A stretch of DNA of 64,000 nucleotides from Phycisphaerales bacterium (GTDB lineage Bacteria; Planctomycetota; Phycisphaerae; Phycisphaerales; UBA1924), in contig JALSHH010000025.1 in assembly GCA_026982335.1 (NCBI GenBank), forward strand, positions 1-64,000. The letters run 5' to 3'. Below are positions 1 through 64,000 of this stretch, piece by piece. A program made the translations under genes and the position numbers. The notes beneath the pieces are model-generated. The model made no database searches. It saw nothing but the letters and a program-made list of their open reading frames with translations, and was not told the origin of the DNA. Position 1 is the stretch's first letter, and each line of letters starts with the position of its first letter.

Positions 1-46
1 TCAGTTTGTTGATGATCTGTTCTGCTGAATGCCGTTTTCTGGCCAT
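1..46 (-). CDS. IS3-family-like transposase OrfA, N-terminus only
   Basis: Read on the minus strand, the first bases give ATG and 14 further codons, MARKRHSAEQIINKL, before the window ends. A purine-rich AGGAAG lies just before the ATG. This N-terminus, basic residues followed by SAEQII-KL, is the usual start of the helix-turn-helix OrfA protein of IS3-family elements (family knowledge, not searched). OrfA would bind the element's ends, and OrfAB made by frameshifting would be the transposase. The leader of about 78 bp between this ATG and the proposed element end at 124 is a usual length for the family. Only 15 residues are visible, so the family call is probable, not proven. Confidence 0.7.
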   Translation of the reverse strand, partial: MARKRHSAEQIINKL

Positions 47-124
47 GTCTTCCTGCCTTCCAAATACGCCCATTCTACGAGGATACTCGCATAAAGAATG
101 GACTAGGATTTGGGGGGCAGGTCA
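1..124 (-). mobile_element. End of an IS3-like insertion sequence (left end and OrfA start)
   Basis: The minus strand reads TGACCTGCCCCCC at 124-112, about 78 bp upstream of the OrfA ATG at 46. IS3-family ends begin with TG and often carry a C-rich stretch nearby, so 124 is my best estimate of the element boundary. If so, the upstream secreted-protein gene reads into the element and ends within it at 103. The other end and the target duplication lie outside the window, so the boundary is an inference. Confidence 0.5.
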
Positions 125-875
125 AAGGATTGGTCTGAAGTGCATTGTATAACCGAACAGTCTTCACAGACTTTTGTCTTCGTTCGGGAGCGGGTGCCGA
201 TGATGGTTCGGCGAAATTTTGTTTGTGCTCTACACCCTGATAGCAAAATAGTATCCACCGGAGTCCAAGATTGGCAGGTCACTACCCATGGTGTGGGGGT
301 AGATATTATAACATCAGTTTCTTCACAAGTGGCGCATCCGGAGTTGGCGCGTGCAGTTTGATATCCATCTAGAAACGATCCGGGCAGCATTATTTCTGCC
401 TCAGCACCCGCTTTGACCCAGTCGATGATATTGGCAATACTTCTGGGGCAATCGTCAGCTGGTGATGGCGGGCCAACATTTGCTCCTCCGATTGTTGCCG
501 TTGCAGAATGGCCAATTGTTTCTAGTGGCTCAAGCAATTGGGTTGGGTTGTCCATGCTCGATATTGTTGGTTGTAATGGATCATTAAAAAAGAGACCGTT
601 ATCAAACGGAGCGGGTGCCACTGGGCCAGCTGTGTCGCTTTCGATAAGGGCGGTTTGGAGCATTGGTAGGTCAATGTCGAAGGGGAGGTAATCGACTTGT
701 TGCTCTAGGTTCATTGATAAATCAACATGTAGAAAGACAAGCATTTCCTCGTGGCTTGATTGTGTCCACGCTGACGATACAAGGCCAGCATCGGTATCCC
801 ACTCAAACAATACGCCAGAAATGGAAAAAAGATCAATTGTTTCAGGTGTCCGAGTGGCAAACACGCTGGTCACCT

Positions 876-883
876 CCCCCCCC
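876..883. repeat. C8 homopolymer at an apparent frameshift
   Basis: Eight C residues on the plus strand (G8 in the minus-strand gene). Upstream of it the plausible protein frame reads RGDWVFVPIVDGG; downstream the open frame EVTSVFATR is offset by one base. With seven G residues the two frames would be continuous. Confidence 0.75.
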
Positions 884-962
884 ATCAACAATTGGAACGA
901 AGACCCAATCACCTCTTGTCAGTGAAGTGTTGGCGAACTCACCTCCAGCGTATACTGTTGAC

Positions 963-1039
963 GAGAGGCAGAGAGGCAGAGAGGCAGAGAGGCAGAGAGG
1001 CAGAGAGGCAGAGAGGCAGAGAGGCAGAGAGGCAGAGAG
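963..1039. repeat. Octanucleotide tandem repeat, nine copies of GAGAGGCA
   Basis: Nine perfect copies of GAGAGGCA run from 963 to 1034, followed by a partial GAGAG to 1039. On the minus strand the unit is TGCCTCTC, which has no stop codon in any frame. Three units (24 bp) encode the octapeptide CLSASLPL. Because 8 is not a multiple of 3, each gain or loss of one unit changes the downstream reading frame. Confidence 0.95.
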
Positions 1040-1097
1040 TTCGTAAGCGATTAACCATTTTCATTTTTTTCCTTTCACTGCTTTTTATAAAATAAAC

Positions 1098-1114
1098 ATG
1101 TCCACGGTGGACAT
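1098..1114. promoter_or_regulatory. Perfect 17-bp palindrome between divergent genes (operator candidate)
   Basis: ATGTCCAC, one central G, then GTGGACAT: a perfect inverted repeat. It lies 34 bp upstream of the secreted-protein start (1064, minus) and about 140 bp upstream of the plus-strand solute-binding protein gene. An A/T-rich stretch next to it (1081-1097) could supply a minus-strand -10 region. The shape fits a site for a dimeric regulator; no regulator is identified here. Confidence 0.45.
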
Positions 1115-1257
1115 CTCAGTATATCACAAGCGGGGATACTTTGCAAATGAAGGCAAGGGGTTGTGCGGCAAGGGTTTGCGTGGGCGATAGGTGCTGTTGG
1201 CACGAAGAATAGCTCCTTGCTCGAATGAGTAGGGGGCTTGGGCCATATACTTGCACA

Positions 1258-2829
1258 ATGAAAATGCAACAGATTGTCATTGGGATATTGCTGCTCATCG
1301 TCCTCGGGGTGCCGTTTTTGATGAGTGCGGGGAAAAAGGGCACCGGGCATCAGCCGGGAACGCGGACGCTGATTATCATTACGCCCCATGTGCCTCAGAT
1401 TCGTGATGAGTTTGGGTACGCCTTTACCAACTGGCATCAACGCGAGTATGGCGAAGCCGTCAGCGTCGATTGGCGTACGCCCGGAGGTACCTCCGAAATT
1501 CGCAAACAACTCGTTGCGATGTTCAAAGATCAAGCCAAAGCCGAGCTCAAAGCAGGTACGATTGCGGTCAAAGACGGCCAAGCCGAGTTTCTTCCCGCGG
1601 GGACCATTGCGTTCGATCTCATGCTCGGGGGTGGGTCCTACGACCATGGATTAGTCAAAAAAGGCGTCACCATCTCAACCAAAGGCATGTCCAACGCAGA
1701 AGTGCTCGGGGATGAGGTGGTGGTCTCCATGTCACGCCCGGCGAACTTCACCCAGACCGAGCTCGATGCATTCTTTGGCGAGAACGCGATCGGGCCTCAG
1801 GAACTCTACGACCCAGACCAATACTGGATCGGGACGGCGTTGTCAAGCTTTGGAATCGTCTACAACCGCGATGTGTTCAAGAAACTTGGGCTTCAAGACC
1901 CCACCGCGTTTGAAGACCTCACCTCGCCTCAACTCTCAGGCTGGATCGCCCTGGCCGATCCGCGTCAGTCCGGATCAATCACCACCACCTTCGATTCCAT
2001 CCTCGGCAACGAAGGCTGGGAGCAAGGCTGGCGCACCCTGCGCGCCATGAGTGGCAACACGCGGTATTTTACGAACTCTTCGACCAAGCCTCCGATTGAT
2101 GTTTCGCAAGGCGAAGCGGCAGCCGGGCTGGCGATTGATTTTTATGGACGCGGTCAGGCCCAGGTCATCAAAGACTCAGGCGGAGGCGATCGTGTGGGCT
2201 ACGCCGATCCTGCCGGGGCGGTGTATATTGATGCCGATCCTGTCTCGATTATCAACGGCGGCCCCGACTACGAACTCGCCATGCGCTTCGTGCGTTTCTG
2301 CCTCACCGATGAAGCCCAAGCCCTCTGGCAGTTTAAGAAGAACGACCCGAATAATCCCCTCGGCCCCGACGGCAGGCCGATGGGGCCAAAATGGCATGAA
2401 CTCCGCCGAATGCCCGTCAAGCGGTCGATGTATGAACAGTATGATGACTATTTCGTCGATCAGATCGATCCATTCGAGATTGTTTCCGATGTGAAGAATC
2501 CCGGGTGGCGTGCGGGTGTAATGGTGATGATGGGGTGCTTCGGGATTGATATCGCGGTCGATTGCCGAAAGGCGTACAGTGCGCTCAACGAAGCGATCGC
2601 TTCGGGCAAGTTCACTGATGCCGAGATTGCCGAGCTTGATGCGTTGTTTTATGCGTTCCCAGAAACCGAGGTTGATGGCGAGATGGTGCCCTTCACCAAA
2701 GCAACCTATCGCATCGTCCGCAACGAATGGAAAAAAGATGGTCGGCAGGCGAATCTTGAGATCGAATACACGGGTTTCTTCCGCGAGAACTACCGCGAGA
2801 TCGTCAAGCGGGTGAAGGCGAAGAAATAA
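1258..2829 (+). CDS. ABC transporter extracellular solute-binding protein, iron(III)-type fold
   Basis: A 523-residue protein beginning MKMQQIVIGILLLIVLGVPF, an N-terminal hydrophobic segment that could be a signal peptide or an anchor. I chose ATG at 1258 because it places this segment at the N-terminus; an in-frame ATG at 1225 would add an unlikely extension. The mature part looks like a periplasmic binding protein of the Fe(III)/thiamine/spermidine class: TLIIITPHVPQIRDEFGYAF near the start, SSFGIVYNRDVFKKLGL in the middle, and an ADPRQSGS segment. It is longer than the usual 330-350 residues, with an extra C-terminal part from about residue 400. Role: capturing a ligand outside the cytoplasmic membrane for an ABC importer. 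No permease or ATPase gene adjoins it: obgE follows convergently after a palindromic repeat. The ligand cannot be read from sequence alone. Confidence 0.75.
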   Translation: MKMQQIVIGILLLIVLGVPFLMSAGKKGTGHQPGTRTLIIITPHVPQIRDEFGYAFTNWHQREYGEAVSVDWRTPGGTSEIRKQLVAMFKDQAKAELKAGTIAVKDGQAEFLPAGTIAFDLMLGGGSYDHGLVKKGVTISTKGMSNAEVLGDEVVVSMSRPANFTQTELDAFFGENAIGPQELYDPDQYWIGTALSSFGIVYNRDVFKKLGLQDPTAFEDLTSPQLSGWIALADPRQSGSITTTFDSILGNEGWEQGWRTLRAMSGNTRYFTNSSTKPPIDVSQGEAAAGLAIDFYGRGQAQVIKDSGGGDRVGYADPAGAVYIDADPVSIINGGPDYELAMRFVRFCLTDEAQALWQFKKNDPNNPLGPDGRPMGPKWHELRRMPVKRSMYEQYDDYFVDQIDPFEIVSDVKNPGWRAGVMVMMGCFGIDIAVDCRKAYSALNEAIASGKFTDAEIAELDALFYAFPETEVDGEMVPFTKATYRIVRNEWKKDGRQANLEIEYTGFFRENYREIVKRVKAKK

Positions 2830-2846
2830 ACGAAGTTTTTCTTGAA

Positions 2847-2921
2847 CGAGCCGCGACCGTGAGGGAGGGATCTTTGGGGCACGCAAAGTAAGCAAGACCG
2901 CTCCCTCACGGTCGCGGCTCG
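2847..2921. repeat. Palindromic intergenic repeat, copy 1 (21-bp perfect arms)
   Basis: Arms at 2847-2867 and 2901-2921 are perfect inverted repeats of 21 bp separated by 33 bases. The element fills the gap between two convergent genes (solute-binding protein and obgE). A related, degenerate copy lies at 4503-4588, also between convergent genes. It lacks a strong T-tract but could form a very stable hairpin in either transcript. Confidence 0.85.
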
Positions 2922-2935
2922 TCAGATTGGTCTCT

Positions 2936-4024
<1,089 letters not shown>

Positions 4025-4047
4025 TCAATAAACAATGGACGCGTCGG

Positions 4048-4075
4048 TCAAGTTCTCCCATTCAGAGGCCGATAA
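4048..4075 (+). promoter_or_regulatory. Sigma-28 (FliA)-type promoter for the PilZ gene
   Basis: TCAAGTTC at 4048-4055, a 12-base spacer, then GCCGATAA at 4068-4075. The bacterial sigma-28 consensus is TAAAGTTT, about 11 bases, GCCGATAA: here the -10 is perfect and the -35 matches six of eight. It ends 33 bp before the PilZ start. A fliA gene lies at 41302 in the same window. Confidence 0.6.
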
Positions 4076-4108
4076 GCGGGTCGTATCTATCAGAATAAGG
4101 AGGCACTC

Positions 4109-4498
4109 ATGAGCACCCATCAGATCAACCGCCGTCAATTTGAACGATTTGTTGTCAATCCGGGATACACCAGCACCAGCGTACGCGTTCATCCCGATGA
4201 AACAACATTCACTACCACAGGACACATCTATGACATTTCTGAAGGCGGCATCTGCTTTGAGTTCGATACGCCCATCGAACCTGGCAACACCATCTCGATG
4301 CGGGTAGATATCCCAAACAATGTCGGCGATACCGGCCCAGGACGGGCCGTCTTCGTCACCGGCAATGTCGTCTGGTGCGATATGGAAGAGCCAGGACCCG
4401 CCAAGATGGCCATGGTCATTACCCGCTATGACCGCCAAGGCGATAAGCAGCGCATGATTCGTGCACTTGCAGGCACCGGCTATCAGCGGGCAGCATAA
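4109..4498 (+). CDS. PilZ-domain protein (c-di-GMP receptor)
   Basis: 129 residues, a single PilZ domain. Both halves of the c-di-GMP binding signature are present: R9-Q-F-E-R13 (RxxxR) and D42-I-S-E-G-G47 (D/NxSxxG), followed by a beta-barrel pattern (FEFDTPIEPGNTISMRVDIP, then GNVVWCDMEE). ATG at 4109 is preceded by AAGGAGGC at good spacing. PilZ proteins report c-di-GMP to targets such as flagellar motors, exopolysaccharide synthases or pili. The sigma-28-like promoter just upstream suggests expression with late flagellar genes, so a YcgR-like braking role is a reasonable inference, although the YcgR N-terminal domain is absent. It is monocistronic and convergent with the next gene. Confidence 0.9.
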   Translation: MSTHQINRRQFERFVVNPGYTSTSVRVHPDETTFTTTGHIYDISEGGICFEFDTPIEPGNTISMRVDIPNNVGDTGPGRAVFVTGNVVWCDMEEPGPAKMAMVITRYDRQGDKQRMIRALAGTGYQRAA

Positions 4499-4502
4499 TC
4501 TT

Positions 4503-4588
4503 TTCTTGATGAGCTGCGACTGTCAGGGAGCGATTCTTCGAAATCAAACCGAGCCAAGACCACTCTCCCACGGCCAGGGCTCGGTTTT
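4503..4588. repeat. Palindromic intergenic repeat, degenerate copy 2
   Basis: Its ends resemble the element at 2847-2921: TCTTGAT-GAGC-GCGAC-GT-AGGGAG on the left and AAGACC-CT-CC-CACGG-C--GGCTCG on the right. The arms are now imperfect. Like copy 1 it lies between convergent genes. A second, cleaner hairpin is nested inside it at 4546-4587. Confidence 0.65.
4546..4588 (+). terminator. Hairpin terminator between pilZ and the TlyA-like gene
   Basis: AAACCGAGCC (4546-4555) and GGCTCGGTTT (4578-4587) form a perfect 10-bp stem with a 22-base loop. The A/T ends of the stem give a short T-run on the plus strand and, read the other way, on the minus strand, so it could stop both converging transcripts. 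It abuts the stop codon of the minus-strand gene. Confidence 0.55.
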
Positions 4589-5229
4589 CACATGCTCGCA
4601 GGCGGGTTGTCGATCGAATACCGACTCGACACCAAGACCAACCACTCTGGGTTCCCTTTCCCCTTGAGTTTGCCCTTTTTCATCTTCCCGCCAAGCACCG
4701 GGCTTTTCGTCCAGTCGAGGACGGTATACCCAAGATCACCAAGCGAATCATGCACCGAAATTGCAATCTCCTCGGCTCGATGAGGATCAAGCATCCCGCC
4801 TTGGCCCAGATCCGCCTTGTCGGCTTCATAGTGAGGCTTGACGAGTGAGATGATTCGTCCATTGGGTTTGAGCCACCTCGCCGCCGCGTGCAATGCTCGG
4901 TTCTGGGGCGTCCACCCCAGATCAATCACTCCCAGATCAATCCCGCCCTGTTCGACCACCTCTATCGGGGGGGGGAGATGTAAAGCGTTGGAGCGCTCGT
5001 GGATGACCACCCGATCGTCGGTGCGGAGTTTCCAGGCGAACTCGCCATAGGCGGTGTCGATGGCATGGACACACCTGGCTCCACTTTGCAACAGGCAATC
5101 GGTGAACCCGCCCGTGGAGCATCCAAAATCGGCGCAGAGTAATCCGTCGGGATCGACTCCGAATGCATTGAAAGCATGATGGAGCTTGAGTCCACCTCGC
5201 GAGACAAAGACGGGGTCTGCATCAGTCAT
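4588..5229 (-). CDS. TlyA/FtsJ-like RNA methyltransferase without the S4 domain
   Basis: 213 residues. It begins MTDADPVFVSRGGLKLHHAF; the VSRGGLKL segment is the linker before the methyltransferase domain in TlyA rRNA 2'-O-methyltransferases. Motif I CADFGCSTGGFTDCLL follows, then VHAIDTAYGEFAWKLR and a late LVKPHYEA block. The S4-like RNA-binding domain that normally precedes SRGG (about 60 residues) is missing. Expected substrate: ribosomal RNA with S-adenosylmethionine, by family. Start: ATG at 5229 overlaps the lpxI stop by 8 bases, indicating translational coupling; the in-frame extension to 5289 would lie inside lpxI and has no domain content. A G9 tract at 4967-4975 encodes three prolines. 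Confidence 0.75.
   Translation of the reverse strand: MTDADPVFVSRGGLKLHHAFNAFGVDPDGLLCADFGCSTGGFTDCLLQSGARCVHAIDTAYGEFAWKLRTDDRVVIHERSNALHLPPPIEVVEQGGIDLGVIDLGWTPQNRALHAAARWLKPNGRIISLVKPHYEADKADLGQGGMLDPHRAEEIAISVHDSLGDLGYTVLDWTKSPVLGGKMKKGKLKGKGNPEWLVLVSSRYSIDNPPASM
4967..4975. repeat. G9 homopolymer in the TlyA-like gene
   Basis: Nine G residues on the plus strand, encoding prolines (LPPPIEV) in the minus-strand methyltransferase gene. Confidence 0.9.
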
Positions 5230-6202
5230 CAGCGTGGTGGACCGAGGTGTCGGATTTGGTCGATTTGAATGCCAAGTCCATTTGCGCAATGGGCGCTAAG
5301 GATTCAGCGGGCTTGATCGGTGCATGGGACACCGGTACGCCGACGATGGCGATGCCCAACTCGTCCGCCCGTTCGAGCATGGCAAACCGATCGAGCATAA
5401 TCACATCGCCCGCTGCGATTGCCAGGCATGTCCCGCCGTGCTTGTGCATGTTTTCGAGGGTCTGCACCCCAACGGTCGGGACATCGGATCGTCGATCGTG
5501 TTGAGCGCGGGCACCCTTGACGAGTGTCCATCCGCCTCGTTTGCAAAGGCTGCCGGTGCGTTGGATCATCCCGTCAGTGCCTTCGACCGCTTCGACCGAG
5601 ATCACATCCCGATCACGGACAGTGAGCGATTGCCCGATGTCGAGCCGGAGTAGTTCGGTAAGCAAAGGCCACACAAACTCGATATCGGCGCGATGGTTCG
5701 CGGTGGGCTTGGTCGAGGTCATCACCCCGGGTTCGGAGAGCTGGTTCGTGATGGGGAAGGTCGAGTCGATGAGGGATACTCCATTGCGGTCAAGTTCGTC
5801 CGCGATCACCTTGAGCACCGCATGCGAACGCCTGTCATGGCGAAGGTGTTTGTACCACGCGGTGGCCGTGGTGAGATCGGGGATGTTTTTCACCAGTTTC
5901 CACCGCTGATGCATCAATTTCGCCTTGTCTACTTTACCAACCATAATCGCATGATGCACGCCCATTTTGCGAAGCCGATTCCCCCAAGAGCGTATTCGTA
6001 AGAGCCCGACATCTCGAAAAGTCGTGCACAACGCCGGGAGCTGGTCGTCATATTGACGGTGGAGTCCCAATCCATGCACTTCGTGTCCCATCTCGATGAG
6101 TCCTTTGGCGACGAAAATAGGGAGATCTCCGCCGCCTGCGATGAGACCGATGGGCGCAGGTGGAGGCGGAGGATCGGGCAAGATGGCGAGTGAGGCGGCC
6201 AT
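5222..6202 (-). CDS. lpxI: LpxI-type UDP-2,3-diacylglucosamine pyrophosphatase
   Basis: 326 residues of the DUF1009/LpxI family: IGLIAGGGDLPIFVAKGLIE at the start, then GNRLRKMGVHHAIMVGKVDK, and a C-terminal domain with GQSLTVRDRDVISVEAVEGTD, GGWTLVKGARAQHDRRSDVP, TVGVQTLENM and AGDVIMLDR. It hydrolyses UDP-2,3-diacylglucosamine to lipid X and UMP at the cytoplasmic face during lipid A synthesis, the alternative to LpxH. Other lipid A/Kdo genes are in the window (kdsC, kdsD, LptC/LptA-like), consistent with a full LPS outer membrane. The methyltransferase gene begins inside its stop region. The lead-in MAASLAILPDPPPPPAP is proline-rich and may be slightly longer than the real start. Confidence 0.9.
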   Translation of the reverse strand: MAASLAILPDPPPPPAPIGLIAGGGDLPIFVAKGLIEMGHEVHGLGLHRQYDDQLPALCTTFRDVGLLRIRSWGNRLRKMGVHHAIMVGKVDKAKLMHQRWKLVKNIPDLTTATAWYKHLRHDRRSHAVLKVIADELDRNGVSLIDSTFPITNQLSEPGVMTSTKPTANHRADIEFVWPLLTELLRLDIGQSLTVRDRDVISVEAVEGTDGMIQRTGSLCKRGGWTLVKGARAQHDRRSDVPTVGVQTLENMHKHGGTCLAIAAGDVIMLDRFAMLERADELGIAIVGVPVSHAPIKPAESLAPIAQMDLAFKSTKSDTSVHHADD

Positions 6203-6364
6203 ATAGGTGAACTGAGCGACTGAATCCTCGTGTAGACAAATGCAGGAAACCGATTTCTACCAAGACTGATCTCGGCAGGATAGTCAAGTTGGCTCCAATA
6301 GACGACCGTTAGTCTTCACTATTGCGGGATTTAGATCGTTTGAGTTGATGCTTTCGTTTGGCCG

Positions 6365-6610
6365 ATGAATGAAACCATGTCATTGCGTGCAACACCATCT
6401 TCGTCCCCTCGCGAAATCGTCACCGACCAACCCAACCAACGCCCCTGGCTGGGCGTGCAGTTTGTGTGCGCCGGTGCCTATCAGCGGGTCTATCGCAGCG
6501 TTGATGGGCAGCGATACCTTGCCCGTTGTCCACGATGTGCCAAGTCCATCATCTTCCGTGTCGGCGAAGGGGGAACCAATCAACGATTCTTTGATGTCTC
6601 ATGCCGATGA
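6365..6610 (+). CDS. Small conserved protein with a CxxC knuckle
   Basis: 81 residues. The N-terminal 25 are low in conserved character; the rest reads RPWLGVQFVCAGAYQRVYRS, then ARCPRCAKSIIFRVGEGG and ends RFFDVSCR. Four cysteines, with one CPRC pair, suggest a single zinc-ribbon-like fold. It starts a same-strand block of unknown genes (6365-12307) and is followed after 30 bp by the next gene. I recognise the type as a planctomycete-style small protein but cannot name a function. Start: ATG at 6365 and in-frame ATG at 6377 are both possible. Confidence 0.65.
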   Translation: MNETMSLRATPSSSPREIVTDQPNQRPWLGVQFVCAGAYQRVYRSVDGQRYLARCPRCAKSIIFRVGEGGTNQRFFDVSCR

Positions 6611-6640
6611 ATCACAGGCAGCCGACGGATACACTCTGTT

Positions 6641-7189
6641 ATGGCTTTATCATCTGCTCCCTATGACATCATCCGTACCCAAGATGTATGCGCCCAGACC
6701 GGTCGCGCACTTGAAATTGGCGAAGAGCACATCGCCGCTTTAATCGAATCGCCCAGTGATGAGCCATTGACTCGGGTGCTTTACACACTCGAAGCTTGGT
6801 CCAATGGTCCCAATTTGCCGCCCGGAACCTCGCTCTTCGGGTTTTGGAAGCGAACCGTCCCTGATGCCAACGATCAGCCCAAGCAATTGGTCTCCGAAGA
6901 CGAGATGTTTGATCTTTTCGAACAACTTGAAGAGGCAACTGAGCACAAGCAGCTTGCTTTCCGATATCTGTTGGCGCTGATCCTGATGCGCAAGAAGAAG
7001 CTCATGTACGAGCGTTCGACCCCTCCGGGCAAGGATCAGCCGGGGGTATTGATTGTTCGTCAGCGCCAAAAGGGCGGCGGGGGCCCGCTTTTCGAAGTCA
7101 TCGATCCGGGGCTCGACGACGACACCATCGCCCAGGCCACTGAAGAGCTCGGGCAGGTCATGAATCTTGATGCCGACGGAGATTCATGA
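6641..7189 (+). CDS. Conserved hypothetical protein, 182 aa
   Basis: It reads MALSSAPYDIIRTQDVCAQT, with RALEIGEEHIAALIESPSDE suggesting a zinc-ribbon-like front end that lacks most cysteines. A middle segment EMFDLFEQLEEATEHKQLAF is helical, followed by RYLLALILMRKKKLMYER and VLIVRQRQKGGGGPLFEVID. The C-terminus is acidic. No membrane segment or signal peptide is visible, so it is probably cytoplasmic. Its stop overlaps the ATG of the lipoprotein gene, so the two are probably co-translated; that pairing may hint at a role in envelope assembly, but no activity can be assigned. Confidence 0.7.
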   Translation: MALSSAPYDIIRTQDVCAQTGRALEIGEEHIAALIESPSDEPLTRVLYTLEAWSNGPNLPPGTSLFGFWKRTVPDANDQPKQLVSEDEMFDLFEQLEEATEHKQLAFRYLLALILMRKKKLMYERSTPPGKDQPGVLIVRQRQKGGGGPLFEVIDPGLDDDTIAQATEELGQVMNLDADGDS

Positions 7190-8079
7190 TGCGCGTCGCC
7201 AAGTTTGTCCTTCTGATCTCATTGGTGGCGATGCTCTGGGGGTGTTCATCAACGAATACGGTGGATATCGCCAAGCTTGGTGATCCGCCCTCAACGACCG
7301 AGCTTGCTGAGATTCACAACCAACGCATTGACCCGCTCGACACACTCTGGGCTCGCATCAGCCTGCGCGCCAAAGGCACCTACTCCGATGGCGCATCCTA
7401 CGAAGAGCAGGGCGAAGGACATCTTCAGCTCGTCAAGCCCACCAATATCTCCCTGACCATCGGCAAGCTCGGTGAAACCTACTTCGCCTTCGGTGCCAAT
7501 GCCGAGCAATATTGGTCGTTTGATCTCTCGAATGGGGATCGAAAAACCGTGCTCATCGGACAACTCGATCAAACCACACCTGAGAAGGCCGGTGCGATTG
7601 GGCTTCCTGTGCACCCCGCCGAGCTCATTGCTCTGACGGGGTTGATGCCCATCGACCTGACCCGGGCGGGTGGGACGCGCTGGGCTGACGACGGAAAATC
7701 GGTGGGGGTTTCGATGCCATCGCGGTGGGGTTCGGTGATGCTTTGGATCAACCCCAAGACCAATCTGGTTGTTCGATCACAAGCCTTCGATCGTGTTGGC
7801 GATCTGGTCGCCACCGCGGAGCTCTCTCGATACAAAGAGGCGTCAATCAAAGGGGGTCAGCCTGTTTTGGTACCGGGCAAGATCGAGATCACCACACCCA
7901 ACGATTCCGGATTCATTCGCATCGAACTCTCCGAGCCTCGCAGCAAAGCCATCCGCCCGATCGTGTTTGATCCATCGAAGTTATTGCGTGCCTACCGGGT
8001 TGATGAAACGATTAATCTTGATGCAGTCTTTGAACATTCGGATACAAAGCTCAATACCCAATCGGATGGTGAACCTTGA
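7186..8079 (+). CDS. Lipoprotein with LolA/LolB-like beta fold, putative
   Basis: 297 residues with a clear lipoprotein signal: MMRVAKFVLLISLVAMLWGC, lipobox LWGC, Cys20 being the acylated residue, followed by SS (outer-membrane retention would be usual). The body has alternating strands: ARISLRAKGTYSDGASYEEQ, GEGHLQLVKPTNISLTIGKL, YFAFGANAEQYWSFDL, and later PSRWGSVMLWINPKTNLVVR. This resembles the half-barrel of LolA/LolB or DUF4292-type lipoproteins; that is a fold-level impression, not a firm assignment. ATG at 7186 or 7189 both fit. It overlaps the upstream stop by four bases, and its own stop overlaps the TTG start of the RDD protein, so the three genes form a tight unit. Confidence 0.7.
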   Translation: MMRVAKFVLLISLVAMLWGCSSTNTVDIAKLGDPPSTTELAEIHNQRIDPLDTLWARISLRAKGTYSDGASYEEQGEGHLQLVKPTNISLTIGKLGETYFAFGANAEQYWSFDLSNGDRKTVLIGQLDQTTPEKAGAIGLPVHPAELIALTGLMPIDLTRAGGTRWADDGKSVGVSMPSRWGSVMLWINPKTNLVVRSQAFDRVGDLVATAELSRYKEASIKGGQPVLVPGKIEITTPNDSGFIRIELSEPRSKAIRPIVFDPSKLLRAYRVDETINLDAVFEHSDTKLNTQSDGEP

Positions 8080-9674
8080 ATCAACAGCGATCTCCATACC
8101 TGCTTTGGGGGTTACTGATCCTTGCGATTGCAATCGGTGGTGCCTGGGGACAGGTGCTGGTTGCTTCGGGGACTGACGATACCCAGACTCATGCCTGGGC
8201 GGTGTATGAAAACAGAAACGATGAGGTTCTGCTGGTGCACCTGCCCCCTCGCGACAGCGATATCAACGCGCAGATTCCGATAGACTCCGCCCAGCCCGGC
8301 GAACTTCATGCGGTGCGGAATCTCAATCGGTTCCCCGACGCCATCGCTGCGATCGAGAATCGTATCTATCTCGTCTTCCCGACGAGCTCGACTCCGCGCG
8401 GGAAGATTCGGCGGGTGTTCTCAGGGCAGGCGGTTCCCTCGCCGGTGGGTGATCTCTGGGGATTCATCCCCACCGGTCGGCTTGACAGCGAGCCGGCAAT
8501 CACCGCCGAAGGAGAAGTTCACGGGTTGGTTGCAACAAACGACACGCTCTGGGTGCTCCTCAAAAACGAAGGGCGATATACGCTATTTACGATGAAAAAA
8601 GATGCGTGGGATTCCGTTGATCTTCCCCCGTTGAAGAGCTCGGCTGGCGATGTGCCAGCGCGGTGGATGATCTCGGCGATCGGCACGCAGGTGATCGCAC
8701 TGGACCTTTCCGATCCTGCAGCGATCAAGTCGTATGGGTTTGATGATGGGCAAGCATCATGGGTGCCAATGGACTGGGTGATATTGGCTGTCCCTGATGG
8801 GCGTTTTGAAATCCTCGCCGGGATGCGTGGGTTGACAGCGGTTGACTGGGATGACCAGGATCAGGCGCGGATTCGGGCCTGGTCGCATGCCGGGCTCTTT
8901 ACAATCGCCCAAGGGATTGATCTCCCCAAAGGTGTTGAGCTGACGGTGCTCGATTCGGTGCATCGACTTCTGGGGCTTGAGCTTCTGGATCGGGCAGTGT
9001 CCAAGGATGACCCCTCTGGCGAGGATCGGGGTGTGCAGGTCTACGAGATCGATCTTTCGGATGGCGCACTGGTGTACGCAGGGGATCCAATTGTCTCGAC
9101 CCCGGTGAGCGAGGCCGAGATGCGATTTTTGATGGGTATGATGATCCTGATTATGGCCGGGGTGCTTGTGGTGGTCATTGTGCCTGACAAGAGCGATGCC
9201 ATGGGGATTCCCGATGGATTCGAGCTCGCCGACCCTGGGCGCAGGTTGATGGCGACGATGGTCGATGTGTTCCTGATTTCGCTGGGGGTGGGACTGATTT
9301 TCGATGTCCGTGTGATCGAGATCGTCACCTTGGGGGTCATTGCCCGCTCGGATGATGCTTGGTTGGCGATCCCTTCGGTGATGGTTTCGGGGATTGTGGT
9401 GATGTCGATCATGGAGTGGCTGGTGGGAGCCTCGCCGGGCAAGTTCTTTATGGGGATCCGAGTGGTGCGTGCCCAAGGGGAGGCGATGCAGCGGATACCG
9501 CTCTGGGCAGCGATTGTGCGCAATGTGATCAAGTGGGTCTTGCCTCCCGTTGCCGCTTTGGCATTGGTTGATCCTGAAATGCTCCATCGCGGGGATCGGG
9601 CGACGCGGACGATTGTTGCTGCCCCGATCGTACATGCTGAGGATCGTGGGCCCTGGGATTCCGAGGATTCGTGA
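8076..9674 (+). CDS. RDD-family membrane protein with a large N-terminal extracytoplasmic domain
   Basis: 532 residues from a TTG start overlapping the lipoprotein stop. Residues 8-26 (YLLWGLLILAIAIGGAWG) are a signal or anchor. Residues about 30-340 form a predicted periplasmic, beta-rich domain with repeating short strands (NRIYLVFPTSSTPRGKIRR, LWVLLKNEGRYTLFTMKK), perhaps a propeller. A transmembrane helix follows (MGMMILIMAGVLVVVIVP), and then a C-terminal RDD domain: PGRRLMATMVDVFLISLGVG, further hydrophobic segments, and the conserved GASPGKFFMGIRVVRAQGE. RDD proteins are poorly understood; some are ion antiporters. The combination with a sensor-like domain suggests transport or envelope sensing, but this is inference. 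Confidence 0.75.
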   Translation: MNQQRSPYLLWGLLILAIAIGGAWGQVLVASGTDDTQTHAWAVYENRNDEVLLVHLPPRDSDINAQIPIDSAQPGELHAVRNLNRFPDAIAAIENRIYLVFPTSSTPRGKIRRVFSGQAVPSPVGDLWGFIPTGRLDSEPAITAEGEVHGLVATNDTLWVLLKNEGRYTLFTMKKDAWDSVDLPPLKSSAGDVPARWMISAIGTQVIALDLSDPAAIKSYGFDDGQASWVPMDWVILAVPDGRFEILAGMRGLTAVDWDDQDQARIRAWSHAGLFTIAQGIDLPKGVELTVLDSVHRLLGLELLDRAVSKDDPSGEDRGVQVYEIDLSDGALVYAGDPIVSTPVSEAEMRFLMGMMILIMAGVLVVVIVPDKSDAMGIPDGFELADPGRRLMATMVDVFLISLGVGLIFDVRVIEIVTLGVIARSDDAWLAIPSVMVSGIVVMSIMEWLVGASPGKFFMGIRVVRAQGEAMQRIPLWAAIVRNVIKWVLPPVAALALVDPEMLHRGDRATRTIVAAPIVHAEDRGPWDSEDS

Positions 9675-9748
9675 GTCCTCTATTGGGCGTACTTATGAAG
9701 TCTGATCCCCAAATAGTCCGATGAGGGTTATCTCAGGCCTCTTGCCCA

Positions 9749-12307
9749 TTGCGCCCATGGATCGGTGCGCTCGTGGCGGAATTCGGGAAAGGACTCTTTG
9801 GCGTGACGGATGAACCGAGCAACCAATCCGAAGAAGCCCCGATCGATGCACCCGTGGGGGTCGAAGCCGATCAGCCCAAGGTTCCAAAGACCGAGGTGAT
9901 TCAAGATCCGGTGATGATGCTCAAAGCCGGGTGGCGCGATGCTTGGCAAGTGCCCACACTGCTTGTGGGCGCGGGGATGCTCATGCTCGGGGTGGCCTTT
10001 TCGATTGCAGGCTCGCCCGATCCCGACATCACACCCACGATCACATTGGCCAACCGGATGATCGAGAACGAGGAGTACGAACGGGCCATTGAGCTGCTCA
10101 ACACCGAGGTGTATCCTTGGATCGAAAAACCTGAGATTCCCAACAAAGATAAAGTCCTTTACCATCTTGCCAAAGCCCGGTCGATCTATCGCGGGCAGCA
10201 GAAACGGATGATCAATGATGACCGGAACCATGTTTCGGTCATCCGTGAATATCTCGAAGCGGAACGACTTGGTGGCGGGCTTTCGCCCAAAGACCTCGCT
10301 TCGTTGGCCAATACCTATCTTGCACGCGATCAACTTGACCTCGCGCTTCAGCGTGCACGCGAGATTCCCGAGTCTCAGCGATTCCTTCGGGATGCGGTTT
10401 ATAAACGGGCAGTCAACTCCATGCTCGATCGAGTCAAACCTGAGGTGGATAAGGCAATGGAACTCCTTGCCGACATGCTCATTGATCCTCATCTTCCGAT
10501 CGCCGATCGGGTCTGGGCTCTTGAAACTCAGGGCAATGTTCGTTTAGAACAGGGCTTTGTTGATGAGACGATTACCCGGATCCTTCGGGCCATGCCTCGA
10601 CTTGAACGGGCCGGGGTTGAGGGGCGATCCAGATTACACTTGATCCTCGCGCGGGCCTACAACGAGTTGGGAGCACTTCGCCAGGCCAGCGAACAGGTCG
10701 AGCATGCCAAAGTCCTTTCGGCAGCGGGAGATTTGCAGTACCCGCAGGTTCTGCTTATGCAGGCGATCATTGAAGATGCAAAAGGTCATACCGCGTCGGC
10801 AAGAGATCTCTACAGCGAGATCGTTGATCGGTATTCCAACTCTTCTGCCTATCCATTGGCATTGCTGGGACTCGGTGAGACTCAAGCAAGGCTTTCTTAT
10901 CCTGAACTGGCACTCGAAGCCTATCGCTCACTTGTTGAACAATACGGCAATTTCGGGATCGAGTCTCATCCATCACGCCAGCAGGTGCTCGATTCACTTC
11001 TTGCTCGTGCTGATGATTCTCTATCTGCGGGCAATTCTGAGGAATCGATCCAATTTGCAGTGCTTGCCGATCGACTTTATCGTGGGCAAGAGATTCCTAC
11101 TGAAGTGCTCAAAGCGCTTGCCAAAGGACATCAAGCAGCTGCCGAATCGCTGCTGGGTAAGCCGATACGCGAGGTTCGTACACTTTTGGGGCTTGATCCA
11201 TCAACTCGGGCTGAGGTTCAAAGACACCTGATGTCGGCAGCAACCAATTATCGCTTGCATGCCGATCGCCATATTGTGATGAATCTTTCGGTCTATGCCG
11301 ATTCGCTCTGGAGATCGGCGGATTTGTTTGATCGTGCGGGGGACCAATCCGAAGCAATCCAGGCCTTCAAACTTTATGCCGAGTCGATGCCTTCGGATCC
11401 AAAGCATGCCCAAGCATTGTTCCGCCTGGCCGAATCGTTGCGGGCATTGGGCGATTTCAAAACGGCTGCGGATGTCTATAAAGGTTTGATCGAGGCGAGG
11501 AAGGGCACCAATGGTGCCGATATTGGTCCTTTTGCCGATGCGAGTTTTGTGCCCTTGGCCCAAGCCTATCTTTATGACGAGGATACTTCCAATGATGCTC
11601 GGGCCGAGGAGCTTTTGGTTTCGGCTCTTGACGGGTCGATGGGGTCGACCCAGACTGAGCTCTTCCGTGATGCACTCCTGGAGCTTGGCGGGTTGTACGA
11701 CCGCACCGGCCGTCCCGAGCGAGCGATTGAACGGTATGATGAGTTTTTGGCAAGGTATCCGGAGGACCCTGAAGCCGGGGCGATTTTGTTCAAATTGGCC
11801 GATGCGCACCGCCGACTCGGCGATATCATCGAAGAATCCCTCAGCGAGGTGATGCCGGCAGCCGAACGCAATCATCGACTCGCCAAAATCACCGAGCATC
11901 GGTACGAAGCGATCAGACAGTACAAGAAGACCATCGAGACGCTGGGCAAGAAAAAACCCTCGCAGTTGGGGATGTTCGAGTCGATTGCGCTACGAAACGC
12001 GTATTTCTATCTCGGGGACTCGGCATTTGATCTCGGGGAGTATGACGATGCGATCAAGTATTACGATCGTGCCCGTGATCGATATGTTTCTGATCCTGCA
12101 TCACTTGTCGCGATGGTGCAGATTGTCAATGCATATATCGCGACCGGTCAGATCGGGCGCGCCCGCACGGCCAACGAACGGGCACGCCGATTCTACGAAA
12201 CCATTCCTGATGAAACCTGGGATGATCCAACACTCCCAATGGACCGGTCGGATTGGGAGCGATGGCTCAACTCGAGCGCGGTGCTGCTTGCTCAATCCGA
12301 TGAATGA
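9749..12307 (+). CDS. Membrane-anchored TPR-repeat protein
   Basis: 852 residues. An N-terminal cytoplasmic acidic stretch (about 1-55) is followed by one membrane helix (VPTLLVGAGMLMLGVAFSIA, about 69-88), and a long array of TPR-like helical pairs then fills the rest: NRMIENEEYERAIELLNTEV, DQLDLALQRAREIP, SEAIQAFKLYAESMPSDPKH, ALFRLAESLRALGDFKTAAD, GRPERAIERYDEFLARYPED, ALRNAYFYLGDSAFDLGEYD. TPR arrays of this kind act as protein-binding scaffolds at the envelope (YfgC/BamD/YbgF-like). The start is uncertain: TTG at 9749 is the first in-frame codon, but GTG near 9773 is equally possible. It lies just before the flagellar regulators, with 133 bp to the FlgN-like gene. Confidence 0.75.
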   Translation: MRPWIGALVAEFGKGLFGVTDEPSNQSEEAPIDAPVGVEADQPKVPKTEVIQDPVMMLKAGWRDAWQVPTLLVGAGMLMLGVAFSIAGSPDPDITPTITLANRMIENEEYERAIELLNTEVYPWIEKPEIPNKDKVLYHLAKARSIYRGQQKRMINDDRNHVSVIREYLEAERLGGGLSPKDLASLANTYLARDQLDLALQRAREIPESQRFLRDAVYKRAVNSMLDRVKPEVDKAMELLADMLIDPHLPIADRVWALETQGNVRLEQGFVDETITRILRAMPRLERAGVEGRSRLHLILARAYNELGALRQASEQVEHAKVLSAAGDLQYPQVLLMQAIIEDAKGHTASARDLYSEIVDRYSNSSAYPLALLGLGETQARLSYPELALEAYRSLVEQYGNFGIESHPSRQQVLDSLLARADDSLSAGNSEESIQFAVLADRLYRGQEIPTEVLKALAKGHQAAAESLLGKPIREVRTLLGLDPSTRAEVQRHLMSAATNYRLHADRHIVMNLSVYADSLWRSADLFDRAGDQSEAIQAFKLYAESMPSDPKHAQALFRLAESLRALGDFKTAADVYKGLIEARKGTNGADIGPFADASFVPLAQAYLYDEDTSNDARAEELLVSALDGSMGSTQTELFRDALLELGGLYDRTGRPERAIERYDEFLARYPEDPEAGAILFKLADAHRRLGDIIEESLSEVMPAAERNHRLAKITEHRYEAIRQYKKTIETLGKKKPSQLGMFESIALRNAYFYLGDSAFDLGEYDDAIKYYDRARDRYVSDPASLVAMVQIVNAYIATGQIGRARTANERARRFYETIPDETWDDPTLPMDRSDWERWLNSSAVLLAQSDE

Positions 12308-12440
12308 ATCTGGTCAGTGAGTCTTTTTTGCGCACAAACTGGTGATATTCGCACCAAGAGCCGATAATAATGCGGAGTGGTTGAGCTGGGAACGGATTCC
12401 CGCATCAACCATGGAGATTAATCAGTTGCGAGGGTCATGG

Positions 12441-12926
12441 ATGACCAACTCTTCACAGACATCGAACCCAAGTACCCAGAGCAGTTTAGAAACTGCTCGG
12501 CTCAACTCACTCGTCGATGAGGCCAAGATGTTGATGGATCGGCTCGGTGAGATCGCTGCAGGGCAGCGTGAGGCAATTGAGTCGGGTGAGATTGAACAGA
12601 TTGTCGAGATTGTCACAAAACGCGAGCCCATAGTCCGTGGACTGGTCTGTGTTGGTGAAGAAATCGACGCATTGATCAATGACCCTAAGACGCTTGCCTT
12701 GGTGAATGCGCATGATCGGTCCAAGGCATACGAACGGATCGCCTCAATTGAACATGCGATGAAAAAACTTCGTCAGCAAGATGCCCAAGATCAAGAACTC
12801 ATGGAATCGATTCGCGATCGGCTGGCTGGGGAATTGAGTTTGATGGGGACGGGGATCAGTGCCTTGCGGGCATATACCACTCGATCGGGGACACCCAATC
12901 CCATACTTCAGGATCGGCACGGGTGA
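12441..12926 (+). CDS. FlgN-like flagellar export chaperone, putative
   Basis: 161 residues, almost entirely helical. After a polar lead (MTNSSQTSNPSTQSSLETAR) comes LNSLVDEAKMLMDRLGEIAA, GQREAIESGEIEQIVEIVTK and a C-terminal coiled coil. Size, helix pattern and the repeated 'length of about 15 residues between REAI and KREP' arrangement resemble FlgN/FliT chaperones that deliver hook-filament junction proteins to the export gate. ATG at 12441 has GAGGGT about eight bases upstream; in-frame ATGs further up lack this. Its stop overlaps the start of the kinase gene (GTGA), so it is coupled to the regulators. A GCCGATAA sequence, a perfect sigma-28 -10, lies at 12360-12367 but no -35 is visible. 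Confidence 0.55.
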   Translation: MTNSSQTSNPSTQSSLETARLNSLVDEAKMLMDRLGEIAAGQREAIESGEIEQIVEIVTKREPIVRGLVCVGEEIDALINDPKTLALVNAHDRSKAYERIASIEHAMKKLRQQDAQDQELMESIRDRLAGELSLMGTGISALRAYTTRSGTPNPILQDRHG

Positions 12927-13951
12927 TCGACATGGCATTGAAAACACAGGACAACTTCGATAAGTCGGTTGGCAGAGATCAAGGTGCCAGCAAGACATCT
13001 GCCGAAGAACTTTCTACTGGTGATTTGGCCGAGTTGATGGCAGCTTTTACAGAAGTGACCACAAAACTTGAAAAAACACATGGACAACTTCGCTCAGAAG
13101 TAAGTCGGCTCAATGCTGAGCTTCGCCAGGCCAACGAGGCGCTTCAGCGATCGCGTCGGCTTGCAGCCCTTGGTGAGATGGCTGCGGGAATTTCTCACGA
13201 AATTCGCAATCCTTTGGGTTCGATTCGGCTCTATACCAGCATGCTGATCGAAGATCTGGCGGATCTACCTGAGCAACAGCAAATCGTCGAGAAGATCGGG
13301 CGGGCAGTTCGTGGGCTTGATGAAATTGTTGGGGATGTGCTTACCTTTGCCCGCGAAATGAAGATTCACCCCCATCCATGCGATACTTCTGGGTTGATCG
13401 ATGCTGCTCTTGAAATGTGTTGGGCTGATTTACACAATATGCAAGTTTTGCGTCAGGACCTCGAGACAAATTCTTTTGAGCTTATGTGCGACCCAACTCT
13501 GATTCAGCAGGCATTAGTCAATATCTTGCGCAATGCTGGCGAGGCTAACCGTGTCAGTGGGGGCAAGCAGATCGTCATCGGTGTCGAACCCTGCATGCTC
13601 GAAGACGCTGAGCAACAGGCCCAGGGATGTGTCTTCTCGATTGGCGATCAGGGCGATGGGATCCCCGAGCAAGTGATCGAGCGGATGTTCAATCCGTTCT
13701 TTACCACCCGTGCAACGGGCACCGGGCTTGGATTGGCGATCGTGCATCGGATCATCGACGCTCATCGGGGCAAGGTTGAGGTTCGTAACAATGGAAGTGA
13801 CGGCCAAGTCCAAGGGGTTGGCGCTCGTGTCGAGTTTTATTTGCCAAAGGTCCAGCCTGTGGTGGTTTCTCAGGGAAGCCGGGGTTTGGGCGATGCAGAG
13901 ATTGTGGTCAAGCCACAGCACCGAGCGGTGCATATTCATGGGGTAAGCTGA
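12923..13951 (+). CDS. NtrB-type sensor histidine kinase, flagellar regulator (FlrB/FleS-like)
   Basis: 342 residues with no membrane segment. A coiled-coil lead (LAELMAAFTEVTTKLEKTHG) runs into the dimerisation/phosphoacceptor helix MAAGISHEIRNPLGSIRLYT, with the phosphorylated His at 92. The ATPase domain has the N-box around ALVNILRNAGEAN, the G1 box FSIGDQGDGIPE, the F-box NPFFTTRATGTGLGLAIVHR and a final G-box. It lacks a PAS domain, so the input may be another protein. It sits 1 bp from the sigma-54 response regulator and upstream of flgB, the layout of the FlrBC/FleSR pairs that sense basal-body completion. GTG at 12923 overlaps the upstream stop; ATG at 12932 is the alternative start. 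Confidence 0.85.
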   Translation: MIDMALKTQDNFDKSVGRDQGASKTSAEELSTGDLAELMAAFTEVTTKLEKTHGQLRSEVSRLNAELRQANEALQRSRRLAALGEMAAGISHEIRNPLGSIRLYTSMLIEDLADLPEQQQIVEKIGRAVRGLDEIVGDVLTFAREMKIHPHPCDTSGLIDAALEMCWADLHNMQVLRQDLETNSFELMCDPTLIQQALVNILRNAGEANRVSGGKQIVIGVEPCMLEDAEQQAQGCVFSIGDQGDGIPEQVIERMFNPFFTTRATGTGLGLAIVHRIIDAHRGKVEVRNNGSDGQVQGVGARVEFYLPKVQPVVVSQGSRGLGDAEIVVKPQHRAVHIHGVS

Positions 13952-13952
13952 T

Positions 13953-15494
13953 ATGCCGAGATCAATTCTTGTTGTCGATGATAAAGAAATGATGCGTGAC
14001 TCAATCGGGTCGACACTGACTCGTGCCGGTTTCAATGTTCGTACTGCTTGCGACGCCAAAGGTGCGATCAAAGAAATTGCTTCTCGCAGGCCCGATGCGG
14101 TGGTGACGGATCTGAACATGCCTGGGATGACGGGCATTGAGCTTGCGGGCAAGATTCAGGAGATCGACAGCGATTTGCCAGTGATCCTGATGACGGCCTT
14201 TGGAACGATTGAAACCGCTGTTCAGGCAATGAAAAACGGGGCATACGACTACATCACCAAGCCCTTTGAAGGCGATGAGTTAATTATCGCGATCAAACGC
14301 GCCATCGGGCACGCGGCGGTTGTTCGCGAAAATGCCATTCTCAAAGCCAATGCTCGGCGAAACATTGGTGTGAGCAACTCGGCGATGACCGGGCTTGATC
14401 GGCTCATTGGGGATTCGAGTGCGATGCGCAAAGTTCGCGAGCAGGTCCGCGCGGTGGCCTCGAGTCACGGTACTGTGCTTATTACTGGGGAGAGCGGCGT
14501 TGGTAAAGAGGTCGTCGCCCATGCAGTCCATGACCTGAGCCCACGATCCGATTCGCCTTACCTTGCGGTGAACTGTGCCGCTCTGAACGAGAACCTCCTC
14601 GAATCTGAGCTCTTTGGGCATGAAAAGGGTGCTTTTACCGGGGCGGATACTTTGCGCAAGGGACGCTTTGAGCTTGCCGACACAGGATCGCTGTTGCTCG
14701 ACGAAGTCTCGGAGGTTTCACCTCAGATCCAAGCCAAGCTTTTGCGGGTGCTTCAAGAGCGAGCTTTCGAGCGTGTGGGGTCGAGTACGACGATTGGGGT
14801 TGATGTGCGGATCATTGCGACGAGCAACCGGGATCTACCCCATGCAGCCTCGATGGGTGAGTTTCGTCAGGATTTATTCTATCGACTTAATGTGCTCCCT
14901 ATTCAGATTCCTGCATTGCGTGAACGACTCGAAGATGTACCCGTTTTGGCGCAATTTTTCATTGACCAGATTTGTCAGCGTGACGGACGCGGATGTTCGC
15001 GGGTGAGTGACGAAGGGATTGAGTTGTTGAAGGGGTATCAATGGCCGGGCAATGTTCGTGAGCTTCAGAATATCTGTGAGCGGGCGGTTGTGCTTAGTGA
15101 CCCCAAGTCGAGGATCATTACACATACTTTGATCGAGCCGTGGTTGATGACCTCGCGTCCGACACCCAAAGCAACGCCTTTGCGTGCATCGAGCATCAAT
15201 GGTTCAGCCTCACGGATTGCCGAGCCCAAGCCGATTACTCCTTCGAATGGGGCGGGGAATCATTCGTTTGTGTCTGCTTCGAGTTTGGCCGAGTCCAAAC
15301 CAGTTTCGGCGCCCGTCGTTCAGCCTGGGGATCGTACGCTGGCGGATCTTGAGCGTGACACGATTGTGGCCACGCTCGAGCGGTTCAACGGGCACCGCCA
15401 GAAAACCGCCAAGGCATTGGGAATCGGGGTGCGTACGCTGGGGCTTAAGCTCAAGAAATGGAAAGAAGAAAGCTTGGTTTCACCGAACCTGTGA
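13953..15494 (+). CDS. Sigma-54-dependent response regulator (FlrC/FleR/AtoC-like)
   Basis: 513 residues in three domains. Receiver: VVDD at 7-10, phosphorylated Asp53 in VVTDLNMPG, Lys103 in ITKPFEG. AAA+ activator: Walker A GESGVGKE at 179-186, the sigma-54-contacting loop GAFTGA at 226-231, Walker B LLLDEVSE, and the RLNVLPIQIPALRERLEDVP and GNVRELQN segments. C-terminal Fis-type helix-turn-helix: RDTIVATLERFNGHRQKTAK then ALGIGVRTLGLKLKKW. A low-complexity linker (about 395-460) joins the last two. It should activate flagellar promoters with RNA polymerase-sigma-54 once phosphorylated by the adjacent kinase. A candidate sigma-54 promoter lies directly after it, in front of flgB. Confidence 0.92.
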   Translation: MPRSILVVDDKEMMRDSIGSTLTRAGFNVRTACDAKGAIKEIASRRPDAVVTDLNMPGMTGIELAGKIQEIDSDLPVILMTAFGTIETAVQAMKNGAYDYITKPFEGDELIIAIKRAIGHAAVVRENAILKANARRNIGVSNSAMTGLDRLIGDSSAMRKVREQVRAVASSHGTVLITGESGVGKEVVAHAVHDLSPRSDSPYLAVNCAALNENLLESELFGHEKGAFTGADTLRKGRFELADTGSLLLDEVSEVSPQIQAKLLRVLQERAFERVGSSTTIGVDVRIIATSNRDLPHAASMGEFRQDLFYRLNVLPIQIPALRERLEDVPVLAQFFIDQICQRDGRGCSRVSDEGIELLKGYQWPGNVRELQNICERAVVLSDPKSRIITHTLIEPWLMTSRPTPKATPLRASSINGSASRIAEPKPITPSNGAGNHSFVSASSLAESKPVSAPVVQPGDRTLADLERDTIVATLERFNGHRQKTAKALGIGVRTLGLKLKKWKEESLVSPNL

Positions 15495-15517
15495 GGTTTG
15501 TGTGTGGGGGAGGAGCG

Positions 15518-15535
15518 TTGGTATGGGCTTTGCGG
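15518..15535 (+). promoter_or_regulatory. Sigma-54-type promoter before flgB
   Basis: TTGGTATGGGCTTTGCGG: GG and GC are separated by exactly 10 bases, as required for the -24/-12 elements (consensus TGGCACG, four bases, TTGCW). Three of the -24 positions beyond GG and most of the -12 match. It ends 22 bp upstream of the flgB GTG, directly after the gene for a sigma-54 activator. The match is partial, so it is a candidate. Confidence 0.45.
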
Positions 15536-15557
15536 ATCGAAGCGTGGAGTATGAGCC

Positions 15558-15998
15558 GTGATTATCAAAGATCTAAATACATCTGGAGCCATGCCCGCGC
15601 TGGAGAAAATGTTTCTCTTTGCAGGTCAGCGCCAACGGATCATCGCCAACAACATTGCCAATATTGATACGCCCAACTACCAGGGCAAGGATGTCGACCC
15701 ACGAGATTTTCAGAAACTCCTCGGCGAAGCGATCGAAGAACGCCGATCGAGCACCGGGGGGGGGCATGGCGAGCTCATCCTCAGGCAGACCAAGCAGGTT
15801 CAGACCCGTGGACGCCAGTTGGTACTCAATCCGCAGTCCCCGACGGCGGGGATGCTTTTCCATGATCGGAACCAACGCGATCTCGAGCGACTCATGCAAC
15901 AACTTGTTGAAAACGCTTCAGCATTCCGTGTCGCAGCAGACCTGATGCGCAAAACCAGATCGCAACTCAAACTCGCGATTGCTCAGCGAGTGATGTAA
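15558..15998 (+). CDS. flgB: Flagellar proximal rod protein FlgB
   Basis: 146 residues. N-terminal signature LEKMFLFAGQRQRIIANNIA followed by NIDTPNYQGKDVDPRDFQ, the rod/hook N-terminal motif (ANNIAN-DTP-Y), and a C-terminal helical end (NASAFRVAADLMRKTRSQLK) that packs with it. FlgB forms the part of the rod next to the MS ring and is exported by the flagellar type III system. GTG start at 15558 gives MIIKDLNTSG. A G9 tract (15756-15764) encodes GlyGlyGly in the variable middle. It heads the structural cluster; flgC follows after 37 bp. Confidence 0.93.
   Translation: MIIKDLNTSGAMPALEKMFLFAGQRQRIIANNIANIDTPNYQGKDVDPRDFQKLLGEAIEERRSSTGGGHGELILRQTKQVQTRGRQLVLNPQSPTAGMLFHDRNQRDLERLMQQLVENASAFRVAADLMRKTRSQLKLAIAQRVM
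15756..15764. repeat. G9 homopolymer inside flgB
   Basis: Nine G residues within the FlgB coding sequence (SSTGGGHGEL). A slip of one base would truncate an essential rod protein. Confidence 0.9.
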
Positions 15999-16035
15999 GG
16001 GCTGGCTTAGGCACAGCTTGGGAGGAAATGGGCCC

Positions 16036-16437
16036 ATGTATGGCACACTTGATATCTCAACTTCGGGTATGATCGCTCAGCGGACACGGATGGCGGTGAT
16101 TGCCAGCAACATTGCCAATGCCAATTCGATCGAGAACGCCAAGGGTGAGTACGAACCTTACCTTCGCCGAGCTGCAATGCTCTCACCAGCAGGGTCTGAT
16201 GGTGAGCTCTTAGGCGTTGAGGTGTCGAATATTCAAATTCTTGAAGGGACGCTTCGGTCAGAGCATCGCCCGGGTCATCCCAATGCTGATGCAGATGGGT
16301 ACCTTATGGTGCCCGATATTGATACGACCTCGGAATGGGTCAACGGTCTTCAAGCCTCGCGGGCATATGAGGCCAATGTGGTGGCGGCCGAAGCAACCAA
16401 AAGCATGATGGCCCAGGCATTGCGGCTCCTTGCCTGA
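16036..16437 (+). CDS. flgC: Flagellar proximal rod protein FlgC
   Basis: 133 residues: MYGTLDISTSGMIAQRTRMA, VIASNIANANSIENAKGEYE, then YLRRAAMLS and a C-terminal MVPDIDTTSEWVNGLQASRA with YEANVVAAEATKSMMAQALR. These are the rod-family N- and C-terminal helices (SNIANANS, SRAYEANV). FlgC assembles distal to FlgB in the rod. I took ATG at 16036 because GGAGG ends ten bases upstream and the protein then starts as the family does; an upstream in-frame TTG (16018) would start inside the Shine-Dalgarno region. Confidence 0.94.
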   Translation: MYGTLDISTSGMIAQRTRMAVIASNIANANSIENAKGEYEPYLRRAAMLSPAGSDGELLGVEVSNIQILEGTLRSEHRPGHPNADADGYLMVPDIDTTSEWVNGLQASRAYEANVVAAEATKSMMAQALRLLA

Positions 16438-16453
16438 TATACTCTTTTTGGAG

Positions 16454-16482
16454 TAAAGTTTTTGACGATCAGCACTCGATAA
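16454..16482 (+). promoter_or_regulatory. Possible sigma-28-like promoter before fliE
   Basis: TAAAGTTT (16454-16461) is a perfect sigma-28 -35; CTCGATAA (16475-16482) matches six of eight -10 positions. The spacer is 13 bases, longer than the usual 11. It lies 12 bp before the fliE start. Weak candidate. Confidence 0.25.
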
Positions 16483-16494
16483 CGGATTCAAATC

Positions 16495-16809
16495 ATGAGC
16501 GACCCACTCGGACTCATCTCAGGTGCAGGCAATGCTAACCCGTTTCCACTGCAAGGTGGGCAAGGGAATCAGCAGGGCAATACACAAGCCCCAAGTTTCA
16601 AATCGGTGCTGATGAATAATCTCAAAGAGGTCAGTGCGCTCCAGGCCGATGCGGGCAAGGCGGCAGAGGATTATATGAGCGGGAAGCGCAAAGATCTCGA
16701 AGGTGTGATCGCAGCGACCGACCAGGCCGACACCGCCTTCAAGATGCTCCAAGCAATGCGTAATCAAGTGATGGAAGCCTACAACGAAGTCAAGCAGATG
16801 CGGGTTTGA
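16495..16809 (+). CDS. fliE: Flagellar MS ring-rod adaptor FliE
   Basis: 104 residues. The polar, Gln/Gly-rich N-terminus (NPFPLQGGQGNQQGNTQAP) precedes the conserved helical body: SFKSVLMNNLKEVSALQADA, DYMSGKRKDLEGVIAATDQA, and DTAFKMLQAMRNQVMEAYNE ending VKQMRV. The VMEAYNEV-MRV end is diagnostic for FliE. It connects the FliF ring to the FlgB rod and is the first rod substrate exported. It follows flgC by 57 bp, as in most flgBC-fliE operons. Confidence 0.93.
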   Translation: MSDPLGLISGAGNANPFPLQGGQGNQQGNTQAPSFKSVLMNNLKEVSALQADAGKAAEDYMSGKRKDLEGVIAATDQADTAFKMLQAMRNQVMEAYNEVKQMRV

Positions 16810-17007
16810 TTCATTCGGTTTCGTTTGGCCTAGGTCTTGATTTTTCGTCTTGTGCGCAAGTTCTGCACCACTTCGTATTCCGATAAAAAGTATCCCTGTG
16901 TTGTCAAGTTGAGCGCACGCATCGGCCGATGATGCCTGCATCGGCGCGATTCTCGCGTGTCGATGGTGCAAGGATTGCGCCGATTCGTGGCAGGAGGCCA
17001 AAGAGCG
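16810..17007. other. fliE-fliF intergenic region with inverted repeats
   Basis: 198 bp without a gene. It contains the 12-bp palindrome CATCGGCCGATG (16920-16931) and next to it GATGC-CT-GCATC (5-bp stem), which can pair in alternative ways. TTCCGATAA near 16882 resembles a sigma-28 -10, but no matching -35 was found. An mRNA-leader or operator role for fliF is possible. Confidence 0.35.
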
Positions 17008-18711
17008 ATGGACCAAATACGCCAAGCAATGGCCAATATCCAAGAGCAGGTCGGTAAGATGACGGCTTCGCAAAAGCTTTTGCTCGCGTCGCTCACCGTC
17101 ATCGCACTCATGACCCTCTTCCTCGTTACCCAATACACTGCCAAACCTGCGCTTGTTGATCTGATGGCTGCCGATGGGCAGAACCAGACCGTTCAGGCGC
17201 TTCAAAGCGGCGGGTTCGACGCCAAGGTCGTTGATGGGCGTCTGGTGATCCCTGCAAGTCAACAGCGTTATGCCCTGTCGTACCTTGCCGAGGCGGGTCA
17301 ACTCCCCGGCGATACCACGCTGCTCTTCAACAACCTGATTGACTCTCAAGATTGGAAAGCCTCAAACGCTCAGCACCGCCAGCAGCTCCACATTGCGCTC
17401 CAGAACGAGCTCTCCCGTATTATTGCCAACTTCTCAGGGATCAGTAAGGCGAGTGTGATTCTCGATGTGCCTCAGGCCTCGGGACTCGGCAGGGCTTCAC
17501 GAATGCCGACCGCTTCGGTGACCCTTTTTACGCGGTCAGGTGGGGCGATTTCCCAGAATACTGTCGATGCGGCTGCCCGTACCGTCTCGGGCGCGGTTTC
17601 AGGATTGGTACTTGCCAATGTGCAGGTGATCGACGGCTCAACTGGGCGTGCCCGCACTGCATCGAGCGAAGACTCCCAATCTTCTTCTCAATACCTCGAG
17701 TACGCCGCCCAGGTTGAAAAACATACCAAGCAGAAAATCGAAGGGCTCTTCGGACATATCCCCGGCGTCGTCGTTTCGATTACCGCCAGAGTGGATATCA
17801 CCAAGGTGCGGTCAACCGAAAATTATTACTTGCCCAAGGGCGAAGGGACTGTCGCCGAGTTATTGACGAGTGATTCGGCCAGCGATCAAAGCACCACGCA
17901 GATCAGCCCCGGCGCCGAGCCAGGTGTCCGCTCAAATCAGGCGGTTGCGATCAATACCGGAAGCGGCGGGCCGGGCACATCGAATGTCGATGTCACTGCG
18001 GATAAGCAGTTCCAAAACGCTATCGGGCAACGCACCAAGAGCGTGGAAGATCCCCGGGGGATGCCCACGCAGCTTAGTGCTTCGGTGATCATTCCACAGG
18101 AATATATTGAAAGCATCATCAAGCGATCTCGTCCAGTTGCCGAAGGTGAAGAACCAGCGCCGATCACCAGCGATGAGGCCAAGGATTTTTTTGAATCTGA
18201 GCGAGAAATTTTTGAGCGTTTGATTCAGCCTCATTTGGTGAGCGTTGGTCCTGATGGCCAGCCGGTTCACGGTTCGCTCATGATTTCGATGGCACCGTTG
18301 GGCCTGATGGCCGGTAGCGGGGGGGCAATTCAGAATGTTGGATTCGTAGGTGCACTTGCCGGGGGGGCAAGTGGCGGGGGGTGGGGAACATCAAGCAGGT
18401 TGATTGAAACCGCACTTGTCGGAGTGCTCGCGTTGATTTCGCTGGCGATGATGATGTTGATGGTCAAGCGATCGAGTAAGAAGATCGAGTTGCCAAGTGC
18501 TCAAGAGCTTGTAGGTGTGCCTCCGCATCTCGAAGCGGTTGGTGATCTTGTCGGCGAAGCCAGCGAAGGGGAGCATGTGATGACCGGAATCGAGATTGAC
18601 GATCAGGTCATCCAAGTTCAGCAACTCCGTGATCAGGTGACTGAGTTAATTAACCAAGATCCTGCCTCGGCAGCCGGGCTTGTCGAGCGTTGGGCCGAAC
18701 CCGTCGAGTAA
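17008..18711 (+). CDS. fliF: Flagellar MS-ring protein FliF
   Basis: 567 residues from ATG at 17008, which has AGGAGG ten bases upstream (an earlier GTG at 16957 lacks this). First membrane helix LLLASLTVIALMTLFLVTQY near residue 35; ring-building YscJ-like domain with QRYALSYLAEAGQLPGD, ARVHLDVP-type motif (SKASVILDVPQAS), and SGAVSGLVLANVQVIDGSTG. A long polar region, then a second membrane helix IETALVGVLALISLAMMMLM and a cytoplasmic C-terminal tail that binds FliG (QQLRDQVTELINQDPASAAG, LVERWAEP). FliF multimerises into the MS ring, the platform for the C ring and the export gate. Runs of glycine in 430-460 are coded by G-rich tracts. Confidence 0.95.
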   Translation: MDQIRQAMANIQEQVGKMTASQKLLLASLTVIALMTLFLVTQYTAKPALVDLMAADGQNQTVQALQSGGFDAKVVDGRLVIPASQQRYALSYLAEAGQLPGDTTLLFNNLIDSQDWKASNAQHRQQLHIALQNELSRIIANFSGISKASVILDVPQASGLGRASRMPTASVTLFTRSGGAISQNTVDAAARTVSGAVSGLVLANVQVIDGSTGRARTASSEDSQSSSQYLEYAAQVEKHTKQKIEGLFGHIPGVVVSITARVDITKVRSTENYYLPKGEGTVAELLTSDSASDQSTTQISPGAEPGVRSNQAVAINTGSGGPGTSNVDVTADKQFQNAIGQRTKSVEDPRGMPTQLSASVIIPQEYIESIIKRSRPVAEGEEPAPITSDEAKDFFESEREIFERLIQPHLVSVGPDGQPVHGSLMISMAPLGLMAGSGGAIQNVGFVGALAGGASGGGWGTSSRLIETALVGVLALISLAMMMLMVKRSSKKIELPSAQELVGVPPHLEAVGDLVGEASEGEHVMTGIEIDDQVIQVQQLRDQVTELINQDPASAAGLVERWAEPVE

Positions 18712-18759
18712 CAGTGAAGTAAACGACATGGAGAGTTGAGTACACAGGCACACAAGATT

Positions 18760-19800
18760 ATGGCACGCAAACCGAACGAACCATTTCCAGAGGATATCAA
18801 AGAGCTTGATGGGATGACCAAAGCCGCGATCTTGCTGTTGGCCATTGGGTCAGATGCGGCAGCCGATGTTCTTCGCCATATGCCCGCAAGTAAAGTTGAG
18901 GAGGTGACACGCGAGCTGGCAAGTCTCGGTCGAGTGCCCGATCGTATCCAGAACGATGTGATCGAAGAGTTCTACAGCATTTCCATCGCCTCGCAGTACG
19001 CCAACGAAGGTTCGCTCTCTTATGCCAAGACCCTGTTGCTCAACTCGCTGGAACCCGGGACCGCAGAGCGGCTACTCTCACAGATCCAGACCCAAGTTCA
19101 GAAAACACCCTTTAGTTTTCTTCAACGCGCCGAGTCGGACAATTTGTTGACTTTTATCCAAGATGAACACCCTCAGACCATCGCATTGATTCTGTGCCAT
19201 CTTTCGCATCACAAGGCATCAGAGGTGCTTGCTGGGCTTGCAATGGAGAAACAACTCGAAGTCATCAAACGCATCGCCAACATGGAGCAGACAAATCCCG
19301 AGGTCATCCGCGAGGTCGAGCAAGGGCTCGAGAGTCGATTGAGCAATATGCTGATGCAGAGCATGGAGAAGGCCGGGGGTGTGCCAACGGTTTCGGAAAT
19401 CCTCAATCTTACCGATCGTGCTACCGAGAAGACGATCATGGAAGGGCTCGAATCGGACGATCCCGATCTGGTTGAAGAGATTCGCCGACTGATGTTCGTC
19501 TTCGAAGATATCAAACTCGTCAACGATAAGGGCATCCAAGCGGTACTCAAAGAGATTGAGAACGATGAGCTTTCGTTGGCACTCAAGACGGCATCGGAGC
19601 AGCTTCAGAAGAAGATATTTACCAATATGTCCGAACGGGCCGCTGCGATGGTGCAAGAGGATATGGAGTTCATGGGGCCGGTGCGCGTTTCGGATGTCGA
19701 AGCAGCTCAGCAACGCATCGTCGATATCGTACGCCGGCTGGAAGAATCTGGCGATGTGATGATCGAAGGGCGAGGGGGCGAAGGGGAAATGATCGTCTGA
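18760..19800 (+). CDS. fliG: Flagellar rotor switch protein FliG
   Basis: 346 residues from ATG at 18760. It has three armadillo-like blocks: DGMTKAAILLLAIGSDAAAD, the middle domain with FIQDEHPQTIALILCHLSHH and KASEVLAGL, and the C-terminal torque domain with EIRRLMFVFEDIKLVNDKGI, QAVLKEIENDELSLALKTAS and MSERAAAMVQEDMEFMGPVR. The charged residues of the torque helix are retained. FliG links the MS ring to the rest of the C ring and interacts with MotA. A TTG at 18736 could add eight residues but it directly abuts the purine-rich stretch. fliM, its usual partner gene, is absent from this cluster. Confidence 0.96.
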   Translation: MARKPNEPFPEDIKELDGMTKAAILLLAIGSDAAADVLRHMPASKVEEVTRELASLGRVPDRIQNDVIEEFYSISIASQYANEGSLSYAKTLLLNSLEPGTAERLLSQIQTQVQKTPFSFLQRAESDNLLTFIQDEHPQTIALILCHLSHHKASEVLAGLAMEKQLEVIKRIANMEQTNPEVIREVEQGLESRLSNMLMQSMEKAGGVPTVSEILNLTDRATEKTIMEGLESDDPDLVEEIRRLMFVFEDIKLVNDKGIQAVLKEIENDELSLALKTASEQLQKKIFTNMSERAAAMVQEDMEFMGPVRVSDVEAAQQRIVDIVRRLEESGDVMIEGRGGEGEMIV

Positions 19801-19836
19801 TCCATTTGTGGCTGAGCGAACTTTGGAGTTGGTGCA

Positions 19837-20628
19837 ATGGGATTAATCAAACGGGCAGATGTCGAGCAGTATACACATAATGCGCTTGTGCTTGATCTTC
19901 AGGATCTTGAAAAGCGTGGACAGGCGGTAATCGAGGCTGCCAATGCCCAAGCCAAAGAGATCCTTCGTGATGCATATGCTCAGCGAGATCGGCTTGTTTC
20001 AAATGCCTCCGATGATGGGCATAACCAAGGGTATAAAGAGGGATTCGAGCAAGGATTTGCAGAGGGGGTTGCCAAGGGTATCGAAGAAGCCCGGGAGAAC
20101 CAGGCCCAGTTACTCGATCAACTCTCGCAGATGTGGATTGCCCAGCTCGATGCCTTTGAGCAACAACGCGATACCATGCTCGAACAAGCCCGTACGCAGG
20201 TTGTCGAACTTGGCGCAATGATTGCCCAGCGAGTGACGCGTCGGGTCATTGAGCTCGACCCGACGGTGGTGCTCAATGAGATGCAGGCCATTCTTTCAAG
20301 TGTAACCGAATCAACCCGTCTTGTACTTGCCGTGCATCCTGATGATGTCGAACTGGCCCAAGCCCAGTTGCCCGAGATGATCGAACGGTTCGTTGCCTGT
20401 GAGCATGCTCAGGTTGTGACCGACTCTGCCCTCGAACGCGGATCGTGTGTCGCACAAACAACATCGGGAGGCATCATCGACGCATCGATCACTACCCAAC
20501 TTAACCGGATCATCAGCGCGTTGTTGCCTGAGGTTAAAGTAGCTCATGAAGCTGATCAAACGATCTCTGACCCAGCATATATCGAGCCAATGCCGATTGA
20601 AGATCTACCGAAGGATGACGCTGCGTGA
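19837..20628 (+). CDS. fliH: Flagellar export ATPase regulator FliH
   Basis: 263 residues. The central GxxxG-type helix is plain: GHNQGYKEGFEQGFAEGVAK, GIEEARENQAQLLDQL. The N-terminal part is a coiled coil (QAVIEAANAQAKEILRDAYA) and the C-terminal domain resembles the FliH/V-ATPase E-subunit fold (ELGAMIAQRVTRRVIELDPT, LVLAVHPDDVELAQAQLPEM). FliH dimers bind and restrain FliI and dock it to the C ring. The start has GGAG about eleven bases upstream, and its stop overlaps the fliI GTG by four bases. Confidence 0.88.
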   Translation: MGLIKRADVEQYTHNALVLDLQDLEKRGQAVIEAANAQAKEILRDAYAQRDRLVSNASDDGHNQGYKEGFEQGFAEGVAKGIEEARENQAQLLDQLSQMWIAQLDAFEQQRDTMLEQARTQVVELGAMIAQRVTRRVIELDPTVVLNEMQAILSSVTESTRLVLAVHPDDVELAQAQLPEMIERFVACEHAQVVTDSALERGSCVAQTTSGGIIDASITTQLNRIISALLPEVKVAHEADQTISDPAYIEPMPIEDLPKDDAA

Positions 20629-22055
20629 GTTTGTTCCTGCCCGAGTACGAGGCGCTTGATCACATCGAGCCGATGGGAATCGCTGGGCGAGTGAGTTCGG
20701 TTCGCGGACTGACAGTGCTGGCGACGGATCTGCCCGTACCGATCGGTTCGCTTGTTGAGATTGGTTCACCAACTCAGACTGGGATTAAGCACACGATCGC
20801 TGGTGAGGTGGTTGGGTTTGAAGGTGCGCACACCATCATCATGCTCTTGGCCGACACGACAGGTATCATCCCCGGCGCGGCCGTTCGGCTCAAGCAGGTC
20901 TATCAGGCGGCCCCGGTTTCGATCAAGATGCTCGGGCGGGTTATCAACGGGCTCGGGCACCCGATCGACAATCTGGGTCCGATCACGGAATCGGTGAGTC
21001 GTCCGATTCATCCCGCGCCGATCAGCCCGATGAGCCGCAAGCGAATCATCGAGCCCATGCGTACCGGGGTGCGTTCGATTGATCTGATGACGCCGGTGGG
21101 GCGCGGGCAGCGTCTGGGTATCTTCGCAGGTCCAGGGGTGGGCAAATCGACCTTGCTGGGGCAGATCGCGCGGGGGACCGATGCCGATATCAATGTCATC
21201 GCCCTGATCGGCGAACGCGGTCGCGAAGTGCTCGATTTCATCGAGCATTCGCTTGGGGAAGAGGGACTCAAACGGTCGGTGGTGATCGTGGCGACCAGTG
21301 ACGAATCGCCGTTGTTGCGGATTCGGGCAGCCAAGCTTGCCAGCACAGCAGCCGAGTATTTTCGGGATTTGGGCAACGATGTACTGCTTATGATGGACTC
21401 GGTCACCCGATTCGCCCATGCCCAGCGCCAAGTCGGGCTCAGTGTGGGCGAGCCTCCCGCGACGAAAGGCTATACCCCTTCGGTGTTCTCGATGCTGGCG
21501 ACTTTGCTCGAACGGGCGGGGAGTATTGAGTTGCCCAGTGGGCGATCAGGCTCGATCACGGGGCTCTACACGATTCTCGTCGAAGGCGACGATATGACCG
21601 AGCCAATCTCCGACGCAGCTCGGGGGATTCTCGACGGGCATATTGTGTTGAGTCGAAAACTGGCCAACAAAGGACATTTCCCAGCGATTGATGTGCTCGA
21701 TTCGGTTTCACGCGTGGCGGGCGATGTCTCCGAAAGTGGACATATTGCTGGGCGTTTGCAGATTGCCAAACTTATCGCAGCCTACCGTGAGGTCGAGGAT
21801 CTGCTGCAAATTGGAGCGTATGCCTCGGGATCGAACCCCGAAGCGGACACGGCAATCGACATGATTGATGTGATCAATGAGTTGCTCCAACAGCGGACCA
21901 ATGAACAAGCCCAGTTCCAACCCGCTTGTGATATGATGGTCAAGCTCGCGCTCCAGTCTGGGGAGATGATCCAGCAACGCCGGGCATTGGCACATCTGAA
22001 TCAACCTCAATCTCAGTCACAGGCCCAATCTCAATCCCAGCCTCAGCAGCTCTAA
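20625..22055 (+). CDS. fliI: Flagellum-specific export ATPase FliI
   Basis: 476 residues, related to F1-ATPase beta. Walker A AGPGVGKST at 168-176, Walker B region DVLLMMDSVTRFAHAQRQVG, signature LSVGEPPATKGYTPSVFSML, plus GRSGSITGLYTILVEGDDMT and VDSVSRV-type ending (DVLDSVSRVAGDV). It energises unfolding and chaperone release at the flagellar export gate. The C-terminus carries an extra glutamine/serine-rich tail (QPQSQSQAQSQSQPQQL) not usual for the family. GTG start overlaps the fliH stop (GTGA). Confidence 0.96.
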   Translation: MSLFLPEYEALDHIEPMGIAGRVSSVRGLTVLATDLPVPIGSLVEIGSPTQTGIKHTIAGEVVGFEGAHTIIMLLADTTGIIPGAAVRLKQVYQAAPVSIKMLGRVINGLGHPIDNLGPITESVSRPIHPAPISPMSRKRIIEPMRTGVRSIDLMTPVGRGQRLGIFAGPGVGKSTLLGQIARGTDADINVIALIGERGREVLDFIEHSLGEEGLKRSVVIVATSDESPLLRIRAAKLASTAAEYFRDLGNDVLLMMDSVTRFAHAQRQVGLSVGEPPATKGYTPSVFSMLATLLERAGSIELPSGRSGSITGLYTILVEGDDMTEPISDAARGILDGHIVLSRKLANKGHFPAIDVLDSVSRVAGDVSESGHIAGRLQIAKLIAAYREVEDLLQIGAYASGSNPEADTAIDMIDVINELLQQRTNEQAQFQPACDMMVKLALQSGEMIQQRRALAHLNQPQSQSQAQSQSQPQQL

Positions 22056-22072
22056 AGCCCCGGTAGGTGGAC

Positions 22073-22534
22073 ATGCCCCAATTTCGATTCAAACTCCAAC
22101 CTGTGCTCGATCAGCGTGAGCGTGAAGAGCGCGACAGGCAGCTGATCGTCGCCGAGCTCGAACGCGAGCGTTTGGCATTGGAATCGCGTATACGCATGTG
22201 TCAACAGATGATGGAGGATGAACGAGCGACACTAAGCCAAGCATTGAAGAGTGGTCAACGGGTTGATTTGCAGATGGTCAAAATGCAAGCGGGGGCATCG
22301 CTCAAGCACAATTTTGAAGCCCAGCGGACGGTGCTCGAGCTCGCTGGGGTGTTTCGCAAGATTCAGCTCGCTCGCGAGGAACTCGCCCAAGCAGCAGCTC
22401 GGCGAAAGGCTGTCGAGCTCCTTCGAGATCAACAACTCGAGGCATTCAAACACACGATCGAGCGAAAAGAATCGCACGATTTGGACGAAATGAGCGTGAT
22501 GCGCTTTGGCCGAAATGACGGGACCCAACTATGA
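22073..22534 (+). CDS. fliJ: Flagellar export protein FliJ
   Basis: 153 residues, almost wholly coiled coil: FRFKLQPVLDQREREERDRQ at the start (the F-F-LQPVLD-RE motif is characteristic), then repeated charged heptads and a C-terminal LEAFKHTIERKESHDLDEMS. FliJ is the central-stalk-like component between FliI and FlhA. Start: ATG at 22073 gives MPQFRFKL, with GGTAGG upstream; a GTG six bases earlier is possible. Position after fliI and before the MotE-like gene, with a four-base overlap, supports the call. Confidence 0.88.
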   Translation: MPQFRFKLQPVLDQREREERDRQLIVAELERERLALESRIRMCQQMMEDERATLSQALKSGQRVDLQMVKMQAGASLKHNFEAQRTVLELAGVFRKIQLAREELAQAAARRKAVELLRDQQLEAFKHTIERKESHDLDEMSVMRFGRNDGTQL

Positions 22535-23223
22535 AAAAACTCATCAAAGCACTCTTCGTTGTGGGCATCATCAATCTCTTGGCAGTCTTTGCGGGCGCCG
22601 GGTGGCTTTTTTCATCGGGACGCGTAGATAAAGCTCGTATTTTGCGTATGACCGAGCTCTTTGTTGAGCCCGTCGAAGTCGAGCAGGCCAAGCTCAAAGC
22701 AGAGCAGGCCAAAATTGAAAAGGAACTTGCAGAACAGGAGAAACCGCTCCCTGCACTTGCTTTGAATACCGAAGAACGCAACAAAGTGCGCGTCGAGATG
22801 ACCCAGATCGACCGCCAAAGGCTCGAGCGCATGAAACGCGAAGTCAAAAACCTTCAGGCAACCCTCCGTCGAGAACATCAACTCGTCGAGCAGGACCGAC
22901 TTGCTCTTGAGCAGGAAAAAGAAGCGTTCGAGCAGATGCGCCAACGACTTGCTGGGCTCGAGGGGGGCAAGCAGTTCCAGAAATCCCTCGCCTCGATCGC
23001 AGGGATGAAACCAAAGGACGCCAAAACGATCCTGAGCACCCTCCTGAATGACGAAAAAACTGAAGAGGTCATCACCTACCTGAGTTCGATGGATGATCGG
23101 GTGCGGACCGCGATCATGACCGAGTTCATCAAAGCGGGTGAGGAAGAGTTGGCAGCAAATTTGCTTGAGTCTATTCGGCTGCGTGGGATTGGAACCACGC
23201 CAGCCGATGAGACCAATCAATAA
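22531..23223 (+). CDS. MotE-like single-span coiled-coil protein
   Basis: 230 residues. One N-terminal membrane helix (LFVVGIINLLAVFAGAGWLF) is followed by a long coiled coil (about 50-140, with KAEQAKIEKELAEQEK and ATLRREHQLVEQDRLALEQE) and a C-terminal helical domain resembling MgtE N-domains: SLASIAGMKPKDAKTILSTL, LNDEKTEEVITYLSSMDDRV, IMTEFIKAGEEELAANLLES. Proteins of this build lie after fliJ in alpha-proteobacteria, Firmicutes and others (MotE, YlxF); MotE chaperones or stabilises periplasmic MotC in Sinorhizobium. A role in stator or motor assembly is therefore inferred. It overlaps fliJ by four bases and fliK by one. Confidence 0.7.
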   Translation: MKKLIKALFVVGIINLLAVFAGAGWLFSSGRVDKARILRMTELFVEPVEVEQAKLKAEQAKIEKELAEQEKPLPALALNTEERNKVRVEMTQIDRQRLERMKREVKNLQATLRREHQLVEQDRLALEQEKEAFEQMRQRLAGLEGGKQFQKSLASIAGMKPKDAKTILSTLLNDEKTEEVITYLSSMDDRVRTAIMTEFIKAGEEELAANLLESIRLRGIGTTPADETNQ

Positions 23224-24803
23224 TGCAGACCAATCCATTCAACAACACGCAATCACTCAAGAATGAACTAACGCTGAGCACGCGGTTTGTGCCGACAGAC
23301 AGCGCACCAGATGCGCGTGGTTTTGCGCAGATCATGCAGGCCTTTACACCTGATTCGGAATCCTCAGCTGCTCAGCAGATCGCCGATGGTCAAGATGCAG
23401 ACAAGGCCGAAGATAAGGCTTTCGAGCAAGTCAACTCCGCAGATGAATCGAGTGAGCCCGAATCGGTCGCAACCGATTCTTCTTCAACTTCAACTGACGA
23501 TTCGGACTCGACATCCAATGTGGATGAGCAGGGGGCGTCTCATGGGCAAGTTGATGCGGATGGATCAGCAAAGAAGATGGACCGCCCTCTCGAGCAATCA
23601 TCTGACGGGGCGATTGATGGACAGGCAGCTGCATCGGCTGCTGGTCAACTCGTTTCTGCCCATCTGCCTGGTACACCCAACGGGCCAGCTGGAGGGCAAG
23701 CTGTCCAAGCCCAAGAGGTATCCATGAGGTTGCTCAAGAACCAAAGCGAACAGGCCAAGCTGAGTATCAAAAGCCTGGTGCGCTCGCTGACTCATGCTTC
23801 GATCGCAGACGCCACCGCCATCGCGGTGGACACCAGACTCGGGCGCACCGAGCACATCGGAGTCGGCGCACAATCTGGGCAAATCGCCTCCGATCAACCC
23901 AAATCGGATCAATCCGTACCACCTCGAGCAGCGTTCTCATTGCAGGATGGGGTGGGTTCAAATCTCAATCAGCCATCGGCGGATGCATCGGGCGTTCAAC
24001 CCGGCGTGATCCGGTTTGATCCAACCACGCCAATCCTTTCAACCACACCGATCAGTCCACCGGATCATGCATCGCAGCAGGGTGGGCAGCGTGTGGATGT
24101 CGCCAGCGTGGTTTCCCAGGCGCTTTCGGGCGCGTTGCCGACTCAGCCTATTCGTGGATCAGCCAATCAGTCCGCCGGGCAGGTTTCGGGGGTCGCCAAC
24201 GGGCAGTCTTTGCAGGCGATTCGGGCGGTTTCGAGTATTGATGCAAGCCAAGGTGGGCAGGTCGGGAATCAGCAAGCCGATTCCAACCCGGGTTCGCTTA
24301 TTGAACGGATGAAGTCTTCCAAGATGCCCAGCGAGACCAAGCGAGCCGAGGTTTTGGCACAGGTTCAGCGCGGATTGGCATCGTTGCTTCGATCGGGCAA
24401 AGGGGAGATGACCCTCAAACTCACACCCGGGTATTTGGGCGAAGTCCGCATTCGCATCAATCCCAGCGGATCAGGGCTGGGCATCCGTTTCGAGACTTCA
24501 TCCAACGAAGCAACCGAGTTGCTGAGCCGAAGCATCAAGGAACTGGGATTGAGCCTGCAATCCAAGGGGATCAAGCTCGATCAGATTCAGGTTGAGCACA
24601 CTCCATCACCAAACGCATCCACCCCCGATTCCTCATCGCGCCTTGATGGGGATTCGATGCAAGGCCATGCTGATCAATCAGGCAGCGAGCATCATCCGCA
24701 TCGAGATCAAACCGAACATCCGGGGGAAGACCCCGAGGACCAAACCCAGCACAAACACCCTGAAACGATCTGGACCGAGCTTGGTCTCGATGCGATCGCA
24801 TAA
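23223..24803 (+). CDS. fliK: Flagellar hook-length control protein FliK
   Basis: 526 residues. The N-terminal 370 are a low-complexity, Ser/Gln/Asp-rich ruler without membrane segments. The conserved C-terminal switch domain spans about 380-460: LASLLRSGKGEMTLKLTPGY, LGEVRIRINPSGSGLGIRFE, then ELLSRSIKELGLSLQSKGIK. Beyond it is a His/Asp-rich tail. FliK is exported during hook growth, measures hook length and flips FlhB from rod/hook to filament substrates. Position before flgD and flgE is standard. The tail's HHPHRD and HPEDP-like residues are unusual and could bind metal, although that is only an impression. Confidence 0.88.
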   Translation: MQTNPFNNTQSLKNELTLSTRFVPTDSAPDARGFAQIMQAFTPDSESSAAQQIADGQDADKAEDKAFEQVNSADESSEPESVATDSSSTSTDDSDSTSNVDEQGASHGQVDADGSAKKMDRPLEQSSDGAIDGQAAASAAGQLVSAHLPGTPNGPAGGQAVQAQEVSMRLLKNQSEQAKLSIKSLVRSLTHASIADATAIAVDTRLGRTEHIGVGAQSGQIASDQPKSDQSVPPRAAFSLQDGVGSNLNQPSADASGVQPGVIRFDPTTPILSTTPISPPDHASQQGGQRVDVASVVSQALSGALPTQPIRGSANQSAGQVSGVANGQSLQAIRAVSSIDASQGGQVGNQQADSNPGSLIERMKSSKMPSETKRAEVLAQVQRGLASLLRSGKGEMTLKLTPGYLGEVRIRINPSGSGLGIRFETSSNEATELLSRSIKELGLSLQSKGIKLDQIQVEHTPSPNASTPDSSSRLDGDSMQGHADQSGSEHHPHRDQTEHPGEDPEDQTQHKHPETIWTELGLDAIA

Positions 24804-24823
24804 CGGCAAATAAGGACCACACC

Positions 24824-25429
24824 ATGAGCGCTATTGACTCCATCGGATCAACTTCCAATCCGAACTCTTCAACGGATGCCTTTAACTCCCTGACCAGCAG
24901 CGAGTTCCTCCAGATTATCTTTACCGAGTTGCAAAACCAAGATCCCTTGGCACCCAATGATACCCAGTCGATGCTCAATCAACTCTCGACGCTCCGGTCG
25001 ATTGAATCGGACACGCAGATGGTTTCATCGCTCCAGCAGATGGTCACACAGAGCGAGCTTGCCTCGGCTACCCAGCTCATCGGCTCGCTTGTTTCGGGGA
25101 TTACACTCGACAATCGGCGGGTTTCTGACTTGGTGATCTCCGTCTCGATGACCCCGGACGGGCCGATACTCAATATGTTTGATGGGTCTCGGATGTTCTT
25201 TCGCAATGTCGATGAAATCGTCGGGCCGATCGATGATATCAATCCGCCAGATGATGACGATGATCAGAATGATGATGATCAAGATATCGATGACGATGAC
25301 CAAGGGGATATCAACAATGATTCCACCCCGATCATTGGTACGGTGAATCCCGGTAACAGCAACGCAGATTCTGTGGACAATAACGATCGCGATGATCCTG
25401 TTCGCCCGATGGTCTCGCCTGATGTTTAG
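24824..25429 (+). CDS. flgD: Hook-assembly scaffold FlgD with an acidic C-terminal tail
   Basis: 201 residues. The N-terminal FlgD export/capping signature is clear: LTSSEFLQIIFTELQNQDPL, APNDTQSMLNQLSTLRSIES and MVTQSELASATQLIGSLVSG. The usual FlgD Ig-like and tudor domains that follow (about 130 residues) are shortened to roughly 50, and the remainder is a stretch of Asp, Asn and Gln (about 140-185, such as PPDDDDDQNDDDQDIDDDD). FlgD caps the growing hook and is discarded afterwards. AAGGA precedes the start. The acidic end looks like a calcium-responsive or very soluble tail. Confidence 0.85.
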   Translation: MSAIDSIGSTSNPNSSTDAFNSLTSSEFLQIIFTELQNQDPLAPNDTQSMLNQLSTLRSIESDTQMVSSLQQMVTQSELASATQLIGSLVSGITLDNRRVSDLVISVSMTPDGPILNMFDGSRMFFRNVDEIVGPIDDINPPDDDDDQNDDDQDIDDDDQGDINNDSTPIIGTVNPGNSNADSVDNNDRDDPVRPMVSPDV

Positions 25430-25440
25430 GTGGTGAGTGT

Positions 25441-25944
25441 ATGAAAACGATCCAAACCCAACTCCTCGAATCACTCGGGCAGGGCGTACGCCCGTTCGAT
25501 ACCGATCAGGCGCCGATCAATGACCCCAGTTCAAGCTTTGAGCGCATGCTCAGCAGCATCGGCCGCGGCACGCCCGCAACTGATCTTGGGATTCGCTTTG
25601 CACCCTCGGTCTCGGGGATGTTTGAATCCAAGGATCAGTTTGTGATTGCGCGCGGGGTGGATCGGGCAGCAGCAGCGGGGGTGGATCATGCGCTGATTCT
25701 GCATGATCAGCGGACGCTGCGCGTTGATGTGCGCAATCGTGTCGTACTTGAAATTTTCCCAATCTCAGACCAGCGTGTGATCGACGGGATCGATGGATTT
25801 GTTTCGCTTGATATGGGCAAGAAGAAGGATGATTTGAATAATTCCGACACACCCGACATATCCACCGGGGGGATATCCACTCCGGCACGCATTGTGCGAA
25901 ATGCCTCGCTGGTCCATGCCCTCGCCGGGCGTGTGCCTGATTAA
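25441..25944 (+). CDS. Flagellar operon protein (TIGR02530-like)
   Basis: 167 residues between flgD and flgE, the same place as the small 'flagellar operon protein' of Bacillus and relatives. The family core is recognisable: SFERMLSSIGRG near the start (family: xxFxxLL), then AGVDHALILHDQRTLRVDVR and NRVVLEIFPISDQRVIDGID, resembling its ALVLMDDVAFVVSVKNRTVI pattern. The protein is longer than the roughly 100-residue Bacillus form, with extra polar ends. Function is unknown; a FlgD/FlgE assembly role is inferred only from location. Confidence 0.65.
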   Translation: MKTIQTQLLESLGQGVRPFDTDQAPINDPSSSFERMLSSIGRGTPATDLGIRFAPSVSGMFESKDQFVIARGVDRAAAAGVDHALILHDQRTLRVDVRNRVVLEIFPISDQRVIDGIDGFVSLDMGKKKDDLNNSDTPDISTGGISTPARIVRNASLVHALAGRVPD

Positions 25945-26012
25945 TCTGTTCGGTATATTCTGATGACCGCGGTATGATGTTTCACGGGATCAGTCAATAG
26001 GAAGGAAACTCG

Positions 26013-27758
26013 ATGCCTCTTACAAGCGCGCTCTTCGCCGGATTGTCCGGACTCAACGCACAATCCGCTAGGCTCGACATCATCGGGAACAATGTGGCGA
26101 ATGTAAACACGGTTGCATTCAAAAGCTCACGCATGCTCTTTGAGTCGCTCTTCTCGCGAAATATGGGATTTGGGACAAGCCCGAGTGATGCGCGCGGGGG
26201 GGTCAATCCGATGCAGATTGGCAATGGTGTTGGGATTGGGGGGATTCAGCGAGATTTTAGTGCTGCGGGATTTACCGGGACGGGTGATTTGCGTGATATG
26301 GCAATCGACGGCAATGGTTTTTTTCTCGTCCAGCGAGATGGAGCCAACTTCTATACCCGTGCGGGCACATTTCGCCAAGATGCCAACGATAACCTGACCA
26401 CAATTTCGGGTGAAAAGCTGATGGGGTATGCGGTTGACGATGAGTTCAATATTTTGACTGGTCAGCTTTCACCTTTGAGTATTCCCGTCGGCAAGCAAAC
26501 CATCGCCGAAGCGACACGAAATATTGCCATTGTCGGGAATCTCAATAAGGATGGTGATCTGCCAACCCAAGGGTCGATCATTGATTTGCTTGGTACTGAG
26601 ACTGCTGGTTTGTCCACAACAACAGGTGGATTCATTGATGCAACCACTTTGCTCACTGATATCGAAGATCCGGATCAACCTTCGTCGGGGGTGTCGGCTT
26701 TTGTAGTGGGTCAGGTGTTTAATTTTCGTGGGACCAACGGTGCGACACGAGGTGGAACAGATCTTCCTGATGGGCAACTGACCATCACGGCAACGACCAC
26801 GGTTCAAGATTTTATGGATTTTCTTGCTTCCACGATCGGGATTCAGGATACGGGTGCGCCAAATCCAGATGGAAGTACGCCTGGGGTTACTGTTGATCCA
26901 TTGACGGGGGTTATTCAGATCGTAAGCAATGTTGGAACGGTCAATGATTTGCGCATTGCGCCGGGTGATATTGAGTTGCTCGATGTGGATGGATCGTCAT
27001 TGGGCGCTGCGTTTGTGACGGACAAAACTGCATCGGCTGATGGTGAGAGTGTGCGTACGACGATCGTGGGATTTGATTCGCTCGGTGCCGAAGTAACCGC
27101 CAATATAACCATGGTGCTCGATTCAACTCCTGATACCGGACCAATCTGGAGGTATTTCATCGATTCGGAGGATGACACATCGCCGGGGTTTGCACTGACA
27201 ACGGGTACGCTTGAGTTTGACAACAACGGGCAACCCGATCCAGACAATTCTGAGATATCGCTGACGATCAATCGTTCTGATACCGGTGCCGATCCGCTTC
27301 TAAGCTGGACAATTCAACTGATGTCAGAGAAGGGCAATACGACTTCGCTGGCGGCAGCACCATCGAACATGATCGGGCTGACGATGGACGGGCTTCCCCC
27401 GGGAACCCTCGAATCATTTGCTGCTGGTCAAGACGGGGTGATCTTTGGGCGCTTCTCGAACGGAGCGATCAAAACGGTCGGGCAGGTTGTGCTCGCCAAC
27501 TTCACCAACCCGGCCGGGCTGATCGACGAGGGGGGGAATCTGTATTCGACAGGGCCTAACTCCGGGCCCGCGTCGGTTGCGCCTCCGGGTGTGCTCGGAC
27601 TTGGGGGGCTCGTTTCAGGGGCGCTTGAGCAATCCAATGTCGATCTGGGAGAAGAGTTCACCAATATGATCCTGACCTCGACAGGATACTCCGCTTCGTC
27701 GCGGGTGATCCGGACTGCAGACGAGTTGCTCCAGCAACTCTTGGTCTTGGGCCGATAA
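26013..27758 (+). CDS. flgE: Flagellar hook protein FlgE
   Basis: 581 residues. N-terminal rod/hook signature: TSALFAGLSGLNAQSARLDI, IGNNVANVNTVAFKSSRMLF. C-terminal signature: SGALEQSNVDLGEEFTNMIL, TSTGYSASSRVIRTADELLQ. Between them is a Gly/Asp/Thr-rich surface domain longer than in enteric FlgE (about 400 residues), including LRDMAIDGNGFFLVQRDGAN, which is the usual DxxIxGxGFF hook-family block. FlgE polymerises into the hook. AAGGAAA precedes ATG at 26013. The extended D2/D3 region may shape a sheath or rigid hook, but there is nothing specific to support that. Confidence 0.95.
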   Translation: MPLTSALFAGLSGLNAQSARLDIIGNNVANVNTVAFKSSRMLFESLFSRNMGFGTSPSDARGGVNPMQIGNGVGIGGIQRDFSAAGFTGTGDLRDMAIDGNGFFLVQRDGANFYTRAGTFRQDANDNLTTISGEKLMGYAVDDEFNILTGQLSPLSIPVGKQTIAEATRNIAIVGNLNKDGDLPTQGSIIDLLGTETAGLSTTTGGFIDATTLLTDIEDPDQPSSGVSAFVVGQVFNFRGTNGATRGGTDLPDGQLTITATTTVQDFMDFLASTIGIQDTGAPNPDGSTPGVTVDPLTGVIQIVSNVGTVNDLRIAPGDIELLDVDGSSLGAAFVTDKTASADGESVRTTIVGFDSLGAEVTANITMVLDSTPDTGPIWRYFIDSEDDTSPGFALTTGTLEFDNNGQPDPDNSEISLTINRSDTGADPLLSWTIQLMSEKGNTTSLAAAPSNMIGLTMDGLPPGTLESFAAGQDGVIFGRFSNGAIKTVGQVVLANFTNPAGLIDEGGNLYSTGPNSGPASVAPPGVLGLGGLVSGALEQSNVDLGEEFTNMILTSTGYSASSRVIRTADELLQQLLVLGR

Positions 27759-27807
27759 CCAAGGACCCGAGTGAGGCAGGCATGATGCGGGCAGCGAAGG
27801 AATACGG

Positions 27808-28005
27808 ATGATCTCGGTGACACGACTCAATGGGCAGAAGTTTGTGCTCAACGCAGAGTTGATTCGGACGATCGAAGAAAGCCCGGACACGATTATCACA
27901 TTGATCTCTGGCGAGCACCTCGTCGTCCAAGAGCCGAGCAAAGAAATCGTCAAGCGAGTGATCGAGTTCGAGCGGCATCTACGCCGGTTGTGCCCGCCTG
28001 CATAG
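27808..28005 (+). CDS. flbD: FlbD-family small flagellar protein
   Basis: 65 residues: MISVTRLNGQKFVLNAELIR, TIEESPDTIITLISGEHLVV, QEPSKEIVKRVIEFERHLRR. The INxxxI-ExxPDTxIxLxxG pattern is diagnostic for the small FlbD/SwrD family of spirochetes and Firmicutes, unrelated to the Caulobacter regulator of the same name. SwrD raises flagellar torque in Bacillus by increasing MotAB. The location between flgE and motA fits. Here 142 bp separate it from the motA start. Confidence 0.88.
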   Translation: MISVTRLNGQKFVLNAELIRTIEESPDTIITLISGEHLVVQEPSKEIVKRVIEFERHLRRLCPPA

Positions 28006-28147
28006 ACCCAGCGTCCGGATATCCTCATTCCCACGACCCGATTCCACCGATTCCCCCGGTGTCGATAAAGAACGCCATCGTCCACGACGATAAGCCCAAT
28101 GTGTGTTGGTTGCTCGGATGCTTATACCAATGCATGGAGGTTTTTCG

Positions 28148-28930
28148 GTGGATCTAGCTACAGTCATTGGACTTGTTGTTGCGCTGTTGTCGGTCGCCCT
28201 TGCCATTGTGCTCGGAGGTGATCCCCTTGCGCTGATCAACATCCCATCGGTTGTGGTCGTCTTTGGCGGCGCAACGGGGGCCGTGATTTGTGCTTTTCCA
28301 CTTGCCAAAATCCTCAAAGTCCACACCGTGATTCTCAAATCATTCTTCAACAACACTTCGGATATCGGAGAGGTCATCAAGGAGCTTGTGAAGTTTGCCG
28401 AGATCGCTCGGCGCGAGGGGATTTTGAGCCTTGAGAATCATCTCGAGGATATGAAGGAGGAGTTTGTCGTTCGTGGGATCAAGATGGCAGTCGATGGCAC
28501 CGATCCCGAACTCATTCGCGTCATCATGGAAACCGAGCTCGAAGGCATCATGGATCGGCATATGAACGGCAAAATGATGCTTGATCAATTCGCCAAGTAT
28601 GCCCCAGCCTTTGGGATGATCGGGACACTCATGGGGCTGATCTTCATGCTCGGGTCGATGGATGACCCATCTTCGATCGGACCGAGTATGGCGGTGGCAC
28701 TGATTACGACGCTCTATGGGGCGGTGATCGCCAATGTCTTTGCCGGTCCATTGGCCGACAAGCTCTATGCCAATGATCAGCAGGAAGTGTTGCTCAAGAC
28801 GGTCATTATTGCGGGCGTGATGTCGATCCAGTCGGGTGATAATCCTCGCGTGGTCGAGAGCAAGCTCTTGACTTACCTGCCGCCTTCAGAGCGTGTGGGG
28901 GTCTCATCGGAAGATGCCGAGGCAGCGTAA
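28148..28930 (+). CDS. motA: Flagellar stator protein MotA
   Basis: 260 residues from GTG at 28148; GGAGG ends seven bases upstream, so I prefer this to longer in-frame starts at 28103 or 28130. Four membrane helices: DLATVIGLVVALLSVALAIV, INIPSVVVVFGGATGAVICA, then (after a cytoplasmic loop with EIARREGILSLENHLEDMKE) YAPAFGMIGTLMGLIFMLGS and AVALITTLYGAVIANVFAGP. The conserved prolines and the loop arginine/glutamate contact points (family: R90, E98) are in the right region. It forms the A5B2 proton or sodium channel with MotB, next gene after 72 bp. Confidence 0.95.
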   Translation: MDLATVIGLVVALLSVALAIVLGGDPLALINIPSVVVVFGGATGAVICAFPLAKILKVHTVILKSFFNNTSDIGEVIKELVKFAEIARREGILSLENHLEDMKEEFVVRGIKMAVDGTDPELIRVIMETELEGIMDRHMNGKMMLDQFAKYAPAFGMIGTLMGLIFMLGSMDDPSSIGPSMAVALITTLYGAVIANVFAGPLADKLYANDQQEVLLKTVIIAGVMSIQSGDNPRVVESKLLTYLPPSERVGVSSEDAEAA

Positions 28931-29002
28931 AGCCCACGAATGCTCACCAGTGGAACGGGTTATAGCGGGGCATAGTGGGGGAGCGAGGGAAGGAGAGCGA
29001 CG

Positions 29003-29749
29003 ATGCCTGAGAAAAAAAAAGCACCCAAAGCAGAAGTCCCCGAATGGGTGTTGACCTTCGGCGATCTCATGTCGCTCTTGCTCTGCTTCTTCATCCTTCT
29101 GGCAGCATTCTCCGAGATCAAAAAACCACGCGAGTATCAGGACATCATCGAGTCGATCAATGACGCGATGGGGGCCAGTGGCGGGATGGGGCTTGCTCAT
29201 ATCCTCGAACGCATCGACAACTCCATGGTCTCGAACAAGGACGAGCGAGCACAAAGAGACGATAATAAAAGAAGCACCGATGAGAATGTTGTTCCCAATG
29301 TTCCAGGCAAAGAGAGTCAAGTCAGCATTGTTCAAGAGGGAGCTCGCCACGCCATTGGGGCATCAATCGTTTTTGAGGCAGGGAGCTATGAGCTTTCCAG
29401 GCGGGATCAGGACATGATCCGGACCCAGATCGCGCCCAAAATTCGTGGGCTTAACTACATCTGCCCGGTGGTCGGACACGCATGGGGCGTTGAGGAGAAG
29501 CGATCAGGCCTTGGATTCGACGAGTTGGCGTATAAACGGGCTCAGGCGGTAAAGGATTTCTTGGTCCGAGAAGGTGGCGTGGATCCAACGATCCTGCGGG
29601 TTGAATCGGCTGGAAATACGGAACCTATTGAACTCGGGTCGTCATCGGGGCAAGGGGGCGACTCAAATCGCCGAGTTCAGATATACCAGACCGGGCGGAC
29701 GATCGAGCAGACCCATCCGGATCCAAACTTTACAGGCGCGGGCGGATAA
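29003..29749 (+). CDS. motB: Flagellar stator protein MotB
   Basis: 248 residues. Short basic N-terminus, then the single membrane helix EWVLTFGDLMSLLLCFFILL, in which D48-class aspartate (here in FGDLMS) is the ion-carrying residue. A plug/linker follows (EYQDIIESINDAMGASGGMG). The C-terminal OmpA-like peptidoglycan-binding domain has YICPVVGHAWGVEEKRSGLG, LAYKRAQAVKDFLVREGGVD, and the NRRVQI motif. It anchors the stator to peptidoglycan. AAGGAG ends seven bases before ATG at 29003. The PGB domain lacks the usual HTDNTG, having HAWGVEE instead. Confidence 0.9.
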   Translation: MPEKKKAPKAEVPEWVLTFGDLMSLLLCFFILLAAFSEIKKPREYQDIIESINDAMGASGGMGLAHILERIDNSMVSNKDERAQRDDNKRSTDENVVPNVPGKESQVSIVQEGARHAIGASIVFEAGSYELSRRDQDMIRTQIAPKIRGLNYICPVVGHAWGVEEKRSGLGFDELAYKRAQAVKDFLVREGGVDPTILRVESAGNTEPIELGSSSGQGGDSNRRVQIYQTGRTIEQTHPDPNFTGAGG

Positions 29750-29776
29750 CGCGGGCGAGCAAGCTGAGGACATACG

Positions 29777-30316
29777 ATGGCCGACGAAGAAACCCAAGCC
29801 GAAGCAACTGGAGGCGGTGCAGAAGGATCCAAAGGCAACGGCAAACTTAAGATGATGTTGATCGTTGCAGTCATGATGATTGCTGAAGGAGTTGGTGTAT
29901 TTTTTCTTGTGTCATCCATGAGCGGTCCAAAGTCGGTTGCAGCCACCGAGCTCGAAGGGCTTGAAGGTACTGGCGAAGAGGCACCTGTTGAGATTGAACT
30001 GGTCAAAGACCGATTCCAAAACATGCAAACTGGGCGTGTTTGGGAATGGCGAGTTGAGATCTACCTGCGTGTTCGCCAGAAAAATGTTGATGAAATCAAA
30101 GCAATACAGGAGCGAGATGCCGCTTCGATTAAAGAGGGGGTTGCAAGGATCTTTCGCAGGGCGCATGACCGGCATTTGCGGGAACCTGAGCTTGAGACGA
30201 TCACCCGTCAACTCACGACCTACCTCAACACGGTCTTTGGATTTGACGCGGATGGGTTCCCGCGCATTGATCGGGTGATTATCCCTGAATGTAAAGGGTT
30301 CCCCGCCGACGCGTGA
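29777..30316 (+). CDS. fliL: Flagellar basal-body protein FliL
   Basis: 179 residues: acidic N-terminus, membrane helix LKMMLIVAVMMIAEGVGVFF, then a periplasmic stomatin-like fold (VEIELVKDRFQNMQTGRVWE, WRVEIYLRVRQKNVDEIKAI, ELETITRQLTTYLNTVFGFD). FliL surrounds and stabilises the stator. The usual order is fliL-fliM-fliN; here fliL is followed by 161 non-coding bases and then fliN. GAGGA lies upstream of the ATG. Confidence 0.88.
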   Translation: MADEETQAEATGGGAEGSKGNGKLKMMLIVAVMMIAEGVGVFFLVSSMSGPKSVAATELEGLEGTGEEAPVEIELVKDRFQNMQTGRVWEWRVEIYLRVRQKNVDEIKAIQERDAASIKEGVARIFRRAHDRHLREPELETITRQLTTYLNTVFGFDADGFPRIDRVIIPECKGFPADA

Positions 30317-30477
30317 GCGATGGCCGATTGGTGGTGATCGGGCAGGTATTGCGCGTTGGGGGTTATCTTGCGCAGTTGGCGCAAAAGTTGAACATGCAGG
30401 GTATGCGAGGCCGATAACCATCTGTCAGCATCCGGTGTGGTTGCTGTGCGCGATTGTCCATCGATTGAAAGCCACGC

Positions 30478-31095
30478 ATGTCCGACGAAATTGAAAATAC
30501 CCCTTCGCCTGAAGAAGACCAGCCCGATTCTGCTCCTTCGTCCACAGGCGGGACTGAGGGGCAACCTGTTGATGCACAAGAGGATGCACAAGAGGGAGAG
30601 GGTGTTGGTGCTCAAGAGGGGACGCCGACAGAAGATGCTCCGACCAACGATGAAGCGGCTGCTCTTGCTGCTGCGATGGCAGCGGTGAATCAGCTTCAGG
30701 GCGTTGCTGATTCGGTCGCTCCAAGTGATGAAGAGTCTGAGCCTGCAGGGGCTGAGGATATTGCCGATATGTTCGCCCAAGCCCAAACAGAGGCTGAGCC
30801 CTTCGAGGCGCCGGTTTTTGAGGGGGATTCGGAAGGGGGAGCAAAGCAGGGGATTGACCTGCTCTCCGATGTGCACATGAATGTACGCATCGAGCTCGGA
30901 CGCACCAAAATGTTCGTCGAAGATGTGCTCAAGCTCGGCGACGGCGCGGTCGTCGAACTCGACAAACTCGCAGGCGATCCGGTCGATGTCTTTGTTAATG
31001 ATCGCAAGGTTGCCAAGGGCGAGGTGCTTGTGCTCAATGATTTGTTCTGTGTCCGGATCAGCGAGATCGTGGATATCTCGGCAGCGGACGACTAA
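30478..31095 (+). CDS. fliN: Flagellar C-ring protein FliN with a long acidic N-terminus
   Basis: 205 residues. Residues 125-200 are a FliN/SpoA domain: LLSDVHMNVRIELGRTKMFV, EDVLKLGDGAVVELDKLAGD, PVDVFVNDRKVAKGEVLVLN, then FCVRISEI. The first 120 residues are an acidic, Ala/Glu/Gly-rich, probably unfolded segment; it has no CheY-binding LSQxEIDALL motif and no FliM middle domain, so it is not a FliM-FliN fusion. FliN forms the base of the C ring and docks FliH. It is preceded by a 161-bp gap where fliM normally lies. Confidence 0.92.
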   Translation: MSDEIENTPSPEEDQPDSAPSSTGGTEGQPVDAQEDAQEGEGVGAQEGTPTEDAPTNDEAAALAAAMAAVNQLQGVADSVAPSDEESEPAGAEDIADMFAQAQTEAEPFEAPVFEGDSEGGAKQGIDLLSDVHMNVRIELGRTKMFVEDVLKLGDGAVVELDKLAGDPVDVFVNDRKVAKGEVLVLNDLFCVRISEIVDISAADD

Positions 31096-31113
31096 GTGAC
31101 GATCAAACCAGAG

Positions 31114-31130
31114 AGGCGGAGGATCCGCCT
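31114..31130 (+). other. Short perfect hairpin between fliN and fliO
   Basis: AGGCGGA-GGA-TCCGCCT: a 7-bp stem with a 3-base loop in the 56-bp fliN-fliO gap. No T-run follows, so it is not a classical terminator; it could stabilise or process the operon mRNA. Confidence 0.4.
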
Positions 31131-31151
31131 TGCAACTGCCAGGATGGCGAC

Positions 31152-32171
31152 ATGCAAAGAATGACAAGACAAACCCGCCCGCTTGTAAGTGCATTGCTCT
31201 TGGGCACCCTCTGTTCAAGTGGGTTCGCACAGATTGGACCCAACCCGGGGGAAATCCCGTCAGCACGAGTTTCAGTCCCGCTTGAGGGTTTGGCTTCAGC
31301 TCTTCAGGTCACTGATGAGCCGACCGAGATTTCCTCTGCGGATTTGCCTTCACGGAGCGAATCTGTTCGCCCGGCAATCGACGAGTTGCTGCTTTTGGCT
31401 GCCGACGATTTTTCTCGCAAACAAACACAAACGCCTCTGCCTAACGACAGTGTCGTTCGTGATCTCCATGCGGCTTCGGAATCGGAGTCGTTGCCCATTG
31501 GCCTTCCTGCGAAACGATCGGTACTTATTGGCGATGAGGCAGCTTCGGACGAATTGCTCTTTGATGGCGGGGGATATGTGCAAACAATCATCGCGCTCTT
31601 AGGAGTGATTCTGCTTATACTCGGGCTCGGACAGGTCTACAAACGCCTTGCCCGAACGCAAGGCGGGCTCGTGGGACAACTTGGTGCAGGTGGGACAGCC
31701 CCATCGGGGATCCTCGAGGTCATCGGGCGCTATCCAATCTCCAAAGGCATGACGCTGGTGGTGCTCAAGTTCGATCGGCGGGTGCTCTTGCTTTCGCACG
31801 CATCATCGAGCAAAGGCAAGTGGGGGCAGGGTGCGTCGATGCAGGTGCTCTGTGAGCTCTCGGATGCTGAGGATATCGCTTCGATTCTGCTCAAAGCGCG
31901 GAGCGCTTCAGGCGATTCGATCGCCCAGTCCTTCGAGCAGACGCTGCGCGAAGCCGACGAGCTGACCGATGAGCACCTGCGTGGGATTGATACAAGTTAT
32001 AGCGAGGTGAATCCGGTCCGGTTTCCATCGCCGAGAACTGAGCCCGCGCGGACGATTACGACTGCTGAGGGTGATCGGGCCGAACTCTGGTCATCGGGGC
32101 AGAATTCACAGGCGGCTTCGGGTGTGCTCCGCAAACGCCTCGCGTCGATGCGACGGGAGCAGCAAGGGTGA
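31152..32171 (+). CDS. fliO: FliO-like flagellar export-gate assembly protein
   Basis: 339 residues. Signal peptide (PLVSALLLGTLCSSGFAQ), a long polar periplasmic segment, one membrane helix (YVQTIIALLGVILLILGLGQ) followed by the FliO core: VYKRLARTQGGLVGQL, then SGILEVIGRYPISKGMTLVV and LKFDRRVLLLSHASSSKGKW. FliO helps assemble the FliP ring and is not part of the final gate. The size is larger than enteric FliO (about 120), both ends being extended. Its stop overlaps the fliP GTG, and it lies directly upstream of fliPQR, as usual. Confidence 0.8.
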   Translation: MQRMTRQTRPLVSALLLGTLCSSGFAQIGPNPGEIPSARVSVPLEGLASALQVTDEPTEISSADLPSRSESVRPAIDELLLLAADDFSRKQTQTPLPNDSVVRDLHAASESESLPIGLPAKRSVLIGDEAASDELLFDGGGYVQTIIALLGVILLILGLGQVYKRLARTQGGLVGQLGAGGTAPSGILEVIGRYPISKGMTLVVLKFDRRVLLLSHASSSKGKWGQGASMQVLCELSDAEDIASILLKARSASGDSIAQSFEQTLREADELTDEHLRGIDTSYSEVNPVRFPSPRTEPARTITTAEGDRAELWSSGQNSQAASGVLRKRLASMRREQQG

Positions 32172-33247
32172 GCAGGGTGTTTCGTTCCATTTTTTGTGTG
32201 CTGGTGGTGATGATTTCAACCCAGCAGGTCGTTGCGCAAGGGCTTGGTCCCGTGCCGCCTTCATCTCCGCAGGCCAGTTCGGGGCAGACCAACACGGCGC
32301 AGGCAAAACCAACGCCAAGTTCACTCAATGAGTTCAACCCGTTGAACCTGCTTCATGATGCAGGGATGCTTATGCAAGGGGCGGGCAATCTTGGGTCGGA
32401 TGTGAATCCATCGTCGGCTTTGGGTCCACCTTCTCAAGAAGGTGGAATGTCGGTCGCGATCAACATCATGATTTTGTTGACGGTGATTACACTGGTCCCG
32501 TCGATCATGCTGATGACGACGAGCTTTGTGCGCATCATGGTGGTGCTCGCGTTGTTGCGTCAGGCGTTGGGCACACAGTCACTGCCCCCAGCCCAAGTTG
32601 TGACGGGTTTGGCGCTCTTTATGACGATCCTTGTGATGAAGCCGACGATTGATCGGATCTGGACCGATGCGGTGGTGCCATACCAGAACGGGGAAATTCG
32701 TGATATGGAGGTTCTTTGGGATCGTGCATCGAACCCGGTGCGTGATTTTATGTTCGATCAGATCGAAGCCACCGACAACTGGTCGAGCCTCTATATGATT
32801 CTCAATTATCAGGGAATCGATACCTCGGCTCCCGAGACCATCACTCGGGCCGATATCTCGACGACTTCATTAATCCCGGCGTACATGCTCTCCGAGCTCA
32901 AGGTTGCGTTTTTGATGGGATTTCGCGTGTACCTTCCATTTTTAGTGATCGACATGGTGGTGGCAAGCTTGTTGATTTCGATGAGCATGATGATGCTGCC
33001 CCCGGTGATGATCTCGCTGCCGTTCAAGCTGATGTTGTTTGTGATGGTCGATGGATGGTCGTTGATTGTGGGGAGTCTGCTCGAGAGTTTTGTGCAAGAG
33101 GGCGCCGGCCCGCGTGCCAGTGCGGTGACCGCTTCGATGGTGGGGTTGTTTCCTTTGCTTTTGATTTGCCGGGTGATCCATTCGCCTGAGCATGATCCAC
33201 AGGTGCAGGTGGATCCGCATTTGAGGAGAGTTCCCGATGGTTTATGA
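32168..33247 (+). CDS. fliP: Flagellar export-gate protein FliP
   Basis: 359 residues. Cleavable signal (VFRSIFCVLVVMISTQQVVA), a polar region, then the conserved membrane body: INIMILLTVITLVPSIMLMT, TSFVRIMVVLALLRQALGTQ, SLPPAQVVTGLALFMTILVM, and later IPAYMLSELKVAFLMGFRVY, LPFLVIDMVVASLLISMSMM, LPPVMISLPFKLMLFVMVDG. FliP5FliQ4FliR1 form the export channel. The C-terminus is longer than usual, with about 35 extra residues after WSLIVGSLLESF, and the coding region overlaps fliQ by 11 bases. Confidence 0.95.
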   Translation: MSRVFRSIFCVLVVMISTQQVVAQGLGPVPPSSPQASSGQTNTAQAKPTPSSLNEFNPLNLLHDAGMLMQGAGNLGSDVNPSSALGPPSQEGGMSVAINIMILLTVITLVPSIMLMTTSFVRIMVVLALLRQALGTQSLPPAQVVTGLALFMTILVMKPTIDRIWTDAVVPYQNGEIRDMEVLWDRASNPVRDFMFDQIEATDNWSSLYMILNYQGIDTSAPETITRADISTTSLIPAYMLSELKVAFLMGFRVYLPFLVIDMVVASLLISMSMMMLPPVMISLPFKLMLFVMVDGWSLIVGSLLESFVQEGAGPRASAVTASMVGLFPLLLICRVIHSPEHDPQVQVDPHLRRVPDGL

Positions 33248-33494
33248 CGAGTCTTCGATTCAGTTGATCCGCGATGCATTGACGGTGACGCTTAAGATTG
33301 CGGCGCCGCTGTTGGTGATGGGGATGGTCATCGGGTTGATCATCAGCTTGATTCAGTCGGTGACCTCGATCCAAGATCAGACGCTGACCTTTGTGCCCAA
33401 GCTCATCGGGGTGATCCTGCTGGCAATTGTTTTGCTCCCGTGGATCATTGGGCGGATTATCGTGTTCACCGCCGAGATGCTTCAGCTATTTTAG
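33237..33494 (+). CDS. fliQ: Flagellar export-gate protein FliQ
   Basis: 85 residues: SSIQLIRDALTVTLKIAAPL, LVMGMVIGLIISLIQSVTSI, QDQTLTFVPKLIGVILLAIV and LLPWIIGRIIVFTAEML. Two helices with the conserved QDQTL-F-PK segment identify FliQ. Four copies complete the FliPQR export channel. It begins inside the end of fliP, a sign of coupled translation. Confidence 0.95.
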   Translation: MVYDESSIQLIRDALTVTLKIAAPLLVMGMVIGLIISLIQSVTSIQDQTLTFVPKLIGVILLAIVLLPWIIGRIIVFTAEMLQLF

Positions 33495-33524
33495 CATATG
33501 CCCCGGGTATTTTCAGGAGGATCG

Positions 33525-34337
33525 GTGAACGATATCGAGTTCATCTTGGCGCATGGCATCCCGTTTTTTCTGGTACTTACCCGGATCACGGGGGTGTTTT
33601 TGCTGACGCCTTTGGTCACAAGCAACTCGATTCCGACGATTTTTAAAGTCTTATTGGCGTTTATGTTCGCACTGTCGATTTATCCATTTGTGCCCACGGC
33701 GACACTTCCGGCGACGATCGATCTGATGTCGTTGATGCCGATGCTTTTTACCGAATTGCTCATTGGTCTGGTCATTGGGTTGATCGCGGGGATTCCGATG
33801 ATGGCGATCCAGATGGGCGGGTACATCATGGGGTATCAGATGGGGCTTTCGCTGGCGGAGTCGTTCAATCCCGAACTCGACACCAACTCGAGTGTGATCG
33901 GTCAACTGCTGTTTTTTTTGAGCATCTTTATCTATATTTCGGTCGGCGGGCTTGAGACGATCTTTGTGATTCTCGCCGATTCTTTTCATACGATCGGATC
34001 GGGCACCTTTACTGCTGGCGATACGCCTTTGGAACTTTTGATCAATGTGCTGGGATCAGGGTTTGAGCTTGCGCTGCGGGTGGCGTCGCCGATCATTGGG
34101 GTGGTGTCGATGTTGATGATTGCGATGGGGTTTATCATGAAGACGATGCCTCAGATCAATATCATGAGCATCGGGTTCTCGATCCAGATTCTCGCGGGTC
34201 TGAGTATGCTCACGGTGCTGATCGCCACGGTCGGAATGATCGCAGGTGATGAGATGGTTAATGTTCTTGAACTGCTCAATGCCTGGGTCTGGAGCTTCGC
34301 AATGATCGGTGCAGGGGCGGGGGGTGGTCATGGATGA
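33525..34337 (+). CDS. fliR: Flagellar export-gate protein FliR
   Basis: 270 residues from GTG at 33525, preceded by AGGAGG; this start gives VNDIEFILAHGIPFFLVLTR, which fits the FliR beginning. An upstream ATG (33498) would place the Shine-Dalgarno inside the gene. Several membrane helices follow, including TRITGVFLLTPLVTSNSIPT, IGLIAGIPMMAIQMGGYIMG and the Q-MGLS block (YQMGLSLAESFNPELDTNSS), ending INIMSIGFSIQILAGLSMLT. FliR completes the export gate. It overlaps flhB by eight bases. Confidence 0.93.
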   Translation: MNDIEFILAHGIPFFLVLTRITGVFLLTPLVTSNSIPTIFKVLLAFMFALSIYPFVPTATLPATIDLMSLMPMLFTELLIGLVIGLIAGIPMMAIQMGGYIMGYQMGLSLAESFNPELDTNSSVIGQLLFFLSIFIYISVGGLETIFVILADSFHTIGSGTFTAGDTPLELLINVLGSGFELALRVASPIIGVVSMLMIAMGFIMKTMPQINIMSIGFSIQILAGLSMLTVLIATVGMIAGDEMVNVLELLNAWVWSFAMIGAGAGGGHG

Positions 34338-35451
34338 TCTGGGCGAACGCACCGAAGAGCCAACGAGCAAGAAGCTCAGCGAATCTCGTCAGAAGGGGCA
34401 GGTGCCCAAGAGCCAGGACCTCTCGGGTTCGTTTTCGCTTTTGGGTGGATTGATGATCTTCTTGGTGTTCGGCTCGATGATCGGTGCAATGTTCGTGCGG
34501 GTGATGAAGAAGATGCTCGGAGGCGAAATTTCGGCCGACATCATTTCGGTCGAGTCAATTTATAACGCGACGAAAGTGGCAGCTTACGAAGGGATGGTGG
34601 TTGTTTTCCCGATCTTGATCCTTTCAGCCATCGTTGGGTATTTAGGCAACTTTGTGCAGGTGGGGTGGCTGATTTCCGCCGAGCCGATTCGTCCCAAACT
34701 CAACAAACTCTCACCTCTGGCGGGGATCAAGCGAATTTTCGGTGTGCGCGGGTTGGTCAAAACGGTCATCAATGTACTCAAGCTCATTGTGATGGTGTTC
34801 GTTTCATGGGTGTTTATCCGATCGCACATGGACGAGATTGCGGTGCTGCCCAAGCTCATGGCGATGGAGGCGCTCTATGCGATTCTTGGTTTGATCTTCA
34901 AACTTGCGATGATCTTGGCAATCTTGCTGATCTTTATCGCCATCATCGACTATATCTTCCAAAGATATCAGCACACCAAAGACCTGCGAATGAGCAAGCA
35001 GGAGGTTAAGGACGAGCGTAAGTCAATGGAAGGTGATCCGATGCTCAAAGGCAAACGATTGCAAATGGCCCGTGAGATTGTGATGCAGCAGCTCGGTGCC
35101 AATGTACCTCAGGCGGATGTGATTGTTACCAACCCGACTCATTTCTCGGTTGCAATCAAGTACGATCCCGATTCTATGGCTGCTCCCAAGGTCACTGCCA
35201 AGGGGGCCGATCTGATCGCCTTTCGGATTCGACAAATCGCCCGCCAGAACGAAGTCCCGATTATTGAGCGCCCGCCTTTGGCGCGTGCGTTGTATTGGAG
35301 TGTTGAGGTTGGGCAGGAAATCCCCCTCGAACACTACGAAGCGGTGGCCGAGTTATTGGCATTTGTGTATCGCATTGATTCCAAGATGGAAAAGAAGATG
35401 AGACAAAAAATCAGTACCGAATCACAAGCACAAGAACCCGTAGGCGTATAG
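34330..35451 (+). CDS. flhB: Flagellar export switch protein FlhB
   Basis: 373 residues from ATG at 34330, overlapping the fliR stop by eight bases. N-terminal RTEEPTSKKLSESRQKGQVP is the signature of the family; four membrane segments follow; then a cytoplasmic domain with the self-cleavage site NPTH at 268-271 (DVIVTNPTHFSVAIKYDPDS) and IIERPPLARALYWSVEVGQE. Cleavage within NPTH switches export from rod/hook to filament proteins, as signalled by FliK. Confidence 0.95.
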   Translation: MDDLGERTEEPTSKKLSESRQKGQVPKSQDLSGSFSLLGGLMIFLVFGSMIGAMFVRVMKKMLGGEISADIISVESIYNATKVAAYEGMVVVFPILILSAIVGYLGNFVQVGWLISAEPIRPKLNKLSPLAGIKRIFGVRGLVKTVINVLKLIVMVFVSWVFIRSHMDEIAVLPKLMAMEALYAILGLIFKLAMILAILLIFIAIIDYIFQRYQHTKDLRMSKQEVKDERKSMEGDPMLKGKRLQMAREIVMQQLGANVPQADVIVTNPTHFSVAIKYDPDSMAAPKVTAKGADLIAFRIRQIARQNEVPIIERPPLARALYWSVEVGQEIPLEHYEAVAELLAFVYRIDSKMEKKMRQKISTESQAQEPVGV

Positions 35452-35491
35452 CCTGTACGCAATGACACGGAAGTAGGAGTATTCAAAAAGC

Positions 35492-37690
35492 GTGCCCGAG
35501 CAGCAGAACAACATGATTGCTTTTCCAGCATGGATGCTCAAGTTTGCCCAGATGAGATCGCTGATCGTTCCTATTGGGTTTGTGCTGTTGTTGTCGGTGC
35601 TTTTAGTGCCTTTGCCTCCTGCGTTGCTCGACATCATGATTTCGATGAATATTTCGCTGGCGGTGATTGTTCTTTTGACCACGCTTTACATGAAACGGGC
35701 GCTTGAATTCAGCGTGTTTCCATCATTGCTCCTTGCCACGACACTGCTTCGGCTTGTGCTCAACATTGCCTCGACCCGATTGATTCTCACCGCCGACGCA
35801 GCGAGTCCTGAAGAGGCTGCCGGGGTTGCGGGCAAGGTTATCAGTGCCTTTGGATCGTTTGTCGCGGGCGATTCGCTCTTCGTCGGGGTCATCATCTTCT
35901 CGATCCTGATGATCGTGCAGTTTATGGTCATCACCAAGGGTGCCGGGCGGATCGCCGAGGTCGCAGCCAGGTTTACACTCGATGCGATGCCTGGCAAGCA
36001 GATGGCGATCGACGCGGAACTTTCCAACGGCATGATTAATGAAGACCAAGCACGCCAACGCCGTGATGAAATTGCTCGCGAAGCAGATTTCTACGGTGCG
36101 ATGGATGGTGCTTCGAAGTTTGTCAAAGGTGACGCCATCGCTGGGATCATCATTACCGCGGTCAATATCGCTGGCGGATTCGCGGTGGGCACCATCGAAC
36201 GGGGTTGGCCCGCGGGTCAATCCGCCGAGGTATTCACCCGCCTGACGATCGGCGATGGACTGACCTCGCAGGTGCCCAGTTTCATCATTTCGATGGCAGC
36301 CGCATTGATCGTGACACGATCGGGTGACAAAAATAACCTCGGTTCCGAGCTGACCTCGCAACTGACTTCCCAACCCACCGGGATGATGATTACCGCGATC
36401 TTCCTCACGGTCCTTTCGTTTACGCCTTTGCCCACGGTGCCCTTATTGGTCACCGCGATCGGGATCGCTGCCCTTGCCTATGGCATGATGCGGGCGAGTA
36501 AATCACGGGCAGCCCAAGCGATGGAAGCGGAAATATCACAGGCGGCAGCTGCACCGGTCGAGGCGCCCCCAGTCGAGGATTTGCTCAAGGTCGATGTGCT
36601 CGAACTTGAAGTGGGGTATGGGCTGGTGCCTTTGATTGATTCTGCTCAAGGTGGAGACTTGCTCGATCGGATCAGCGCGGTTCGTCGTCAGTTGGCGGTC
36701 GAGCTTGGGTTGGTCATGCCTCCGGTTCGTATCCGCGACAACATGCAGCTTGCCCCAAGCGAGTACCGTGTCAAGATCCGAGGCAACACGGTCGCTTCGG
36801 GCGCGGTTGAACCGGGGATGCTCATGGCGATGGATTCAGGGCTGGTCACCGATACGATTGAAGGCATCCCGACCAAAGAGCCCGCCTTTGGGCTCGATGC
36901 GCTCTGGATCGACCCCCAACAGCGTCCCCGCGCCGAGACGATGAACTACACCGTGGTCGACCCGACGAGTGTGTTGGCAACGCATATCACCGAGATCGTC
37001 AAAACCTATGCCGACGAGTTATTGACGCGAGAAGAGGTCAACAACTTGCTCGAAGGGCTCAAAGAAAAGGCGGGCAAGCTCGTCGAAGAGACCGTCCCCG
37101 GGATTGTCAAGACCGGCGAACTCCAGAAGGTGCTTCAGTCATTGTTGCGTGAGCGGGTTCCGATCCGGGATATGGAAACGATTCTCGAAACCCTTGCCGA
37201 CTGGGGGACGAAAACCAAAGATATGGATGTGCTCGTTGAGTATGTTCGCAATGCGTTGCGCCGGACGATCTGCTCGATTTATGCGATGGCTGACGATCGC
37301 GGGGAGCTGAGCCTATTGTGCGTGACACTCGATCCTGGGCTCGAGGACCAGGTCAATGCGTACATCGAGCGGGGCGGGCAGGGGACATCGCTCAATATGC
37401 CCGCCCGGATTGCCCGTGAGATCGCGACCAAGATTGCTCAAGGGCTCGGGGAGGTCAATGCCCGAGGAGGGATGCCAGTGGTGATTGCCTCGCCTCAGGT
37501 TCGTCATGCGGTTTGGCAGATCGTCGAGCCCCATGTCCCTGCTGCAGCGGTACTTGGGTACAACGAAATTGTCCCCGGGATCAATGTCGAGTCGGTAGCG
37601 TTGATTGCGCCCATTGGTCCTGAAGAGGCCAATTCCCAGCCGATGGGCGTTGGTGTGCCGGGGCAGGCATCGCCTCAGGGGGTTGCCTGA
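35492..37690 (+). CDS. flhA: Flagellar export-gate protein FlhA
   Basis: 732 residues. GTG start (MPEQQNNMIAFPAWMLK). Eight membrane helices in the N-terminal half, with VLLLSVLLVPLPPALLDIMI, the FHIPEP-like loop around AEVAARFTLDAMPGKQMAID, DAELSNGMINEDQARQRRDE and the conserved KFVKGDAIAGI. The C-terminal cytoplasmic domain (about 350-700) binds FliI-FliH-FliJ and chaperone-substrate complexes (LEVGYGLVPLIDSAQGGDLL, RERVPIRDMETILETLADWG). FlhA forms the nonameric cytoplasmic ring. A 164-bp gap separates it from flhF. Confidence 0.96.
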   Translation: MPEQQNNMIAFPAWMLKFAQMRSLIVPIGFVLLLSVLLVPLPPALLDIMISMNISLAVIVLLTTLYMKRALEFSVFPSLLLATTLLRLVLNIASTRLILTADAASPEEAAGVAGKVISAFGSFVAGDSLFVGVIIFSILMIVQFMVITKGAGRIAEVAARFTLDAMPGKQMAIDAELSNGMINEDQARQRRDEIAREADFYGAMDGASKFVKGDAIAGIIITAVNIAGGFAVGTIERGWPAGQSAEVFTRLTIGDGLTSQVPSFIISMAAALIVTRSGDKNNLGSELTSQLTSQPTGMMITAIFLTVLSFTPLPTVPLLVTAIGIAALAYGMMRASKSRAAQAMEAEISQAAAAPVEAPPVEDLLKVDVLELEVGYGLVPLIDSAQGGDLLDRISAVRRQLAVELGLVMPPVRIRDNMQLAPSEYRVKIRGNTVASGAVEPGMLMAMDSGLVTDTIEGIPTKEPAFGLDALWIDPQQRPRAETMNYTVVDPTSVLATHITEIVKTYADELLTREEVNNLLEGLKEKAGKLVEETVPGIVKTGELQKVLQSLLRERVPIRDMETILETLADWGTKTKDMDVLVEYVRNALRRTICSIYAMADDRGELSLLCVTLDPGLEDQVNAYIERGGQGTSLNMPARIAREIATKIAQGLGEVNARGGMPVVIASPQVRHAVWQIVEPHVPAAAVLGYNEIVPGINVESVALIAPIGPEEANSQPMGVGVPGQASPQGVA

Positions 37691-37854
37691 GCAAAGGATG
37701 ATGAGGAACCTGGGCTTGTGGGTGGTGCGCCGGGTCCAAAGGGTGTACGATGGTGTTTGGGTTTGATGCCTGCAATGGGTAGGCCATTTCATTTCTTTGC
37801 TGCGCAGACACCCTGTCAGTGTGTGCAAGCAACGCACTTAGCCAGGACGGCTCG
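37691..37854. other. flhA-flhF intergenic region
   Basis: 164 bp without a gene. It contains TGGGTTTGATGCCTGCAA near 37760, with GG and GC ten bases apart, a possible but weak sigma-54-type site before flhF. I see no strong hairpin. Confidence 0.3.
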
Positions 37855-39507
37855 ATGAAACTCAAAACATATACCGCTGAATCCATGGCCCAAGCACTCG
37901 CCCATGTCCGCAAAGACCTGGGCAAAGACGCGATGATCCTTCATACCCGGAGTTTTCGTGTCGGCTCATGGTTTGGGCTCGGGGGCAAGACAATGGTGGA
38001 GATCACTGCTTCTTCGCCTGCTGTTTCTGCCAAACCCAGAACATCACGGACGATGCCCAGCGTTGCCCGCCAGCAACCTCCTGCCCAGATCGTTGAATCC
38101 AAACCCATCGAGCATCATCGTCAACCTGAACCGGCGATGGTGATTCAGCGTGGGCAGACGGTGACGCACCAAAGGCTGGCCTCTGTAAATGGGGTATCAG
38201 GCGATCAGGCTGTCGTTTCTGCTGCTTCTGATACTTCATTTTCGCGATCGGCGATGGATTCTCGCGGGCTCAATGGGCGCGATGCTCTTCTTGCAGAGAA
38301 CACAACCACATCTCGCCCGACTCAACCTGCCGCCCAACCTGCCGCCGCCCAACCACCGGTGCCGTCTCGGTTCGTGGATCAACCAGTTGCTTCAGCGATG
38401 CTTCCGGTGTCAAAGCCGAGCCTAAAGAGGGAGGCACCTTCAAACAACAGGTCGACATCGGTGAAGGAGGCTGGGTCAGGGGGACAGGCAGAGCCTCAGG
38501 CCAATGATGAACTCAAAGCGCAGATTGACACACTCTCAAAGATGATGGGGCAGGTGCTCGAGTCAACCCGCAAGACTGCAGTGGCGGTGGGGAGCAGCGA
38601 CCCCGAAGCTGCCCTGCCCACCGGGGAAATGCCCGCACCGTTGTTTGCGCTCTATGCCAAGATGCTTGACAATGATGTGCCTGTCGAGCAGGCCGATCGG
38701 CTGATCGGTTCGGTGCGTGATCGGCTCGATGCGATCGAGCTCAAAGACTCAGCAATTGTCCGCCAGGCGGTTCTGCGGGCGATCGAATCGACGATCCAGA
38801 TCCGTGGCGAGTCGCTCTTGACCCTTGCCCCCAACTTGCCCACCGGTTCGTTAACAGGCCTGTCCACAGACCTATCCACTGCCCGTCCACGGGTCATTGT
38901 CTTGGTGGGACCAACCGGTGTGGGCAAGACGACCACGGTTGCTAAACTCGCTGCTACCTACAAGTTACGCCACGGCAAGAAGGTTGGGCTCATCACTTCG
39001 GATACCTACCGGATCGCAGCAGTCGATCAGCTCAAGACCTATGCCCAGATCATCGGACTGCCTCTCAAGGTGGCCAACTCACCCGAGGAGATGAAGCAGA
39101 TGGTCGAGGAGCTTGGTGAGTGCGATATCGTCGTGGTCGATACCGCAGGACGCTCGCAGAACAACACCCGTCGACTCGAAGAACTTGCCGAGTTTACCAA
39201 GGCGGCGGGTGCCGATGAGACCCATCTTGTGCTGTCGACAACGGTTGGGGATAATGTTCTGCGAAAGACTGCCCAAAGTTTCAAGGCTTTGGGCCCTGAC
39301 CGGTGTATCCTTACCAAGCTTGATGAGGCGGTGACCACCGGCCCTATTGTGGGGCTCTCCGACCGGATCGGTCTGCCGCTGAGCTTTATTACCGTCGGTC
39401 AGGAAGTGCCCGATGATCTAGAGCCCGCTCGCACTGATCGGTTAGCGCGTTGTGTGCTCGACGGCCCGGACGCCGTGGTTCGGAGATGGAGCGAGGATAA
39501 CGGATGA
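37855..39507 (+). CDS. flhF: SRP-like GTPase FlhF
   Basis: 550 residues from ATG at 37855 (MKLKTYTAESMAQALAHVRK DLGKDAMI, the family start, split here for length). A basic, polar B domain spans about 50-210. The N domain follows, then the GTPase: G1 GPTGVGKTT at 352-360, ITSDTYRIAAVDQLKTYAQI, G3 DTAGRSQNN, and late ILTKLDEAVTTG, which is G4. FlhF recruits the first flagellar components to the pole in monotrichous bacteria. It overlaps flhG by four bases, the usual pair for polar flagella. Confidence 0.95.
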   Translation: MKLKTYTAESMAQALAHVRKDLGKDAMILHTRSFRVGSWFGLGGKTMVEITASSPAVSAKPRTSRTMPSVARQQPPAQIVESKPIEHHRQPEPAMVIQRGQTVTHQRLASVNGVSGDQAVVSAASDTSFSRSAMDSRGLNGRDALLAENTTTSRPTQPAAQPAAAQPPVPSRFVDQPVASAMLPVSKPSLKREAPSNNRSTSVKEAGSGGQAEPQANDELKAQIDTLSKMMGQVLESTRKTAVAVGSSDPEAALPTGEMPAPLFALYAKMLDNDVPVEQADRLIGSVRDRLDAIELKDSAIVRQAVLRAIESTIQIRGESLLTLAPNLPTGSLTGLSTDLSTARPRVIVLVGPTGVGKTTTVAKLAATYKLRHGKKVGLITSDTYRIAAVDQLKTYAQIIGLPLKVANSPEEMKQMVEELGECDIVVVDTAGRSQNNTRRLEELAEFTKAAGADETHLVLSTTVGDNVLRKTAQSFKALGPDRCILTKLDEAVTTGPIVGLSDRIGLPLSFITVGQEVPDDLEPARTDRLARCVLDGPDAVVRRWSEDNG

Positions 39508-40493
39508 GCCAAGCAGTTTCGGCACACAACTCTCACCCACATGATGGTTCAAGTCAGGCGGGGCAGGCTGGTGTTGATGACCAAGCATCTCGGTTGCGTG
39601 AGCTTGTGAGTTCATTGGGCCAACCCAGCGCAGAAGAGTTTGCTCAGGATCAGAGCAGATTGACACCTCCGGTTCGTCGGATTCCGGTGGTGGCGATCGC
39701 GTCGGGCAAAGGAGGCGTGGGAAAAACAACGACCTCGGTGAATCTTTCGATCGCCTTGGCCAAGCACAATCGTCGCGCGGTGCTTCTCGATGCGGATATC
39801 GGATTGGCCAATGCCGATGTGCTCTGCGGATTGATGCCCAAAGCCAGACTCGAATCGGCAGTCGGTGACGAAGCAGCTTTCTCGCTCGAAGACCTTGCGA
39901 TTGATGCACCCGGCGGATTCCGCCTGATCCCAGGCTCCGTCGGGATTGGAAGGGTGGGCGAGCTCGACGAATCTGAACGAACAATTTTGCTCGATCGGCT
40001 TAACGATCTCCAAGAATGCAACGATGTGGTCATGATCGACACCAGCGCTGGGCTTGGTCCATCGGTGACGGCGTTTATTGACGCAGCCGATGCGTGTTTG
40101 ATGGTCGTTACCCCCGAGCCCACGAGTATTGCCGATGCGTATGCGTTGATTAAAGTGCTTGTGGCCCAGAGTGCGGATCAGCCTGGGCGCAAGTTGCCAA
40201 CTTTGGCATTGATTGTGAATCAGGCGGTCAATGAAAAGGAAGCGATTGCGGTGCATACCCGGATTTCGGGCGTGTGTGATCGTTTCCTTGGGTATCAGTT
40301 GCCGATGATCGGGTATATCCGTCGGGATAAGAAGGTCATCAAGGCGATCAAGGCGCGAACGCCTTACATGATCGAGTCGCCCAAATGTTCGGCTTCTCGG
40401 GACATGGGCGAGCTGGCCGCTTCGTTGATCGACTGGCTCGGGATTGAAGGGCGGGCCAGTGCTGCTCCTCGCCGACGATTTTTTGGACGCTGA
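39504..40493 (+). CDS. flhG: MinD-like ATPase FlhG (YlxH/FleN), flagellar number control
   Basis: 329 residues. Deviant Walker A ASGKGGVGKTTTSVNLSIAL at 66-85, LLDADIGLANADVLCGL, the Walker B-type VVMIDTSAGLGPSVTAFIDA and VVTPEPTSIADAYALIKVL. The C-terminal GYIRRDKKVIKAIKARTPYM is the membrane-proximal part. FlhG binds FlhF to activate its GTPase and limits flagellar number; it can also restrain the flagellar activator. The N-terminal region (1-60) contains a DQAxxLRELV-like activator helix. It ends 204 bp before the next gene. Confidence 0.95.
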   Translation: MSQAVSAHNSHPHDGSSQAGQAGVDDQASRLRELVSSLGQPSAEEFAQDQSRLTPPVRRIPVVAIASGKGGVGKTTTSVNLSIALAKHNRRAVLLDADIGLANADVLCGLMPKARLESAVGDEAAFSLEDLAIDAPGGFRLIPGSVGIGRVGELDESERTILLDRLNDLQECNDVVMIDTSAGLGPSVTAFIDAADACLMVVTPEPTSIADAYALIKVLVAQSADQPGRKLPTLALIVNQAVNEKEAIAVHTRISGVCDRFLGYQLPMIGYIRRDKKVIKAIKARTPYMIESPKCSASRDMGELAASLIDWLGIEGRASAAPRRRFFGR

Positions 40494-40697
40494 AACACAT
40501 GAATCAAGTTGAGGCCTGCGGGTGGTCCTGTGGATAACTCGGCGGGTAAGTGATCATCAGTGCTTGGGTTGCGCCCCGATATTGGTGTTTGGCTTGGAGA
40601 TTGCGTGTGGTGTTGTCGATGGGGCGCAGCGCAGGAAATGCGCTGTTTGGGATGTTGTTTTGAACCAAGGGTGGTATCTGGTCGATGGAGCGTGGAT

Positions 40698-41069
40698 ATG
40701 AGTGTGCATTTGGAAACGGATATTCCTGATAATGAGTCGTTGGCCGATTCGAGTCAATACATGGCTGATGTCTCAACGCATCTTGTTTCGGGTGTGCTGG
40801 GGTTGATGGGTTTTACGACCGCATTGGTGGTGGGCTTGATTGCAGGAAATTCAGGTTTGGTGATTTTGACGCGTGCGTTGGTCGCCTTGTTTTTGTGCGC
40901 GATTGTCGGGCGTTTGCTTGGAGCAGTCGGGGAGGTTTGTGTCCGGGAGTTTGTTACAAAGTACAAGTCGGATCGTCCTCAACCGATCAAGCCTCGGGAG
41001 CTTGTGGATCTTGATCGTGAACAGCGTGTTCATGAATCCGTCGTTGATAGTATGAAAAAAGCTGCATAA
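40698..41069 (+). CDS. Small membrane protein in the flhG-fliA gap
   Basis: 123 residues from ATG at 40698 (GGAG eight bases upstream); earlier in-frame ATGs give an implausible Cys/Trp-rich lead. Two membrane helices: HLVSGVLGLMGFTTALVVGL and VILTRALVALFLCAIVGRLL, then a charged cytoplasmic tail (YKSDRPQPIKPRELVDLDRE). Unannotated small proteins with two helices are common at this place in flagellar clusters, but I cannot name this one. Co-directional with flhG and fliA, with a weak hairpin behind it (41094-41107). Confidence 0.6.
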   Translation: MSVHLETDIPDNESLADSSQYMADVSTHLVSGVLGLMGFTTALVVGLIAGNSGLVILTRALVALFLCAIVGRLLGAVGEVCVREFVTKYKSDRPQPIKPRELVDLDREQRVHESVVDSMKKAA

Positions 41070-41301
41070 AAAGAGGAAGTTTTTTACCACATCTGTGGTC
41101 TTGTTTTGATATACTCAGACTGGATCGGGCAAGGATCGCCCGGTTCGGTATTTCAATAGGTGAGCCGCAGGCAAGCATTGATGTCAGAGAGGTTTGGTTT
41201 GACCCTTTGGTATGGTGAGCTTTGCGGGTGAATCCCCCATATACCAGTCCCATATCCACTTTTTGCGATATGGGCTTTGTCAAGGGTCAAGGAGCCGACC
41301 A
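41070..41301 (+). promoter_or_regulatory. fliA leader with mutually exclusive hairpins
   Basis: 232 bp without a gene. ACCAC-ATCT-GTGGT (41094-41107) may weakly terminate the previous gene. CGGGC and GCCCG near 41126-41142 form a second stem. CCCATAT occurs twice (41236-41242 and 41249-41255), and both copies are complementary to ATATGGG (41268-41274), so two alternative stems can form, ending 15 bases before the AAGGAG (41289-41294) of fliA. This resembles a translational or attenuating switch, unproven. Confidence 0.35.
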
Positions 41302-42156
41302 ATGACTGCGATGAGATCGAAGTATGCATCCCGAAACTCTGTCGAGCATGCGACAGCGAGTAATCTGCCAACACGGTTTGATGATATTCCGATGCCTGAA
41401 ATTTGGGCGATGTACAAGGATGAGCCCAGTGAGGAGCTTCGGAATTTTCTGATCGAGAAGTTTCTTCATCTTGTCAAATATAACGCCGAGCGGATTTACA
41501 AGCGTTTACCTGACGAGGTTGACCTGCAGGACTTGATGTCGGCCGGCCTTTTCGGATTGATGGATGCGATCAATGCTTATGACCTCGAGCGGGGGGTGAA
41601 GTTTGAGACATACTGCGCCCAGCGAATTACCGGGGCGATTCTCGACGAATTGCGTTCGATGGACTGGGTGCCTCGTTTGGTGCGTCATCGCACATCGAAG
41701 GTCGAAGCTGCTCGTCAGCAGATTCAGATGGAGCTTGGGCGCAAAGCATCAGACCAAGAAATCGCATCACTTCTTAAGATCGGCAAGAACGAGTTTATGA
41801 AGTATAAGCGAGATTCGAGTTCGGTAACGGTGACGAGCATCACCCGTAAGTGCTATCAATCTGAAGGTTCGCGTGAGCTTCGTGAGATTGATGTCATCAA
41901 AGATGAACACCAAACCAGCCCAGTGAAGCTTATGCAGCGCCAAGATCTCAAAGAGTTGATGACCAAAGGGCTTACCCGGGCTGAACGATTGATTGTGGTA
42001 CTTTACTACTACGAAGGCATGACGATGAAGGAGATTGGTACAACGCTCGATCTTTCAGAATCACGCGTTTCGCAGATGCACTCATCAATTTTGGCCAGGC
42101 TCAAAGCTCAGATGCAGCATCGAATGCGTGAGCTCGAGCCGATCAGGGCGACCTAG
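41302..42156 (+). CDS. fliA: Flagellar sigma-28 factor FliA/WhiG
   Basis: 284 residues from ATG at 41302, which has AAGGAG seven bases upstream. Region 2: IEKFLHLVKYNAERIYKRLP, DEVDLQDLMSAGLFGLMDAI, NAYDLERGVKFETYCAQRIT, GAILDELRSMDWVPRLVRHR. Region 3 and region 4 follow: LIVVLYYYEGMTMKEIGTTL, DLSESRVSQMHSSILARLKA. The RSMDWVPR segment after region 2 is diagnostic for FliA/WhiG. It directs transcription of late flagellar genes; no flgM anti-sigma gene is in the window. The PilZ promoter at 4048 is the best candidate target here. Confidence 0.95.
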   Translation: MTAMRSKYASRNSVEHATASNLPTRFDDIPMPEIWAMYKDEPSEELRNFLIEKFLHLVKYNAERIYKRLPDEVDLQDLMSAGLFGLMDAINAYDLERGVKFETYCAQRITGAILDELRSMDWVPRLVRHRTSKVEAARQQIQMELGRKASDQEIASLLKIGKNEFMKYKRDSSSVTVTSITRKCYQSEGSRELREIDVIKDEHQTSPVKLMQRQDLKELMTKGLTRAERLIVVLYYYEGMTMKEIGTTLDLSESRVSQMHSSILARLKAQMQHRMRELEPIRAT

Positions 42157-42265
42157 TTTGCGTGGCTTCATAGAAAGATGAATTTTTTTAGACGATCGCA
42201 ATGAATGGTGAGTTTTTCTGACAGCGTTGAGTTGATGACTCGGACTTCGGCACCTTGACTATCCT

Positions 42266-42745
42266 GTGCCTGTCAAATCGTACATTGCGATGGGAAGTAA
42301 TCTGGGTGATCGTTGCGCCAATATCCAAGGTGGGCTTGATGCAATTCATGCACTCGTTTCAACCACGGTTCTCCAATGTTCAACGATTATCGAAACTGCA
42401 CCTGTTGGGCCGGGCAAGCAAAATCGGTATCTCAATGGCGTGTGTTTGTTGGAGACAGAACTTGCACCAAGAGTACTGCTCGAATCATTGCTCGAAATCG
42501 AAACATTGTTTGGACGGGATCGCATGGTTGAGCAGCGCTGGGGGGCGAGGACGCTTGATCTCGATATCCTGATTTTTGGTAATTGGGTGATCGATGAGCC
42601 AGGATTGTGTATCCCACACCCACACTTGCACCAGCGAGTGTTTGTACTTGAGCCTCTCTGTGAGTTGGCTCCGACGATGATGATTCCCAGATATGGAGCG
42701 ACCCCCCAAGCGTTGCTTGGGGGGCTGGGTAAGTCGCTGTCATAG
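42266..42745 (+). CDS. folK: 2-amino-4-hydroxy-6-hydroxymethyldihydropteridine pyrophosphokinase
   Basis: 159 residues: YIAMGSNLGDRCANIQGGLD at the start, TIIETAPVGPGKQNRYLNGV, LLEIETLFGRDRMVEQRWGA and the catalytic RTLDLDILIFG with PHPHLHQRVFVLEPLCELAP. HPPK uses ATP to pyrophosphorylate the pterin before DHPS in folate synthesis. The Asp pair binding two magnesium ions is in DLDIL. GTG start at 42266. It lies on its own; xerC converges on it with only 9 bp between the stop codons. Confidence 0.94.
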   Translation: MPVKSYIAMGSNLGDRCANIQGGLDAIHALVSTTVLQCSTIIETAPVGPGKQNRYLNGVCLLETELAPRVLLESLLEIETLFGRDRMVEQRWGARTLDLDILIFGNWVIDEPGLCIPHPHLHQRVFVLEPLCELAPTMMIPRYGATPQALLGGLGKSLS

Positions 42746-42754
42746 TATTGATTT

Positions 42755-43780
42755 TTATCCGGCTTCGGCCCGTGGGTGAGCGTCCTTGTAGGCATCTTCG
42801 ACGCGCGAGGTTGAGAGGTGGGTATAGACCTGGGTCGTCGAGAGGGATTGATGTCCCAAGAGTTCTTGGACAGAGCGTAGGTCCGCGCCGTTGTCGAGCA
42901 GGTGGGTTGCAAAAGAATGACGAAGGGTGTGAGGAGAGATTGCCGGATCAAGTCCTACTGCTCGGAGATATTTGTCGAGTTTTCGACGGACGGAGCGCGA
43001 GGAGAGGCGCTTACCATGCTTGTTGAGGAACATTGGTAATGGTTCTTGCCCAGCGTCCCTGGCGGCCCAGATTGGTGCAAATTTGATATCACTGGACATG
43101 AGTTCAATATACCGACGGATGGCAATCAAAGCATGAGAACCCAGCGGCACGATGCGCTCTTTACGCCCTTTGCCTCGGACATGCATCGCTTCATTTTCGA
43201 AATCAAGATCGTCATGGTTGAGTCCAACGAGCTCAGAGACGCGGATGCCTGTAGAGTAGAGGGTTTCAAGCATTGCTCGATCTCGGCGTCCAAGGACATC
43301 GGCATCATTGGGAGCAGCGAGAAGTTGTTCAATTTGCTCGATGGTGATGGCTTTGGGAAGGCGTTTGGACTGGCGAGGTGTACGGATAAGGGTCATCGGA
43401 TTGGTCGCGGTGTAACCGAGACGATTGCCCCATTTATAAAATGAGCGGAGGGTGGCAATTTTTCGTGCCATGGTTGCCGGGGAGTAGTTTTGCTCTGCGA
43501 GGAACCCAAGAAATCCTCGAATCAGATCCGCGTCAGCAGTACAGATTATGTTCGTGATGGTCGGGCGGTCAATTGTTCCTGCAACATGAGATCCATTCTT
43601 CGTACATGAGGCAAAGGCGTGTTGTTCGGCCGCCTGGTCAATGCTTATCCCTGTGTCTTCGCAGAGATACTCAATGAACTGGCGCAGATCTGCACCGTAG
43701 CATCGCGCGGTGTAGGGCGAAAAATGGCGTTCTTGGGTTAAGTATTCGGAAAATTGCTGTGTGATTGGAATGGTCGTCAT
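42755..43780 (-). CDS. XerC/XerD-family tyrosine recombinase
   Basis: 341 residues from ATG at 43780 (MTTIPITQQFSEYLTQERHF). The N-terminal SAM-like core has FSEYLTQERHFSPYTARCYG, DLRQFIEYL, then an insertion of about 40 residues (45-85, HAFASCTKNGSHVAGTIDRP) before LIRGFLGFLAEQNYSPATMA. Catalytic domain: Arg180 in STGIRVSELVGL, the beta-hairpin Lys in RGKGRKERIVP, His284 and Arg287 in SPHTLRHSFATHLL, His310 in LGHQSLS, nucleophile Tyr319 in TTQVYTH. It probably resolves chromosome dimers at dif. The insertion and the solitary copy make XerC versus XerD undecidable here. Confidence 0.85.
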   Translation of the reverse strand: MTTIPITQQFSEYLTQERHFSPYTARCYGADLRQFIEYLCEDTGISIDQAAEQHAFASCTKNGSHVAGTIDRPTITNIICTADADLIRGFLGFLAEQNYSPATMARKIATLRSFYKWGNRLGYTATNPMTLIRTPRQSKRLPKAITIEQIEQLLAAPNDADVLGRRDRAMLETLYSTGIRVSELVGLNHDDLDFENEAMHVRGKGRKERIVPLGSHALIAIRRYIELMSSDIKFAPIWAARDAGQEPLPMFLNKHGKRLSSRSVRRKLDKYLRAVGLDPAISPHTLRHSFATHLLDNGADLRSVQELLGHQSLSTTQVYTHLSTSRVEDAYKDAHPRAEAG

Positions 43781-43851
43781 CCGCGAACTCCGGTGGATAT
43801 GCAAGGATCTGTGCCGTGCCAAGTTGATGGGAAACAGTAAGTACGAAAGTG

Positions 43852-44151
43852 CTATCGGTCGTTTGATGACTCGGCTGAAGATGTATCTATGTGATGATGC
43901 ACAACTATTTCGGATGCGATGAGCTCAGCATCGCTCCATGTGAGCTCGATGTTCGGGTCATCGGCAATTTCTGCCAGCCGTTCGAGCAGATTGGCGGTTT
44001 GGTCGGGAACGCAGGCGAAGCGCCAGAAGTGCGGAGGCCTTTGGAGCGTCACGCAAACCATGTCCGAAGCGTTTGTCTGAGACTGGGTCTGAGATGGGGT
44101 TTGATGTCTTGAATCTTGATTCACCGATGCACTCCCTAACCAACGAGGCAT
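43852..44151 (-). CDS. Hypothetical protein, 99 aa
   Basis: From ATG at 44151: MPRWLGSASVNQDSRHQTPS, then QTQSQTNASDMVCVTLQRPP and a C-terminal ANLLERLAEIADDPNIELTW with SDAELIASEIVVHHHID. The middle is polar; no membrane segment or recognisable domain. It starts 10 bp after the stop of the lipoprotein gene on the same strand, so it is probably co-transcribed. The in-frame stretch further upstream overlaps that gene and is unlikely to be translated. Confidence 0.5.
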   Translation of the reverse strand: MPRWLGSASVNQDSRHQTPSQTQSQTNASDMVCVTLQRPPHFWRFACVPDQTANLLERLAEIADDPNIELTWSDAELIASEIVVHHHIDTSSAESSNDR

Positions 44152-44161
44152 CGGTGCCAAG

Positions 44162-44956
44162 TCAGCGATCTGGTCGCCTTGTGCGACGCATCTCGCGTGA
44201 CAGGCGAAGCCATTCCTCGTCAATCAATCGTCCCATCGTGTGATGGGCGACGAACTGTGTGTACAGGTCCATGCTTGCGATATACACTCGCCAAGCCAGT
44301 GCGCTGGCGTGATCGCTTCGCCCCTCGGCGTAGGTCCGAACCGCCATCAATACACTGTGATCTCGGGCATCGAGATGCTCGGAAACCACCGAGACGGGTT
44401 CGCCAGCAAACGAAAGTCCATCGAAGGTGCCAAAGTCGGAGAACGCCATGGTCAATGCCCGAGAATCGAGCTTGGATTGCGCGGCGCTGGCCATGGCGCC
44501 GGGTCGAGCGTACAAGGCCAGTGCCATCCCAAGGACGGGTGGGTTATAGGGGTCGTAGGCCGTGATCGAACTGGCGAGCACGGCATCAACGCCGAGGTAC
44601 TCGGCAACTTTGTGGGCATCGGCAGAAGATTGAATCCCACGGGTGAATCCGAGGGATCGCATCGCCTCGATCGAGCGATTCAAAGGTAGGCACCGGACAC
44701 CTCGGACACCCTGAGCAGCGGCGACAATCGCATCGCCAATGGTCAGCTCGTCGGCCAGTGATGTTCCCGATTCGTTCATCGGGGGGATTACCGCCCAGAG
44801 GACATGCCCATTGGTGGTGTCGTAGGGGGAAACGATCACGCCGGGGGGGAAGAGATCGCGTTTTGAGCTCATCGCACACCCGCCCAGAGCGATCGAAGAG
44901 ATCACCATCAGCGCTGCGAGAAGAAACGAAGCAAGCATGGTCTGTGCACTTGTCAT
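44162..44956 (-). CDS. Lipoprotein with a CsgG/LpoB-like domain, putative
   Basis: 264 residues from ATG at 44956. Lipoprotein signal MTSAQTMLASFLLAALMVIS, SIALGGC, with lipobox ALGGC. The mature part resembles CsgG/TolB-N-like envelope folds: GHVLWAVIPPMNESGTSLAD, ELTIGDAIVAAAQGVRGVRC, LPLNRSIEAMRSLGFTRGIQ, and HKVAEYLGVDAVLASSITAY. LpoB/CsgG-type lipoproteins contact periplasmic enzymes or form secretion pores. The family call is by pattern only. Longer in-frame starts (45046) put the signal inside the protein. Confidence 0.6.
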   Translation of the reverse strand: MTSAQTMLASFLLAALMVISSIALGGCAMSSKRDLFPPGVIVSPYDTTNGHVLWAVIPPMNESGTSLADELTIGDAIVAAAQGVRGVRCLPLNRSIEAMRSLGFTRGIQSSADAHKVAEYLGVDAVLASSITAYDPYNPPVLGMALALYARPGAMASAAQSKLDSRALTMAFSDFGTFDGLSFAGEPVSVVSEHLDARDHSVLMAVRTYAEGRSDHASALAWRVYIASMDLYTQFVAHHTMGRLIDEEWLRLSREMRRTRRPDR

Positions 44957-45085
44957 GGCGTCCTGCCGAATACAGAGACGGGCATCCATTCCCGTCCGAA
45001 TGTTCAATCTCAAACACAAGCGTTCGAGCGGAAACATCCCGAGCACATTTCTATGCTGGGGATGCGGTGGGTGGGTGATCAGAGG

Positions 45086-46666
45086 CTAGTTGTTTCTTGG
45101 GTTTGTGGTTGGAACAGTGGCGAATGAGTCGGCGAGATCAGGCATCGTCACGCTTGCTGCGCGAATGGCAGGAGAGAGTTCCATTGACCAGAGGTGATCT
45201 TGTCCGCTCATATTCGAGACGAAGAAGATGTCGTTATTGCGTCCCCAGACGGGCATGAGGTCGATCGTGTCGCCGTTGGTGAGTTTGATCTTGCCAGTGC
45301 CTTTGGTCGAGACCATCCAGATGGTGGAAGATTCCGGGCGGGCCGCCTGGCCGTTGGACCATGATTCGGAGTTGGGAACTGCTGCGAAGGTGACGAATTT
45401 GCCATCGGGTGACCATGACGGGTTGATCAACGCCTGGTTTGGACCAGTTGCGATTTCAGTCTCTCGGCTTGCGGTGCCCGGGGTTGGGTTGAAATCGAGT
45501 GTCCAGATCGAGAAGGCACGATCGCCTCGCTCTCTTGAGCGTTGGAAGAGGATTTGGTCAGCGCCGGCGATCCCGGTTCCGGGAACCGGGCACCATTCGG
45601 GGAAGAGTCCGAATCCGATGAACTGAGCGCCAGTGTCGGCGAGGACATCTTTGACCCAGATTTCCCAACGACCGGATTGTTGACCCAGACGACAGAAGGC
45701 GATCTGTTGCCCATCGGGTGACCATGTTGGGTGAAGGTCATTGGCGGATTCGTTGGTGAGTTGGACGACCTTGCCGCCTTCGAAGGGCATGATGTAGAGG
45801 TCCCATGTGCCGCTGCGGTCTGATGCGAAGGTGATGTAATTTCCATCGGGTGAGATCGCGGGCATGACATCTTGCGCGGGGTCATCGGTGAGTCGGGTGA
45901 TGACTGAGCCATTGACTGATTTGATGTAGATATCAGCAGTTGGCCGGTGTTGTGTGGATGCGAAGATGATGTTTTGCCCATCGGGTGTGATGATGGGATC
46001 GAAGTCTGACCCGGCATAGGAACTGGTGACTTGGCGGACATTAATGGTGGCGCGGGTGGCGTCCCCATTGGTTTCGGAAGGGAGCTCGATGCCCATCGCG
46101 TTGGCGTAGACAAAGGCGGAGATGTCGCCGGATTGGAGAGCAGCGGGGGCTTTGGTGCTGTCGGTAAAGTATGGAGCGCGTCTGGCGGGTTGGGGCTGGT
46201 CGGCGGTGCCGAGTTGCATCTCGAACTCGTCAGTCGGTTCTGTTGGGTCAGTTGATGCGGCCCAGCTGTCTTGGGTGATCGTGGTGCTCGATGCGATCGG
46301 TGCCGGTGCATATGGGTTGGTCGGTGAGGTTTCAAAGGTTTCTTGAGATTCAGGTGGGGTGAATGAGCCTAGATCAGACTCGGCACTGAGAGCGTATTGG
46401 AGGGTCGCGCTCGAGTTGCTCTTAAGCGTGCTGGGCTCAAATGATGCATCAGATTGTGGAGTGTCGGCGACAAAGTAGGAGCTTGTGCGTGCAGAGCTAT
46501 TTTCGTTGTGTGCTTGCTGTGATTGAAGCTCGGATTGTTTATTTTTGTCCCAGAACCCAGCCCGCTTTGGGCCACAGGCGGGCATGGTCGCGATGGTGCC
46601 GGCGAGTGTGAGCATGATGAGTGGACGCCAAGCGTGATTGATTGCGGGGGATATTGAGCTTGTCAT
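45086..46666 (-). CDS. TolB-like beta-propeller lipoprotein
   Basis: 526 residues. N-terminal lipoprotein-type signal (WRPLIMLTLAGTIATMPACG, lipobox MPAC). A polar, Ser/Thr-rich spacer of about 180 residues precedes a WD40-like propeller with repeated PDG motifs: YAGSDFDPIITPDGQNIIFA, AQDVMPAISPDGNYITFASD, RSGTWDLYIMPFEGGKVVQL, ANDLHPTWSPDGQQIAFCRL, and WSPDGKFVTFAA. TolB propellers mediate Tol-Pal contacts; this one lacks the TolB N-domain and is exported as a lipoprotein. AGAGG lies six bases before the ATG. It has a long, hairpin-rich leader (46667-46905). Confidence 0.8.
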   Translation of the reverse strand: MTSSISPAINHAWRPLIMLTLAGTIATMPACGPKRAGFWDKNKQSELQSQQAHNENSSARTSSYFVADTPQSDASFEPSTLKSNSSATLQYALSAESDLGSFTPPESQETFETSPTNPYAPAPIASSTTITQDSWAASTDPTEPTDEFEMQLGTADQPQPARRAPYFTDSTKAPAALQSGDISAFVYANAMGIELPSETNGDATRATINVRQVTSSYAGSDFDPIITPDGQNIIFASTQHRPTADIYIKSVNGSVITRLTDDPAQDVMPAISPDGNYITFASDRSGTWDLYIMPFEGGKVVQLTNESANDLHPTWSPDGQQIAFCRLGQQSGRWEIWVKDVLADTGAQFIGFGLFPEWCPVPGTGIAGADQILFQRSRERGDRAFSIWTLDFNPTPGTASRETEIATGPNQALINPSWSPDGKFVTFAAVPNSESWSNGQAARPESSTIWMVSTKGTGKIKLTNGDTIDLMPVWGRNNDIFFVSNMSGQDHLWSMELSPAIRAASVTMPDLADSFATVPTTNPRNN

Positions 46667-46953
46667 TTGTTGCCTCTGGTTTGGGCTCGTGGCGGAACAT
46701 TCTTGGTCGGCGGACTCCGCCCGATCGACCGGTCATTGCCCTCGCGTTCTTCCAGATGACATTCATCTGGGTGGTGGGGCGATTGGGACGAGCCATGTGG
46801 ATCTCCGATCCACGACAAAGCACCTCCCGCGTCATGCCCTTTATCGGACGGGTTCACCCGATATCTTGAAGCCCAATAACTTTGTTGGGACGAATATCGC
46901 GAGATGAGGCAAAAAACTGTTCAGGTCGGCTGCTCAGGTCGGTCTGGTGGATG
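46667..46953 (-). ncRNA. Hairpin-rich leader of the TolB-like gene, candidate structured RNA
   Basis: On the minus strand, between a terminator (46954-46992) and the TolB-like ATG. It holds a series of compact perfect hairpins, listed as plus-strand coordinates: CCAA/TTGG near 46873-46888; CGGGT-TC-ACCCG at 46849-46860; GTGGATC-TCC-GATCCAC at 46797-46813; CCAGATGA-CAT-TCATCTGG at 46752-46770; GGCGGA-C-TCCGCC at 46710-46722. Stems of seven and eight pairs with three-base loops are rare by chance at such density. It matches no riboswitch I recognise. Open frames exist across it, but with no convincing protein character. Confidence 0.4.
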
Positions 46954-46992
46954 CAAAAAAGAGCTGGGCGGGCCCCACCACAGGCCCGCCCA
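46954..46992 (-). terminator. Strong intrinsic terminator of the 97-aa gene
   Basis: Plus-strand arms TGGGCGGGCC (46965-46974) and GGCCCGCCCA (46983-46992) form a perfect 10-bp GC stem with an 8-base loop. On the minus strand it is followed by CTCTTTTTTGC, so it stops transcripts of the gene ending at 47047, 55 bp upstream. Confidence 0.85.
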
Positions 46993-47046
46993 ACGGGAGA
47001 GAGATGATTGGTCTCTCAAATTGTGCTTTGATCTGGCAACTTTACT

Positions 47047-47340
47047 TTATACAACTCGTCGACGGGACATCATTGCCGGGGTATCGCCTGGGCGATCCCA
47101 TCGGGCATGTCGCCCACGGGGTTGCTGGGAGGCGATCAGGTGGTCGAGGTAAGTATTGAGTGATTTTTGCTCGAACTGCGCGAGGTATTCAGCGGTGGCT
47201 GAACGGTTGATCGAGATGATCTGCTCGACGACCTGTTCACGCGAGAGCTCGACCCGTGGAGCAGCGGGGAGATCGGCAGCGTGTTCGTTGGTGTGTGGGG
47301 GGGGGCGGGTGGACTTGGTCCATGAGAAAAGGTCAGTCAT
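47047..47340 (-). CDS. Conserved small protein, 97 aa
   Basis: From ATG at 47340 (GGAG about eight bases upstream): MTDLFSWTKSTRPPPHTNEH, then LSREQVVEQIISINRSATAE, YLAQFEQKSLNTYLDHLIAS, QQPRGRHARWDRPGDTPAMM. The central region is a coherent helical block ending with a conserved-looking HARWDRPGDTPA motif. The type appears in planctomycetes but I know no function. A G9 tract (47297-47305) encodes its prolines. It has its own terminator and shares a divergent promoter region with the gene at 47636. Confidence 0.65.
   Translation of the reverse strand: MTDLFSWTKSTRPPPHTNEHAADLPAAPRVELSREQVVEQIISINRSATAEYLAQFEQKSLNTYLDHLIASQQPRGRHARWDRPGDTPAMMSRRRVV
47297..47305. repeat. G9 homopolymer in the 97-aa gene
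   Basis: Nine G residues on the plus strand, encoding the PPP of STRPPPHTNE in the minus-strand gene. Confidence 0.9.
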
Positions 47341-47426
47341 TGGTGAGTCTCCGTACTCGTTTTGATGCACACGCATTGAGGCAGCAGCCTTGCTTGCTCC
47401 CGTGTGCCGGTTCGATATCGGGAGGT

Positions 47427-47438
47427 TTGTGCGCACAA
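47427..47438. promoter_or_regulatory. 12-bp perfect palindrome in the divergent promoter region
   Basis: TTGTGCGCACAA lies in the 295-bp space between the divergent genes at 47340 (minus) and 47636 (plus). It could be an operator; no regulator is identified. Confidence 0.35.
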
Positions 47439-47561
47439 GGGGAGCGGATAACACGCACGGACCCACGATCGCGGATGAATTGTGCGCCACGAGCGCAGGT
47501 TTGGCGTGATTGTGTGTTGTTCGATGAAGAGAACAATGGGCATTGGGAAGAGAGATTTCTC

Positions 47562-47595
47562 TTTCTCCTCCCCCAGAGGCCCGGGGGAGGAGAAA
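47562..47595. other. Perfect 13-bp hairpin upstream of the 47636 gene
   Basis: TTTCTCCTCCCCC and GGGGGAGGAGAAA enclose an 8-base loop. No T-run follows on either strand, so it is not a standard terminator. It lies 40 bp before the plus-strand start and would be in its leader if transcribed. Confidence 0.6.
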
Positions 47596-47635
47596 AAGAA
47601 AACACGGAGCGGTTGGGCACGACCTAGACTTGGGT

Positions 47636-48307
47636 ATGAACCTGATTCTCCATGCTGGGCATCAATCTGCTCCAATCGTTGGCGAGATCCGTGAGGTCGA
47701 CACCGACATGGCGTTTGCTCAGATCGTGGATGCTTCGGTTGGATCGGATGCCGATGACTGGCTCGATGCGTGCGCAGGGGCCAAGCGGGTGGTGGTTCGG
47801 TGTGCCGATCCGATCCATGCCGACGCTTCGGTTTCGGATGACGAGCGGCTGCTGGCGAGTTGGTCGCAGGCGGGATGGGCACAGTTTGATGAAGATCTGG
47901 CGATGCTCGATCAGCAGGCGATTGCTGCGGGGATTGAGCTGATGATTCGCCCCAGTTGTGAGGGGATGCTCTCGGATGCGATTTGTACAATGGCATGGGC
48001 TCGACGGGCCCAGGGCTTGGGATGTACGCTTTTGCTCGATCCGGTGGGGTGGCTGACGGGGTCGATGATGCGCGATGTGGACGATCATCTTCGTCGATTT
48101 GGCGAATTGTGCCAGAGTTGTTCCAAGATCGGAGCCGTGTTGGTCCGCTCGGTGAGGACAGATGCTGCTGGAAAGCTTGAAGAGGTTCGTGTTGGGGAAG
48201 GCGAGCTCGATCCAAAGTTGATTATGGATCGGCTCGGCAGGGTGATCCGCGATGCCGATGCGGTGGTGGTGCTCGATTGGATGGATTTGGATTTGCTTGG
48301 ACTTTGA
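47636..48307 (+). CDS. Hypothetical protein, possibly TIM-barrel (xylose-isomerase-like)
   Basis: 223 residues from ATG at 47636: MNLILHAGHQSAPIVGEIRE, then AGIELMIRPSCEGMLSDAIC, ARRAQGLGCTLLLDPVGWLT, and RFGELCQSCSKIGAVLVRSV. Alternating short strands and helices with a C-terminal DAVVVLDWMDLDLLGL suggest an alpha/beta barrel, but metal-binding residues of sugar isomerases are not apparent. I do not recognise it. It is followed by nuoC after 79 bp on the same strand. Confidence 0.55.
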   Translation: MNLILHAGHQSAPIVGEIREVDTDMAFAQIVDASVGSDADDWLDACAGAKRVVVRCADPIHADASVSDDERLLASWSQAGWAQFDEDLAMLDQQAIAAGIELMIRPSCEGMLSDAICTMAWARRAQGLGCTLLLDPVGWLTGSMMRDVDDHLRRFGELCQSCSKIGAVLVRSVRTDAAGKLEEVRVGEGELDPKLIMDRLGRVIRDADAVVVLDWMDLDLLGL

Positions 48308-48386
48308 TTGCGTGGGTGGTTTGGCTACGATTGATTTCTCGGCCAATGAGCCAAGATCGGCGATGTCCACCTATGCGAGGAACCTG

Positions 48387-48944
48387 ATGTCCACCACCAA
48401 GACACTTGAGCACCCAACCTTCCAGCGCGTCAAATCGGCGTTCCCCTCTTCGAAGTTCCAAGCGAGCGAATACCTCGGGCAGGCGACGCTGGTGGTTGAG
48501 CCGGATGATTTGCACAAGGTGATGGCGTTCTTGCGCGATGATGAAGCGTGTGTGTACAATTTTTTGAGTGATGTTATCGGGATCGACTACTTTGGGTATC
48601 CTGCGAAGATGCCCGCCCGTTTTGCGGTGGTATATAACCTGTGTTCATACAGCCGAGATGATCGGTTCTTTGTCAAGGTGTACCTTGATCCTTCGATTCC
48701 GACCGAGGGGATCGAGGAAGACCCGGCGTTGGTGCTTGATTCGGTGTGTGATTTGTGGAGCAGCGCCGAGTGGGCCGAACGCGAGGTGTTTGATATGTTT
48801 GGGATTCGGTTTGCGGATCATCCAGACTTGCGTCGGATTTTGATGTGGGAAGACTACCCGGCCCATCCGCTGCGCAAGGACTACCCATTGCGCGGGCGTG
48901 GTGAGCGTGAGTCGTACCGGGTGGTTGATCGGACAAGTTCATAG
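48387..48944 (+). CDS. nuoC: NADH-quinone oxidoreductase subunit C (30 kDa)
   Basis: 185 residues from ATG at 48387 (GAGG six bases upstream; ATG at 48363 is less well placed). Signature of the family: FLRDDEACVYNFLSDVIGID, YFGYPAKMPARFAVVYNLCS, VCDLWSSAEWAEREVFDMFG, IRFADHPDLRRILMWEDYPA, HPLRKDYPLRGRGERE. NuoC is part of the peripheral arm of complex I, on the electron path. No other nuo gene is in the window: it is flanked by an unknown gene and a convergent LptC/LptA-like gene. Confidence 0.95.
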   Translation: MSTTKTLEHPTFQRVKSAFPSSKFQASEYLGQATLVVEPDDLHKVMAFLRDDEACVYNFLSDVIGIDYFGYPAKMPARFAVVYNLCSYSRDDRFFVKVYLDPSIPTEGIEEDPALVLDSVCDLWSSAEWAEREVFDMFGIRFADHPDLRRILMWEDYPAHPLRKDYPLRGRGERESYRVVDRTSS

Positions 48945-48987
48945 GGCGAGCCGCCGGGGCACTGGGAATGGGGCTGGAAGGTGGGGC

Positions 48988-51900
48988 CTAGTTGCCCGGG
49001 GCTCGTATCGGGGTGGGGGTGTTGATTTCGATGCGGTCTTTGGCCAAGTTCCAGGTCATGGTTTTGGCGGACATCGGGGCGGGCTGATTCTCGTCGTAGA
49101 GGGTGACGAGTTTGTGATCGATGGCGCTGGCGAAGAGTGAATCGGTGATGGCGTCGTAGAGGGCCGAGTCGGCGATGAGTTCTCTGTTTTGGTAGCGGAA
49201 CCGGACCGAACCGATGGCATCGACGCCGAGTAGTCGTGTTGATTGCTCTTGGTCTTGTAGGCCAAACTCGAAGCGTGCATCGAGTTGATTGGTGTTGAGT
49301 TGGGCGATTTCGCCGGTGGATATGGTTTTTGGGCGGACAAGGACCTGATCGGTGAATCGGGCGGTTCCTTGGGCGCGATCGAGGTTCATTCGTCCTTGCC
49401 AAGTGAATCGGGTGAGCCCGGGGGGCGCAGCTGTGGGTTGGGCAGCGGCATCGTCAGCATTGTCGACAGCCCGGTCCATGATCAAGAGCGTGCCTGGTGC
49501 CGGGATCGTCAGGGTCTGGTTCTGGTTGTCAGCGAGAATTTGCGGGCCTTCGAGATAAATCAGCCCGATGACGCGTTCGGGTTGGTCTTGGTCGTATGTG
49601 CGGGATTCGATTTTGGCGAGGACGGGATCTTGGCCCAAGGGGGCGTAGCCATAGATTCGTGCAGTGATGAGTTCGCGGGTGTTGGATGTGGAATTGGTGC
49701 CTGCGATGGGATCAGTGGTGGGGTTGGGAGTGAGTTGGATTTGGGCGCGGTGGGCGGTGAGGGTGTCGCGGGTGTAAGGATCGGGGGTCGAGACGACTTT
49801 GACTTGATCTTCGCAGACGATCGACCCGATGGCGTCGTCGAAGCGCATTGTGCCTTTCCAAGTGGCGCGGATGTGTCCGGTTGCCAATGCGTTGGGGTTG
49901 TCGCCTTCGAGGGCGATGTCGTGGTCGAACGAACCTGGGCCGAGGACTTCGATCGAGCGTCTTTGGGCGTTGAGGTTGATGTGATCGCCGAGGATTGAGG
50001 ATCCTCCCTGGGTGATTTTGGCCGGGGTGCCGAGGAGGGTCATGGTCTCGTTGAGTGTGTCTGCCTGGAGGGTGTTGCCTTGGGCAGCGGTTTGATCTGG
50101 GCCGGTGTATTGGATGGTACCTTGGGCATTGGCGGTGCGGACGATGGTTTTGCCGGCAGGGTTGCGCATGAGGGTGATGACGAGGTGCTCGGTTTTGAGT
50201 ATGGATTCGTGGTTGCGTCCGAGGACTTGGCCCGTGGCGAGCAGACGGATGGGGTCGATGGGGTTATTGCCTGATCCGGGTATGAAGTCGATTTCGAGTG
50301 TTGTGCCGGTGAGTAGGCTTTTTGAAGCACTTGAGAGGACGCCATCGGCGAGGGTGATTTTCGTCAGGGCATTGGCGGATGGACGCGACGGATCGAACCG
50401 GGCATCGAGGATTCCTGCCCCGATATAGTTCCCTGCTTGTTGAGCGATGACGGTGCCTTCGAAGCGAGCATGGGTGAGTCGATCGGTCAAGGCATGATCG
50501 ATCATGTCGAGGGTGAATGTGGCGTTGTTCTTCCATTGAATCGTGGCGTGTGATTCAGGGTCCGAGGGGTTGCCTTGCAGAGCGGTGATCTGCCCGCGGT
50601 CGGTAAGGGTGACGATGCCTTTGGTGAGGTCGGCGACGAGGGAGGTGGCGATGAGTGTTCCTGTGTCGGGGGTTTTGAGTTCGATGATGCCAGCTTGGGT
50701 TTGCTTGGATTCAAGTTCGAGGACGCCTTGGGTGGCGAGGTAGGTTGCAGCAAAGGCTTGCCCGGTGAAATCCTGTTCGGGGAGGGCGAAGGTGATGCCT
50801 CGCTCTTCGTCAGCGGTTAATCGCAGGGCCAGTGCGTTGTCAAGAAGTTGAGATGGGGGGGGGGCTGCGATGGGGCGCAGGCTCATTTTGCCCGACCAAG
50901 TGATGACGATACTGGTGGCTGGCTGAGCTTGGGGAGTTGGTGTTGTTTTGGGATCGGCAGGTGATGAGGCAACTGGGATGGGGTTGGTCTGGGGGGGGGG
51001 GGGGGGTGGGGTTGGAACCAAGGCGATGGGTTTGATGGCGTCATCGGGGAGGGTGCCCCCTTGGAGTGCTGCCCAGAGTTCGAGCCGATCGGCAGTCGCG
51101 CTGCCCGAGCCAACAACTTGGGCGACGACTTGATCGTTTAGGGTGATGTGGTACCGGGTGAGTGTGTCGGCGATGTTTTGGGGGTTGGTTTGGGGGTTGG
51201 TTTGGATTGGTGTGTTCGATGATGCGGTTGGTGTGGGGTTTGGGTGATTCTTTTTATTTTCTTCGTTCTCTTTCCTATTATCCATTGTCCATTGTTCATT
51301 GCTTTCTTTGTGCTTTGCCCGGCGTTGAGGTGTTTTTGACTTGGTGTTGGTATGGATGACGAGCTCGTCGCCTTGGACGACATCGATGAGTTCGACACGG
51401 TTGCGGAGCTCGTTGAGGATCACGGTGAGGTTGGCGCCCGAGAAATCGAACTGTGGGGAGTTGATTTGGAAGTGTCCCGATGATCGCAGGCGGAGGTATC
51501 GGCGTTCGAACTCGACGGGTTGATCGAATCGGGCGGTGAGGATTGGGCTGTCGAGGGATTCTTTTGACGCGAAGGCTTCGATGAGGATGTTGCCTTCGAG
51601 TGTGCCCGATTCGGGGGGCTGATTTGGATCGGGCATGAGCATGGTGGCGAAGTCTGCGGTGATTTTGATCGCTCGCCCGTCTTGTGGATAGATCCATGAC
51701 TCGGGGTTGTCGAGTCGTCTTCGTCCTTGTCCGATGGGTTCGAATCGGTCGGCTTTGAGTGTGCCTGCGACTCGTGTGGGGTTGTTTTTGTCGACCATGG
51801 TGACGAGCATTTCGCCTCCGGTTTGGGTCTCTTCGATGTTGGGGATTTCGCTGGGGTCAGCGGGGAAGAGATCGGCGTTGGAGGCTGTCGGGGTATGTGT

Positions 51901-52002
51901 GTTGGCGACGGAGACCCAGATGATGAGGATGAAGATGAGTGTCAAGAGTCCAGCGGCGAGGAGTCCAAGGGTTTTTGTTGAGATTCCTGAGGGTTTGGTC
52001 AT
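48988..52002 (-). CDS. Large LptC/LptA-like LPS-transport protein (1004 aa)
   Basis: 1004 residues. A membrane anchor at 12-32 (LGLLAAGLLTLIFILIIWV) is followed by an LptC-like beta-jellyroll (to about 220; SGTLEGNILIEAF, LRSSGHFQINSPQFDFSGAN). A polar linker (222-275) contains an inserted NEQWTMDNRK stretch. OstA/LptA-like strands then recur: a short segment (277-325), a proline linker coded by a C16 tract, and a long repeat region (363-1004) with GTLEGNI-like turns, ALTDRLTHARFEGTVIAQQA, ADTLNETMTLLGTPAKITQG, and SFDHDIALEGDN. LptC and LptA bridge LPS across the periplasm; a fused bridge is inferred. kdsD and kdsC lie just upstream. No lptB is adjacent. Confidence 0.75.
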   Translation of the reverse strand: MTKPSGISTKTLGLLAAGLLTLIFILIIWVSVANTHTPTASNADLFPADPSEIPNIEETQTGGEMLVTMVDKNNPTRVAGTLKADRFEPIGQGRRRLDNPESWIYPQDGRAIKITADFATMLMPDPNQPPESGTLEGNILIEAFASKESLDSPILTARFDQPVEFERRYLRLRSSGHFQINSPQFDFSGANLTVILNELRNRVELIDVVQGDELVIHTNTKSKTPQRRAKHKESNEQWTMDNRKENEENKKNHPNPTPTASSNTPIQTNPQTNPQNIADTLTRYHITLNDQVVAQVVGSGSATADRLELWAALQGGTLPDDAIKPIALVPTPPPPPPQTNPIPVASSPADPKTTPTPQAQPATSIVITWSGKMSLRPIAAPPPSQLLDNALALRLTADEERGITFALPEQDFTGQAFAATYLATQGVLELESKQTQAGIIELKTPDTGTLIATSLVADLTKGIVTLTDRGQITALQGNPSDPESHATIQWKNNATFTLDMIDHALTDRLTHARFEGTVIAQQAGNYIGAGILDARFDPSRPSANALTKITLADGVLSSASKSLLTGTTLEIDFIPGSGNNPIDPIRLLATGQVLGRNHESILKTEHLVITLMRNPAGKTIVRTANAQGTIQYTGPDQTAAQGNTLQADTLNETMTLLGTPAKITQGGSSILGDHINLNAQRRSIEVLGPGSFDHDIALEGDNPNALATGHIRATWKGTMRFDDAIGSIVCEDQVKVVSTPDPYTRDTLTAHRAQIQLTPNPTTDPIAGTNSTSNTRELITARIYGYAPLGQDPVLAKIESRTYDQDQPERVIGLIYLEGPQILADNQNQTLTIPAPGTLLIMDRAVDNADDAAAQPTAAPPGLTRFTWQGRMNLDRAQGTARFTDQVLVRPKTISTGEIAQLNTNQLDARFEFGLQDQEQSTRLLGVDAIGSVRFRYQNRELIADSALYDAITDSLFASAIDHKLVTLYDENQPAPMSAKTMTWNLAKDRIEINTPTPIRAPGN
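50855..50864. repeat. G10 homopolymer in the LptC/LptA-like gene
   Basis: Ten G residues on the plus strand, coding AAPPPS prolines on the minus strand. In frame at present length. Confidence 0.9.
50991..51006. repeat. G16 homopolymer in the LptC/LptA-like gene
   Basis: Sixteen G residues on the plus strand (C16 on the coding strand), encoding the PPPPPP of a linker. The reading frame is open on both sides at this length, and any change not a multiple of three would truncate the protein at about one third. Confidence 0.9.
51281..51301. repeat. Three heptamers (TCCATTG, TCCATTG, TTCATTG) in an A/T-rich insert
   Basis: Three tandem 7-bp units in an A/T-rich patch of about 90 bp unlike the surrounding gene. 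They encode NEQWTMDN within the low-complexity linker of the LptC/LptA-like protein. It resembles short dispersed heptamer repeats that have landed in frame. Confidence 0.7.
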
Positions 52003-52041
52003 AGCGGATTGTAGGTTGGAAACAAGGGCAATTTGGATTCT

Positions 52042-52566
52042 TTATGCATCGGTGCTGGGTGTGTAGAGTCCCTTGGCCTTGAGAATGTGGGCGATGACTT
52101 GGCGGGCAGCGCCGTGGCCGCCGGGTTTGGATGCGATGAAGGTGCACACATCGCGCACCTCAGGCTCGGCATCGTGTGGACAGGCTGGGAACCCCACGCG
52201 GGTGAGGGCGGGCAGGTCGGGCCAATCGTCACCCATGTAGGCGATTTGGGATTCGCCGATTCCGGTGTGGGCGATGATTTCGTCGAGGGCATCGGACTTG
52301 TTGCGCGACCCTTGGATGACCATGGATTTATCGACACCGAGCGATTGCATGCGGTGTTTGAGGGCGTGCCCGGAGCGTCCGGTGATGATGGCGATTTTGA
52401 GTCCGGCGTTGAGCCAGAGCCGAAAGGCATACCCATCGCGGACATTGAAGCGTTTGGTTTCCGACCCGTCATCATTGATATTGATCGAGGCATCGGTGAG
52501 CACACCATCGACATCGAAGATGAAGAGTTCGATTCGGGCGAGATCGCAGGGAGGATTGGTTGGCAT
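52042..52566 (-). CDS. kdsC: KDO-8-phosphate phosphatase KdsC
   Basis: 174 residues, HAD fold without cap. The catalytic FIFDVDGVLTD at 15-25 has Asp18 (nucleophile) and Asp20; then FNVRDGYAFRLWLNAGLKIA, IITGRSGHALKHRMQSLGVD, the lysine in SRNKSDALDEI and YMGDDWPDLPALTRVGFPAC. It hydrolyses Kdo-8-P to Kdo. It follows kdsD with a two-base gap, so the two are one translational unit, and precedes the LptC/LptA-like gene by 39 bp. Confidence 0.94.
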   Translation of the reverse strand: MPTNPPCDLARIELFIFDVDGVLTDASININDDGSETKRFNVRDGYAFRLWLNAGLKIAIITGRSGHALKHRMQSLGVDKSMVIQGSRNKSDALDEIIAHTGIGESQIAYMGDDWPDLPALTRVGFPACPHDAEPEVRDVCTFIASKPGGHGAARQVIAHILKAKGLYTPSTDA

Positions 52567-52568
52567 GA

Positions 52569-53618
52569 TCAGTCGTCCTCCACGAGTTTCATCGCGATGA
52601 GGTCTTGGACATCAAGGAGCCCGATGGGTTTGTTGTCTGTATCGACGATAGGGATTTCGTCGGCTCGATATTCCCGGAACATCGCGACAGCTTCACGGGC
52701 CAAGGCGTCACCGGTCAGGGTTTTGGGGTCTTTGGACATGACCTTGGTGAGTGGGCTCTGGAGCTCGTTGGCATCGCGGAGAACGAGTCTTCGCAGGTCC
52801 GAGTCGGTAAAGATGCCGGTGAGGATGCCTTGATCGTTGGTGATGAGTAGGGCACCCGGGCGCCGTTTGATCTTGGAAGCCACCTCGAGGGCATGGGCGA
52901 CGGTATGGTTTTCATTGGTGATTGGGAGGTTTTTGTCTGCCCGGAATCGGATGAGTTCGCAGATGGGTTTGAGCAATGAGCCCAATGTTCCTCCGGGGTG
53001 GCGGGCGTGGAAGTCTTCGTTGGTGAACGATCGGCGTCGAGCAACGGCTAGGGCCAGGGCGTCACCGATGGCCAGTGTTGCGGTTGTTGAGGTGGTTGGT
53101 GCGAGGAAGTGACCGTCGCCGGCTTCATCAATGACGAGCGCTTCGAGGGTGACCGTGGCGATGCGTTGGAGGGAGGATATTTTGCCGTTGTGTGTGCCTC
53201 GGGTGATGGCAATGATGGGGAGTTTGTCTTGGCGCAAGATTGATGCGAGTCCGATGAGCTCGGCGGTTTCTCCTGAATGTGAAAGGCAGATGGCGAGATC
53301 ATTTTTTCGGAATCGTCCCAGATCGCCATGGGCCGCTTCGGTTGGATGGACGCTGTGGGAAGTGATGCCCAGTGATGCCATGGTTGCCGAGATTTTGGCA
53401 CCGATATGCCCGGATTTTCCAAGCCCTGAGACGATGACGGTGCCGCCGGCATCGGCGCAGGTGACAATGAGGTCGATGGCCTGGGTATAGCGCTGATCGA
53501 CCGAGGAGGCGAGCTTGGCGATGGCTTGGGATTCGTGGGTCAGTGCGCGGGCAACGAAGGCGAGTTCATCGCCTCTCTCATCAGGGGCTTGGGAGGATTG
53601 TTGCGATGCGGAGAGCAT
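52569..53618 (-). CDS. kdsD: Arabinose-5-phosphate isomerase KdsD
   Basis: 349 residues. SIS domain (about 45-190): VIVSGLGKSGHIGAKISATM, ASLGITSHSVHPTEAAHGDL, CLSHSGETAELIGLASILRQ, APTTSTTATLAIGDALALAV. Two CBS domains follow (about 215-345): ENHTVAHALEVASKIKRRPG, TGIFTDSDLRRLV, and AVAMFREYRADEIPIVDTDN. It interconverts ribulose-5-P and arabinose-5-P, the first step to Kdo. The N-terminal 20 residues are poorly conserved. Confidence 0.95.
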   Translation of the reverse strand: MLSASQQSSQAPDERGDELAFVARALTHESQAIAKLASSVDQRYTQAIDLIVTCADAGGTVIVSGLGKSGHIGAKISATMASLGITSHSVHPTEAAHGDLGRFRKNDLAICLSHSGETAELIGLASILRQDKLPIIAITRGTHNGKISSLQRIATVTLEALVIDEAGDGHFLAPTTSTTATLAIGDALALAVARRRSFTNEDFHARHPGGTLGSLLKPICELIRFRADKNLPITNENHTVAHALEVASKIKRRPGALLITNDQGILTGIFTDSDLRRLVLRDANELQSPLTKVMSKDPKTLTGDALAREAVAMFREYRADEIPIVDTDNKPIGLLDVQDLIAMKLVEDD

Positions 53619-53648
53619 GGGGAAGGATATGCAAGCGAGATGGGGGAG

Positions 53649-54512
53649 TCAGACGCTGATGGATTGAGTTGGGGACGCCCAGAGCCAGAACATGACAATC
53701 GGCAATAGCCGAGCATCCACAAAATCGCGGTGATTGGTGTTCTTTGTGGTGATGAGTGTGGTGATGATGAGTGTGAGGCCGAGTCCGAGCATCTGTGGGT
53801 TCGTTGCGATGAAGCTTGAGCCTAGGGCAATCAGCCCCAAAGCGATCAGCCATGTTTTACGCTGTCCGAGTATGACCGAGAGACTTTGGGTGCGATAGAT
53901 CGAATCGGCGTAATGATCGTCGATATCGCACAAGGCTGCATCGCCTGCGACGATCATCCAGACGCCGAGCGTTGCTGCGATATGAGTTGGACGCAGATTT
54001 GCAAAGAGGTCATGCTCAATGCCCCAGAGCACTGTGACGGACAGGGCCAAGTGCCCGGCTGCGATGAAAAACGATTTTGTCGCGGGCAGGTCTTTGAGTC
54101 GAGGCGAGCTCGGCGAAGGTTGGCGCCCGGCATAAAGGTGGACGACGCCCAGGGCGATCGGTGGGATGAACGCCAGCATCGGATGAATCAACCATCCAGC
54201 GATCGTCGCGAGGAGCAGCTCAACAGTGATCAGCACCCGAATGGGCTTGGCCCAGTGTGCAAAGAGGGTGGCGCGTGTGGGCAGGGCCAATGCATCGGCG
54301 GGATCTTGGCGATGGTCGGCGATCTTGACACGATCGAGCAGGTAACAGCTGTGCGCGCAAAGGAGGATAGACAAAATCGAATAGGCATTGGGATTCTCAT
54401 CACCGATCAGATGCCAGGTCAGCATGAACACGCCGAGCGCGTAGAGCGCAGGCCAGATGGCCAGATAGCCAAGCAGGTGATAGAGCTTTGAAATCAGACG
54501 GGCGTGTTTCAC
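53649..54512 (-). CDS. UbiA-like polytopic membrane protein, possible prenyltransferase
   Basis: 287 residues with about seven to eight hydrophobic helices. It has two Asp-rich motifs in the places UbiA enzymes have them: DRVKIADHRQDPADA (first, near 60) and CDIDDHYADSIYRTQSLSVI (second, near 195, with DxxDxxxD-like spacing). UbiA enzymes attach prenyl chains to aromatic acceptors for quinones, haem or lipids. The motifs are not perfect, so substrate and activity are uncertain. Its start overlaps the SurA-like gene by four bases (ATGA); kdsD follows after 30 bp. Confidence 0.65.
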   Translation of the reverse strand: MKHARLISKLYHLLGYLAIWPALYALGVFMLTWHLIGDENPNAYSILSILLCAHSCYLLDRVKIADHRQDPADALALPTRATLFAHWAKPIRVLITVELLLATIAGWLIHPMLAFIPPIALGVVHLYAGRQPSPSSPRLKDLPATKSFFIAAGHLALSVTVLWGIEHDLFANLRPTHIAATLGVWMIVAGDAALCDIDDHYADSIYRTQSLSVILGQRKTWLIALGLIALGSSFIATNPQMLGLGLTLIITTLITTKNTNHRDFVDARLLPIVMFWLWASPTQSISV

Positions 54513-55504
54513 TTGGCGTTGGTCCAGGTCCAGTTCAGGCTCGGGTCCGTCACGATGACCTCGGCAGTATCGAGTAGCTCATCGGCAAGACGCTCCATCT
54601 CGAGGCGCTGTTTGCGCAACACAAGTTGCGAACGCACCGAATGGATCTGGTCAGGAGTCGGTACAATGGCAGGGACTTTCGATTCGACGAAGACCAGCAC
54701 ATACCCGGCATCGGTCGAGAGTACCGAAGAGAGTTCGCCTGGTTGGGTGTTTTCGATGGCATTGGTGAGGATGGGTGGGTAGTTTGGGTCGCTGGTGCTC
54801 AGGTCGGGGATGAGTCCGCCCCGTGGGGCCGAGGGATGGATTGAATCGGTCGAGCACACATCAGCGAAGACCCATTGCTGAGCATTGGGGGGCTTAGAAA
54901 GGATCCGATTGCGCAATGTGATGGCTTGGTGTCGATCGGGGGTGACAAAGAGACGCACGCGATAAGTTGGACCAAAGGCAATGCGTTCGCTCAAGGTATA
55001 TTCGGTTTGGCTTGGTGAGCTTCGGTTGGCGACGAGTTTGCGGAGCATGGCGTTTCGGCGTAGGAAACGCGGGTATCGGTTTGGGCCCAATCCTTTGGAT
55101 GTGCAGAGTCGATCGAGCAGCTCGGAAGCGGGCACCTTTGGATCGGTCGCGACGAGTGTGCGCACAAAGAGGGATTCTTCATACGCAAGATCGTCTGAGG
55201 TGAGCTCAAAGCCTTGGCGATTCATTTCGGCTTGGAGTTGGCGGTCAAGAATCAGGTCAATCAGGGCTTGTTTTCCTGCCCGCTCGCTCAGATCGTCTTC
55301 GATTTGGGATCGGGTGACGGGGTGGCCTGTGATCAGGGCGATGATGTGGGGGGAGGAGGAGGATTGTGTCGATAGGCGGGCAGGATTGCTTCTGGATTGG
55401 GTGCACCCGGCGAGGAATCCCAAGATCAGGACGATGAAGAGGGGGGGGCTTTGGAGGCTTGGTGGTCGGATTGGTATGGGTGATCTGGGCATGGATTTGG
55501 GCAT
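54509..55504 (-). CDS. SurA/PrsA-like parvulin lipoprotein, outer-membrane foldase
   Basis: 331 residues. A long hydrophobic lipoprotein signal (PPLFIVLILGFLAGC, lipobox LAGC) then a SurA_N-like helical region (ITGHPVTRSQIEDDLSERAG, KQALIDLILDRQLQAEMNRQ, GFELTSDDLAYEESL) and a PPIC-like domain (YRVRLFVTPDRHQAITLRNR, FADVCSTDSIHPSAPRGGLI, VLSTDAGYVLVFVESKVPAI). This organisation is that of SurA/PrsA chaperones, which help fold outer-membrane proteins. A G8 tract (55441-55448) lies in the signal region. It heads the minus-strand operon leading to kdsD. Confidence 0.75.
   Translation of the reverse strand: MPKSMPRSPIPIRPPSLQSPPLFIVLILGFLAGCTQSRSNPARLSTQSSSSPHIIALITGHPVTRSQIEDDLSERAGKQALIDLILDRQLQAEMNRQGFELTSDDLAYEESLFVRTLVATDPKVPASELLDRLCTSKGLGPNRYPRFLRRNAMLRKLVANRSSPSQTEYTLSERIAFGPTYRVRLFVTPDRHQAITLRNRILSKPPNAQQWVFADVCSTDSIHPSAPRGGLIPDLSTSDPNYPPILTNAIENTQPGELSSVLSTDAGYVLVFVESKVPAIVPTPDQIHSVRSQLVLRKQRLEMERLADELLDTAEVIVTDPSLNWTWTNAK
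55441..55448. repeat. G8 homopolymer in the SurA-like gene
   Basis: Eight G residues on the plus strand; on the minus strand they encode prolines at the start of the lipoprotein signal (SPPLFIV). Confidence 0.9.
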
Positions 55505-55565
55505 GGAATGGTGGGTCGGTCAACCGGTGGGGCCGACCCTGCGTAGGGTATGGTAAGGAGTGTAT

Positions 55566-56432
55566 ATGCCTGAGAGTATTTCGGAGCAAAGTGAGCAGTC
55601 GGCCAGGGCCGTGGTCATGGAGCAGGCGCAGGCGGTGGCAGGAGATCGTCCTAGGCCTGCGCTTCGTTCGTTGGTTTGTCCGTATTGCGGGACGGTGACT
55701 GCAGACACGGGTCGATGCAGTGCGTGTTCTGGGCGGTTTGATCCGTTGAGCCGACAGGCGACGCAGAATCAGATGGGGCCTTGGTCGATTCGGGATGATC
55801 GCATCCCGTTCCGTCCTGGGTGTACTTATGAGACGATTGTCCGTTTGGTCGAGCAAGGGAAGATTTCGTCGGAGACGATTTTGCGCGGCCCTTCGACGCG
55901 GCAATTCTGGACGCTTGCCCGGCATACCCCTGGGATTGCGAACTTGCTGGGGGTGTGTCATAGTTGTCAGGGGGTGGTGAAAGCGGATGCTTTTGCATGT
56001 CCGGAGTGTCACGCGTCGTTTACAGCCGAGCGTGACCGCCAGCATCTGGGATTGGGTCCATTTCGCCCTTTGCCTGGGCAAGGGGTGCCCGAGGTGCTGG
56101 CGCTGCATGCCGAGCCTGCGAGTTCACCCGATTTGGGGGGCAACGGGGTTGTTTCAACTCCGATTAATGGGCGGGTTGATGCTGGGGGAGAGACGATGGG
56201 ACAGGGCGATGGGGGGAGGGCATTTGAGCAGGCCCAAGAGGCTGCTCGGCTTGCTCGGTGTTGGAAAATGGCGTGGGAGGTTCAGCGCCGACGGGCATGG
56301 GTGGTGATTGGGATATCGGCACTGATTACGCTGACAGCCTTGAGTTATGCCCTTTGGGGGACGGTTCGTGCCAATCAAGCAGCACCTTCGAGTCAACAAT
56401 CTTCCCAAGTTCCTGTCCCTTTTGACGAATAA
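55566..56432 (+). CDS. Membrane protein with two zinc ribbons
   Basis: 288 residues from ATG at 55566 (AAGGAG five bases upstream). Zinc ribbon 1: VCPYCGTVTADTGRCSAC near 40-57. A middle module follows (GPWSIRDDRIPFRPGCTYET, IVRLVEQGKISSETILRGPS, TRQFWTLARHTPG) that resembles a GYF_2-like domain. Zinc ribbon 2: CHSCQGVVKADAFACPEC near 131-148. A single membrane helix lies near the C-terminus (AWVVIGISALITLTALSYAL). This layout, zinc ribbons with a GYF-like module and a tail anchor, is one I associate with planctomycetes; function unknown. Confidence 0.7.
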   Translation: MPESISEQSEQSARAVVMEQAQAVAGDRPRPALRSLVCPYCGTVTADTGRCSACSGRFDPLSRQATQNQMGPWSIRDDRIPFRPGCTYETIVRLVEQGKISSETILRGPSTRQFWTLARHTPGIANLLGVCHSCQGVVKADAFACPECHASFTAERDRQHLGLGPFRPLPGQGVPEVLALHAEPASSPDLGGNGVVSTPINGRVDAGGETMGQGDGGRAFEQAQEAARLARCWKMAWEVQRRRAWVVIGISALITLTALSYALWGTVRANQAAPSSQQSSQVPVPFDE

Positions 56433-56483
56433 TCTGGTATATTGGGGATGCTCTCTTCGAGGGCCTTTTCTGGATGAATTCCG

Positions 56484-57482
56484 ATGCTTGAGCAACATGT
56501 CCATTTGAGATCGAATCGAAAAATGCTCGTTGGGCGTGGTTTTACGCTTATTGAGTTGTTAGTGGTGATTGCGATCATTGCGTTGTTGATCGGGATTTTA
56601 CTGCCCGCGCTTTCGAGTGCGCGGAGCTCGGCACGGACGCTGGTGTGCCAGACCAATATGCGTTCGATGGGGCAGGGTGCGATCAACTACAGCCTCGATA
56701 TGCGCGATATCATCCCCGCATTCAACTGGAGTGTTGATGGATATCGGACACCGTACGCTGACTTACGCAATGCAGGCAATGATCGCATCGCTGTGGGGCA
56801 TCAGGCGATCAGTATTTTGCGGGATCGGACGGGGATGAGCACCATTCCACGCAACGCGACGGGGAACTGGTTTGCGAGTTTATGGTTTACGCACCTGATT
56901 TACCTAGACTATCTCAGCGGCAATCCTGAAGAGCCCGTTGCTGCATGTCCAGAAGATCACGAACAAGTTGAGCGGGCCCAGACGCCGATCGAGGATTACA
57001 CGCCTGGGACGATCAAGCGCAAATTTGAGAGTTCATACGAAACAACGGTGTTAGCCAACTCGGTTGATGTTGCCCAAGGCACATTTGAGCCGATCCATCA
57101 GCACAACAGACATTGGCAGTCGTTTCTGCGGGCACCGGTGTATGTGGTGACGCGTCGGTTTACGCAGGTGCGGTATCCATCGAGCAAAGCGTATATGTTT
57201 GATACTTATGACCGCCACTTTGCAGACGACCCTGATACGCTTTACTTTGAGCCCGATGCCAAGCAGCCGATTTTGATGTTCGATGGGTCGGTTTCAGTCC
57301 GTGCGACGCGCGATGCCAATCCGGGGTTTCGGCCACTCGATCCTCGGAACCCTGAGCCGAGCATGGTTCGCAAGCAGGTTCGTGGCCCTTATGACTTTTT
57401 CCCGGGGTACTACCGGTGGACGCGAGGTGGGCTCGGTGGGATTGACTTCGGGGGTGATGAGATCAGCACCGGTCAGCCTTGA
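56484..57482 (+). CDS. Prepilin-like protein with N-terminal methylation site
   Basis: 332 residues. [20 protein letters not shown] is a canonical type IV prepilin/pseudopilin signature: peptidase cleavage after Gly of [10 protein letters not shown], with the Glu at +5. Planctomycetes encode many such proteins with large C-terminal domains. The C-terminal part has [20 protein letters not shown], a DG-type motif typical of these. ATG at 56484 gives a 21-residue leader; ATG at 56523 gives a short, classic one (MLVGRG). The role could be surface or secretion pseudopilin. Confidence 0.8.
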
Positions 57483-57617
57483 TAGGCACTTTGAATGGGA
57501 CTTTCTGAGTCTTTCGTTTGAATCTTTCGTAACTTTCTCAGCACTGACGATCCCCGACTTTGACGGGCGATGGTGATAGACTTACGCGGGTGCTCATTGG
57601 CGCTCGAGGAGGTCGAA

Positions 57618-58646
57618 ATGGAGCAGAACGAAAATATCCGTGTGTTGGTTGCTGATAAGTTTGATGCTCAGGGGATCGAAGGGCTCGAAGCCCTTGGGTG
57701 TGCGGTGCATGTCGATGCCGATCTTGGCCCTGAGACACTGCCCGCGGCCTTGGCAGCGACCGATGCGCAGGTGCTGGCGGTGCGCTCGACCAAGGTGCCT
57801 GCGTCGGTGATTGAATCTGCCGATTCGCTCAGGCTGATTATCCGAGGGGGGGCGGGGTATGACAACATTGATTGCGCTGCTGCGGGATCGCGGGGGGTTC
57901 CGGTGTGCAACTGCCCGGGGATGAACGCGGTGGCTGTTGCTGAGTTGGCGATCGGACACATGCTTAATCTGGATCGCAGGATCACCGAGCAGACCAATGA
58001 ACTTGTCGGTGGGCACTGGAACAAGAAAAAATATTCGAAAGCTTTGGGGCTCAAAGGGCGGTCGCTTTTGGTGATCGGGATGGGTTCGATCGGGACCGAG
58101 GTCATCAAACGGGCGCAGGCCTTTGGGATGAAGGTGTCGGCCCAGTCAAGATCATTGGGCAAAGATACCGCGCGGGCATTGGGCATCAAATTGATTCCGT
58201 ATACCCGTGAGGATTTGATCGAAGCATTGGGCAAGGTCGATGTGGTATCGGTGCATGTCGCAGCGACGCCCGACACCAAGGATTTATGTGGGCCTGGGTT
58301 TTTCGGGGCGATGAAGGATGGGGCCTATTTTATCAACACCTCTCGAGGCGAGATCGTCAATGAGGCAGAGCTGATCAAGGCGGTCAAGACCAAAGGCATC
58401 CGCGTGGGGCTCGATGTGTATCAGAATCAACCCTCAAACAAGGATGTCGATTGGTGTCCAGAGTTGGCAAGTCTGCCCGGGGTGTCGCTGACGCATCATG
58501 TGGGCGCATCGACGGATCAGGCCCAAGTTGCGGTGGCGCAGGAGATGGTGCGGATCGTCGAAGCGTACAAAGAGACTGGGACACCCAAGCATATTGTGAA
58601 TGAAGATCAGCTGACGGATTCGGTTTCGGATATGGCCAAGGCGTAA
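57618..58646 (+). CDS. serA: D-3-phosphoglycerate dehydrogenase-like enzyme
   Basis: 342 residues from ATG at 57618 (GAGGAGG five bases upstream). D-2-hydroxyacid dehydrogenase fold: ADKFDAQGIEGLEALGCAVH, AVRSTKVPASVIESADSLRL, IIRGGAGYDNIDCAAAGSRG, VPVCNCPGMNAVAVAELAIG. Dinucleotide site LLVIGMGSIGTEVIKRAQAF, then FINTSRGEIVNEAELIKAVK, and the catalytic His in SLTHHVGASTDQAQ. It lacks an ACT domain. Pairing with serC, 54 bp downstream, indicates it oxidises 3-phosphoglycerate for serine synthesis. Confidence 0.9.
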   Translation: MEQNENIRVLVADKFDAQGIEGLEALGCAVHVDADLGPETLPAALAATDAQVLAVRSTKVPASVIESADSLRLIIRGGAGYDNIDCAAAGSRGVPVCNCPGMNAVAVAELAIGHMLNLDRRITEQTNELVGGHWNKKKYSKALGLKGRSLLVIGMGSIGTEVIKRAQAFGMKVSAQSRSLGKDTARALGIKLIPYTREDLIEALGKVDVVSVHVAATPDTKDLCGPGFFGAMKDGAYFINTSRGEIVNEAELIKAVKTKGIRVGLDVYQNQPSNKDVDWCPELASLPGVSLTHHVGASTDQAQVAVAQEMVRIVEAYKETGTPKHIVNEDQLTDSVSDMAKA

Positions 58647-58700
58647 GATCAAAAAATACGGGATTGTAAGGGAACAGGATTGAGGTAAAGGAGCATTGTG

Positions 58701-59801
58701 ATGAGTGATCGGGTATACAATTTTTCAGCTGGGCCTGCGTGTTTGCCCGAGTCGGTGCTCAGGCAAGCACAGAAGGATATTTGGAATATTTTTGATTCCG
58801 GGATCGGGATTTTAGAGCATTCGCATCGCAACAAGTATTTCGATCGCATTACGCATGAGACTGAAGCGGATTGCCGAGCGGTGGGCGACATCCCCGATGA
58901 TATGGCAATCTTCTGGATGCAGGGCGGGGCGACTTCGCAGTGCTACATGGTGCCAGCCAATTTTTTGCCCGAAGGGCGGACTGCGGACTACTTTCAGACC
59001 GGCAAGTGGGCCAACGATTCGATCAATGAGGTGCATCACTATGGTGCTGTCCACATTTGTGGGTCATCGAAGGAATCCAACTATAACCACATCCCTAAGG
59101 GTGATCAGGTGAAGTATTCCCAGAACCCCGCGTATGTGCAGTTCACCAGCAACAACACCATCATGGGCACGGAGTTCAAAGAGAACCCGGCGACGCCCGG
59201 CGAGGCGTTCCTAGTTGCAGATATGTCGAGCAACATTTACTCGCGCCCGATGGATTTTTCGCAGTATGGATTGGTCTACGCTGGTGCCCAAAAGAATCTG
59301 GGTCCGGCAGGCGTGACGCTTTTGATTGCAAAGAAGAGTTTGATAGAGAATCCGGTGCGTGAGTTGCCCAAGATGATGCAGTATGGATTGTGCGCCAAGA
59401 AGGAAGGGCGATACAATACGCCTCCGACCTTTGGAGTGTATCTGATGGGGCAGGTGTTCAAATGGATTCTGGCAGAGGGTGGATTGAAAGCGATGGAAGA
59501 GCGGAATCGTGAGAAGGCTGCGATTCTTTATGACTTCCTCGATTCACAAGATTTCTTCATACCTCATGCAGTCAAGGAGGATCGTTCGGATATGAACATC
59601 ACCTTCAAGTGTCCGAGTGCGGAGCTCGATGCACAGTTTATTGAAGAGGCCGAGGCCAAGGGGCTCACGACACTGGCGGGGCATCGTGCGATTGGTGGGA
59701 TGCGGGCAAGTATTTACAATGCATTCCCCAAAGCAGGGTGCGAAGCGTTGGTGGCGTTCATGAAGGACTTTGCCCACGCCAATGCAGGCACGACGGCGTG
59801 A
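58701..59801 (+). CDS. serC: Phosphoserine aminotransferase
   Basis: 366 residues from ATG at 58701 (AAAGGAG seven bases upstream; GTG at 58698 is possible). VYNFSAGPACLPESVLRQAQ, HRNKYFDRITHETEADCRAV, FWMQGGATSQCYMVPANFLP, and the PLP lysine Lys198 in LVYAGAQKNLGPAGVTLLIA. Later RYNTPPTFGVYLMGQVFKWI and GHRAIGGMRASIYNAFP. It converts phosphohydroxypyruvate to phosphoserine with glutamate. Operon with serA. Confidence 0.95.
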   Translation: MSDRVYNFSAGPACLPESVLRQAQKDIWNIFDSGIGILEHSHRNKYFDRITHETEADCRAVGDIPDDMAIFWMQGGATSQCYMVPANFLPEGRTADYFQTGKWANDSINEVHHYGAVHICGSSKESNYNHIPKGDQVKYSQNPAYVQFTSNNTIMGTEFKENPATPGEAFLVADMSSNIYSRPMDFSQYGLVYAGAQKNLGPAGVTLLIAKKSLIENPVRELPKMMQYGLCAKKEGRYNTPPTFGVYLMGQVFKWILAEGGLKAMEERNREKAAILYDFLDSQDFFIPHAVKEDRSDMNITFKCPSAELDAQFIEEAEAKGLTTLAGHRAIGGMRASIYNAFPKAGCEALVAFMKDFAHANAGTTA

Positions 59802-59822
59802 TCTCAAGCGATTTTGATTTCA

Positions 59823-59857
59823 GAACCCGGCTGCTCAGGCGACCGGTTTTTTTTGTG
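59823..59857 (+). terminator. Possible terminator of serC, within the end of the GT9 gene
   Basis: AACCCGG and CCGGTT (one bulge) followed by T8, just after the serC stop. It overlaps the 3' end of the convergent glycosyltransferase, where the T-run encodes lysines. Weak stem. Confidence 0.35.
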
Positions 59858-60878
59858 GGGTGATCAGCCGGGCGATGCAGGCGTCGAAGACTTCGTCGGT
59901 GGTGATGCGGTCCATCATTTTGACGCTTTGCTGATCGCGGAAGTGGAAGTTGTCGTCTTCGTGTGCATGGCGGATGACATCGTGGTCGTGTTGGTATGGG
60001 CCGACGAGTGATGGCTCGGTTGGGCCTAGGAGCGCAATGAGCGGGCGGTCGAATCCAACCGCCATATGAATTGCGGCAGAGTCATTGGCGACGACAAGTT
60101 GGGATCTGGAAATAATGGCCAAGAGTTGGGCAATGGTGGTCGAGCCAACGCGATCAGTGATGTGTGGGTGATTTTCCGCAAGTTCAAGCAGTGGTGCGCA
60201 GCTCAGGCGTTCGCCGGGTCCGCCGATGATGAGGATGCGATCGATTTCAGGGCGGGCGATGAGCCGAGTGGTGAGTTCGGTGAAGCGTTCGATTGACCAG
60301 CATTTTCCTGGCCAGCGAGAGGTGGGCGCGATGACGGCGTAGCGTTCGGGGTATTCGATGATGACCTGCGAGAGCTCATCATCGCCTGCGTAGAGGCGCA
60401 TGTCAGGTTTGGAGGTGTCGGCACCGACGGCTTGGACAAGTTTGAGCATCCGATCGACGGTGTGGAGTGTGCGTGGGGCATCGACGCGCTTGTTGAGGAA
60501 GATCCAGGCGCTCTCTTGGGCATCGCGGTAGCCGACTCGGACAGGTGCGCGGGTGGCCCAGGTGAAGAATCCTGAGCGGGCGAGTCCTTGGGCGTCGATG
60601 ACAAGATCGTACTTGGTGTGCTTGAGTTGTCTGAGCCAACGGATCAGAGGGAGGAATTGGCCTTTTTTGCATTGCTTGCCGAAAAGTTTGCGATTGAAGG
60701 GGATGGGTTTGTGGAGGGCGGGGTGATGGGCGATGGCTTGGACGAAAGTGTCTTGGACCATCCAGTCGATCTGTGCGTTGGGGAAGCGTTGCTTGAGAGC
60801 TGCGAGTACGCAGACAGATCGGCAGACATCGCCGAGGGCACTTGGTCGGATCAGCAAGATGCGTTTGGGATCGTTCAC
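59835..60878 (-). CDS. Glycosyltransferase family 9 (heptosyltransferase-like)
   Basis: 347 residues from GTG at 60878 (VNDPKRILLIRPSALGDVCR). GT9 features: ILLIRPSALGDVCRSVCVLA near the start, YDLVIDAQGLARSGFFTWAT, YAVIAPTSRWPGKCWSIERF, ILIIGGPGERLSCAPLLELA, then VVANDSAAIHMAVGFDRPLI and LLGPTEPSLVGPYQ. Heptosyltransferases I/II add heptose to Kdo-lipid A at the inner face. The upstream extension to 60965 overlaps the previous gene and has no family match. An inner-core role is inferred from the other Kdo genes. Confidence 0.88.
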   Translation of the reverse strand: MNDPKRILLIRPSALGDVCRSVCVLAALKQRFPNAQIDWMVQDTFVQAIAHHPALHKPIPFNRKLFGKQCKKGQFLPLIRWLRQLKHTKYDLVIDAQGLARSGFFTWATRAPVRVGYRDAQESAWIFLNKRVDAPRTLHTVDRMLKLVQAVGADTSKPDMRLYAGDDELSQVIIEYPERYAVIAPTSRWPGKCWSIERFTELTTRLIARPEIDRILIIGGPGERLSCAPLLELAENHPHITDRVGSTTIAQLLAIISRSQLVVANDSAAIHMAVGFDRPLIALLGPTEPSLVGPYQHDHDVIRHAHEDDNFHFRDQQSVKMMDRITTDEVFDACIARLITPQKKPVA

Positions 60879-60916
60879 GGGATGTATTGTTGGCTCTTCA
60901 AGGTCGACAAATCGAG

Positions 60917-61768
60917 TCAGTGTGCATCGGCGGGGTAGATGCTGGAGGTTTTTTGGGTTTCCCATGCGGTCATCGAGACGAGCTTGATTCTTGGGGTGAT
61001 GTTGGCGATGGCGGGTTCGAGCTGTTCGTAGCAGATGCGGGCGATGTTTTCGATCGAAGGGATGACGCCGCCTTGGGTTTGATCAAACCAGGGGCAGTCG
61101 GTGTTGAGGAATTTGTGATCAAGCTGATCGAGGAGGGTCGAGTTGACCGCTTGTTCAATCTCGATCTGGTAGTCTCGCGATGTGAGTAAATCGACAGGGA
61201 TGCGGATGGCGGGTTCGAGCTGGTAGTTGTGTCCGTGTCCGGATGGGTTGTTGCACTTACCGAAGTAGGCCTTGTTTTCATCATCGCTCATGGTGGGTGT
61301 GTGGAGTCGATGGGCAGCAGCAAACTCAAAGCGCTGGCGGATGAGCACGGTGTTTGGTGGTTGGGTGTGGGGGATATCTGTGGACATCTCGATGGTATGG
61401 TATGGGGTGAGTTGCCAGTTGATGCTCTGGAGGGTGTGATTGATTGATCGGGTGAGAGTATTCCAGAATTGAGGCATGAGTGTGCCGGGGTGGGTATTGG
61501 GGGCTGTTGCGATCTGATCGGCGATGAGGGGAAGGAGATGATCGCGGACGATGGCGTCGATTTCTTGGATACCGATGAGGTATCCGGTATGTGGGTTGGG
61601 GAGGCCTTTGATGGCGATGGTGATTTCGTAGTATCGTCCGAGCCCTGAGATGGTGGGTTTGCCCGCGAAGGTATTGTTGCCGAGGATCGAGTTATTGGGA
61701 TTGAGCGCAAAGCGGATTGTTCGCTGGAGGATATGAGGATAGGCAGGTTTGGCAGTTGGTTGGTGCAT
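60917..61768 (-). CDS. Two-domain PTPS/QueD-like protein, N-terminal half degenerate
   Basis: 283 residues made of two 6-pyruvoyltetrahydropterin-synthase-like halves. The C-terminal half is intact: zinc His153 in FEFAAAHRLH, catalytic-type Cys172 in GKCNNPSGHGHNYQLE with zinc His178 and His180, and SIENIARICYEQLEPAIANI with a late SMTAWET. The N-terminal half has RYYEITIAIKGLPNPHTGYL, similar in shape (HNY-x-hydrophobic, D-T-G), but lacks the His/Cys residues. PTPS/QueD enzymes act on 7,8-dihydroneopterin triphosphate in queuosine, folate or biopterin pathways. Similar tandem forms exist, so this is probably a QueD-type enzyme with a structural N-half. Confidence 0.75.
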   Translation of the reverse strand: MHQPTAKPAYPHILQRTIRFALNPNNSILGNNTFAGKPTISGLGRYYEITIAIKGLPNPHTGYLIGIQEIDAIVRDHLLPLIADQIATAPNTHPGTLMPQFWNTLTRSINHTLQSINWQLTPYHTIEMSTDIPHTQPPNTVLIRQRFEFAAAHRLHTPTMSDDENKAYFGKCNNPSGHGHNYQLEPAIRIPVDLLTSRDYQIEIEQAVNSTLLDQLDHKFLNTDCPWFDQTQGGVIPSIENIARICYEQLEPAIANITPRIKLVSMTAWETQKTSSIYPADAH

Positions 61769-61902
61769 GGGTGATCTTCATGGAACCTTAGCGGTTTGGG
61801 ATTCGCTTCTGGGTGTTGAGGGTGAGAAAGTTGTCTCAATGTTGAAGGTTTCTGGAATGAAAACAGTTTTGCCCAATCGAGGGCCCCACAAGGAGAATCA
61901 CC

Positions 61903-62874
61903 ATGCGAGCAAGTAGAGTGTTGAGTACAATCGCCGCCTTGGCCGTATTGCCTTTGATGGCGATGGGTGTTGGTGTGCAGACGGAGGATGAGTTGCCGGC
62001 GTACGAGGCAACCAGTGGGGTGTCAGGGACGATCACGAGTATCGGGTCCGACACCATGAACAACCTGATGACGCTCTGGGGCGAAGAGTTCAGCAAGTTC
62101 TATCCATCGGTGAAGACTTTGGTCGAGGGCAAGGGGTCATCGACGGCTCCTCCTGCGTTGATTGAGGGGCAGGCGATGTTTGGGCCGATGAGCAGGCCGA
62201 TGAAATCGTCGGAGGTGGATAAGTTTGAAGCCAAGTTCGGATACAAACCGACCGCATTGCGGACGGGGATTGATGCACTGGCGGTGTATGTCCACAAGGA
62301 TTGCCCGCTTGACGAGATTAGCATCGAGCAGATTACTGAGGTGTTCTCGGTGGCGGGTCCTGATATGACTTGGGGGGATCTGGGTGTGACGGATCGAGCG
62401 TATCGTACACGCAAAATCAATATCTATGGGCGCAACTCGGCGTCGGGGACTTATGGATTCTTCAAGAAGGTTGCGTTGCAGGGCAATGACTATAAGGCTT
62501 CGGTAAAGGAGCAGCCTGGGTCATCGGCAGTGGTGCAGGGGATCACCGGGGATCGGTTCGGGATTGGATATTCTGGGCTTGGGTATAAAACTGCTGGTGT
62601 CAAGGCGTTGAAGGTTTCATTCGATGGCGATGAGGCGTACGAGCCCAATGCGGAGAACTCGCTTTCGGGTGAGTATCCGATCGCTCGGTTCTTGTACCTC
62701 TATATCAATGCGGATCCGCAGGAGGGTTTGAAGGACCCGCTTCGGATTGAGTTTGTCAAGTTGATTTTTTCAAAACAGGGGCAAGAAGTGGTCGCCAAGG
62801 ACGGGTATTTTCCGGTGCCGGCCGAAGTTGCCCGCGAAGATTTGGAACGGCTCAAGATTGAAGTCGATTTTTAG
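61903..62874 (+). CDS. pstS: Phosphate ABC transporter substrate-binding protein PstS
   Basis: 323 residues. Cleavable signal (VLSTIAALAVLPLMAMGVGV). Phosphate-site motifs: TITSIGSDTMNNLMTLWGEE (SxT/GSDT), EGKGSSTAPPALIEGQAMFG, then GRNSASGTYGFFKKVALQGN and VVQGITGDRFGIGYSGLGYK. It captures phosphate in the periplasm. AAGGAG lies ahead of the ATG. I saw no clear Pho box upstream. A hairpin with a T-run separates it from the permease gene. Confidence 0.94.
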   Translation: MRASRVLSTIAALAVLPLMAMGVGVQTEDELPAYEATSGVSGTITSIGSDTMNNLMTLWGEEFSKFYPSVKTLVEGKGSSTAPPALIEGQAMFGPMSRPMKSSEVDKFEAKFGYKPTALRTGIDALAVYVHKDCPLDEISIEQITEVFSVAGPDMTWGDLGVTDRAYRTRKINIYGRNSASGTYGFFKKVALQGNDYKASVKEQPGSSAVVQGITGDRFGIGYSGLGYKTAGVKALKVSFDGDEAYEPNAENSLSGEYPIARFLYLYINADPQEGLKDPLRIEFVKLIFSKQGQEVVAKDGYFPVPAEVAREDLERLKIEVDF

Positions 62875-62915
62875 TGATTTCCATCGGCAGAGCCAGTGGA
62901 AGTGTGAACAATGAA

Positions 62916-62957
62916 GGAGCGGGTGTGAATCTGCTCCCTCGATTTTTCTTTTTTTCG
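62916..62957 (+). terminator. Attenuator-like hairpin between pstS and the pstC-like gene
   Basis: GGAGC (62916-62920) and GCTCC (62933-62937) with a loop of twelve, followed by a T-rich run to 62957. Such partial terminators give more binding protein than permease. The stem is only five pairs with a mismatched extension. Confidence 0.45.
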
Positions 62958-62968
62958 ATTTCCCATTT

Positions 62969-64000
62969 ATGAAGACATCGGATTCCAAAACACGATCGGC
63001 TGCATCGCGTCGGCTTCACGCGATGGACTCACTGGCCGAGTTTGTTGTTACCGCGGGTGGTTTTGTTGTGCTTGCTGCGGTCTTGGGGATTTGTGTGTAT
63101 TTGTTGTGGGTGGTGCTCCCCTTATTTGCTCGTGGGCATGTCGGCGATGGGTTTGACGGGCGGGGCAAGGGGATATCGAGCTCGTCGCAGGTCATGCTCG
63201 ATCCCTATGCCCACAGCGCGACGGTGATCGGGGCGGATTTCGTGGCGACGACGATGGTTCTCGATGGCGGGGTGGTGGTTGGTTCGACGGGTCTGGTCGA
63301 TGTGCAGCAATCGCCGACGGTGCTGAGTTTTGCGCGCAATGGTGATGTCGTGGCCATTGGATATGCCAATGGGCAGGTGCAACTCGGAGAGGTTCACTAC
63401 ACGACCAAACTGGTGCGTTCTGATGGTTCCTTTGCCGATGGTTCGGTCGAGCCGATCGAGTTGGGGTATATCGAGGCGCTCGATGCTGAGCGAGGGCGAC
63501 GGGTGGTCTTTGATCGATCGTTTGGTGATCTGATTTCACTCAAGGCTGGCGATGGGGCGGTGGTGGCGATTGATTATCGCACAGACCCGACGGGCAAGAA
63601 GATTCTGGCTGCTTTGCGTGAAGACGGGACGGTGCTGGTCAATACGGTTCGTACGATCCGCCCGCTCGGTGGTGGGGAGCCGAGGATCAAACTTAAAACC
63701 AAGTCGTTTGTGCTTGTTGATCCGACTGATCAACCGGATTGGTTCATGGTGACTGCGGATGGGGCGCATGTGCTTGGTGTCTGGGCCGACGGGCGATGCG
63801 ATCGGTATGCACGGGTGAACAAAGGGGCATTTGAGCGGATTGAATCGGTGGATTTGATCGAAGGGGAGACCAGAGTCACAGCGGCCAACATGCTCCTAGG
63901 TGGGCAGACGCTGATGCTCGGGCAGGATGATGGGACGCTTTCGTCCTTTCATGTGGCCAAGGATAAAACAGGCTCGACGCGTGATGGATTGATGCTGGTT
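62969..64000 (+). CDS. PstC-like phosphate permease with a periplasmic beta-rich N-terminal domain (partial)
   Basis: Starts ATG at 62969 and stays open to the window end (344 codons). Residues 18-54 hold a membrane helix (MDSLAEFVVTAGGFVVLAAV, then LGICVYLLWVVLPLF), followed by a long beta-rich region with propeller-like repeats: ATMVLDGGVVVGSTGLVDVQ-type strands, SFARNGDVVAIGYANGQVQL, VVFDRSFGDLISLKAGDGAV, WADGRCDRYARV. Long PstC proteins with a periplasmic sensor-like domain are known in other Gram-negatives (for example Pseudomonas), and the position after pstS fits. The permease helices lie beyond the window. Confidence 0.65.
   Translation, partial: MKTSDSKTRSAASRRLHAMDSLAEFVVTAGGFVVLAAVLGICVYLLWVVLPLFARGHVGDGFDGRGKGISSSSQVMLDPYAHSATVIGADFVATTMVLDGGVVVGSTGLVDVQQSPTVLSFARNGDVVAIGYANGQVQLGEVHYTTKLVRSDGSFADGSVEPIELGYIEALDAERGRRVVFDRSFGDLISLKAGDGAVVAIDYRTDPTGKKILAALREDGTVLVNTVRTIRPLGGGEPRIKLKTKSFVLVDPTDQPDWFMVTADGAHVLGVWADGRCDRYARVNKGAFERIESVDLIEGETRVTAANMLLGGQTLMLGQDDGTLSSFHVAKDKTGSTRDGLMLV

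Follow-up and report, generated by a model that had tools for sequence, protein, structure and literature searches.

A gene near the start of a contig from an uncultured Phycisphaerales bacterium opens with an 8-bp tandem repeat, and the question it raises is whether this repeat switches a secreted protein on and off or marks a gene that has broken. The window, i.e. the whole stretch that was analysed, comprises the first 64,000 nucleotides of contig JALSHH010000025.1 (assembly GCA_026982335.1). In the original prediction nine repeat copies were placed behind an ATG at 1064 with a Shine-Dalgarno sequence, and this was confirmed: the TGCCTCTC array consists of nine exact copies and a partial one over 77 bp (100% match), and AAAGGA precedes the ATG (Table 1). 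In the array scan it was by a wide margin the best-scoring tandem array of the window, and in a scan of the 2.56-Mb draft genome it was the sole site with at least three copies of TGCCTCTC. As in contingency loci, a perfect short repeat lies in the 5' coding region and its unit (8 bp here) shifts the frame.

Table 1. Features of the window gene and start-region repeats of its relatives (C and G numbers, contigs and genomes; L numbers, loci).
Feature	Position	Strand	Basis
8-bp tandem repeat (TGCCTCTC)9.6, coding for a putative hydrophobic signal-peptide core	963..1039	minus	array scan and frame reading
Opening ORF, out of frame, MKMVNRLRTL(CLSASLPL)3VNSIRWR*, 41 aa, ATG at 1064	939..1064	minus	ORF list
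Shine-Dalgarno AAAGGA, 5' of ATG 1064	1070..1075	minus	sequence
Promoter-like TTTGCA-N18-TATACT, extended -10 TG	1118..1147	minus	consensus scan, 9/12 matches; no proof of function
Perfect palindrome ATGTCCACCGTGGACAT (= ATGTCCACSGTGGACAT), between -10-like box and Shine-Dalgarno	1098..1114	minus	sequence
Frame +1 segment STVYA-GGEFANTSLTRGDWVFVPIVDGG: putative signal-peptide end, likely cleavage site, mature-domain start	877..962	minus	homology to paralogue C7 LAGDFLDTSLVKDGWYFVPVIEDG
G8 homopolymer, second frame change needed before the body; G7 would join	876..883	minus	paralogue C7 reads through with GGGG here
Protein body, open frame, 269 aa from first GTG, no known family	103..912	minus	ORF list, family searches
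Repeats in the window's genome: window gene (TGCCTCTC)9.6; C7 (CT)11; C24 (CCCCGTA)5; C15 (GCTGGACG)5.2; C6 (CGGCAAGTGG)3			
Repeats in other genomes of the genus: G014 (CCCGTAC)4.9; G016 (TGCCCCG)4.1; G015 13-bp unit x2.6; G006 (GGCTTCTT)3.1; G008 (GAACA)7.8			
Repeats in other genera: (GCGTCCA)4.7; (CACTCTGCCT)4; (GT)12; (GT)9; (CT)11; (TG)10; (TCGCTGG)4.4; (GGGCCTCC)7.5; (GTCGCTC)5.1; (GCCTCTT)3.3			
Promoter-spacer tracts in members with no start repeat: G12 in G006:C7 (L019); G10 in G115:C31 (L094); GGGGGCG repeats in G125:C9 (L083)			between promoter-like boxes, by eye

Under the mechanism proposed here, the start codon is separated from a conserved body by a short tandem repeat, which would gain or lose units by slipped-strand mispairing. 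With a unit that is not a multiple of three, every step would shift the body into or out of frame with the ATG, and cells of both the ON and the OFF phase would thus occur in a population. For the window gene, the signal core would be encoded by the 8-bp repeat itself, so that the in-frame copy numbers (4, 7 and 10) would also set the length of the signal peptide, computed as 26, 34 and 42 residues, respectively; the four-copy version has a textbook length and a 13-residue core. The signal-peptide label of the repeat ORF is a prediction from composition and homology, and slippage, switching and a surface or secreted role are likewise predicted from sequence.

The segment beginning STVYAGGEF lies one frame off the repeat ORF and is joined to it with 1, 4, 7, 10 or 13 copies. 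The original prediction had named 10 or 7 copies, and the frame does join there, but the product would then have just 76 or 68 aa, because a further frame change, at G8, is required before the roughly 30 codons after the repeat lead into the 269-aa body. A second lesion had already been hinted at in that prediction (as 'C7'), and it matches the frame change at 876-883. As assembled, the gene is therefore OFF at the repeat and carries a further frame change in G8. In the paralogue on contig C7, too, the frame changes a second time, at T6, and in both genes this second change falls in a homopolymer. The palindrome upstream of the Shine-Dalgarno sequence is possibly an operator or a leader hairpin; its 15-bp core TGTCCACNGTGGACA had no second occurrence in the genome scan.

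Used alone as a query, the window ORF found no relatives in scans of genome contigs and viral contigs, and the family surfaced only through whole-genome searches and a profile. These gave paralogues in the window's own genome on contigs C7, C24 and C15, with a remnant on C34, and relatives within the genus; a profile of 11 members had matches in 50 of the 163 genomes of the GTDB family and in some from a second family of the order. None of the 11 members matched Pfam above cut-off, NCBIfam gave no match to the family body, and a PDB sequence search gave none below E 0.09. A fold assignment was dropped, the AlphaFold2 model of a relative having a mean pLDDT of 50 and Foldseek returning nothing below E 0.001. 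Family proteins combine a conserved N-terminal domain with a C-terminal part that is rich in Cys and has spaced Trp and Arg residues, and their signal-peptide-like N-termini point to secretion. The copies on C6 and C34 appear truncated.

Downstream of several members a membrane protein was observed that carries a CxxCxY...CPECG zinc ribbon at its C-terminus (L016 1166-2068, L017 620-1489, L077 1089-1967 and L079 2727-3497), with no Pfam match above cut-off. Contigs C7 (L016) and C13 (L148) of the window's genome (G000) open with a common sequence of ~110 bp, within their first ~120 bp and upstream of different genes, which may be read as a repeated promoter or leader segment. Contig breaks near family genes (C7, G014:C18 and G005:C44 end near the 5' end) were considered as a sign of repeat heterogeneity, and the argument was dropped because C7 has its first ~110 bp in common with C13.

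In genus members the repeat directly follows an ATG preceded by a Shine-Dalgarno sequence, which is weak in C7. Unit lengths within the genus subfamily are 2, 5, 7, 8, 10 and 13 bp, and other genera also have 12- or 13-bp units farther upstream. In most relatives the repeat occupies the stretch that codes for the n-region just 5' of the signal core, and a few have it in the 5' UTR or the promoter spacer; the promoter-spacer tracts of G006:C7, G115:C31 and G125:C9 possibly represent transcriptional phase variation. Homologues that begin elsewhere and lack the repeat were to count against the original prediction; those found start at the same site, usually with a different frameshifting repeat.

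For counting, a strict rule was applied to the 5' region: a perfect repeat with a unit of 2-15 bp, at least 20 bp long (16 bp for dinucleotides) and with at least 2.5 copies. Such a repeat was present in 10 of 15 members of the genus subfamily and in 2 of 604 control ORFs (p ~1e-16), a close comparison though not an identical one, as the search was anchored on the open-frame start in controls and on a conserved motif in the family. Controls were ORFs of at least 150 aa from two genus genomes, with two non-family matches counted and family matches set aside. In other genera of the GTDB family the rule picked out 14 of 52 members.

Orthologous loci were then compared between species, one genome each. 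In the four dus-linked loci (C24, G014:C18, G016:C3 and G015:C27) the flanks align across the Shine-Dalgarno sequence, the ATG and the signal core, and the repeat differs: the unit is CCCCGTA in C24 and G014:C18, a mix of CCCCGTG and CCCCGTA in G016:C3, and 13 bp long in G015:C27. A gene of G007 that aligns with this set (dus neighbour not identified) encodes a plain signal peptide and shows a gap where the others have their repeat. The metG-linked pair has an 8-bp unit in C15 and a 5-bp unit in G015:C3, and C6 has 3.0 copies of a 10-bp unit of which its likely counterpart G014:C31 has 2.3. Copy number or unit thus varies among orthologues, which is the outcome, between species, of the comparison of copy numbers in relatives that the original prediction proposed.

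The frame could be read at 19 loci that passed the strict rule and in which the repeat separates a clear start from the body (G111:C1 was left out). Sixteen were out of frame, and three (G008, G175 and G124) were simple fusions through the repeat. The OFF share is somewhat above the two thirds expected from random phase; with two weaker repeats included, 3 of 21 were ON (p 0.07). In single-lesion relatives (C24 and C15, for example), one copy-number class restores the full-length frame. OFF genes keep their bodies open over some 300 codons, with pN 0.30-0.37 against pS 0.70-0.81; among the dus-linked orthologues, all of them OFF, pN was 0.33-0.37 and pS 0.71-0.81, and dN/dS was 0.19 between C15 and G015:C3, both of which are OFF. 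Bodies that are intact and conserved in the OFF state would not be expected of genes that are simply dead, and the pattern fits genes that are switched ON often enough.

These data also bear on whether the window gene is a recent pseudogene, in a family with an unstable 5' end, with two frame changes and its switching over. Both the repeat and G8 have to change before the body is reached, C7 has its second change at T6, and the C6 and C34 copies seem truncated. A pseudogene should, however, have stops or frame changes spread through its body, and here the disruptions are confined to the repeat and the homopolymer, with the 269-aa body free of stops. Differences between C7 and the window gene (on contig C25) fall in excess on third codon positions (0.65, against 0.50 and 0.39), and the single-repeat relatives C24 and C15 have no second lesion. 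We regard a pseudogene as unlikely, and the window gene as either a doubly switched or a recently broken member of the family.

The length of the unit speaks to a different account, in which the repeats are neutral tandem duplications tolerated in the n- and h-regions of the signal peptides of dispensable genes. Signal peptides tolerate sequence change, and some members have no repeat. Neutral repeats should nevertheless favour multiples of three because the frame must be kept, and the unit length of 23 of 24 family repeats was not divisible by three, compared with 5 of 12 non-family repeats from 818 kb of sampled stretches of the same genomes. By the strict rule repeats were also absent from the members in another family of the order (0/7) and from a divergent subfamily (0/4), besides being rare in the gene background, and this account is accordingly very doubtful.

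About as improbable is a model in which the repeat ORF encodes a leader peptide and the length of this peptide governs transcription or re-initiation, in the manner of the GCAGA repeats in the Streptococcus gallolyticus pil1 operon, with no frame switch of the protein. OFF frames often end just past the repeat (in the C24 set a single base short of an in-frame TTG), and the window has a terminator-like palindrome upstream. The good Shine-Dalgarno sequence and the ATG nevertheless belong to the repeat ORF, with the signal core directly next in one frame; G008, G175 and G124 are fused in frame through the repeat, and the window sequence that separates repeat from body contains no terminator-like site. 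That the frame changes arose from errors of assembly or sequencing, the gene being in frame in the organism, is extremely improbable: the gene comes from a 56-contig draft assembly, but the 77-bp array is shorter than one short read and the pattern is repeated in many separate assemblies, including the single-contig genome G175.

The family probably represents multi-locus, Opa-like phase-variable secreted proteins in Phycisphaerales, switched by slippage of start-region repeats. Counting against this are the OFF share in excess of random phase, the second frame change in both the window gene and C7, the several members that have no repeat, so that the trait is not universal, and the repeats of 2.5-5 units, which may mutate slowly. 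Unrelated repeats at one spot across relatives strongly suggest that these free-living bacteria switch the secreted proteins by slippage. A slippage-switched secreted protein, as originally proposed for this locus, is strongly supported at the family level, where homologues have the same start, frameshifting repeats, mostly OFF frames and constrained bodies; the window gene itself needs the G8 change too. The earlier interpretation is right in kind, and its scope is much larger than stated. With somewhat less confidence, the start region (start codon and signal peptide) or the promoter spacer can be seen as a fixed site where ever-changing hypermutable tracts would arise, be replaced and be lost, in a multi-locus phasome of free-living planctomycetes in which selection would keep the mutability of the site and not any one repeat.

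Other repeats and tracts were observed in the same genome. In the window a G16 homopolymer (50991-51006), possibly a further slippage site, lies in a 1017-aa open frame (48991-52041, minus strand), with a G10 tract ~130 bp away at 50855. Contig C22 (L165 ~3490-3520) has (CA)7 in the signal-peptide n-region of a subtilisin-like secreted protease, in frame as assembled and unrelated to the family. On C6 (L141 12753-12773) (GGCAATA)2.9 spans the start codon of a gene for a LolD-like ABC transporter ATPase, in which the first ATG is out of frame and a later one in frame. A 13-bp unit x3.8 on C22 (L165 1950-1998) and an 11-bp unit x3.0 on C27 (L169 4306-4338) lie a short distance upstream of the start codons of other genes and are possible 5' UTR repeats. 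Near contig ends, G12 on C27 (L169 17730-17741) and C14 on C34 (L176 14097-14110) suggest that assembly breaks off at long homopolymers.

In the opa genes of Neisseria, (CTCTT)n repeats in the leader-peptide coding region set the frame (PMC3960869). The Phycisphaerales family resembles them in being a multi-gene family with a short repeat in the part of the gene that codes for the signal peptide, with a unit that is not a multiple of three and copies that would set the frame. No sequence relation was found, i.e. neither homology to the Opa beta-barrel nor the CTCTT unit, and the family would work like Opa without being a member of it. To our knowledge one and the same unit occurs in all opa genes, whereas in the Phycisphaerales family it varies from gene to gene and between orthologues. 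Opa also differs in serving a pathogen as an outer-membrane adhesin. Turnover of long units at one locus is known from Haemophilus influenzae hmw1A/hmw2A, with 7-, 8- or 9-bp repeats by strain (PMC2651432), and is a likeness to the present family, but in hmw the repeats are for the most part located 5' of the gene and alter its transcription, at two loci of one species. In S. gallolyticus pil1/pil3, GCAGA copies change the frame of a short 5' ORF and the leader controls a terminator (PMC3894217), unlike the window repeat ORF, which in one frame runs on into the protein. Within the phylum, a long-read study of lake Planctomycetota reported many structural variants, with noncoding deletions often at intergenic tandem repeats, and invoked slippage (PMC9426551). 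Repeat variation at the population level is the likeness here; unlike the present family, the lake variants are intergenic, and that report names no phase-variable gene or family. In the open-access literature we found no report of phase variation or of a phase-variable gene family in planctomycetes, in line with the original remark that no planctomycete example was familiar.

Switching by repeat slippage is otherwise documented mainly in pathogens and host-associated bacteria. Whether multi-locus phase variation is restricted to pathogens was named an open question in a 2025 review (PMC11868660), and a repeat-switched secreted family in many genera of uncultured Phycisphaerales would bear directly on it. 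It suggests a selective pressure from phages or predators and not from host immunity. With corresponding sites that are repeat-free, repeat-bearing or rebuilt with another unit, the family would offer a natural experiment on the origin of contingency loci, and mutability itself would thus be open to study as a selected trait.
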